This document shows, in pieces, positions 1 to 33,213 of a stretch of DNA of 33,213 nt. The stretch's first letter is position 1, and each line of letters opens with the position of its first letter. The DNA comes from a virus. The translations under genes and the position numbers were made by a program. The stretch lies in IMG/VR virus record IMGVR_UViG_3300017727_000069, positions 1 to 33,213 of that record; one strand, written 5' to 3'. The notes beneath the pieces were generated by a model. That model was not told where the DNA came from, did no database searches, and saw nothing but the letters and a program-made list of their open reading frames with translations.

Positions 1-1
1 A

Positions 2-112
2 TCGTGTAAAATTAGGCCAGATTTAGAGAAAATTGGCGATTCGGCGTTGAAAAATAAAGAAAATTTAACAGAAACGAATCTAAAACACGCAAATGTGCGT
101 TGTAAATACTAA
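2..112 (+). CDS. 3' end of an unidentified gene (partial)
   Basis: An open frame enters from the left edge and runs 36 codons to a TAA at 110-112. The last residues (KENLTETNLKHANVRCKY) have a spacing that loosely recalls pentapeptide-repeat proteins (ENLTE, TNLKH, ANVRC), but three imperfect units are too few to name a fold. By position, just upstream of a PAAR gene and gp25, it could be the end of a baseplate hub or neighbouring gene. I do not recognise it. Its end overlaps the frame of the 93-125 in-frame extension of the next gene. Confidence 0.45.
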   Translation, partial: SCKIRPDLEKIGDSALKNKENLTETNLKHANVRCKY

Positions 113-120
113 CATAAATA
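113..120 (+). promoter_or_regulatory. T4-type late promoter (CATAAATA)
   Basis: CATAAATA is one base from the T4 late consensus TATAAATA and starts right after the upstream stop codon. If initiation occurs about 6 nt downstream, as in T4, the transcript begins at or next to the ATG at 126, leaving almost no leader. No Shine-Dalgarno sequence is visible. Confidence 0.55.
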
Positions 121-125
121 GAAAT

Positions 126-287
126 ATGACAAAATATTGTGAAAATTGCGGACACGACTGTCACTGTGGTGGCGATTGTATAAAAGAATACGACAAAGGC
201 ACTAAAATTGTGTGTTGTGGTCACTGTAGATGCGATAAAGAAAAAACAAAATCAACAAATAACGAAGATTTATTTAATGGAGCATAA
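126..287 (+). CDS. Small Cys-rich protein, possible metal-binding
   Basis: This 53-residue protein has nine cysteines (5, 8, 12, 14, 18, 30, 31, 34, 36) and histidines 10, 13 and 33, all in its first 36 residues. They form CxxC-type and CxC pairs (CENCGHDCHCGGDC, then CCGHCRC). The pattern suggests a zinc knuckle or metallothionein-like metal site; the charged tail (37-53) looks disordered. An in-frame ATG at 93 would add 11 residues, but it lies upstream of the late promoter and inside the previous gene, so 126 is preferred. The promoter implies late expression with the virion genes. Whether it is a virion part, an assembly factor or a host-directed protein is unknown. Confidence 0.7.
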   Translation: MTKYCENCGHDCHCGGDCIKEYDKGTKIVCCGHCRCDKEKTKSTNNEDLFNGA

Positions 288-293
288 AATATA

Positions 294-551
294 ATGGCAA
301 AAATGAGAAAATTTACATTTTGGAACGAAAATGGCGATGAAAAAGATACTGAACAAACAAGTTTAAAGAAAGCAGTTAGAGCTGTACAAGGTGATTATAA
401 AGATAGGTTTATCAGCGTAGAATATGTGAGTAAAAAAGGTAAACAAATCAGTCAATCTGTAGAAATTCCTATGGGAAGAAAGATTAGACAAGCGATAATC
501 GCAGATAAACGAAAAGCGGCACTAAAAGCAGCGAGAGAGGCTAGAAGATAA
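294..551 (+). CDS. Small basic hypothetical protein, 85 aa
   Basis: The start ATG at 294 has a GGAG about 13 nt upstream; an in-frame ATG at 303 is an alternative. The protein opens MAKMRKFTFWNENGDE, has a probable beta-rich centre (FISVEYVSKKGKQISQSVEI) and ends in a Lys/Arg/Ala-rich helix (about residues 66-85). The stop overlaps the next start (TAATG at 549-553), implying translational coupling. I do not recognise a family. Its place between a Cys-rich gene and the PAAR/baseplate genes suggests a late-expressed accessory protein, perhaps nucleic-acid binding or an assembly partner. Confidence 0.65.
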   Translation: MAKMRKFTFWNENGDEKDTEQTSLKKAVRAVQGDYKDRFISVEYVSKKGKQISQSVEIPMGRKIRQAIIADKRKAALKAAREARR

Positions 552-694
552 TGGCAAAAATAGCGAAATCATTTGTAGCGCATGAAAGAATGCCAAAAAA
601 GACTTCTCAAGGTACTAGTAAAAGAGTTAAAAAAAGTTCTATGAACAAATCTCGTAAAAGATCATTTAAGGTTTACAACTCACAAGGAAAATAA
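551..694 (+). CDS. Very basic 47-aa protein
   Basis: The frame opens at the ATG in TAATG at 549-553 and closes at 692-694, where its stop overlaps the ATG of the PAAR gene. The product (MAKIAKSFVAHERMPKKTSQ at the start) is dominated by Lys, Arg and Ser, with no acidic residue after position 12. It has no transmembrane segment or signal peptide. Stop-start overlap at both ends and reading in step with its neighbours support a real gene despite its size. I recall similar Lys/Ser-rich mini-proteins near baseplate genes of marine T4-like phages, but can assign no function. Nucleic-acid binding is possible from composition only. Confidence 0.65.
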   Translation: MAKIAKSFVAHERMPKKTSQGTSKRVKKSSMNKSRKRSFKVYNSQGK

Positions 695-987
695 TGCCAG
701 CATGTGTTAGATCAGGTTTAGATGTCCACGTTGGACACGAAAGTCCTACTCCTAATCCTTTTCATCAAACAGCATATACAGGTGGTTCTCCTAATGTTAA
801 AATAAACAGCGCTGCTTCAATTAGAGTTGGTGATACAACAAGTTGTGGTGACCCTGCGGTGGCAGGTAGTTCAACTGTAAGAGTAAATAGTATAGCAATT
901 CATAGATTAGGTGACGCAACAGGTGGTCACGGTAGTTGGGTACCTAATGCTGCAGCGACTGGAAGTTCTAATGTATTTTCTGGTTAA
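694..987 (+). CDS. PAAR-repeat tail-spike tip protein (gp5.4-like)
   Basis: PAAR proteins cap the membrane-piercing spike of contractile tails and bind one metal ion at the tip. This 97-residue protein shows the repeated beta signatures NVKINSAASIRVGDTTSCGD and VRVNSIAIHRLGDATGGH. Candidate metal ligands are H12, H15, C51, H70 and H79. Length agrees with T4 gp5.4 as I remember it, and the gene sits before gp25 as expected for the baseplate hub/wedge region. It starts at the ATG overlapping the previous stop. The family call is firm; which residues bind metal is inferred. Confidence 0.88.
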   Translation: MPACVRSGLDVHVGHESPTPNPFHQTAYTGGSPNVKINSAASIRVGDTTSCGDPAVAGSSTVRVNSIAIHRLGDATGGHGSWVPNAAATGSSNVFSG

Positions 988-992
988 TCGTG

Positions 993-1000
993 TATAAATA
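993..1000 (+). promoter_or_regulatory. T4-type late promoter (TATAAATA)
   Basis: Exact match to the T4 late promoter octamer, 8 nt before the gp25 start codon. Initiation about 6 nt downstream would leave a leader of only a few bases, and no ribosome binding site is seen. Confidence 0.75.
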
Positions 1001-1008
1001 TTAGTGTT

Positions 1009-1437
1009 ATGGCAATATATGACGCTTCAAATACTAATAAAAGTAAAAAATCTGTAAGGTCTTTTTATAAAGATTTAGATTTAGATTTTACTAGAAACGT
1101 AGTTACAAATGATGTTGTAAAAATTGAAGATGTTAATGCTGTAAAAAGAAGTGTTAAAAATTTAATTCAAACTAATCATTATGAAAGACCATTCCATCCA
1201 GAATTAGGTTGTGGTATAAGAGAATTACTTTTTGAAAATTTTACACCACTTACTGGTATTTTCATAAGAAGAAAAGTAGAAGAAGTTATAACTAACTACG
1301 AACCAAGAGCAAGATTATCACAGGTTTCAGTTAACGAACAACCTGATAGAAATGGAATTGAAGTTACTGTATATTTTTATGTTATGAATATACCTGAACC
1401 AGTTTCTGTAACGACACTATTACAAAGGATTAGATAG
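1009..1437 (+). CDS. 25: Baseplate wedge subunit gp25
   Basis: gp25 is the conserved baseplate protein (GPW/gp25 family) that joins the gp6 wedge core and primes sheath assembly. The 142-residue product carries the family hallmark ERPFHPELGCGIRELLFE (59-76) and the EPRARL segment (98-103) containing the conserved EPR motif, followed by beta strands (IEVTVYFYV). It is about ten residues longer than T4 gp25 because of an N-terminal extension rich in Ser, Thr and Lys. It lies 2 nt upstream of gp6, the gp25-gp6 order usual in marine T4-like phages. It starts just downstream of an exact late promoter without a visible Shine-Dalgarno. Confidence 0.95.
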   Translation: MAIYDASNTNKSKKSVRSFYKDLDLDFTRNVVTNDVVKIEDVNAVKRSVKNLIQTNHYERPFHPELGCGIRELLFENFTPLTGIFIRRKVEEVITNYEPRARLSQVSVNEQPDRNGIEVTVYFYVMNIPEPVSVTTLLQRIR

Positions 1438-1439
1438 CA

Positions 1440-3293
1440 ATGGCATCAAACAAACTTTCAGTATCAGAATTAGATTTTGATAATATAAAATCAAACTTAA
1501 AAACATTTTTACAAAATCAAGCAGAGTTCCAAGATTATGATTTTGAAGGTTCAGGTTTTGCTATTCTTTTAGATACTCTTGCATATAATACTCACTATCT
1601 AGGTTTCAATGCTAATATGTTAGCAAATGAAATGTACTTGGACAGTGCTGACATCAGAAAAAATATAGTTTCATTAGCGAAGATGTTAGGTTATACTCCA
1701 ACATCACCTAAGTCTCCAACAGCATCAATTGATGTTTTATTAAACAATGGTTCTGGCGCATCAGTTACCATGGCAAAAGGAACAACTTTCACAACAACTG
1801 TAGATGGAACAACTTATCAGTTTGTAACAAATGCTTCTCACACAATGACACCTTTAAATGGTATTTACAAGTTTCATAGTATACCAATTTACGAAGGTAC
1901 TTTAGTTACATTTAAATATACTGTAGATACTTCTGATCCAGACCAGAAATTTATTATTCCAAGTATAACTGCTGATACATCAACTTTAAAAGTACAAATA
2001 CAAAATTCAGTTTCTGATACTACAACAAACACTTGGACAAAAGCAACAGGTTTAACTTCTTTAGATAATACATCAAAAGTCTATTTTTTACAAGAAGGTG
2101 AAAATGGTAAGTTTGAAGTTTATTTTGGTGATGGTATTGTTGGTAAATCTTTAGATGATGGTAACATTGTAATTTTAGAATACATTGTTTCCAACAAAAC
2201 TGAAGCAAATGGTGCTTCTGCATTTACACTATCAGGAAGTGTTGGTGGATTTACAGATGTTACTATAACAACAGTTTCAAGTGCTCAAGGTGGCGCAGAG
2301 GCTCAATCAAAAGAGTCAATACGATATAATGCACCGTTACAATATGCAAGACAAGATAGAGCAGTTACAACAGGTGATTATGAAACACTTGTACAAGAAA
2401 TATATCCAAACGCATTATCAGTTTCAGCGTGGGGTGGTGAAGATGATGAAACACCAATTTATGGTGTAGTAAAGATTGCCATTAAAGCAGCATCAGGTTC
2501 TACACTTACAGATACTACAAAGACAAGTATTATAACACAATTACAAAAATTTAATGTTGCATCTGTTAGACCAGAGATTGTTGATCCAGAAACTACATCT
2601 CTTATACTTAATACAGTTGTAAAGTATGATGAAAAAGCAACTACAAAAACTTCAGATACAATAAAATCAAATGTCACAACCACTTTAACAAATTACAACA
2701 CAGATACACTTCAAAAATTTGATGGTGTGTTTAGACATTCAAAAGTTACAGGTTTAATAGATGATACAGATACTAGTATCTTATCAAACGTAACTAAATT
2801 AACTATAAGAAAATCATTTACTCCAACATTAAGTACATCTACAAGATATGATGTTTATTTTAGAAATGGTATTTTTAATCCACACTCTGGACATAAATCA
2901 GCATCTGGTGGTGTTATAAGTTCAACAGGATTTAAAGTACCAAATGATAGTAATGTTTATTACCTTGATGATGATGGAAGTGGAAATATAAGAAGATATT
3001 ATTTTGTAGGTTCTGTTAGAACATATGCAAATAACACTCAAGGAACAGTTAATTATACAACTGGTCAAATCACAATCAACTCTTTAAATGTTGCGTCAGT
3101 AGAAAATATACGAGGTGCATCATCTACTGTTATTGAAATAACTGTAGAGCCAGATTCTTATGATATAGTTCCTGTTAGAGATCAGATTTTAGAAATAGAT
3201 ACAGCAAACTCAACTATCACAGTAGAGGCAGATACTTTTGTTGGTGGTTCTGCTGATGCTGGTATTGGATATACAACAACATCTAATTACTAA
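1440..3293 (+). CDS. 6: Baseplate wedge subunit gp6
   Basis: gp6 forms the inner ring of the baseplate wedges (baseplate_J superfamily). The 617-residue product is close to T4 gp6 (660). The N-terminal block includes FEGSGFAILLDTLAYNTHYL and NMLANEMYLDSADIRKN (about residues 36-79), typical of this family. The middle contains the J-like segment APLQYARQDRAVTTGDYETL (about 298-317), where subunits contact each other. The C-terminal third is beta-rich. It starts 2 nt after gp25 and its stop overlaps the gp7 start (TAATG), so gp25, gp6 and gp7 are probably translated together. Confidence 0.93.
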   Translation: MASNKLSVSELDFDNIKSNLKTFLQNQAEFQDYDFEGSGFAILLDTLAYNTHYLGFNANMLANEMYLDSADIRKNIVSLAKMLGYTPTSPKSPTASIDVLLNNGSGASVTMAKGTTFTTTVDGTTYQFVTNASHTMTPLNGIYKFHSIPIYEGTLVTFKYTVDTSDPDQKFIIPSITADTSTLKVQIQNSVSDTTTNTWTKATGLTSLDNTSKVYFLQEGENGKFEVYFGDGIVGKSLDDGNIVILEYIVSNKTEANGASAFTLSGSVGGFTDVTITTVSSAQGGAEAQSKESIRYNAPLQYARQDRAVTTGDYETLVQEIYPNALSVSAWGGEDDETPIYGVVKIAIKAASGSTLTDTTKTSIITQLQKFNVASVRPEIVDPETTSLILNTVVKYDEKATTKTSDTIKSNVTTTLTNYNTDTLQKFDGVFRHSKVTGLIDDTDTSILSNVTKLTIRKSFTPTLSTSTRYDVYFRNGIFNPHSGHKSASGGVISSTGFKVPNDSNVYYLDDDGSGNIRRYYFVGSVRTYANNTQGTVNYTTGQITINSLNVASVENIRGASSTVIEITVEPDSYDIVPVRDQILEIDTANSTITVEADTFVGGSADAGIGYTTTSNY

Positions 3294-5872
3294 TGGCAAA
3301 GTTCACAGATAAAATATCAAGCCTGATTAATCAACAGGTTCCAGAGTTCGTATTAGAACAACACCCTAAATTTTTAGAATTTCTAAAAACGTATTATACG
3401 TTTATGGAGTCAGCAGAGTTAGGTGTTACTTCTATACAAACAACAGATGGTATTTTATTAGAAACAGAAACTGCACAAGAAAATGAATTAATATTAGATG
3501 GTTCTCGTTTAGATACAGATAGAACACAATTAGATGCCGGTGATAAAATAATTTTAGAAAGTTCTACTTATGGTAAATTTACTAGAGGCGAAATAATCAC
3601 TGGTCAAACTTCAAATGCAACTACAACTGTACTTGCTGAAGATTTAGGTAATAATAGACTTTTTATATCAGCACAAGATAAGTTTATAGATGGTGAAACA
3701 GTTGTGGGCGCTAGTTCTAACGCTACAGCAATTATTAATAATTACAAACCAAATCCAGTAAACAATATACAAGAGTTATTAAATTTTAGAGATCCTGATA
3801 AAGCTATATCAAATTTCTTAACAAAATTTAGAAATGAATTTTTAAACACATTACCAGAAACATTAAGTAATGGTGTTGACAAAAGAAAATTAATTAAAAA
3901 TGTTAAATCATTATATCGAGCAAAAGGTACAAATAGAGGACACCAATTATTTTTTAGATTATTATTTGGATTAAATTCAGAAACAATATATCCTAGAGAA
4001 CAAATGTTAAGAACATCTGATGGTACTTGGGATACAAAAACAATATTAAGAGCAATTGGAACTGTTGGTGATACAACTAATTTAATAGGTAGAACAATAA
4101 CAGGCGAAACATCAGAAGCCACAGCAGTAGTTGAAAATGTATTTAAATTTCAAATTGGTACAACTGAAGTATCTGAATTAATTTTAAACAATGATACTAT
4201 TTCAGGTACCTTTCAAATAAGTGAAGTTGTAAGAGGTACAATAAATGATGAATCTGATATTTTTATCAAAGCAACTATCACAGGTATTCCTAAAACAATT
4301 TCTATAACTAATGATGGAAATTTATATACTGAAGGAGATAGTGTATTAGTTAGTGGTGGTGGTAATGGAGCAATTATTCAAGTAGATTCTGTTGGAAGAG
4401 GTGGTATTACAGATTTTGTTATTGCAACAGCAGGGTCTGGTTATAAGATTGGTGATGCTATAGAATTTACAAACACAGGAACAGGTGGAGGAAATGCCAG
4501 TGCAAAAGTATCAGTAGTTAACGGAGGATTTACACAAGAAACTTCAACATCTACTGTTGACGACCATATAGTTTTAGAAGACGAAACTGTAAGAGGCGAT
4601 CCATACACAGGTAATAAAGTTGTACAAGAGAGTGGTAGTGGTACTGGTGATATTACAGATATTAGAATAATATCAAATGGAAATAATTATCAATCTTTAC
4701 CTACAGTTGCAGTAGATGATACAAATGGATCAAGTGCAGTTGTATATGCATACAGTACAGATATAGGTAGAGTGTTAGGAATGAAGATTGTAGAATCAGG
4801 TTCAGGTTATGAAGCATCTCCGTCACCACCTACATTATTATTACCAAGTTATATTATTATTTCAGGTGTTTCAGGTACATTTCAAGTTGGTGAAAATGTT
4901 ACAGGTATTGATGCAACATCAACAGCAGTTTCAGCCACTGTTGTTTCATATACATCAGGTACAGGTATATTAAAAGTTTCTAGTCCAACAGGACAATTTG
5001 CTGAAAAATCAACAATCACATCTGCAGGTGGTGCAACAGCAACAGTTGAAAAAAATGATTTAGGTACAGCGACAGTGTCAATTGGAGCTGTTGTTGATAC
5101 TACGGGTACTTATATTAACCAAGATGGTCACTTATCTGATGACTCAATGAAAATACAAGATAGTTTATATTACCAAGACTTCTCTTATGTAATTAAAGTG
5201 GGTCGTTCAATATCCGATTGGAGAGATAGTTTTAAAAAGACAGTACACACATCAGGTTTCTTTTTTTCTGGACAAGTTAATATAGAAACATCAGTAGATG
5301 CTAGATTAAGAAGATTCACTACAATTAATTCTAATGTTGAATATGAAGGTATACAAACTGTATTAAATACATTATTCTCAACAATCTTTGGAAGAAGATT
5401 AGGAACAACTACTGATGGAACAACTTTAAGAGTTAGTCCTCAATTAGGTGTTGATCCAGACTTTACTGATTCAACTAGTGAGCATTTCACATCAAATACT
5501 AGAGATGTCACTTTACATCAACATATAACTTTAATTGGTGCTGGTGGAATAATAAAAGAAGTAACGGATATTAGAAGTAATACAACAAAATTTGGTGTTC
5601 CTGTTGCGGGTCCTACTTTACATAGTATTAATAAATTAGTATTAGGGGAACATTTTGCTAATCGAATTACAATAGCTCAATTAAACGCTTTAACACTGAC
5701 AGGAACAAAAAATAGTAATATTGACGGCGAACAAGTAATAATGGGAGATTTTCCATTTAAATTAAAAACTAATTTTGCGATACCAGCAGAAGTATGGCAA
5801 GTATCTAGTGATAGTTTTGATGAAGATAGAGATACTTTTGATGAAACTAATATAACTTTTGATGCTGCTTAA
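3293..5872 (+). CDS. 7: Baseplate wedge protein gp7-like, N-terminally shortened
   Basis: The 859-residue product sits between gp6 and gp8, where T4 has gp7 (1032 residues). From memory, several segments parallel the C-terminal part of T4 gp7: an early aromatic helix (PKFLEFLKTYYTFMES, 25-40), KRKLIKNVKSLYRAKGTNRG followed by QLFFRLLFGL (198-227; compare the T4 KGIEASYKFLFKVLY region), LIGRTITGETSEATAVV (264-280), and YVIKVGRSISDWRDSFKKTV (632-651; compare YYVMKIKSNLPSSRWKSDV). The T4 N-terminal FN3/propeller-like half appears absent, because the protein begins directly with the aromatic helix block. Between 290 and 620 it carries GETITG-type and GSGY-type beta repeats also found in the following large baseplate proteins. 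A profile comparison would settle the identity. Confidence 0.75.
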   Translation: MAKFTDKISSLINQQVPEFVLEQHPKFLEFLKTYYTFMESAELGVTSIQTTDGILLETETAQENELILDGSRLDTDRTQLDAGDKIILESSTYGKFTRGEIITGQTSNATTTVLAEDLGNNRLFISAQDKFIDGETVVGASSNATAIINNYKPNPVNNIQELLNFRDPDKAISNFLTKFRNEFLNTLPETLSNGVDKRKLIKNVKSLYRAKGTNRGHQLFFRLLFGLNSETIYPREQMLRTSDGTWDTKTILRAIGTVGDTTNLIGRTITGETSEATAVVENVFKFQIGTTEVSELILNNDTISGTFQISEVVRGTINDESDIFIKATITGIPKTISITNDGNLYTEGDSVLVSGGGNGAIIQVDSVGRGGITDFVIATAGSGYKIGDAIEFTNTGTGGGNASAKVSVVNGGFTQETSTSTVDDHIVLEDETVRGDPYTGNKVVQESGSGTGDITDIRIISNGNNYQSLPTVAVDDTNGSSAVVYAYSTDIGRVLGMKIVESGSGYEASPSPPTLLLPSYIIISGVSGTFQVGENVTGIDATSTAVSATVVSYTSGTGILKVSSPTGQFAEKSTITSAGGATATVEKNDLGTATVSIGAVVDTTGTYINQDGHLSDDSMKIQDSLYYQDFSYVIKVGRSISDWRDSFKKTVHTSGFFFSGQVNIETSVDARLRRFTTINSNVEYEGIQTVLNTLFSTIFGRRLGTTTDGTTLRVSPQLGVDPDFTDSTSEHFTSNTRDVTLHQHITLIGAGGIIKEVTDIRSNTTKFGVPVAGPTLHSINKLVLGEHFANRITIAQLNALTLTGTKNSNIDGEQVIMGDFPFKLKTNFAIPAEVWQVSSDSFDEDRDTFDETNITFDAA

Positions 5873-5879
5873 AAATTAT

Positions 5880-5887
5880 TATAAATA
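5880..5887 (+). promoter_or_regulatory. T4-type late promoter (TATAAATA)
   Basis: Exact octamer in the 37-nt gap after gp7. An AAAGGA ribosome binding site follows, then a GTG start at 5910, giving a leader of ordinary length. Confidence 0.8.
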
Positions 5888-5909
5888 TAATAAGTAAAGG
5901 AATAAGAAC

Positions 5910-6575
5910 GTGGCAAAACAAACAATTAATATCGGATCAACGGCAAATGATGGAACAGGTTCTACTATTAGAGCCGGTGGTGATATAGCAAACGATAACT
6001 TTAACGAAATTTATTCAGCGATCGGTACTGGATCAGCAATACAGTTTAATTTATCAGGTGTAGGAAGTGGCGACGGATTAATATATAATAACTCTAATTC
6101 CAGATATGAACCTAGTAGTCTTGTTATCACTACTACAAATACAAAAACACTTGAAAATAAAACTATCGCTTTAGGTAGTAATACAGTTTCAGGTACTACT
6201 GCTCAGTTTAACGCTGCCCTTTCAGATGGTTCTTTTACAACATTAGCAGGTTCTGAAGCACTAACAAATAAAACATTTAATACTACAAACACATTTCCAG
6301 CATTAAGTTTGTTAGACGAATCTTCAACAGCAGGTACAGTATCTTTAGGAGGTACATTACGAATTAATGGTGATGCGAGTATAGCAGCTGCTGTGTCAGG
6401 TAGTACATTTACTATCTCTTTACAGTCAGGTATAGACGCAGCGAAAATCGCTGATGGTTCTATATCAAATACAGAATTTCAACATCTAAATGGAGTAACG
6501 TCAAATATACAAACTCAAATTACTGCAATATCTGGAGGATTATCAACTATTGCCTCGGCAATTGCATTAGGATAG
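5910..6575 (+). CDS. Small fibre-like structural protein with GTG start
   Basis: The 221-residue protein opens with INIGSTANDGTG followed by DIANDNFNEIYSAIG (residues 5-38), an N-terminal module found in many phage fibre and tail proteins. Then come Thr/Ser/Gly/Asn-rich beta repeats, including TLENKT and EALTNKTFNTTNTFPALSLL, and a C-terminal helix ending SAIALG. A GTG start at 5910 is preferred: AAAGGA lies just upstream and no nearer ATG keeps the N-terminal module. It sits between gp7 and gp8 with its own late promoter, so it is probably a wedge-attached decoration or short fibre. The same C-terminal IALG occurs in the 136-residue fibre at 14461. Confidence 0.8.
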   Translation: MAKQTINIGSTANDGTGSTIRAGGDIANDNFNEIYSAIGTGSAIQFNLSGVGSGDGLIYNNSNSRYEPSSLVITTTNTKTLENKTIALGSNTVSGTTAQFNAALSDGSFTTLAGSEALTNKTFNTTNTFPALSLLDESSTAGTVSLGGTLRINGDASIAAAVSGSTFTISLQSGIDAAKIADGSISNTEFQHLNGVTSNIQTQITAISGGLSTIASAIALG

Positions 6576-6587
6576 TTTGAAAACTAG

Positions 6588-6595
6588 TATAAATA
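6588..6595 (+). promoter_or_regulatory. T4-type late promoter (TATAAATA)
   Basis: Exact octamer in the gap between the small fibre gene and gp8. AAGGAA follows before the ATG at 6615. Confidence 0.8.
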
Positions 6596-6614
6596 TGAAT
6601 AAGGAAAGATAAAA

Positions 6615-8072
6615 ATGCCAGCAATAATAACAAACAAATTTAGAATACATAACGCAGAAAAATTTACAACTGCATTAACGGGTTCTTCAAATGTCTTTTA
6701 TTTAGGAATAGGTAGACCTCAAGCGTTTACTACTTCTACTAGACCAGATGCTCGTACAGATAACGAAGGATCTGATGTAGCTCCATTAACACCCGCAGAT
6801 TCTATACAAGAAGAATTTTATACTTTTGATGATTTACTTGCAGCAAAAAAAGTTACATCAACAGATATATCATATGTTGTTCCAAGAAGAAATTGGACAA
6901 CAGGTACAACTTACGATTATTACAGACACGATTACGGAAACAGAATTACAGGTACAACAACTACACAAACAGCAAATAGTGGGGCAACTTCTTTATGGGA
7001 CGCTACTTACTATGTTGTTACAGATGATTACAATGTTTACAAATGTATAGATAATGGTGGTAATTCTGCTTCAACAGTAAAACCAACTGGAACACTTTCT
7101 ACTATCATAACTACTGGTGATGATTATAAATGGAAATATATGTACACACTATCTGCTTCACAACAAGTTAATTTTTTATCTACTGACTTTATGGCAGTGG
7201 CAACAAATTCAACAGTATCATCTGCCGCAGTAGATGGTGCGATCAATAATATAAAAATTAAAACTGTTGGTTCTGGTGGTACTAACGGTACACACGCAAG
7301 TGTTGCTATTAGAGGTGATGGATCAAGTGGTGTATGTTCAGTAACTATTGCTGGTGGCGCAGTAACTGCAGTCACAGTAACTGCCGCAGGTTCAGGTTAT
7401 ACATATGGTTATGTTAGAGTAGCAGATATTAATTCTGCTGGTGGTGGTTCTTTAAGCGGATCTGAATTAGATTGTATTATTGAGCCAAAAGGTGGACACG
7501 GATTTAATGCAGTAGAAGAATTAGGTGGTTTTTATATAATGTTAAACACTAACTTTGAAGGTGCAGAAACTTCAAATTCAGGTGACTTTACAACTGCAAA
7601 CGATTTTAGAAAAATAGCTTTATTGAGAGATCCAAAATCAGGTGGTTCAGCTGCATCGGCATCAACTTTAAGAGGATCAAAGGCAGTTTTATTAACAGGT
7701 ACGCCAGGATCTTTTCAAGTTGACGAAGAAATAAATCAAGCATCAACTGGCGCAGTTGGTAAAGTTGTAGAATATGACTCAACAAATAAAATTTTATACT
7801 ACATACAAACTAGATTTAACGATCAAGGTGTAGATGCAAATGGTAATCTAACAGCGTTTTCAGGTGCAAATGCTATTACAGGTCAAACTTCAAGTGCTGC
7901 TGGTACACCATCAACTTCATCAAGTACGGTTGATAATGTAGCATTTACAAGTGGTTATAATTCAGGTGAGATTGATGCAGATACTGGTGATGTAATATAT
8001 ATTGAAAATAGATCACCAATAACAAGAGCTTCAGATCAAACTGAAAACGTAAAATTGATAATTGAATTTTAG
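6615..8072 (+). CDS. 8: Baseplate wedge subunit gp8
   Basis: gp8 is a dimeric wedge protein bound to gp7 in T4. The match is visible in order: an N-terminal ITNKFRIHNAEKF block, YVVPRRNW (87-94; T4 has a PRRDW equivalent), YVVTDDYNVYKCIDNGG (133-149), the GDDYKWKYMYTL motif (168-179), and a C-terminus IYIENRSPITRASDQTENV (T4 ends with a YMENRPPI...DQTEE segment). At 485 residues it is about 150 longer than T4 gp8. The extra length is centred on a Gly/Ser-rich insert (about 200-440) with GSGY and GQTSSAA repeats also seen in its neighbours. AAGGAAAG precedes the ATG. Confidence 0.92.
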   Translation: MPAIITNKFRIHNAEKFTTALTGSSNVFYLGIGRPQAFTTSTRPDARTDNEGSDVAPLTPADSIQEEFYTFDDLLAAKKVTSTDISYVVPRRNWTTGTTYDYYRHDYGNRITGTTTTQTANSGATSLWDATYYVVTDDYNVYKCIDNGGNSASTVKPTGTLSTIITTGDDYKWKYMYTLSASQQVNFLSTDFMAVATNSTVSSAAVDGAINNIKIKTVGSGGTNGTHASVAIRGDGSSGVCSVTIAGGAVTAVTVTAAGSGYTYGYVRVADINSAGGGSLSGSELDCIIEPKGGHGFNAVEELGGFYIMLNTNFEGAETSNSGDFTTANDFRKIALLRDPKSGGSAASASTLRGSKAVLLTGTPGSFQVDEEINQASTGAVGKVVEYDSTNKILYYIQTRFNDQGVDANGNLTAFSGANAITGQTSSAAGTPSTSSSTVDNVAFTSGYNSGEIDADTGDVIYIENRSPITRASDQTENVKLIIEF

Positions 8073-8082
8073 AGGGAAATAA

Positions 8083-11000
8083 ATGCCAAGTCCAACAGAC
8101 TTTAACCTCTCGCCATATTATGATGACTTTACGGAAAGTAAAAAGTTTCATAGAATACTTTTCAGACCGTCATTTGCAGTTCAAGCGAGAGAATTAACAC
8201 AGTCACAAACACAATTACAAAACCAGATCGAAAGAGTATCTGATCATCTTTTTGATAAAGGTGCAATGATTATTCCAGGCGAGATTGGTTATGACTTGGA
8301 TTACTATGCCGTTAAGTTAACAAGTTTAGGTTCAGGTAATACACTAGCGCAATTTACAAATGGTACAGTTTTAACAGGTGGTTCTTCAGGTGTTAAAGCA
8401 GAAGTTGTAAATACAGCAGCGACAGATGGTACTGATCCAGATACTTTATTTGTAAAATATAGAGATAGTGGTACATCTAAAACAGCAACATCTTTTTCAA
8501 ACGGAGAAACAATTACTGGAACAAATAGTGCCAGTGTTTCATTATCTGCTGTTGTTAATTCAACTGCCACAGGTTGTGCAGCAGAAGTACAAGAAGGTGT
8601 TTATTATATTAATGGATTTCACGTTCAAGTTACAAACCAAACTATAATACTAGACAAATATACTAACACTCCTAGTTATAGAGTAGGTATGACAGTTACA
8701 GAATCTTTTGTAACTCCAAATGATGATACAAGTTTAAATGATAATGCCGCAGGTTCTTCAAACGCAAATGCGCCAGGCGCTCACAGATTTAAAATTGATT
8801 TAACATTAGCCAAAAAGACATTAACATCTACTGAAGATTCAAACTTTGTAGAATTGTTAAGACTATCAAATGGTATATTACAAAATAGAGTTAGAACAAC
8901 TGAATATGCTGTATTAGAAGATACGTTTGCTAGAAGAACATATGACGAATCAGGTGATTACACAGTAAAACAATTTGAAATTGATGTTAGAGAACACTTA
9001 AAAAATACAGGTAGTTCAGATGCAGATATTGTAAGAGGTATTTTTACTTCAGGTAATGGTGGTGATTCAACTAAACTTGCTATTGGTTTATCACCAGGTA
9101 AGGCATATATTAAAGGTTATGAAATAGAAAAATTAGCGACATCATATATTCCAGTTGATAAGGCTAGAGATTTTGATACTCAAAATGCTTTTCAAACAAG
9201 ATTTGACGTAGGTAACTTTGTAAATGTTACAAACGTTTATGGACAACCTGATACAACTTTTGTATCTGGTGAAACAGAAGCATTTAAAAGAATTAATTTT
9301 TATAGTGAAGCAACAAGTGCACGTGGTACAGAAAATGCTAGTTCAGAATCAAGTATTAATACAATCGGTAGAGCAAAGTCCAGAGGTTTTGAATACACAT
9401 CTGGTACAGCAACATCAAACATATTTGTAAGTTCAAGTTTAACATCAGCAATATACAGACATTATATGTTTGATATTAATATGTTTACACACTTGAACAT
9501 AACTAGTGCTCAAACATTCACAACTGGTGAAGTAATTACAGGTGGTACTTCAGGTGCGACAGGTACTTTAGAATCAATATCTACTACTGAAACAACTGCT
9601 GTTTCTGGTATATCAACAGCAAGTCCAGGTGTTGCTACATCAACTGCACATAATTTAAAAGAAGGACAACAAATTAAATTTAGCGCTATCAATGCTGCTA
9701 ACAATTCTACAGCAATGACAACTAGTCAAATATTTACTGTTAGAAACCCTGCTACAAATACTTTTGAATTATATGAAAGTGATGGTACAACTGCTACAAA
9801 TATTACAGCATTTACTTCAGCGGGTAATGCTTTACACGGTGTTGTTATTTTATCAAGTGTTAATGGTGACTTTGTTGCTGGTGAAACAATTACTGGTGGT
9901 ACATCAACTAATACAGCAGTCATACAATCTGACGCAGTAGGATTAAAAGGTGTTACAAGTTTTGACTTTCCACAAGTTAAACAAATTGGTATGGCAGGTT
10001 CGCCTACTTACACAGCAGATACTGCACTCGATGCAACAAATGGATCAAATCTCACATTAACTGGTACACTATCAATCGCAAATAGTGGTACAGCAGTTTC
10101 AGGTTTCAATACAAGATTTACAGAAGAATTATTAATAGGTGATTCAATCTCATTTACTACAGATGGTGGTACTACTTTAACTAGAATAGTTGAGGCTATA
10201 ATTAGTAATACTTCTCTAACATTATCTGCCGCTGTTGGTGGTAGTGATGTATCAACAAAAACTATTGCAACAAGAAGAAGAGCAATTATACAATCACCAG
10301 AAAAAAATGTTTCTATATTTAAGTTACCATATGAAAATATTAAAACTTTAAAAACGACTGCAAACGGTGGTTTAACAGATACAAGTTACAGCGCAAGAAG
10401 ACAAGAAGTTGTAAATTTATCAGGTGGTTCTGAAACAATTACTGCTGGAACAAACGAAATATTCCCTAGTTTAGATGAAGGTGACTATACAGTTTCAGTT
10501 ATGTCAGCAAGTGGAAGTGCTGTTGTTGGTGATGTATTAAGTTTAAGTGGAAATAACCACGAAGGAGGTGCGATCTTTACTTTAGGTGGTTCTCCTACAG
10601 GTAAACAGTTAACTTTAGATTTTGGTTCAAATTATGGAAGTGCAAAACTAAAAGTAACGTTTACTGTAAATAAATCAAGTACAGCTGCTAACTCAAAAAC
10701 AAAAACTCTAAATGAAGATCAAACATTACAAGTTTCTACTTTAGCAGCAATTACAAAACAAGGTGGTATTAGTTTAGGTAAAGCTGATATTTACAAATTA
10801 AATGCAGTTTATATGTCAGCAGATTTTTCTACTAACGCAACTTCAAGTAATACAAATATTACAACTAGATTTGAGTTAGACAATGGACAAAGAGATAACT
10901 TCTATGACATTGGTAGAATAAAATTAAAAACAGGTGAGTTAACTCCAACAGGTAGAATATTAATTGACTTTGATTATTTCACACACGGTGCTGGAGATTA

Positions 11001-14000
11001 CTTTGATGTAGATTCATATTCAGGTGTTATTGATTACGAAAATATACCACATTATACATCAGATACAACTGGTGAAGTATATCAGTTAAGAGATAGTTTA
11101 GATTTTAGACCTAGAGTAGGTGCGTCATCAACAATTAATTCAGGTGGACAAGATAGAAAATGGCAAACTACTGATAGTGCTTTAGATACAGAGGCATCAA
11201 CAGTAAACATAGTTAAATTTGAATCAAATGTAACAACTGACCACGAATTTTATTTACAAAGAGTAGATAAAATCTTTTTAGATAAAGAAGGTAACTTTAA
11301 AGTATTAAAAGGTTCAAGTGCATTAAATCCAGAAATTCCTGGAATATTAGACAATGCAATGCACTTATATACTTTGTTTATTCCAGCATATACATTAGAT
11401 ATTGCTGATGTAGGTATTGAAGCAGTTGATAATCGAAGATATACAATGAGAGATATTGGTCGATTAGAAAAAAGAATAGAAAACGTTGAATATTATACTC
11501 AACTTTCTTTACTAGAATCATCTGCACAATCTTTACAAATACAAGACGCAGATGGATTTGATAGATTTAAAAACGGATTTATTGTAGATAACTTTACAGG
11601 TCACGGTATAGGTGATGCTGGTAATTTAGATTACAAAGTTGCTATGGATTATGCGAGAGGTGAAATGCGACCAACATTCCACGAAGACGCAATACAATTA
11701 ATTGAAAGAGATGATGATGGTACTGCAATAGTTGCCGCTGATAGAACAGCAGCAAATTATCAAAAGACTGGTGATCTAATTACACTACCATACACAGAGT
11801 CAACTTTAATAGATCAACCATATGCAAGTAAAACTGTTAATGTCAACCCATTTGGTATCTTTACTTTCATTGGTTCAATCGCTTTAACTCCAACAAGTGA
11901 TGAATGGAAAGAAACTGAAAGAGCACCAGAGTTAGTAATTAATAATGATGATGGTACTTGGGATACTTTAGTTAAAGAATCAGGTAATCCAAATTTACAA
12001 TCAGTAGAATTAGGTACAATTTGGAACGAATGGCAAAATCATTGGACAGGTGTATCAACATCTAATAGTACAGAACAATACGAAGAAAGACACGGTCACG
12101 GTTGGAGAGTGATGCAACGTGATATTCAAACTACTAGAAGAACGGGTACAAAAACAAGAACAGGTATTAGACAAGTATTAGTTCCTAAAACAGTTACACA
12201 AAATATAGGTGATAGAGTTATATCAATAGCATTTGTACCATTTATTAGAAGTAGAGATGTATCATTTAGCGCAACAAGATTAAAACCAAATACAAGAGTT
12301 TATCCTTTCTTTGATACAGAAAATATTTCTGCATACATTACACCAACAGGTGGTAATGCTGGTGATCCAATATTAACAGATTCAAACGGAGCAGTTTCAG
12401 GTACTTTCGCAATTCCTGATCCAAAAGTTAACGCAAATCCTAGATGGAGAACAGGTCAAAGAGTATTCAGATTGACAAGTTCATCTACAAATGATTTAAC
12501 TTCTGCACCAGAAACAGCAGCGAATACTGAATATGTTGCAACAGGTACTATCGAAACAGTACAAAATACAATTATTTCAACAAGAACAGCAGGCGTAGAA
12601 TTTAGAGCGACAAATGAAACAGAAGCAGTTACACAAACAAGTGTTCAAAGAGGTGCTTCACGTCAAACAGGTTACCACGATCCTTTGGCAGAAACATTTA
12701 TGATAGATGATGAGGGCGGTGTATTCTTAACTTCAATAGATATTTACTTTAGTTCAAAAGACGCAAATATTCCAGTAACTTTACAAATAAGAAATACTGT
12801 AAACGGTTATCCTGGACAACAAATATTACCTTTCGCTGAAAAAACTTTAAATCCAGGTTCTGTAAACACAAGTACAGATGGTACAACAGCAACTACATTT
12901 ACTTTTGATAGTCCAGTTTATGTACAAGAAAATACAGAATACGCTTTTGTCTTAATGGCAAACTCTACTGATTACAATGTATATGTAGCAAGATTGGGTG
13001 ATACTGCTTTAGATTCAGATAGAACAATCTCACAACAACCATATGCTGGTGTATTCTTTAAATCTCAAAATGGTGTTACTTGGTCAGCAGATCAAAACGA
13101 AGATATTAAGTTTAAAATTAAAAGAGCAGAATTTAGTAATGTCACAGGTACAGTTACATTAACAAACGATACTTTGGCTAGTAGAACATTAGCAACTAAT
13201 CCGATCAGAACAGCAAGTGATAGTACAGGTATATTGACTATATCACACCCTAATCACGGAATGCATGGCACATCTAATAATGTTACAATTGCTGGTGTTG
13301 CGTCTGGTACTTATAATGGTATAAACGCAAATCAAATCAATGGTACTTATACAGCAATAGGAAATGTTACTTTAGATAGTTACACACTTAACCCTGCAAA
13401 TAATTCTAGTTATTCAGATTCAATTGCTGTTGCAACAAGTGCAGGTGATATAGGCGGTTCTGCAGTAACTGCAACACAAAATAGAACATTTGACGTATTA
13501 AACTTGGCGGGTGTTCAAACAATGCAATTACCTGGAACAGATATTAATTACTACATTAGACCTACAACAGGTAAATCAATTCACGGATCAGAATCAGAAT
13601 TTAGTTTAACATCAAATACAAACAAACTTTCAGTTGTTAATAATGATAATATATACTTTACAGCACCAAACGCTGTAATGAGTGAAATAAACGAAACAAA
13701 CGAAATGTCAGGTAATAAATCTTTCTGGACAATATTAGAGTTCTCAACAACAAATACTAAATTGTCACCTGTATTAGATACACAAAGAATGAGTGCCTTT
13801 ACAATTTCAAATAGATTAAATAATCCTACTAATAGTAATACACCTAGTTATGTTGCAGATACAGCGAATACAGGTACATCATCAGCAGCAGTTTATTTAA
13901 CTAAATCAATCAATTTGGAAAATACTTCTACTTCTTTAGATGTTAGATTATCTCAAAATGTAAGATCAAGCTCAAATGTTAAAGTTTACTTTAGAGTATC

Positions 14001-14238
14001 TGGACCTGATGAAGTAAGAAATATAGAAGATTTAAATTGGGTACCATTTAATAGTGACGGAAGTGAAGACACAACTGTTACTCCTGCTGAAGACGATACA
14101 ACATTTAAAGAATACAAATATTCAGCTAGTGACATACACGACTTTACAAGTTTCCAAATTAAAATTGTATTAACAGGAACAGTTTCTTCATATCCACCAA
14201 TTGTAAAAGATATGAGAGCAATAGCATTGGCAGTATAA
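8083..14238 (+). CDS. Giant DUF4815-type baseplate/tail structural protein, 2051 aa
   Basis: The N-terminus (SPYYDDFTESKKFHRILFRP, then FAVQARELTQSQTQLQNQIE) is the signature of the DUF4815 family of large virion proteins in marine T4-like phages. Next come GETITGGTS-type beta repeats (about residues 91-158, 475-500 and 590-615), a coiled-coil-like helix (RLEKRIENVEYYTQLSLLES, about 1127-1146), and a basic stretch with repeated RTG/TRTG (about 1350). A C-terminal third follows with a BppU-like or carbohydrate-binding-like look (VTLQIRNTVNGYPGQQILPF), ending in a beta domain with FRVSGPDE. It lies after gp8, where T4 encodes gp9-gp10, so it may replace those peripheral wedge proteins as the fibre anchor. 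Function is inferred from family and position. GAGGGAAAT precedes the ATG. Confidence 0.85.
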   Translation: MPSPTDFNLSPYYDDFTESKKFHRILFRPSFAVQARELTQSQTQLQNQIERVSDHLFDKGAMIIPGEIGYDLDYYAVKLTSLGSGNTLAQFTNGTVLTGGSSGVKAEVVNTAATDGTDPDTLFVKYRDSGTSKTATSFSNGETITGTNSASVSLSAVVNSTATGCAAEVQEGVYYINGFHVQVTNQTIILDKYTNTPSYRVGMTVTESFVTPNDDTSLNDNAAGSSNANAPGAHRFKIDLTLAKKTLTSTEDSNFVELLRLSNGILQNRVRTTEYAVLEDTFARRTYDESGDYTVKQFEIDVREHLKNTGSSDADIVRGIFTSGNGGDSTKLAIGLSPGKAYIKGYEIEKLATSYIPVDKARDFDTQNAFQTRFDVGNFVNVTNVYGQPDTTFVSGETEAFKRINFYSEATSARGTENASSESSINTIGRAKSRGFEYTSGTATSNIFVSSSLTSAIYRHYMFDINMFTHLNITSAQTFTTGEVITGGTSGATGTLESISTTETTAVSGISTASPGVATSTAHNLKEGQQIKFSAINAANNSTAMTTSQIFTVRNPATNTFELYESDGTTATNITAFTSAGNALHGVVILSSVNGDFVAGETITGGTSTNTAVIQSDAVGLKGVTSFDFPQVKQIGMAGSPTYTADTALDATNGSNLTLTGTLSIANSGTAVSGFNTRFTEELLIGDSISFTTDGGTTLTRIVEAIISNTSLTLSAAVGGSDVSTKTIATRRRAIIQSPEKNVSIFKLPYENIKTLKTTANGGLTDTSYSARRQEVVNLSGGSETITAGTNEIFPSLDEGDYTVSVMSASGSAVVGDVLSLSGNNHEGGAIFTLGGSPTGKQLTLDFGSNYGSAKLKVTFTVNKSSTAANSKTKTLNEDQTLQVSTLAAITKQGGISLGKADIYKLNAVYMSADFSTNATSSNTNITTRFELDNGQRDNFYDIGRIKLKTGELTPTGRILIDFDYFTHGAGDYFDVDSYSGVIDYENIPHYTSDTTGEVYQLRDSLDFRPRVGASSTINSGGQDRKWQTTDSALDTEASTVNIVKFESNVTTDHEFYLQRVDKIFLDKEGNFKVLKGSSALNPEIPGILDNAMHLYTLFIPAYTLDIADVGIEAVDNRRYTMRDIGRLEKRIENVEYYTQLSLLESSAQSLQIQDADGFDRFKNGFIVDNFTGHGIGDAGNLDYKVAMDYARGEMRPTFHEDAIQLIERDDDGTAIVAADRTAANYQKTGDLITLPYTESTLIDQPYASKTVNVNPFGIFTFIGSIALTPTSDEWKETERAPELVINNDDGTWDTLVKESGNPNLQSVELGTIWNEWQNHWTGVSTSNSTEQYEERHGHGWRVMQRDIQTTRRTGTKTRTGIRQVLVPKTVTQNIGDRVISIAFVPFIRSRDVSFSATRLKPNTRVYPFFDTENISAYITPTGGNAGDPILTDSNGAVSGTFAIPDPKVNANPRWRTGQRVFRLTSSSTNDLTSAPETAANTEYVATGTIETVQNTIISTRTAGVEFRATNETEAVTQTSVQRGASRQTGYHDPLAETFMIDDEGGVFLTSIDIYFSSKDANIPVTLQIRNTVNGYPGQQILPFAEKTLNPGSVNTSTDGTTATTFTFDSPVYVQENTEYAFVLMANSTDYNVYVARLGDTALDSDRTISQQPYAGVFFKSQNGVTWSADQNEDIKFKIKRAEFSNVTGTVTLTNDTLASRTLATNPIRTASDSTGILTISHPNHGMHGTSNNVTIAGVASGTYNGINANQINGTYTAIGNVTLDSYTLNPANNSSYSDSIAVATSAGDIGGSAVTATQNRTFDVLNLAGVQTMQLPGTDINYYIRPTTGKSIHGSESEFSLTSNTNKLSVVNNDNIYFTAPNAVMSEINETNEMSGNKSFWTILEFSTTNTKLSPVLDTQRMSAFTISNRLNNPTNSNTPSYVADTANTGTSSAAVYLTKSINLENTSTSLDVRLSQNVRSSSNVKVYFRVSGPDEVRNIEDLNWVPFNSDGSEDTTVTPAEDDTTFKEYKYSASDIHDFTSFQIKIVLTGTVSSYPPIVKDMRAIALAV

Positions 14239-14459
14239 TGGCAAGATTAAAAGTACACGGTTATGAAAATTTAGTAAGAGATACAAGATCAAATGGTATT
14301 GTACACACAAATACAACAGAATATAGTTTGTATATGGCGAGAGTGAGAGCGAGAGAGAAACAAGGTGATGAGATAAGAAGTGCTGTAAAAGAAATAAATA
14401 ATTTAAAAGCAGAATTAAGAGAAATCAAAGACTTAATTAAGGGAGTAGTAAACAAGTAA
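14238..14459 (+). CDS. Small coiled-coil protein after the giant structural gene
   Basis: The 73-residue product begins MARLKVHGYENLVRDTRSNG, a short N-terminal motif I recall from many T4-like phage genes in this position. It ends in a heptad-patterned helix (about 41-70, IRSAVKEINNLKAELREIKD) that should form a coiled coil. The ATG overlaps the stop of the DUF4815 gene (TAATG), so translation is coupled. It is probably a partner or assembly factor of that protein. Its function is not known to me. Confidence 0.75.
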   Translation: MARLKVHGYENLVRDTRSNGIVHTNTTEYSLYMARVRAREKQGDEIRSAVKEINNLKAELREIKDLIKGVVNK

Positions 14460-14460
14460 A

Positions 14461-14871
14461 ATGGCAATACGAAGTGTAGCAACATCTGATACTTTAGAAA
14501 CGTTTAGAACAACGTTTAATACAGTAGGTACTGACATAGGTGATTTAACTAGTTTAAATACTACTCATAAATCTACTATTGTTGGTGCTGTTAATGAAGC
14601 ATTAAGTGCGACATTTACATTTACCTTAAGAGATGAAAGTTCAACTACACAAGTTATTCAAGGTAACGATACTCTAAACGTTGTAGGTTCAGGAGGTATT
14701 GCGGCTACAGTATCTGCAACTGACACTTTAACTATATCTTTAGATTCTACAATTAGTGGTTTGACTAGTTTTTCTAGTGCATCAATTAACGCTACTTCAA
14801 CATTAACAGAAAATAATGTTAGAGTTGCAACAAAACCTTTTGCGATTGCTCAAGCGATAGCATTAGGGTAG
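14461..14871 (+). CDS. Short fibre-like protein, 136 aa
   Basis: The N-terminal helix-rich block (DTLETFRTTFNTVGTDIGDL) and HKSTIVGAVNEAL (about 38-50) resemble the base-attachment part of T4-like phage fibres. The rest is Ser/Thr-rich beta sequence (FTLRDESSTTQVIQGNDTLN). It ends AIAQAIALG, the same final IALG as the fibre gene at 5910, suggesting a shared C-terminal contact. It starts 1 nt after the coiled-coil gene, so it probably belongs to the same transcript. Two hairpin-forming sequences follow it. Confidence 0.75.
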   Translation: MAIRSVATSDTLETFRTTFNTVGTDIGDLTSLNTTHKSTIVGAVNEALSATFTFTLRDESSTTQVIQGNDTLNVVGSGGIAATVSATDTLTISLDSTISGLTSFSSASINATSTLTENNVRVATKPFAIAQAIALG

Positions 14872-14875
14872 ACAA

Positions 14876-14901
14876 TTTTATAACTAAATATAGTTATAAA
14901 A
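14876..14901 (+). terminator. Possible AT-rich hairpin terminator
   Basis: TTTTATAACTA (14876-14886) and TAGTTATAAAA (14891-14901) are perfect 11-base inverted repeats around a 4-base AATA loop, starting 4 nt after the stop at 14871. The stem has only two G-C type pairs and the 3' side has no long U tract, so it is a weak intrinsic terminator at best. It may instead protect a 3' end or mark a processing site. Confidence 0.4.
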
Positions 14902-14929
14902 ATTATAAAAAAGTACATTATTCGTATAA

Positions 14930-14974
14930 GACCGATAACAATTAATGTATAAATAGTAATATATCGGTCGATAT
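14930..14974. repeat. Nested inverted repeats flanking a late promoter
   Basis: GACCGATA (14930-14937) and TATCGGTC (14962-14969) are perfect 8-base inverted repeats; the late promoter TATAAATA (14948-14955) lies between them. The right arm overlaps a second palindrome, ATATCG-GT-CGATAT (14961-14974). GC-containing palindromes stand out in this AT-rich spacer. It could be an operator, or an RNA hairpin formed only in read-through transcripts. Confidence 0.55.
14948..14955 (+). promoter_or_regulatory. T4-type late promoter (TATAAATA)
   Basis: Exact octamer in the 127-nt spacer before the gene at 14999, within the loop of an inverted repeat. The predicted leader of about 37 nt is the longest in the window. 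Confidence 0.75.
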
Positions 14975-14998
14975 GACTAACAAAAAAATAGGTTAACA

Positions 14999-15367
14999 AT
15001 GGCTAACGATTTTAAAAGACAAGTAAAAGCAGATGTAGGCACATCAACAGGTGCTTCGGCAGATGCGGTATATTCAGTTCCTGCTGGGGCTGGTTCATCT
15101 GCACTAGAATCAATCGTTATCGGCATTTCAGTTTGTAATAAAAACGCTTCCGAAAGAACAGTTGGATTATTTTTAGATAACTACGATGGATCTAATGATG
15201 GTTACATTGTAAAAGCTTTAAAAGTTCCAGGAAATACTACAGTTGAAATTATGTCAGGTAACAAAATAGTTTTACAAAACAGTGGATCAGCAGGTGATGT
15301 ATTAAGAGCAGAGGCTTCTGCTGGATCATCAATAGATGTTGTTTTATCAGTTTTAGAAGACGTGTAA
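14999..15367 (+). CDS. Conserved phage structural/decoration protein, 122 aa
   Basis: The sequence (MANDFKRQVKADVGTSTGAS at the start; LKVPGNTTVEIMSGNKIVLQ about 73-92; SIDVVLSVLEDV at the end) follows a beta-sandwich pattern I recall from small structural proteins of marine T4-like phages. There is no signal peptide or membrane segment. It has its own late promoter and lies among fibre genes, so it is most likely a virion or fibre-associated protein. Only an AGG in AATAGGTTAACA serves as a possible ribosome binding site. The exact role is unknown. Confidence 0.7.
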   Translation: MANDFKRQVKADVGTSTGASADAVYSVPAGAGSSALESIVIGISVCNKNASERTVGLFLDNYDGSNDGYIVKALKVPGNTTVEIMSGNKIVLQNSGSAGDVLRAEASAGSSIDVVLSVLEDV

Positions 15368-15368
15368 A

Positions 15369-15376
15369 CATAAATA
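15369..15376 (+). promoter_or_regulatory. T4-type late promoter (CATAAATA)
   Basis: One mismatch from the late consensus, directly after the stop at 15367 and 17 nt before the ATG at 15394. The same C-for-T variant occurs at 113-120. Confidence 0.6.
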
Positions 15377-15393
15377 TAGAATAAGAGAATAAA

Positions 15394-15636
15394 ATGGTAA
15401 GATACATTCAACCAAAAGACAGACCAACTGAAATAAATGTAAGGTCTGCGACAGGCGATGGGTCAACTACAGGTTTTACAGTTACTCAAAATTCAACTGT
15501 AAATAAAGTCTTGGTTGAACTGAATGGCGTTACTCAAAAGCCAACAACAGATTATACTATTTCTGGTACGACTTTGACTTTTGGGACTGCACCCGCGGCT
15601 AGTGATGTTATAGTGATAAGGGAATTACCAATTTAA
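15394..15636 (+). CDS. Small fibre-domain protein, 80 aa
   Basis: The product is a single beta domain of the kind repeated in phage tail fibres. GDGSTTGFTVTQNSTVNKVL is followed by VELNGVTQKPTTDYTISGTT and ends VIVIRELPI. In other phages this domain usually sits inside larger fibres; here it is encoded alone. It probably assembles onto a neighbouring fibre or baseplate protein. A late promoter precedes it and the next fibre gene follows after 11 nt. Confidence 0.75.
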   Translation: MVRYIQPKDRPTEINVRSATGDGSTTGFTVTQNSTVNKVLVELNGVTQKPTTDYTISGTTLTFGTAPAASDVIVIRELPI

Positions 15637-15647
15637 GGAAAATATAA

Positions 15648-16316
15648 ATGACACAAATTAGAGAATCAAACATTTTAGGAGCTTTAGTAACAACTCTTAA
15701 AGACGTGTCAAGTGATACTACACCACAATTAGGTGGTAATTTAGATTTAAATTCAAAAAATATAACAGGTACTGGTAATATTACTATTACAGGTATTGTT
15801 ACTCCAACTAGTATTGGGGCGACAAATTTAAGTGGTAATTTAACCTTAAATAGTAATGATATTACAGGCACAGGAAATATAAATATAACAGGTGATTTAG
15901 ATGTATCTAACGATATTCAATGTGATTCACTAGGAATAGGTACTGCACCGTCAGGAACGAGTGGTGAGATAAGAGCAACAAATGATGTAACTGCTTTTTA
16001 TTCTTCTGATGTTGCACTAAAAGAAAATATTTCTAATATACCTGATCCTATTGAAGCAATTAAAAAGTTAAATGGTGTTTTATTTGACTGGAAAAAATCT
16101 TATATTGATGAAAGAGGTGGAGAAGATGGATATTTTGTTAGAAAAAAAGATGTCGGAGTTATCGCTCAAGAGGTAGAAAAAGTTTTACCTGAAGCAGTAG
16201 CTCAGAGATCAGATGGCATCAAAGCAGTTAAATATGATAGACTAACTTGTTTATTGATTGAAGCTGTAAAACAATTAAATGAAAAAGTAGAAATTTTAAC
16301 TAGGGAGAAAAATTAA
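15648..16316 (+). CDS. Short tail fibre with C-terminal S74 self-cleaving chaperone
   Basis: Residues 1-115 are fibre repeats (NLDLNSKNITGTGNITITGI and a near copy, NLTLNSNDITGTGNINITG). Residues about 116-222 are a Peptidase_S74/intramolecular chaperone domain, with the cleavage motif YSSDVALKENI, DGYFVRKKDVGVIAQEVEKV and AVKYDRLTCLLIEAVKQL. In this family the chaperone trimerises the fibre and then cuts itself off before the motif Ser (here S120, followed by D121; K125 is the likely dyad Lys). Mature fibre would then be about 119 residues. A second gene at 29810 carries a very similar domain. AAGGAAAAT precedes the ATG. Confidence 0.9.
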   Translation: MTQIRESNILGALVTTLKDVSSDTTPQLGGNLDLNSKNITGTGNITITGIVTPTSIGATNLSGNLTLNSNDITGTGNINITGDLDVSNDIQCDSLGIGTAPSGTSGEIRATNDVTAFYSSDVALKENISNIPDPIEAIKKLNGVLFDWKKSYIDERGGEDGYFVRKKDVGVIAQEVEKVLPEAVAQRSDGIKAVKYDRLTCLLIEAVKQLNEKVEILTREKN

Positions 16317-16317
16317 A

Positions 16318-17346
16318 ATGGCTGTTCCTTCTACAAACACAAGTTTAGGTGGAGTCCAAACAGAGTTTGGCGGTTCTAATCCAATTCAAATTACCGAGTA
16401 TTATTCTGGTGGTTCTTTTGTAGGAGCCAGTACAAGTGCTCCAGTTGCTGGAGGTACAATACCTTCTTCTGGTACAATAAGCATAGGACAATTTAGAGGT
16501 GCTGTTGCAGCATCATTTGTACAAGCTTCTGGTGGAACAGAATCAACATCAGGTGATTACAAAATTCATACTTTTACTGGACCAGGAACATTTACCGTAT
16601 CAGATGCGGGTAACGCAGCAGGGTCAAACTTTGTTGATTACTTGGTAATCGCTGGTGGCGGTGGAGGAGCAGGAAGACACGGTGGTGCCGGTGGCGCTGG
16701 TGGTGTTAGAGAGTCTGACCAAGATGGTGGATGGACAAGTAGTCCAAGAGCAACTGGTACAGGTGTAGCAGTTTCTGCTCAAGGTTATCCAATCACAGTC
16801 GGTGGTGGTTCAGGTGGCGGTAGTAGAGGTTCAACTTCAACTGGAGTAGGTTTCTCAGCAGCAGGTGGTGGTGGAGGTGGTTTCTTTAATAACTCTCCTC
16901 ACGGTGGAGAACCTGGTGGTTGCGGTGGAGGATCTGGTGGAGGATTCGGTGGTTCAACAGGTGGTGGAAGTGGTAACACACCTTCAGTAAGTCCACCTCA
17001 AGGACAAAATGGTGGATCAGGTGCTGGATCAGATGGAGATGGATCTGGTGGCGGTGGTGGTGGAACACTAAACGCAGGACAACCTACACCAAACAACAGA
17101 ACTCCTGGTAGAGGTGGTAATGGTATTAGTACAAGTATTTCAGGATCATCAGTTGCTTACGGCGGCGGTGGTGGTGGAGGATCAAACGGTCCTAGAGTAT
17201 CAGGTGGAGATGGTGGTGGTGGAAGCACAGCATCATCTGGAAGCGGTAACCGTGGTGGTGGCGGAGGCGGAGGAGTCTCTGGACACGAATCACCTGGAGG
17301 ATCAGGTGGTAGTGGAATAGTAATCATAAGGTATAAATATCAATAA
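16318..17346 (+). CDS. Glycine-rich adhesin-like tail protein
   Basis: This 342-residue protein has an N-terminal beta segment (SLGGVQTEFGGSNPIQITEY; ISIGQFRGA at about 57-65), then KIHTFTGPGTFTVSDAG (about 83-99) and DYLVIAGGGGGAG. From about 110 to 335 runs an extended Gly-rich region with many GGGGGG and GGSGGG blocks, closing with GGSGIVIIRYKYQ. Phage glycine-rich domains of this kind form polyglycine II-type sandwiches; T-even gp38 adhesins (for example phage S16) place receptor-binding loops between such motifs. Location beside an S74 fibre supports receptor binding. The coding DNA is locally GC-richer because of GGT/GGA codons. Direct homology to gp38 is not shown. Confidence 0.8.
   Translation: MAVPSTNTSLGGVQTEFGGSNPIQITEYYSGGSFVGASTSAPVAGGTIPSSGTISIGQFRGAVAASFVQASGGTESTSGDYKIHTFTGPGTFTVSDAGNAAGSNFVDYLVIAGGGGGAGRHGGAGGAGGVRESDQDGGWTSSPRATGTGVAVSAQGYPITVGGGSGGGSRGSTSTGVGFSAAGGGGGGFFNNSPHGGEPGGCGGGSGGGFGGSTGGGSGNTPSVSPPQGQNGGSGAGSDGDGSGGGGGGTLNAGQPTPNNRTPGRGGNGISTSISGSSVAYGGGGGGGSNGPRVSGGDGGGGSTASSGSGNRGGGGGGGVSGHESPGGSGGSGIVIIRYKYQ
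17332..17339 (+). promoter_or_regulatory. T4-type late promoter inside the 3' end of the adhesin gene
   Basis: Exact TATAAATA within the last codons of the Gly-rich gene, 8 nt before the ATG at 17348. As at 993-1000, the transcript would have almost no leader and no Shine-Dalgarno. The overlap with IRYKYQ codons means it could be chance, but its spacing matches the gp25 case. Confidence 0.6.
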
Positions 17347-17347
17347 T

Positions 17348-17797
17348 ATGGCACATTTCGCAAAAATAGACGACAACAATTTAGTTTTACAAGTGTTAAC
17401 TGTAGATAATGAAAATGCAACATCTGAGAGTAACGGGCAAAGTTATTTAGAAACACATAATAATTGGCCTGCTAATAAATGGATACAAACTTCATACAAT
17501 ACTTGGGGTGGACAACATAAACTCGATGGTACTCCTTTTAGAGGAAACTTTGCTGTAATTGGTTATACTTGGGATGGTTCAAATGAAATATTTTGGGCAC
17601 CCAAACCATATGCTTCTTGGACCAAAAATAATTCAACTGCTAGTTGGGTATCTCCTCTAGGTGCAGAACCATCATTAACAGCTGAACAAACTCAGCAAAA
17701 TTTAGATGGTACACACGGTTGGAAATATAATTGGGACGAAGACGCTTATCAAGCAGACAATAGCACTGGTTGGACTTTAGTTAACGGATTAGCTTAA
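17348..17797 (+). CDS. Conserved marine-phage structural-type protein, 149 aa
   Basis: The sequence starts MAHFAKIDDNNLVLQVLTVD and contains WIQTSYNTWGGQHKLDGTPF (about 45-64), NFAVIGYTWDGSNEIFWAPK (67-86) and a Trp-rich C-terminus. This order (beta hairpin, N-T-x-G-G, F-R-x-N-F/Y-A-x-I-G-Y) is one I recall from hypothetical proteins near fibre genes in cyanophages and pelagiphages. Abundant Trp and Tyr are compatible with glycan binding. It is the last gene before the oxygenase cassette. No biochemical function is known to me. Confidence 0.75.
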   Translation: MAHFAKIDDNNLVLQVLTVDNENATSESNGQSYLETHNNWPANKWIQTSYNTWGGQHKLDGTPFRGNFAVIGYTWDGSNEIFWAPKPYASWTKNNSTASWVSPLGAEPSLTAEQTQQNLDGTHGWKYNWDEDAYQADNSTGWTLVNGLA

Positions 17798-17827
17798 TCA
17801 ACGTATTAACTAGTCGGTAAATGATAT

Positions 17828-17845
17828 ACACTATTTAATTAGTGT
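17828..17845 (+). terminator. Weak hairpin before the oxygenase cassette
   Basis: ACACTA (17828-17833) and TAGTGT (17840-17845) pair around a 6-base loop; a mismatch and three more A-T pairs extend the stem. It lies 30 nt after the stop at 17797 and just ahead of the first oxygenase-like gene. It lacks a U tract, so termination is uncertain. TATAAA at 17847-17852 could be a sigma70-like -10, but I see no good -35. Confidence 0.3.
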
Positions 17846-17863
17846 CTATAAAATGATAATATT

Positions 17864-18517
17864 ATGAAAGAACTGAACTTAAATAAAACACATTCCAATT
17901 CATCAACAGTTATACCTTTATTTGCCGTTCCTATAGGATTATATACCTTAAATATATCTCAAAAAGAACAAAATCAAATAGAAAATAAAATACAAAACTT
18001 AAATTACGGTCCTACTAATCAAAGTGGAGGGTCTAATATAAGTAAAGATTTATTTTTATTTAAAGATAAAACATTTAAATTATTAAAAGAAAAAATTTTG
18101 AAAATGGTTTGTGTTTATAATGAAGAAGTAATGGGTTATAAAAAAACAAATTTTAAAGTGACTACATCTTGGGCAACCAGATGTCAAAAGAACGAAGAAT
18201 CTGAAAGACACAAACATTGTAATAGCATGTATTCAGCTGTTTATTATAATAAATGTGATGAAGATATATCTGACATTTCTTTTTACAATAATAATTGGAC
18301 TAGTAACAATTACGATTTAGAAACAACTGAATTTAATACATTCAATTCTAGCTCTTGGTCTTTTAAACCTAAAGACAAACTTTTAATTATTTTTCCTTCT
18401 TCTATGTATCATAAAATATCAAAAAGTTATGGTGAAATAAATAGATATTCTATAGCATGTAATTTTGTTCCAAAACCACCTTATGGTTATATGGACAGTT
18501 TTGTAAATGAAAAATAA
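17864..18517 (+). CDS. Putative 2OG-Fe(II) oxygenase, cassette member 1
   Basis: The 217-residue protein resembles the putative 2OG-Fe(II) oxygenases of the TIGR02466/PF13759 type. FKVTTSWATRCQKNEESERH (97-116) leads into the HKHCNSMYSAVYY strand (116-128). The C-terminal half has LLIIFPSSMYHKISKS (173-188) and ends the fold with NRYSIACNF. Likely metal ligands are H116 or H118 and H183, with R194 as the 2OG-binding base. This family commonly has HxHxN rather than classical HxD at the first site. No clear Shine-Dalgarno precedes the ATG. It opens the oxygenase cassette after a 66-nt gap; substrate unknown. Confidence 0.75.
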   Translation: MKELNLNKTHSNSSTVIPLFAVPIGLYTLNISQKEQNQIENKIQNLNYGPTNQSGGSNISKDLFLFKDKTFKLLKEKILKMVCVYNEEVMGYKKTNFKVTTSWATRCQKNEESERHKHCNSMYSAVYYNKCDEDISDISFYNNNWTSNNYDLETTEFNTFNSSSWSFKPKDKLLIIFPSSMYHKISKSYGEINRYSIACNFVPKPPYGYMDSFVNEK

Positions 18518-18568
18518 GGTTTTAAAAGCTTTATATATATTAGTAAATAAATTTAATGAGGTATGAAT

Positions 18569-19078
18569 ATGATTAAAAAAACACTTTCGGAGATTGACAT
18601 TTACACTGGAGATGTAAACTTACCTAAAGGTATTGAAATAAACCTAGAGGCGTTGAGAGCAGATATACTGTTTTACTTAACTAATAACAAATTTCCACAA
18701 TCTAAAAGTACTGATATATTAGATACGTATATCAGAGATTACTTCAATGTAAACTTTAAAAGGTATCTTATACAAAGACACACAACAGGTATTATGTTAA
18801 AACCTAATGAATACTCTTTATCGTTATATGATGTAAATCCTATGGATTTAGTTAATTCAGTAGATTATGTTATGTTTTATGGTGTTAATATTCCTAAAGA
18901 AGGCTCGTGTAAGATTGTGTTTGAATATGACAATAAAAGATTTAAAGATAACTTTTATGAAATAAGTTTAAAAACAAATTCATATGTTATTTTTCCTAGC
19001 ACTTTAGTCTATAGGTTTGAACCTAACACTTCAAGTAGTTTAAATTATATTATGAAAACAACTTATGAACTTAAATAA
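18569..19078 (+). CDS. Oxygenase-fold-like protein without metal ligands, cassette member 2
   Basis: An ATG at 18563 lies too close to GAGG (18558-18561); the ATG at 18569 has 7-nt spacing and is preferred, giving 169 residues. The protein resembles a double-stranded beta-helix: SVDYVMFYGVNIPKEGSCKI (97-116) is followed by NSYVIFPSTLVYRFEP (137-152). At the FPS-x-x-x-H signature of oxygenases the His is replaced by Tyr148, and no HxD is seen upstream (the matching stretch reads LYDVNPMDLVNS). It therefore looks catalytically dead, perhaps a scaffold or regulatory partner. Its 3' end overlaps the next gene by 14 nt. I recall similar hypotheticals in cyanophages. Confidence 0.7.
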   Translation: MIKKTLSEIDIYTGDVNLPKGIEINLEALRADILFYLTNNKFPQSKSTDILDTYIRDYFNVNFKRYLIQRHTTGIMLKPNEYSLSLYDVNPMDLVNSVDYVMFYGVNIPKEGSCKIVFEYDNKRFKDNFYEISLKTNSYVIFPSTLVYRFEPNTSSSLNYIMKTTYELK

Positions 19079-19733
19079 TTATTATTGGTTTTTTCGATCA
19101 GCGTTATCTTCTAAATTTTGTGATAGAATTTTAAAACGTGCTTTAAAAGAGAAAGATGAAGTTGCTTTAATAGGTGGTGCAAGTGGTGATATTCGGAAAA
19201 CTTCTAAAAAACAAATTAATGATCTTAAAAAGATAAGAAGATCAAATATAACCTGGCTAGATGATCAGTGGATTTACAAAAAGATCCACCCATATATTCA
19301 CACAGCAAATAGAAATGCTGGTTGGAATTATGAATGGGACTATTCTGAAACTTGTCAATTTACAAAATATAAAACAAAACAATTTTATGATTGGCATTGT
19401 GATGCTTGGCCACTACCATATGGTTCTGCTGATCCAGAGTTACACGTAGGTCCTGTAAGTGGAGAAGTTAATAAACATAAAATAGGTAAAATTAGAAAAT
19501 TATCAGTAACAGTTTCGTTGTCTGATCCTAAAGATTACAAAGGTGGCGAGTTAGAGTTTGACTTTAGAAATATGAATCCTGACAAAGAACATAATCGAAA
19601 AATATGTACAGAAATATTACCTAGAGGTAGTATAGTCGTTTTCCCTAGTCACGTATGGCATAGAGTTAGACCTGTAACAAAAGGAGTTAGATATTCTCTA
19701 GTTATTTGGAACCTAGGTTATCCTTTTAAGTAA
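19065..19733 (+). CDS. Prolyl-hydroxylase-like 2OG-Fe(II) oxygenase, cassette member 3
   Basis: This 222-residue protein is the clearest oxygenase of the set. It has the full facial triad and 2OG anchor: H111 and D113 in FYDWHCDAWPL, H199 in IVVFPSHVWHRVRPV, and R209 in TKGVRYSLVIW. Between them are the expected strands RKLSVTVSLSDPKDYKGGEL (144-163). This order matches the PKHD/prolyl 4-hydroxylase-type family (2OG-FeII_Oxy, P4Hc-like), which hydroxylates protein residues using O2 and 2-oxoglutarate. There is no signal peptide, so it acts in the cytoplasm during infection. It overlaps cassette member 2 by 14 nt and abuts member 4. Confidence 0.9.
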   Translation: MNLNNYYWFFRSALSSKFCDRILKRALKEKDEVALIGGASGDIRKTSKKQINDLKKIRRSNITWLDDQWIYKKIHPYIHTANRNAGWNYEWDYSETCQFTKYKTKQFYDWHCDAWPLPYGSADPELHVGPVSGEVNKHKIGKIRKLSVTVSLSDPKDYKGGELEFDFRNMNPDKEHNRKICTEILPRGSIVVFPSHVWHRVRPVTKGVRYSLVIWNLGYPFK

Positions 19734-20195
19734 ATGAAGTATTTTTTAGAAAAAAAATTTATAAAATTTAAAAAAGAATTAGACTTTAATAGATTATCTA
19801 ATTTGATGGCAGATAATAATTTTCAAAGTAAAGTTATATCTGTATATAACACTGATTACTTATTAGACAGTATATTTCAAATTAGAAATATACAAGAAGA
19901 AACATTTTTTACAGAAGTTTTTAACCAAATGAATCATATGTTTAATAATGAAAACCATAGAACTACATTGGATTTATTTTTTTCATATATGAGAGGTGCT
20001 AGAGGTGATGCTCATAGAGATCAGGAATCTGTTCATATTATGGGAGCATTTGGAAAAACTTTATATTGTATTAATAATGAAGAAATAATATTAGAAAAGG
20101 GGGATAGATTATTCATAGAAAAAGGAGTTAAACATAGAGCTATAGGTTTAACACCAAGAATAATTTTATCTTTTGGTAAATATGAAAACTACTAA
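19734..20195 (+). CDS. Cupin/2OG-oxygenase-like protein, cassette member 4
   Basis: The short (153 aa) product has a lysine-rich N-terminus, then a compact beta-barrel. FSYMRGARGDAHRDQESVHI (83-102) contains HRD (H94, D96) and a nearby H101. ILEKGDRLFIEKGVKHRAIG (119-138) contains the distal H134, with R142 following in LTPRIILSFGK. The GDRLFI-x-K-G-x-x-H turn is cupin-like, and the HxD...H...R order fits a small 2OG oxygenase. It is shorter than typical members, lacking the N-terminal helices. Start directly follows the previous stop at 19733, and its end overlaps the next gene. Confidence 0.7.
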   Translation: MKYFLEKKFIKFKKELDFNRLSNLMADNNFQSKVISVYNTDYLLDSIFQIRNIQEETFFTEVFNQMNHMFNNENHRTTLDLFFSYMRGARGDAHRDQESVHIMGAFGKTLYCINNEEIILEKGDRLFIEKGVKHRAIGLTPRIILSFGKYENY

Positions 20196-20871
20196 TTTTA
20201 AAAAAGACAAATATGCGGTGATAAAGAAAGTTATATCAAAAGAATTATCCGAATACATATTTAACTATTTTATGATAAAAAGACAAGTGGCGCAAACTCT
20301 TTTTTATTCAAAATTTATCTCACCAGAAAATACTGATTGGGGATTTTTTAAGGATCCTCAAGTACCAAATACATATTCTCACTATGCCGATATTGCTATG
20401 GAAACTCTTTTATTAAAAGTACAGCCAGTAATAGAAAAACATATAAAAGATAAACTCATTCCAACATATTCATATGCTAGAATATATAAAAAGGGTGATA
20501 TATTAGAAAGACATAAAGATAGACCTAGTTGTGAAATATCAGTTACAATGAATCTAGGTGGTGATCTTTGGCCAATATATTTAAACCCTGATCCAAAGTC
20601 TGGTTATGTAGATAAGAATAGTAAAAAGAGAGGAAGACATGCGATCCAAGATTACGTGCCTTCTAGTAAAAAGGGAATTGAAGTAAATCTCAAACCTGGC
20701 GATATGCTCATATACTCTGGTTGTGATTTAGAACATTGGAGAGATAAATTTAAAGGTAAAGACTGTGCTCAAGTTTTTTTACATTATAACAAACTTAGCA
20801 GTGGTACAAAAAATATTTTTGATAATAGAAAACATATAGGACTTCCCGTTGAATTTAAAAACAAAGTATAA
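20182..20871 (+). CDS. 2OG-Fe(II) oxygenase, cassette member 5
   Basis: The ATG at 20182 is preferred over a TTG at 20173; both lie inside the previous gene. The 229-residue product has YARIYKKGDILERHKDRPSC (98-117) with H111 and D113, CEISVTMNLGGDLWPIYLN (117-135), and GDMLIYSGCDLEHWRDKFKG (173-192) with H185. It ends the fold with CAQVFLHYN, where a Gln occupies the place usually holding the 2OG-binding Arg or Lys in other families. This signature recurs in marine phage 2OG oxygenases as I remember them. A 24-residue insert (137-160) separates the two halves. Substrate unknown. Confidence 0.85.
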   Translation: MKTTNFKKDKYAVIKKVISKELSEYIFNYFMIKRQVAQTLFYSKFISPENTDWGFFKDPQVPNTYSHYADIAMETLLLKVQPVIEKHIKDKLIPTYSYARIYKKGDILERHKDRPSCEISVTMNLGGDLWPIYLNPDPKSGYVDKNSKKRGRHAIQDYVPSSKKGIEVNLKPGDMLIYSGCDLEHWRDKFKGKDCAQVFLHYNKLSSGTKNIFDNRKHIGLPVEFKNKV

Positions 20872-21370
20872 GATTATAGATAATTTTTTAGAAAAAAATG
20901 TGTACGATCATTTTTCTAATTTTTTAAAGTCTGAAGAAGTACCTTGGTATTTACGACATATTGATTCATCTTATGGTGAAACTAAAAATAAAAATGGTTT
21001 TTTTTCTTTTTGTTTTTATAATAATTTTGAACCAAACCACGATGCCTTTTACACTTATATACAACCATTTATTAAAAAATTAAAAGCAAGATCACTTTTA
21101 CAAATAAGAGCTAATTTAACTTGTAGAGATATTGATAATAACGAGTCATCTTATCACGTGGATTATAATTATAATAATTCTATGACTGGAATTTATTTTC
21201 TTACATCTTGTAATGCTAAAACAATATTAAAAATTAATAAAAAAGAAATAGATGTAGATAATATTGAAAATAGAATGTTGTTATTTCCAACGAACATATT
21301 ACATAAAGTGGTTTATCAAACTGATATACATAAAAGATATGTTGTTAATTTTAACTTTTTTGGTGAATAA
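20849..21370 (+). CDS. 2OG-Fe(II) oxygenase, cassette member 6 (TTG start)
   Basis: The product of 173 residues contains SYHVDYNYNNSMTGIYFLTS (101-120) with H103 and D105. RMLLFPTNILHKVVYQTDIH (142-161) carries H152, and KRYVVNFNFF carries R163. HxD...H...R and the TGIYFLTSCNAKT segment match a cyanophage-type 2OG oxygenase family. No ATG exists near the N-terminus: the first in-frame candidate that keeps IIDNFLE is TTG at 20849, which overlaps member 5 by 23 nt, so translation probably depends on coupling. Its stop overlaps the next start (TAATG). Confidence 0.8.
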   Translation: MNLKTKYKIIDNFLEKNVYDHFSNFLKSEEVPWYLRHIDSSYGETKNKNGFFSFCFYNNFEPNHDAFYTYIQPFIKKLKARSLLQIRANLTCRDIDNNESSYHVDYNYNNSMTGIYFLTSCNAKTILKINKKEIDVDNIENRMLLFPTNILHKVVYQTDIHKRYVVNFNFFGE

Positions 21371-21699
21371 TGTCAGTTGCTAACTTTACAAAATTATTAA
21401 AAGATAAAAAATATCCTAAATCAAAAGAAGGTTGGGATATAGAAGGCATATTACATAAGTCAACAAATAGGTCTTATAAGTATGATTTGGGTCCTATTAG
21501 AAAATTTGAAGATGAATCAGTAGGAAAAATAGGTTTTTTTAAAACCAAAGCAGATAAGATGGTATTTGATTTTAAAGATCAGTGGATAATATTAGACATT
21601 GAAGAACTACACGAATATATAAAAGAAAATAATGTTAAAAATCTTTTACTTGATGATCTTCTTAAAACTTTAACGTGGAATATAATTGTAGATAAATGA
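21370..21699 (+). CDS. Unrecognised 109-aa protein inside the oxygenase cassette
   Basis: This is the only cassette gene without a recognisable beta-helix signature. It begins MSVANFTKLLKDKKYPKSKE, followed by GWDIEGILHKSTNRSYKYDL (21-40), IGFFKTKADKMVFDFKDQWI (54-73) and a C-terminal helix-rich part (EELHEYIKENNVKNLLLDDL). No HxD, cysteine cluster or membrane segment is present. Its start overlaps the stop of member 6 and its stop overlaps member 7 (ATGA), so it is co-translated with the oxygenases. A partner or substrate-delivery role is possible but speculative. Confidence 0.7.
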   Translation: MSVANFTKLLKDKKYPKSKEGWDIEGILHKSTNRSYKYDLGPIRKFEDESVGKIGFFKTKADKMVFDFKDQWIILDIEELHEYIKENNVKNLLLDDLLKTLTWNIIVDK

Positions 21700-22373
21700 A
21701 TTGGCCTTTAGTAGTTGCAGATGAGTTTTACAAAGACATTGATCTCTTACAAGATTTTGCAGTAAAACAACATTATGAACCTGGACTTAATTTTCCAGGA
21801 TTTAGAACAAATTTAATAAGTGAAATAAATCCTAATTTATTTGAAGGTATTGCTTTAAAAACTTTGTCTTTATTATATCCAGATAACTATAATGAGTTGA
21901 CATATAGAGCAACTTCTTATATTCAGAGAATACCAGCAAACTTAATTGATGGTTGGGTACATTCAGACCAAGGAAGTCAAATTACTTCTATAATATATTT
22001 AAACAAAAATATTAATGCTGGAACATCATTATTTAAGCCAGTTGTTCCTTTTCCAAACATTAATGATTACGCTTATGATAAAAGATGTTATTTTCAAAAA
22101 GTAAATAATTTAGAGAAACTTACGAAAAAAGAAGAAGTATTTTTTACAAGTAAAAGAGATGAAATTAATTCTCAGTTTAGAAAAACTTGTTTCATAAATT
22201 CTGAATATAATAGGTGTATCTTATTTGATGCTAGTGAATATCATTCAGCAGAAAGTTTTAATTCTAATACTAAAGAAGATAGATATACTTACATTACTTT
22301 TTGGCAAGAGATATGGTACGGAAACAAACAATTAAATCCAACGTTACCTACTTCAAAAAGGATTATGCCATAA
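21696..22373 (+). CDS. DUF6445-like 2OG oxygenase, cassette member 7
   Basis: The 225-residue protein has the layout of DUF6445-type oxygenase-fold proteins. It opens MNWPLVVADEFYKDIDLLQD and reaches SYIQRIPANLIDGWVHSDQG (74-93) with H89 and D91. SIIYLNKNINAGTSLFKPV (98-116) and a variable insert (118-165) follow. The second half is NRCILFDASEYHSAESFNSN (172-191) with H183, then R196 in DRYTYITFW. The HxD...H...R set appears intact. It begins with an ATGA overlap and ends with a TAATG overlap. Family naming is from memory; catalytic competence is inferred from the residues. Confidence 0.8.
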   Translation: MNWPLVVADEFYKDIDLLQDFAVKQHYEPGLNFPGFRTNLISEINPNLFEGIALKTLSLLYPDNYNELTYRATSYIQRIPANLIDGWVHSDQGSQITSIIYLNKNINAGTSLFKPVVPFPNINDYAYDKRCYFQKVNNLEKLTKKEEVFFTSKRDEINSQFRKTCFINSEYNRCILFDASEYHSAESFNSNTKEDRYTYITFWQEIWYGNKQLNPTLPTSKRIMP

Positions 22374-22912
22374 TGGATAATTTTATATACTTGTCAAAAA
22401 TTAGTAAAAAGGTATGTGAGGATATTGTTAATTATTATTTCAATAATAAAGAGCAGCACTTACAACCAGAGTTTAATAGTGATACTAAAACATCTACGGA
22501 ATTACCTATCTCTGTTAGTAACAATGATTATCCATTTAACAAATATAAAACTGAATTACAAAAATGTATTGATGAATATAGAAATAAGTATCCAGAGGTA
22601 GATACCTTATTAGAAAAATGGGGTCTATTAGAAGATTATAATATACAATACTATAAACCAGACGAAGGTTTTAAAAAAGTACACTGTGAAAGAGGTTGTA
22701 TAGAAGCATCTAAACGAGTCCTTGTTTTTATGACTTATCTAAATACAGTACAAGATGCTGGAACTATATGGCCAAAACAAAAATTTACTTCCGATTGTAT
22801 TATCGGCAACACTGTTATATGGCCTACGGATTGGACACACTCTCATAGAGGTATTATAAACTCTAAAAAAGATAAATGTATTATTACAGGATGGTATAGT
22901 TTTTATGATTAA
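22373..22912 (+). CDS. 2OG-oxygenase-like protein with HxE, cassette member 8
   Basis: The start is the ATG in TAATG at 22371-22375; a longer frame from 22301 would overlap member 7 deeply and is unlikely. The 179-residue product has YNIQYYKPDEGFKKVHCERG (89-108) with H104 and E106 in place of the usual HxD, LVFMTYLNTVQDAGTIWPKQ (117-136), and NTVIWPTDWTHSHRGIINS (146-164) with H156 or H158. K168 in KDKCIITGW may anchor 2OG. The THxHRG signature and HxE variant recur in one phage and bacterial oxygenase group. It overlaps member 9 by 8 nt. Confidence 0.78.
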   Translation: MDNFIYLSKISKKVCEDIVNYYFNNKEQHLQPEFNSDTKTSTELPISVSNNDYPFNKYKTELQKCIDEYRNKYPEVDTLLEKWGLLEDYNIQYYKPDEGFKKVHCERGCIEASKRVLVFMTYLNTVQDAGTIWPKQKFTSDCIIGNTVIWPTDWTHSHRGIINSKKDKCIITGWYSFYD

Positions 22913-23423
22913 AGTAAAGAAAATCCAAAGTTACTATCTAGTTACAAAGATCAAAGAACATAATCAAATTAAAAGTGATCTCTTATCTTTAATTGATAAG
23001 ATACCTCAAAATTCTTTTGAAGATATAACACATACAGATTGGAATTTACCTAGAGATTTAAAGAGAGAATATTTAGACTATTTTTATAAAATTATTACAC
23101 CTTATATGAATGAGATGACTGAATTTTTAGAGGAAAAGAAATGTACTATTCAAAATGGATGGTTTCAACAATATTATAAAAATAACTACCACACTTGGCA
23201 TAGACACGGAAAAACAAATTTTGCTAATGTATATTATCTAGAGCTGAAAGATACTAAAAGAACAACAAAAGTTAAACCTATAGTAAATAGTAAGAAGTCA
23301 ATAAATCTAATAGCTAAAGAAGGTGAATTAGTTACTTTTCCTGCTATGTTTCAACATACGTCTGAGAAGATTAATAACAATTTTAGAAAAACAATAATAT
23401 CATTTAATAGTGATTTTGAGTAA
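22905..23423 (+). CDS. 2OG-oxygenase-like protein with HxxHxH, cassette member 9
   Basis: The last cassette gene gives 172 residues: an N-terminal helical part (LLSLIDKIPQNSFEDITHTD, then DLKREYLDYFYKIITPYM), then GWFQQYYKNNYHTWHRHGKT (85-104). H96, H99 and H101 cluster where HxD would lie. FANVYYLELKD (106-116) and ELVTFPAMFQHTSEKI (141-156) with H151 follow, and R161 in FRKTIISFNSDF closes the fold. The His-rich first site resembles member 1 more than the classical HxD members, so a different metal geometry is possible. A late promoter for the next block follows 18 nt after the stop. Confidence 0.75.
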   Translation: MIKVKKIQSYYLVTKIKEHNQIKSDLLSLIDKIPQNSFEDITHTDWNLPRDLKREYLDYFYKIITPYMNEMTEFLEEKKCTIQNGWFQQYYKNNYHTWHRHGKTNFANVYYLELKDTKRTTKVKPIVNSKKSINLIAKEGELVTFPAMFQHTSEKINNNFRKTIISFNSDFE

Positions 23424-23441
23424 ATATTTAATTAAAATCAT

Positions 23442-23449
23442 TATAAATA
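23442..23449 (+). promoter_or_regulatory. T4-type late promoter (TATAAATA)
   Basis: Exact octamer at the end of the oxygenase cassette; it restarts late transcription for the second fibre block. AAGGAG (23458-23463) follows before the ATG at 23469. Confidence 0.85.
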
Positions 23450-23468
23450 TAAACAACAAGGAGTGAAA

Positions 23469-23687
23469 ATGAGTGAAGAAAAGATTATAACAATTGATGG
23501 TAAAGAGTATAAAGAGTCTGAGTTAACAATTAGATGTCGTAATGTAATTTTTAGTAGATCAGAATTACAAACATCTAAAACAAGACACGAAATGGAACTT
23601 GAAAAGATTGATGTTTTAACTAATTACTACAATATGGAAATCAAAAAAGAATTAGAAAAATTAAATGGCGGCGATAGCAAACCTTAG
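23469..23687 (+). CDS. DUF6447-like small coiled-coil protein
   Basis: AAGGAG with 5-nt spacing selects the ATG at 23469; a GTG at 23463 overlaps that ribosome binding site and is rejected. The 72-residue product begins MSEEKIITIDGKEYKESELT, the short beta hairpin I associate with DUF6447 proteins of marine T4-like phages. Residues about 28-66 form a charged helix suited to a coiled coil. One difference is RCRNVIFSRSE in place of the usual LxxQ-type helix start. It overlaps the next gene by 23 nt. Function unknown; co-expression with structural genes suggests a virion or assembly role. Confidence 0.75.
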   Translation: MSEEKIITIDGKEYKESELTIRCRNVIFSRSELQTSKTRHEMELEKIDVLTNYYNMEIKKELEKLNGGDSKP

Positions 23688-24009
23688 AATAGATCAAGGA
23701 GCAACTTTTTCAACTGACGTAACTGTAACTGGTACGGACGGAAGTGCGTTTAACTTAACTGGTTACACAGCGGCAGCGAAAATGGCAAAAGGATATGCTT
23801 CTACACGAACAAGGACAGCGCTTACAACAGCAATCGCAACTGATAGAACAACTGGTGTAATTACTCTATCATTGACAGCGAATCAAACAAACACACTTGA
23901 CGCACCCGCTAGATACGTTTATGACGTAGAAATTACACAAACTTCTGATAGTACAATAACAAGAGTGATTGAAGGTATTATTACAGTTAGTCCATCTGTG
24001 ACAACTTAA
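23665..24009 (+). CDS. Small beta-sandwich structural protein, 114 aa
   Basis: The product begins MAAIANLRIDQGATFSTDVT and continues with SAFNLTGYTAAAKMAKGYAS (27-46), VITLSLTANQTNTLDAPARY (about 65-84) and a final strand RVIEGIITVSPSVT. This D-Q-G-x-T-F ... L-x-G-Y-T-A pattern is one I recall from small structural proteins of T4-like marine phages, similar to BppU-type N-terminal domains. It starts inside the previous gene without a clear ribosome binding site. It is probably a fibre adaptor or decoration protein. Confidence 0.8.
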   Translation: MAAIANLRIDQGATFSTDVTVTGTDGSAFNLTGYTAAAKMAKGYASTRTRTALTTAIATDRTTGVITLSLTANQTNTLDAPARYVYDVEITQTSDSTITRVIEGIITVSPSVTT

Positions 24010-24028
24010 TTCTTTAGTATAGTTTTAT

Positions 24029-24036
24029 TATAAATA
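24029..24036 (+). promoter_or_regulatory. T4-type late promoter (TATAAATA)
   Basis: Exact octamer in the 49-nt gap before the gene at 24059. A 10-base palindrome AGATATATCT (24049-24058) sits between it and the ATG. Confidence 0.8.
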
Positions 24037-24058
24037 TAACAAAAAGAGAGATATATCT

Positions 24059-24331
24059 ATGGTAAAAGCCGTAATTAATCGTACAGGTGGCGTATCTGCT
24101 AAAATTAATAGCACAACTTCATCTGGACCACAAAAAGTTAGTGTTACAACTCCAACGGCTCAAGTTAACGTTGATGGTGTTAGACAATTAAGAAGTTTAA
24201 CAGATGTCAATTCATCTACTCTGGTTGACGGTGCTTTAATCCAATATGATGCTTCATCTGACAAATTTATAACAAGAAACGAATTAGAAACTACCTCAGG
24301 AACTATAACGTTCAACGGTGGTAACTTTTAG
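24059..24331 (+). CDS. Small structural protein, 90 aa
   Basis: The N-terminal half is beta-rich (INRTGGVSAKINSTTSSGPQ; VSVTTPTAQVNVDGV). It is followed by LRSLTDVNSSTLVDGALIQY (44-63), DASSDKFITRNELE and a C-terminal SGTITFNGGNF. The L-x-D-V-x-x-S-T-L-x-D-G-x-x-x-x-Y-D segment is common in phage fibre and virion proteins, where it precedes a fibre repeat. The final GGNF resembles the GGTF end of the next gene. It lies 12 nt upstream of that gene and probably works with the fibre. Confidence 0.75.
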   Translation: MVKAVINRTGGVSAKINSTTSSGPQKVSVTTPTAQVNVDGVRQLRSLTDVNSSTLVDGALIQYDASSDKFITRNELETTSGTITFNGGNF

Positions 24332-24343
24332 GGGAATTAACAA

Positions 24344-26335
24344 ATGGCAACAATAATTCAGATAAAACGTAGTTCAGGAACTACGGCACCCTCATCACTT
24401 AAACTTGGAGAACTAGCCTATACATTTGGTACAGGTACACAAGGTAATCTAGGAGATAGAATTTTCATAGGTGAAGGTGGTGTAGATGGTAACGGTGACG
24501 CAAATAACGTTACAGTAATCGGTGGTCAATATTTTACAGATAAGTTAGATCACGTAGATGGAACATTAACAGCAAATTCAGCAATAACTGTTGATACTAA
24601 CAAAGCGATTGATGAAATCTTAATAGGTAATAACGCTTCAACAGGTGGTACTTTAAAATTAAACGAAGGTACTAATAACGGAACAAATTTCATTGGACTT
24701 AAAGCTCCGAATGCCGTAACAACCACAACTACTTTCACGTTGCCAGATGGTGATGGTTCAAACGGTCAATTCTTAAAAACAGATGGTTCAGGAAATTTAA
24801 GTTTCGGTACTGTAGTATCTACTTTATCACTTGCCGCTGACTCTGGTTCAAATGATTCAGTTTCAACAGGAGAAACAATTACATTTGCTGGTGGTACTGG
24901 AATTGATACTACTGTAAGTGATAACAATGTTTCTTTTGCGATTGATAATACAGTCGCTACACTTACTGGTAATCAAACACTTACAACAAAAACAATAGAT
25001 TTAGGCAACAATACTTTAACAGGTACTACTGCTGAATTTAATACTGCTTTACAAGATGGCTCTTTTGCTACATTAGCAGGTACAGAAGCATTAACTAATA
25101 AAACACTTACAGCACCTAAAATTGCTGATGGTGGTTTTATTGCTGACGCTAATGGTAATGAGTTAATTCTATTACAAACAACTACAAGTGCAGTAAACGA
25201 ATTAGAAATTACTAATGCTGCTACAGGTAATGGTGTTCAAATTGCTACTTCAGGTGGTGATACAAACATTGATCTTAAATTATCACCGAAAGGTTCAGGT
25301 GTTGTTGATGTTAACTCAAGTAAAATTACAAACGTAACTGATCCATCAAGTGCTCAAGATGCTGCTACAAAAGCATATGTAGATAGTGTTGCTAATGGTT
25401 TAGATGTAAAAGCTTCTGTTAGATATGCTTCAACAGCAAACGTTACTGGTACATATGATAATAGTGCTGGAACAATTACTGCTGGTTCAAACGGTGCTTT
25501 TTCAATTGATGGTCAAACTCCATCAGCAAATGATAGAATATTATTAAAAAACCAAACAACTGCTACTCAAAATGGTTTATATAGAGTAACTACAGTTGGT
25601 TCAGGTTCTGCTGCTTACGTTTTAACAAGAACACCAGACGGTGATGAGGCGATTGAAATTACAGGTGGTGCTTTTGTATTCGTTGAAGAAGGTACTGCTA
25701 ATGCTGATAATGGTTACGTATTTACACATAACGGAACACCAACATTAGGAACAACTAATATTACAGTTGAACAATTTTCTGGTGCAGGTCAAATATCTGC
25801 TGGTGACGCAATCACTAAATCAGGTAACACATTAAACGTTGCTGTAGATGATACAACTATCGAAATATCAAGTGACGCATTAAGAGTTAAAGCAGATGGT
25901 ATTGGTACAAACCAACTTGCTTCTACTGCCGTAACAACAGCAAAAATTACAAACTTAAATGTAACTGGCGCTAAAATTGCTGCTGACGCAATTGATGGTT
26001 CAAAAATTGCTGATGACGCTGTAGACTCTGAACATTTAACAGATGGTTCAGTAGATAACGTTCACTTATCAGGTAGTATCGCTAATACTAAATTAGCGAA
26101 TAGTGCGATTTCATTTACAGATGAAAGTTCGACTGCTGGTTCTGTATCACTTGGTGGTACATTAGAGTTTTTAACTGGAGAAGGTATTGATACAAGTGCT
26201 TCAGGTAGTACAATAACTATTGCTGCTGAGTTAGCGACAACATCAAACAAAGGTGTAGCATCATTTAGTTCAGATAACTTTACAGTATCTTCAGGTGCTG
26301 TAACAGTTACTTCACTAGATGGCGGAACATTTTAA
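24344..26335 (+). CDS. Tail fibre protein, 663 aa
   Basis: The N-terminus ([20 protein letters not shown], then [11 protein letters not shown]) is a fibre attachment module related to that of Mtd-like tail proteins. Long Thr/Ser/Asn/Gly beta repeats follow, with [20 protein letters not shown] (about 209-228), and a distinct domain beginning [20 protein letters not shown] (about 340-359) and running through [20 protein letters not shown], a fold repeated in many phage fibres. The C-terminal part (about 500-600) carries helical-turn repeats ([20 protein letters not shown]). The end reads [16 protein letters not shown] strong GGGGAAT-type site precedes the ATG. Confidence 0.88.
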
Positions 26336-26352
26336 TTTTTAAAGGAAATTAA

Positions 26353-26799
26353 ATGGCGACTATTATTAAATTAAAAAGAAGTACAACAGCTTCTGCAGTA
26401 CCAACTACAAGTAATTTATCTGATGGTGAAGTTGCTGTAAACATTACTGATAAAAAGATATATCAACGTAATGGTAGTAATATAGTCGAAATATCAAATA
26501 CTACTAACTTTGAGAGTGTTGGTAGTGATATATTACCTGACTCTACTGCAACACACGATATAGGTGCAATCACAAATAGTTTTAAAGACATATTTTTATC
26601 TGGCGCCCCTAAAAAACAAGTCAACATATATACAAATGCTGGTGGATTAAGTAGTGTGGCCGCTGGATTTGCTTTTAGATTTAACACTAACATAAAATAT
26701 TTTAACCAAGTTTTTACTAATGCAGGAGGATTGGTTACGCCAGCGATTACAGCACAATCAACAGATTTTGATGACGATAATCCGGCATATACATTTTAA
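26353..26799 (+). CDS. Mini tail fibre, 148 aa
   Basis: This protein combines a fibre attachment N-terminus (MATIIKLKRSTTASAVPTTS, GEVAVNITDKKIYQRNGSN) with a segment DILPDSTATHDIGAITNSFK (59-78) and DIFLSG. A C-terminal domain NIYTNAGGLSSVAAGFAFRF (about 91-110) follows. The last two parts resemble the end of the 666-residue fibre downstream ([34 protein letters not shown]). It therefore looks like a fibre tip without the long shaft. AAAGGAAAT precedes the ATG, and the next fibre begins 6 nt after its stop. Confidence 0.82.
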   Translation: MATIIKLKRSTTASAVPTTSNLSDGEVAVNITDKKIYQRNGSNIVEISNTTNFESVGSDILPDSTATHDIGAITNSFKDIFLSGAPKKQVNIYTNAGGLSSVAAGFAFRFNTNIKYFNQVFTNAGGLVTPAITAQSTDFDDDNPAYTF

Positions 26800-26805
26800 T
26801 AAATT

Positions 26806-28806
26806 ATGGCAAATAAAACACCGATAAGACTAGTATTTACAGGCGGAGTACCAACAGGTATTGCTGAATATCAATCAGGTGATACTATTGGAGCTTCGTT
26901 TCTAGCAAATACAGCAGTAACTGCTGGTAGTTATGGCTCAGCAACAGCAATTCCAACATTTACAGTTGACGCACAAGGTCGTTTAACAGCAGCAAGTACA
27001 GTAAGTGTTGCCACAAATTTAACTATTAGAGATGATACATCTACTACTGATACAGTTTCATTATTATCAGACACACTTACATTTTCTGGTACTACAAATG
27101 AAATCACAGCAACTGTAACAGATAATAAAGTTACAATAGCATTACCAGATGATGTAACAATAGGCAGAGATTTATCAGTAACTAGAAACGCTGTAATTAC
27201 AGGAAACTTAACTGTAAATGGTACAACAACTACTGTATCTACAACTAATACAGTTGTTTCAGATACACTATTAGAATTAGGAAATGGTACTTCAGGTAGT
27301 CCTTCAAATGATGCTGGTATAGTTATTGAAAGAGGAAGTTCTGATAACGCATTTATAGGATATGATGAAAGTGCTGATAAGTTTAAAGTTGGTACTGGTT
27401 CATTCACAGGTGCTTCAACTGGTAACTTAACAATTACTACAGGTACTTTAGTCGCAAATTTAGAAGGTAACGTAACTGGTAATGTAACTGGTAACCTAAC
27501 AGGTAACGTAACTGGTAATGTAACTGGTAACCTAACAGGTAACGTAACAGGTGATGTTACTGGTGATTTAACTGGTGATGTTACAGGTAACGTAACTGGT
27601 AATGTAACTGGTGCTGTAACTGGTAATGCTGATACAGCGACAACACTTGCAACAGCGAGAGCAATCGCAGGTCAAAATTTCGATGGTTCAGCAGCGATAA
27701 CAATTGCGTCAACTGATTTATCAAACACATCTAACATAACATTAAATGACGCTTCACAAACATTAACTAATAAGACATTAACAAGTCCTGTTATATCTAC
27801 AATTACAGGTTCTACAATCACTTTAGATAGTGCGGGTGATATTAGTTTAGACGCTGATGGCGCTGACATTATATTAAAAGACGCAGGAACAGAATTTGGT
27901 AGATTTACAAACGACTCTACAGACCTTGTAGTTAAAGTTGCTACACAGGATAAAGACATTAAATTTGTTGGTGATGATGGTGGTTCTGCTATCACAGCAT
28001 TAACTTTAGATATGTCAGATGCTGGTTCAGCAACATTTAATAGTAATATAGCAGTTGGTGGTAACGCAACAATCACAGGTAACTTAACAGTTAATGGTAC
28101 AACAACAACTGTTTCATCAACTAACACAGTAGTATCTGATCAATTATTTGAATTAGGAAACGGACGTACAGGTTCAGCATCAGGCGATGCAGGTATCGTT
28201 ATTGAGAGAGGTAATGATAGTAACATTTTCTTAGGATATGATGAATCTGCTGATGAAGTTGTATTTGGGTCAGGTTCATTTACAGGCGCTAGTACAGGAG
28301 ATTTATCAATAACAGACTCTAATATTAGAGCAGCAAATGTTACAGCATCTGGAAATTTAGCAGTTACTGGTACAACAGCTTTAAATGGTAATATAACTTT
28401 AGGTAACGCTACAAGTGATACAATTACAGTAACAGGTAGATTTGCTACGGCGTTAGTACCTGATACAAACGTTACATATGATTTAGGTACTTCATCTTTA
28501 AGATGGAGAGATATTTACTTGTCAGGTAATACAATTGACTTGGCAGGTGCGACTATTCAAAGTGATGGTAGTGCAGTTACTTTACCATCAAATTCAAAAG
28601 TTGGTAATGATAAAGTTGCCGTTACTGATGATAGTGGGGCGATTATTAGAAGGGTATCATTTTTTACAGCTTCGGGTGGATTAGCGAGTGCTGCGGCATC
28701 TTTCGTTTTTTCAGGTGGTTCAACAGCAACTGTATTTACAAAAAATCAAACATTTACTCGGGCAAACGGTAGTAATCAAGCTAATTTTCAATTGTTTGAG
28801 TTTTAG
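26806..28806 (+). CDS. Tail fibre with GNVT repeats and duplicated module, 666 aa
   Basis: The N-terminus ([20 protein letters not shown]) is shared with the fibre at 28864. A trimer-type shaft carries two copies of one module ([10 protein letters not shown]...[14 protein letters not shown], about residues 130-205, and again with [14 protein letters not shown], about 424-500). Between them lie thirteen tetrapeptide repeats G-N/D-V/L-T (27466-27621). The C-terminal domain has [20 protein letters not shown] followed by [15 protein letters not shown]. All are familiar parts of long cyanophage and pelagiphage fibres. The stop codon is embedded in a 19-nt tandem duplication. Confidence 0.88.
27466..27621 (+). 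repeat. In-frame 12-nt tandem repeat (G-N/D-V/L-T x 13)
   Basis: Thirteen 12-nt units encode [12 protein letters not shown] and variants. The first two 36-nt super-units (27466-27501 and 27502-27537) are identical base for base, so the array has expanded recently. The unit length keeps frame, which allows the fibre shaft to change length by slippage or recombination. Confidence 0.9.
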
Positions 28807-28830
28807 AGAAATGTTTGAGTTTTAGGGAAA
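28793..28830 (+). repeat. 19-nt tandem duplication across a stop codon
   Basis: TGTTTGAGTTTTAGAGAAA (28793-28811) is followed at once by TGTTTGAGTTTTAGGGAAA (28812-28830), differing at one base. The first copy contains the FEF-stop end of the 666-residue fibre; the second lies in the untranslated gap before the next late promoter. Confidence 0.9.
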
Positions 28831-28836
28831 AAAGAT

Positions 28837-28844
28837 TATAAATA
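28837..28844 (+). promoter_or_regulatory. T4-type late promoter (TATAAATA)
   Basis: Exact octamer just after the 19-nt duplication. AAGGAG follows before the ATG at 28864. Confidence 0.85.
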
Positions 28845-28863
28845 TACTAAGGAGAAAAAAATT

Positions 28864-29760
28864 ATGTCAGTAAAAACACCAATACGAACAGTCTTTGACG
28901 GAAGTGGAAACGCCACTGGATTAGCCGAATATCAATCGGGTGAATTTATAGGTCTTACTCACGGTGGTTTAGGGGCTTCATTATCAATTGGTTCTGCGGG
29001 ACAAGTTTTAAAAGTAAATAGCAGTGCTAATGCGTTAGAATTTGGTGGAGTAGAGGCAGTTATTAATATTGATGGTGCAACTAATTTAGAAAGTGCTACA
29101 TTAGCAGTTGGTGACAAATTTTTAGTATCAGATGGTGGTTCTGAGGGTAGAGCAACATTATCACAAATAGATACATTATTTAAAAGTACATCACAGACTT
29201 TAACAAATAAAACTATTAACGCTGATAATAACACTGTTACAAATATAGGACCAAGTGAATTGTCAAATACTGCTGTTACGGCAGCAACTTATGGTTCAAC
29301 AACAGCGATACCAGTTATTACAGTTGACGCACAAGGTCGTTTGACAAATGCTTCAAACGCAGCAATATCAACTACATTATTAGTTTCTGACGAAAGTTCA
29401 ACTCAAGCATCAATAAGTTTAGGTGCTAGTGAAGTATTAAATGTTGCTGGTGGTTTAGGTATAGATACAACAGTTAGTGGTAAAACTATTACTGCCAAAT
29501 TTAATTTTAGCGATGGTGATGCAGGTCAATTTTTAAAAACGGATGGATCTGGTAATTTTTCATTCGGTGATTCGTTATCTAATTATGATGAATCTTTACA
29601 AACAACAATACCAGGAGCAACTAATACAGATTTAGCAGGAGGTGAAACACCTTTCGCAGCTGTATCAGACGCTTTCGGTGTAAAAACAATATCAACGGTA
29701 TACAGTTTAATGGATCCCGCTGGTGCAACAGAAACTTTAGATTTAGGTGCTTTTAGTTAA
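28864..29760 (+). CDS. Tail fibre protein, 298 aa
   Basis: The N-terminus (KTPIRTVFDGSGNATGLAEY) matches that of the 666-residue fibre. A second shared block, LSNTAVTAATYGSTTAIPVI followed by [12 protein letters not shown] (about 134-166), also has a close copy there. Other parts are typical of shafts: [37 protein letters not shown]. The C-terminus (YSLMDPAGATETLDLGAFS) is not shared with the other fibres seen here and may be the tip. AAGGAG lies upstream of the start. It is probably one component of a hetero-fibre set with its neighbours. Confidence 0.85.
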   Translation: MSVKTPIRTVFDGSGNATGLAEYQSGEFIGLTHGGLGASLSIGSAGQVLKVNSSANALEFGGVEAVINIDGATNLESATLAVGDKFLVSDGGSEGRATLSQIDTLFKSTSQTLTNKTINADNNTVTNIGPSELSNTAVTAATYGSTTAIPVITVDAQGRLTNASNAAISTTLLVSDESSTQASISLGASEVLNVAGGLGIDTTVSGKTITAKFNFSDGDAGQFLKTDGSGNFSFGDSLSNYDESLQTTIPGATNTDLAGGETPFAAVSDAFGVKTISTVYSLMDPAGATETLDLGAFS

Positions 29761-29776
29761 TCACCTATATATAAAT

Positions 29777-29784
29777 TATAAATA
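29777..29784 (+). promoter_or_regulatory. T4-type late promoter (TATAAATA)
   Basis: Exact octamer in the 49-nt gap before the S74 fibre gene. TAGGAG precedes the ATG at 29810. Confidence 0.85.
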
Positions 29785-29809
29785 AAAAGAAAACTAGGAG
29801 AAAAGAAAA

Positions 29810-31192
29810 ATGCCAACAGTATTACAATTAAGAAGAGGCACAACTGCGCAAAATGATGCATTCACTGGCGCTGTTGGTGAACTTTCTTTGGATACGCAAA
29901 AAGACGTTTTAAGAGTACACGACGGTTCAACAGCCGGTGGTGCTCAAGAATTAGTAGGTCTAACAGCAACACAAACATTAACAAATAAAACTTTAACAAG
30001 TCCAACAATCACAGGTAGTGGAGATATAGCAGCAAATGATTTAACACTTGCTGGTAATCTAACTGTAAATGGTACTACATCAACAGTAGCATCTACAAAC
30101 ACAACAATTACAGATAACTTAATAGAATTAAATAATGGCGCAAGTTCAAACGCAAATGACTCAGGTATCTTAATTGAAAGAGGATCTACAGGTGATAACG
30201 CAATCATAGCATGGGACGAAAGTGCTGATAAGTTCGTAGTTGGTACTACAACTGCTACAAACACATCAACAGGTAACTTAACTATCACAACTGGTACATT
30301 ACTTGCTAACGTTGAAGGTAACTTAACAGGTAACGTGACTGGTAACACATCAGGAAGTTCAGGATCGTGTACAGGAACGGCGGCAGTAGCAACAGCGGTC
30401 ACAGCCGCAGATGAAAGTTCAGACACTAGTTGTAACGTACTTTTTGTTACAGCGGCGACTGGTGACTTAGGTCCTAAAACAGGTACTAACTTAACTTTCA
30501 ACAGTAGCTCAGGTATGCTTACAGCGGGAGGGTTTACAGGTAACGTAACAGGTAACACATCTGGAAGTTCAGGTTCTTGTACTGGTAATGCGGCAACTGC
30601 CACAGCACTAGAAACTGCTAGAAATATCGCAGGTGTATCATTTGATGGTTCAGCTAACATCTCTCTTGCATTGACAAACTTAGGTATATCTGATGGATCT
30701 GCAGGACAATTCTTAAAAACAGATGGTAGTGCGGGTTTCAGTTTTGCTACAATTTCAACACCAACATTAGCGAGTTTAAATTTAGATACAGATGATGATG
30801 TACAATTTGACTCTTTTGGTGTAGGTACAGCAGCCTCAGGAACAACTGGAGAAATAAGAGCTACAAATGATGTAACAGCTTTCTATTCTTCTGACGTTGC
30901 TCTTAAGGAAGATATAACTAATATATCTAACCCACTAGAAGCCGTTGAAAAATTAAACGGAGTTTTGTTCAATTGGAAACAATCTTACATTGACCAAAGA
31001 GGTGGTGAAGATGGTTACTTTGTTAGAAGAAAAGACGTTGGGGTTATTGCCCAAGACGTTGAGCAAGTTCTACCAGAAGCCGTTGCAACAAGACCAGATG
31101 GTGTAAAAGCAGTTAAATACGATAGATTAACTTGTTTATTGATTGAAGCAGTTAAAGCACTTAAATTAGAAATAGAAGAATTAAAAAAGTAA
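29810..31192 (+). CDS. Tail fibre with C-terminal S74 self-cleaving chaperone, 460 aa
   Basis: The N-terminal VLQLRRGTTAQNDAFTGAVG (4-23) with GELSLDTQKDVLRVHDGSTA is an Mtd-N-like attachment module. The shaft holds [20 protein letters not shown] (82-101), a third copy of the module duplicated in the 666-residue fibre, and two copies of GNVTGNTSGSSGSCTG (174-189 and 244-259). Residues about 345-460 are the Peptidase_S74 chaperone, with YSSDVALKEDI (S361, D362, K366), DGYFVRRKDVGVIAQDVEQV and AVKYDRLTCLLIEAVKAL. Self-cleavage before S361 would release a fibre of about 360 residues. The domain is nearly the same as that of the 222-residue fibre at 15648. Confidence 0.92.
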   Translation: MPTVLQLRRGTTAQNDAFTGAVGELSLDTQKDVLRVHDGSTAGGAQELVGLTATQTLTNKTLTSPTITGSGDIAANDLTLAGNLTVNGTTSTVASTNTTITDNLIELNNGASSNANDSGILIERGSTGDNAIIAWDESADKFVVGTTTATNTSTGNLTITTGTLLANVEGNLTGNVTGNTSGSSGSCTGTAAVATAVTAADESSDTSCNVLFVTAATGDLGPKTGTNLTFNSSSGMLTAGGFTGNVTGNTSGSSGSCTGNAATATALETARNIAGVSFDGSANISLALTNLGISDGSAGQFLKTDGSAGFSFATISTPTLASLNLDTDDDVQFDSFGVGTAASGTTGEIRATNDVTAFYSSDVALKEDITNISNPLEAVEKLNGVLFNWKQSYIDQRGGEDGYFVRRKDVGVIAQDVEQVLPEAVATRPDGVKAVKYDRLTCLLIEAVKALKLEIEELKK

Positions 31193-31219
31193 TACTTTAA
31201 TTTCTGATATATTTGTTGG

Positions 31220-31227
31220 TATAAATA
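31220..31227 (+). promoter_or_regulatory. T4-type late promoter (TATAAATA)
   Basis: Exact octamer before the neck genes. AAAAGGA follows ahead of the ATG at 31246. Confidence 0.85.
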
Positions 31228-31245
31228 GTCTAAAAGGACCTTTAT

Positions 31246-32052
31246 ATGGCAACACCTTCAACTAGAGAACAGTTAAAACAATACGCTTTAAGAGCACTCG
31301 GAAAACCAGTCATAGAAATTAACGCTGATGACGACCAATTAGAAGATAGAATTGATGAGGCGTTACAGTATTTCGCACAATATCACTATGATGGTATAAG
31401 AAGAACATACTTAAAGTATCAATACACACAGGCTGATTACGATAGAATAAATGCTGATTCATCAGAATCAGTTACTAAAAATTCTGTAACTACTTCTTGG
31501 AAAGAAGGTAATGGTTTTATCGTTGTACCAGAAAGTGTTGTATCTGTAATTAACTTATTCCCATTCTCTAATAAAGGTAATCTAAACTTATTTGATGTAA
31601 GATACCAATTAAGATTAAATGACCTATATGATTTTTCTTCAACATCAATTATTAACTATGATGTTGTATTAAGACATTTAGATTTTTTAGACCACGTTCT
31701 AGTTGGTGAAAAACCATTAAGATTTAATCAACACGATAATAGACTTTACATAGACCAAGATTGGAAAAATGATTTAGCTGTTGGTGAGTATCTTGTTATA
31801 GAGTGTTATAGAAAATTAGATCCTGATACTTACACAGACGTATATAACGACATATACTTAAAAAGATATGTGACTTCATTATTTAAAAAACAATGGGGCG
31901 CAAATTTATCTAAATTCAATGGGGTCGCTATGATTGGTGGCGTATCATTAAATGGTCAACAAATATATTCAGAAGCTTTATCTGATATAGAAAAACTAGA
32001 ACAAGAAATTAGATCAAGTTACGAATTAAATCCAGCAATGATGATAGGATAA
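31246..32052 (+). CDS. 13: Neck protein gp13 (head completion)
   Basis: gp13 binds the portal after packaging and, with gp14, forms the neck to which the tail attaches. The 268-residue product has the family start STREQLKQYALRALGKPVIE (4-23), an acidic helix INADDDQLEDRIDEALQYFA (24-43), and a central IVVPESVVSVINLFPFS region. It continues with YLVIECYRKLDPDTYTDVYN and the C-terminal GGVSLNGQQIYSEALSDIEK and ELNPAMMIG. It is a little shorter than T4 gp13 (309). It is followed 4 nt later by gp14, the T4 order. Confidence 0.92.
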   Translation: MATPSTREQLKQYALRALGKPVIEINADDDQLEDRIDEALQYFAQYHYDGIRRTYLKYQYTQADYDRINADSSESVTKNSVTTSWKEGNGFIVVPESVVSVINLFPFSNKGNLNLFDVRYQLRLNDLYDFSSTSIINYDVVLRHLDFLDHVLVGEKPLRFNQHDNRLYIDQDWKNDLAVGEYLVIECYRKLDPDTYTDVYNDIYLKRYVTSLFKKQWGANLSKFNGVAMIGGVSLNGQQIYSEALSDIEKLEQEIRSSYELNPAMMIG

Positions 32053-32056
32053 TGCT

Positions 32057-32842
32057 ATGGCCGTCAACCACTATTTTCAACAAGGTAAAGGCATAGGAAG
32101 TTCCGAAGAACAAAGACTTTATGAAGATATAATCATAGAGGGTTTGAAAATCTACGGACAAGATATTTACTATCTTCCAAGAACATTAATCAATAGAGAT
32201 ATTATATTAGGTGAAGATTCTTTATCTAAATTTAGTACAGCACATATGGTTGAAATGTATATGGAAACCACAGAAGGTTTTGCTGGTGAACAAGAAATTA
32301 TAAACAAATTTGGTTTAGAAATTAGAGAAGATACAACCTTTATGGTTGCTAAAAGAAGATTTGATGAAGTTGTAGATAGTAATACTACTTTAATAAAAGA
32401 AGGAAGACCTAATGAAGGCGATATACTTTATATGCCTTTAATGAATAGTTTTTTTGAGATTAAATTTGTACAAGATCAAGAGCCATTTTTTCAATTAAGT
32501 AATTTACCAGTTTACAAATTAGTTTGTACTCGTTGGGAATACTCATCAGAAAGATTAGATACAGGTGTTACTGATATTGATGCGGCAGAAGATACATATA
32601 CATTAGACCAATTAGCACATCAAGTTAGTTTAGAAAACGAAGACGGCGCTTTATTATTAGAGAACGATGCAGCAGATGGTGAAAGTAATTATATGTTATT
32701 AGAAACTTATAATATTCAAACACAATCATTATATGCTGATAATTTAGATTTAGATACAGAAGCAGGTTTTGATACAGCGTCAACTGCAGACGATATAATA
32801 GATTTCACAGAACGTAACCCATTTGGAGATATAGATTTTTAG
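32057..32842 (+). CDS. 14: Neck protein gp14 (head completion)
   Basis: gp14 extends the neck from gp13. The 261-residue product is close to T4 gp14 (256). It opens VNHYFQQGKGIGSSEEQRLY followed by EDIIIEGLKIYGQDIYYLPR (23-42), the family signature. FMVAKRRFDEVVD and GRPNEGDILYMPLMNSFFEI (116-135) follow, then VYKLVCTRWEYSSERLDTGV (152-171). The C-terminus is acidic and ends TERNPFGDIDF. The ATG starts 4 nt after the gp13 stop, and gp15 begins 1 nt after its own stop, implying one co-transcribed neck operon. Confidence 0.92.
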   Translation: MAVNHYFQQGKGIGSSEEQRLYEDIIIEGLKIYGQDIYYLPRTLINRDIILGEDSLSKFSTAHMVEMYMETTEGFAGEQEIINKFGLEIREDTTFMVAKRRFDEVVDSNTTLIKEGRPNEGDILYMPLMNSFFEIKFVQDQEPFFQLSNLPVYKLVCTRWEYSSERLDTGVTDIDAAEDTYTLDQLAHQVSLENEDGALLLENDAADGESNYMLLETYNIQTQSLYADNLDLDTEAGFDTASTADDIIDFTERNPFGDIDF

Positions 32843-33213
32843 ATGTTTGGAAGATATTTTTATAACGAAAGTATGAGAAGAATGACCATCGCATTTGGTC
32901 AAATCTTTAACAACATACAAATTAAAAGAAAAGACTCTAGTGATAATGTTGTACAAACAATTAGAGTTCCATTAGCATATGCTCCAAAAGAAAAATTTTT
33001 AACTAGATTAGATCAACAACCCTCTTTAGATGAAAGAGAATTTTCTATTACTTTACCTCGTATGGGTTTTGAGATTACAGGTATTACATATGATGGTACT
33101 CGTAAGTTAACAAGAATACAAAAATACAAAACTGTTAAAACAGGTGCAGACGGAAAAGTATTAAATTATAATTACACACCAGTCCCTTATAATATATCTT
33201 ACAATCTATATTC
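32843..33213 (+). CDS. 15: Tail sheath terminator gp15 (5' part, runs off the window)
   Basis: An open frame of 123 codons continues past the right edge. It begins MFGRYFYNESMRRMTIAFGQ followed by IFNNIQIKRKDSS, which parallels T4 gp15 (MFGYFYNSSFRRYATLMGDL, then FSNIQIKRQ). It continues with IRVPLAYAPKEKFLTRLDQQ and LPRMGFEITGITYD, also as in T4 gp15 (RVPITYASKEHF; LPRINLHL). gp15 caps the sheath and tube and connects them to the neck. The ATG directly follows the gp14 stop (TAGATG). Confidence 0.92.
   Translation, partial: MFGRYFYNESMRRMTIAFGQIFNNIQIKRKDSSDNVVQTIRVPLAYAPKEKFLTRLDQQPSLDEREFSITLPRMGFEITGITYDGTRKLTRIQKYKTVKTGADGKVLNYNYTPVPYNISYNLY

Follow-up and report, generated by a model that had tools for sequence, protein, structure and literature searches.

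The window, by which we mean the whole 33,213-nucleotide stretch of viral DNA analysed here (IMG/VR record IMGVR_UViG_3300017727_000069), carries ten open reading frames on the plus strand between positions 17864 and 23423, all in one direction and separated by tiny gaps or overlaps. These ORF calls agree with the ten co-directional genes of the initial annotation. The genes of this cassette, the two genes preceding it and the promoter motif following it are:

16318..17346, plus strand: adhG, putative glycine-rich receptor-binding tip protein, proposed substrate (PF21722 Gly_rich_2, 1.3e-7)
17348..17797, plus strand: a7759, small conserved adhesin partner (phrog_7759, 8e-31)
17864..18517, plus strand: p1, TIGR02466/PF13759-type oxygenase, HxH...H...R (PF13759, 3.5e-16, above cut-off)
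18563..19078, plus strand: p2, putative ligand-less pseudo-oxygenase (phrog_81 at 2e-4 only; hhalign to the p1 family, 97%)
19065..19733, plus strand: p3, PKHD-type hydroxylase, HxD...H...RxS, predicted core member (PF13640, 3.5e-14, above cut-off)
19734..20195, plus strand: p4, cupin/JmjC-like, HxD...H...R (Cupin_2, 1.7e-4, below cut-off)
20182..20871, plus strand: p5, predicted oxygenase of a family labelled 'ferrochelatase', predicted core member (phrog_2954, 1e-50; AlphaFold2 model)
20849..21370, plus strand: p6, predicted oxygenase of a family labelled 'DNA endonuclease V', HxD...H...R (phrog_274, 2e-34; PF13640, 1.9e-4, below cut-off)
21370..21699, plus strand: p7, conserved non-oxygenase cassette companion of 109 aa (no Pfam or phrog family)
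21696..22373, plus strand: p8, DUF6445 protein, HxD...H...R (PF20043, 1.7e-9, above cut-off)
22373..22912, plus strand: p9, phrog_61-type oxygenase, HxE...H...K (phrog_61, 1e-24; PF13640, 1e-4, below cut-off); start read as 22373, the ORF opening at 22301
22905..23423, plus strand: p10, PF13759-type oxygenase, HxH...H (PF13759, 2.4e-6, above cut-off)
23442..23449, plus strand: T4-type late promoter motif TATAAATA, directly past the cassette end

Judged from Pfam and phrog matches, profile-profile comparison and the p5 model, at least eight and probably nine of the ten genes encode oxygenase-type proteins with a double-stranded beta-helix. This supports the nine oxygenase-fold genes claimed initially, the exception being p7, which is unrelated to oxygenases. 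In the profile search with 2OG-FeII_Oxy-type, DUF6445 and TIGR02466 models, as the initial annotation had proposed, p1, p3, p8 and p10 passed the Pfam cut-offs. The fold is suggested by a structure model for p5, by profiles for p1, p3, p6 and p8 to p10, weakly for p4, and for p2 by profile-profile comparison only. In hhalign, p2 joined p1 (97%), p6 joined p1 and p8 (85-95%), and p8 against p6 gave 85-91%.

The facial triad HxD/E...H, or HxH...H in the TIGR02466 type, was found in all oxygenase-type members except p2. Metal ligands are thus intact in the eight genes for which they had been listed (HxD in five, HxE in one, His-clustered in two), and they are conserved in relatives. HxD was invariant in relatives of p3 (170/170) and p5 (122/122), conserved in p4 (ligands invariant in 9 relatives) and p8 (ligands 18/18), and kept in most relatives of p6. 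Relatives of p9 carry HxE in 41/41 and the distal His in 33/41, and HxH is conserved in p1 (202/202), as are the ligands of p10 (13/13). Among 76 aligned rows of p2 the distal His occurs in only 6 and both motifs in 4. The residue after the distal His is a conserved R or K in p1, p3, p4, p6, p8 and p9 and mixed in p10, and the position inspected in p5 for the 2OG-binding Arg/Lys is invariably Gln. The conserved families and ligands rule out a chance origin of the oxygenase pattern. Family and fold suggest that the cassette enzymes perform hydroxylation chemistry.

The protein p5 had no oxygenase match in Pfam. Its AlphaFold2 model (pLDDT 83.5), the single enzyme fold modelled among the nine, gave 642 Foldseek matches at E<=1e-3, the best being prolyl hydroxylases (prolyl 4-hydroxylase 4iw3 at 7e-9, and also PHD2). 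Compared with the PDB, the p3 profile matched PKHD hydroxylases (2e-9) and prolyl 4-hydroxylase 5c5t (2.7e-4), and the top match of the p6 profile was PHD2/EGLN1 with an E-value of only 0.013. Searches of solved structures by sequence returned nothing useful for p2, p5, p8, a7759 and p7, a7759 having no PDB match and p7 no confident one.

Two family labels were checked in this connection. Read as a ferrochelatase, the p5 family found no Pfam match in the window protein and four isolate members and no NCBIfam match among 22 family members, and its modelled fold is that of an oxygenase. According to the model, the phage family called 'ferrochelatase' consists of 2OG-oxygenase-type proteins, so that a published haem or iron reading resting on the label needs revision; the p5 fold argues against this label, which is attached to many of the 156 p5-matching phage records. 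For the p6 family, the T4 DenV model was unmatched in the five members scanned, of which three matched PF13640 (one above and two below cut-off) and two had no match at all. By its sequence, the 'DNA endonuclease V' family resembles a 2OG-oxygenase-type protein.

No copy of the T4-type late promoter motif was found within the cassette, and sigma-70-like and terminator-like signals there did not exceed chance level. A neighbourhood search in other phages, likewise proposed initially, revealed that comparable blocks are common and sited behind the adhG and a7759 pair. The 39 complete cassettes hold 3 to 10 oxygenases, most commonly 6; nine is near the top of this range, and the initial impression of an exceptional number was not borne out. 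Among the 80 loci found with a7759, p3 is present in 79 and p7 in 30, and in 65 of 74 cases p2 directly precedes p3, the two frequently overlapping by 14 nt.

The association with the adhesin pair is tight. Oxygenases adjoin a7759 in all 80 loci of its nearest relatives, and in 69 of these the adhesin lies upstream, the remainder being mostly cut short. Conversely, the pair was present in 34 of the 35 loci found with p5 that hold 4.5 kb upstream. This linkage is seen in the T4-like phages S-SM1 and HTVC008M as well as in the non-T4-like HTVC023P and HTVC033P, and in Mosig a Gly_rich_2 protein (6.0% Pro) lies upstream of the oxygenase cassette. The cassette is common in marine phages and is tied to one gene pair, not to the fibre region generally. 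In the open-access literature we found no paper tying phage oxygenases to a glycine-rich adhesin. Distant relatives of a7759 mostly lack oxygenases, which indicates that such adhesins can function without them.

These data bear on explanations in which the virion is not the substrate. The enzymes may draw down or adjust 2-oxoglutarate, or have host proteins as targets, and thereby steer nitrogen signalling and metabolism, as proposed by Sullivan et al. 2010 (PMC3037559); other oxygenases are scattered in cyanophage genomes away from the fibres, e.g. near uvsW/uvsY, and also in P-HM1. However, one adhesin pair is tightly linked across phage types, and metabolite consumption would presumably not need so many divergent enzymes. 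Furthermore, the Pelagibacter phages HTVC025P and HTVC008M share the host strain HTCC1062, but HTVC025P has no oxygenase, annotated or detected, within 11 kb around its adhesin. This weakens the host-directed role, which had been named initially as the main alternative, and we regard it as decidedly unlikely. It seems very improbable that the block produces a small molecule or modified peptide. Many tailoring-type oxygenases do stand together, and the Mosig cassette is followed by genes for a haem oxygenase and a PcyA-like protein, but the window revealed neither a precursor peptide nor an assembly enzyme, and the link to the adhesin would be left unexplained.

The adhesin itself contains 5.0% Pro across the whole protein and matches Gly_rich_2 above cut-off. 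Its AlphaFold2 model (pLDDT 83.5) has the Pam3 fibre 7ypx as top PDB match (Foldseek E 4.5e-5, with a modest TM of 0.35-0.45). A glycine-rich domain together with a matching fold places adhG in the tip class of Pam3 gp24 and S16 gp38, and fold and position suggest that it binds the host receptor. The small partner a7759 is possibly an assembly or tip protein.

Proline content distinguishes the adhesins beside cassettes. In the glycine-rich domain it amounts to 5.12% in oxygenase-linked (n=127) versus 2.35% in unlinked adhesins (n=40; Mann-Whitney p=2e-12), with all other residues within 0.73-1.41-fold. Outside this domain the adhesins do not differ (3.4 vs 3.1%), and neither do other proteins encoded on these contigs (3.29 vs 3.06%, p=0.12). 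Only the glycine-rich domain thus shows the rise. With a GC content of 0.346 against 0.364, linked contigs lie slightly below unlinked ones, and base composition therefore leaves the extra proline unexplained. Such a restriction to the phage's own glycine-rich domain is not predicted if the enzymes instead modify the receptor on the host surface (lipid A, O-chain or porin) and block reinfection, the adhesin linkage arising because the same receptor is concerned. We give this explanation a slim chance, although the region is a published host-recognition cluster whose glycosyltransferases have been read likewise (PMC7029224), and the HTVC023P cassette has a glycosyltransferase gene nearby.

In PGLS with Pagel's lambda on 200 tips, proline rose by 0.83 points with any oxygenase (p=0.0026) and by 0.97 points with p3 (p=5e-5), ranking first of the 20 residues for both predictors; Asn was not significant and Thr fell. 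Independent contrasts of proline against oxygenase were null (r=-0.07, p=0.45), and only 7 of 10 sister-clade comparisons favoured the link. The effect is partly clade-bound. In a held-out set that included only 5 linked loci, 3 of them with p3, the effect of any oxygenase was not significant (p=0.17; PGLS p=0.23), and that of p3, from these 3 loci, reached p=0.015 (PGLS p=0.013). Median proline outside the PP[QE]G loop increased from 1.9% without oxygenase to 2.9% with oxygenase but without p3, 4.4% with p3 and 6.7% with p2 and p3. At one alignment column Pro occurs in 57 of 64 adhesins with p2 and p3 and in 0 of 48 without p3 (Thr in 46), and PP[QE]G is present in 42/160 linked and 0/40 unlinked adhesins, both conserved-site signatures having been picked only after the alignment was viewed. 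The Bellamy adhesin has 7.1% Pro and no adjoining oxygenase; in the same phage one oxygenase-type ORF begins 24 nt past another glycine-rich protein with 9.2% Pro.

The higher proline content of tips next to cassettes suggests that the enzymes probably hydroxylate tip prolines. Alternatively, the oxygenases modify the adhesin or a7759 at Asn, Asp, Lys, Arg or Thr, and the Pro-rich tip class merely co-travels. The enzymes are diverse (PKHD, TIGR02466, DUF6445, cupin-like) with putative residue specificity, and the tree shows only some 5 changes of state for the group with p2 and p3, so that clade effects are possible. This explanation nevertheless appears unlikely in view of the PGLS ranking and since prolyl hydroxylases are the strongest likeness of p5 and p3.

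We therefore favour, with moderate confidence, the cassette as a multi-enzyme prolyl-hydroxylation system for maturation of the receptor-binding tip. Its oxygenases would act on prolines of the glycine-rich tip, whose gene lies just upstream, and hydroxylation would probably precede packing of the tip into the glycine lattice. Putative core hydroxylases are the PKHD-type p3 and the prolyl-hydroxylase-like p5 and p6, while the remaining members may serve other prolines or sequence contexts. The protein p2 may pair with p3 as a subunit devoid of catalytic activity, a complex suggested by gene adjacency only. Proline as the modified residue and any effect on tip binding or stability are what we infer. 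The initial annotation had proposed a multi-enzyme system hydroxylating several virion proteins or sites. We retain the idea of several enzymes working on the virion, but the linkage to the adhesin pair and the restriction of the proline rise to the glycine-rich domain point to one target, the tip, rather than several. Whether marine tailed phages possess a dedicated prolyl-hydroxylation pathway including a pseudo-enzyme, with hydroxyproline in a glycine-lattice tip and co-evolution of adhesin and hydroxylases, we consider an even proposition.

Genes for 2OG oxygenases recur in marine T4-like phages as often as almost any genes still lacking an explanation, and the 2010 proposal for them was metabolic. 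With a specific candidate substrate encoded alongside, predicted sites at the conserved YP[IV] and GNxPPxSPP[QE]G motifs, and cultured phages of the same host strain with and without the cassette, the question becomes testable by mass spectrometry. If prolyl hydroxylation of the tip is true, phage host recognition would rely on a protein modification that needs both oxygen and iron and that to our knowledge has not so far been described for tailed phages.

Several known systems share parts of this arrangement. The tips of Pam3 (gp24/gp25) and S16 (gp38) belong to the fold class of adhG, and in Pam3 a small adjacent protein, the chaperone gp25, is found as well (PMC9608196); a7759 is likened to gp25 by position, not homology, and oxygenases are not described there. 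The PKHD-type proteins PiuC and YbiX share with p3 a profile match (2e-9) and the conserved HxD...H...RxS, but are cellular proteins in a different context. Among the fold matches of p5 is the oxygenase heterodimer TlxIJ (PDB 7vbq), one of whose two subunits is catalytically inactive. This subunit recalls p2, although TlxIJ is a fungal natural-product enzyme. The 2OG-Fe(II) oxygenases of cyanophages and pelagiphages belong to the gene families seen in the cassette (PMC3037559; PMC9599517). Wittmers et al. (PMC9599517) described eight distinct 2OG oxygenases, often near one another and often with a 'ferrochelatase' partner, which according to our model is itself an oxygenase-fold protein. These genes were treated as auxiliary metabolic genes, and no link to the glycine-rich adhesin and its proline content turned up in the literature covered. 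A virus-encoded prolyl hydroxylase like those proposed here is known from the chlorella virus PBCV-1, for which the title of Eriksson 1999, cited in PMC9301287, indicates a viral prolyl 4-hydroxylase and evidence for 4-hydroxyproline in viral proteins. That enzyme belongs to an algal virus and is discussed together with collagen; in contrast, the cassettes of tailed phages set as many as ten distinct enzymes next to an adhesin of glycine-lattice type.

The virus fragment (33,213 bases) covers the section of a T4-like phage from baseplate to neck; it encodes homologues of gp25, gp6 and gp8 and also fibres. In pelagic myophages the same place corresponds to the published 'host recognition cluster' (PMC7029224). 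Ten ORFs running in a single direction with gaps nearly absent bear out the co-directional block described in the initial annotation. Features referred to below, with genes named by start position, are:

16318, glycine-rich adhesin
17348 (+), a7759, small adhesin partner
17864-23423 (+), oxygenase cassette, ten ORFs
21370-21699, conserved 109-aa non-oxygenase companion
31246 and 32057, gp13/gp14-type neck proteins
2051-aa protein, phrog_358

Four cassette genes passed the curated Pfam cut-off (17864, 19065, 22905, and 21696 as DUF6445). Two others matched PF13640 below cut-off, yet gave strong matches to phage families, and 18563 matched the 17864 family at 97% in profile-profile comparison. 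Since 20182 had no oxygenase match in Pfam, its structure was modelled (pLDDT 83.5); the PDB structures it matched were 2OG oxygenases, with a bacterial prolyl 4-hydroxylase ranking first (E 7e-9). The remaining member, 19734, joins weakly, as a cupin. The metal-ligand list given initially was correct: across all fetched relatives, eight families keep the ligands with little or no variation. The 18563 family has lost them, only 6 of its 76 rows retaining the distal His. The companion 21370 showed no relationship to other cassette genes in family searches, profile-profile comparison or PDB; 30 of the 80 related loci carry it, commonly at the cassette end.

Phage records label the 20182 family (p5) 'ferrochelatase' and the 20849 family (p6) 'DNA endonuclease V', names without support in Pfam or NCBIfam. 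The former has an oxygenase fold in the predicted model; the latter carries an HxD...H...R motif with weak PF13640 and PHD2 matches. Genes of isolated phages bearing these labels belong to the same oxygenase-type families, and the labels look wrong:

L003:11264-11884 (HTVC023P)
L004:17233-17874 (HTVC008M)
L005:16530-17643
L006:6811-7422

One paper from 2022 based an iron/haem inference on 'ferrochelatase' adjoining oxygenases (PMC9599517); the present evidence places both among oxygenase-type proteins.

A neighbourhood search found the cassette recurring beside the adhesin and a7759. With a7759 as IMG/VR query, which is blind to oxygenases, these adjoined it in all 80 nearest loci, mostly within 60 nt, and the glycine-rich adhesin lay upstream in 69, the remainder being cut or unassigned. 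Querying with 20182 recovered the adhesin or a7759 in 34 of 35 loci having enough upstream sequence. The commonest order was adhesin, a7759, 18563-type, 19065-type, others; among the 80 loci the 18563-, 19065- and 20182-types occurred in 74, 79 and 67, respectively, the 18563-type directly 5' of a 19065-type gene in 65/74. The link thins out among more distant a7759 relatives, to 57 of 80 for a query from HTVC025P and 5 of 106 domains over two additional scans. Hence, the oxygenase link belongs to part of this adhesin family, not the whole.

The T4 late promoter consensus TATAAATA occurs 11 times on the + strand of the window (993-31227) and never on the other, with about 7 expected over both; 10 copies sit 8-43 nt before an ORF. 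It lies within 60 nt upstream of 10 of 24 flanking genes but of none of the 10 cassette genes (Fisher p=0.017). No copy is found inside the cassette and one follows it, at 23442, a pattern that would fit read-through from the adhesin side.

In the glycine-rich domain, mean proline is 5.12% beside oxygenases versus 2.35% without, at equal glycine content (36%). No other residue of this domain shifts comparably, and proline elsewhere in the adhesin or in other proteins does not differ. Phylogenetic support is mixed. Simple contrasts showed no effect (r=-0.07), and sister clades favoured the link in 7/10. In PGLS with Pagel's lambda (200 tips, 27-31 inferred changes of oxygenase state), any oxygenase was associated with +0.83 points (p=0.0026) and the 19065-type with +0.97 (p=5e-5), proline ranking first of 20 residues for both. 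This model was fitted after the null contrasts, and on a larger set, and is therefore not to be taken as one planned test. The tree was built on the a7759 protein, which is short. Noisy hypervariable loops on very short branches are one possibility for the disagreement between contrasts and PGLS. Newly fetched held-out loci comprised 101 unlinked domains, low in proline as expected (median 1.8%), and only 5 linked. In this set the effect of the 19065-type reached significance (p=0.015, from three loci) and that of any oxygenase did not (p=0.17). PGLS estimates from the pool, which includes the discovery data, were +0.79 for any oxygenase (p=2e-4) and +1.05 for the 19065-type (p=6e-8).

Two sites, both selected after the alignment was viewed, differ: the column after a conserved tyrosine is Pro in 57/64 adhesins with 18563- and 19065-type genes versus 0/48 without the 19065-type (Thr in 46), and the loop GNxPPxSPP[QE]G, taken as PP[QE]G, occurs in 42/160 linked versus 0/40 unlinked.

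Proline in isolated phages (unlinked status refers to the fetched region)
HTVC023P, linked, four adhesins, 7.2-13.2%
HTVC033P, linked, 6.2 and 6.9%
HTVC008M, linked, 3.7%
S-SM1, linked, 6.4%
DSL-LC04, linked, 3.8%
Mosig, linked, glycine-rich protein upstream of cassette, 6.0%
HTVC025P, unlinked, 1.4%
CRP-207, unlinked, 1.6%
Melnitz, unlinked, 1.1 and 2.3%
phiPsal1, unlinked, 3.2%
Bellamy, unlinked, 7.1%

HTVC025P and HTVC008M share the host strain HTCC1062. The HTVC023P genes (L003:3204-8900) are four tandem glycine-rich adhesin-type genes (7-13% proline) before the oxygenases. Bellamy carries a glycine-rich protein array (L182:7030-18418, 6.6-9.2% proline), and an oxygenase-type ORF starts 24 nt after its last protein (9.2%). 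The Mosig cassette is followed directly (L007:18832-20068) by genes for a haem oxygenase (PF01126, 2e-20) and for a protein annotated phycocyanobilin:ferredoxin oxidoreductase; in HTVC008M a gene annotated tryptophan halogenase adjoins the terminase gene (L004:9525-10919).

With moderate confidence, we regard prolyl hydroxylation of the tip as the best explanation and candidate chemistry, because the cassette is tightly linked to one adhesin pair, its core enzymes are prolyl-hydroxylase-like and the proline signature is confined to the adhesin's glycine-rich domain. The oxygenases would hydroxylate prolines of the adhesin tip. The closest match of the adhesin model (pLDDT 83.5) is the Pam3 fibre, which combines a TNF-like part with a glycine-rich receptor-binding tip (PMC9608196); TM-scores of the match are modest.
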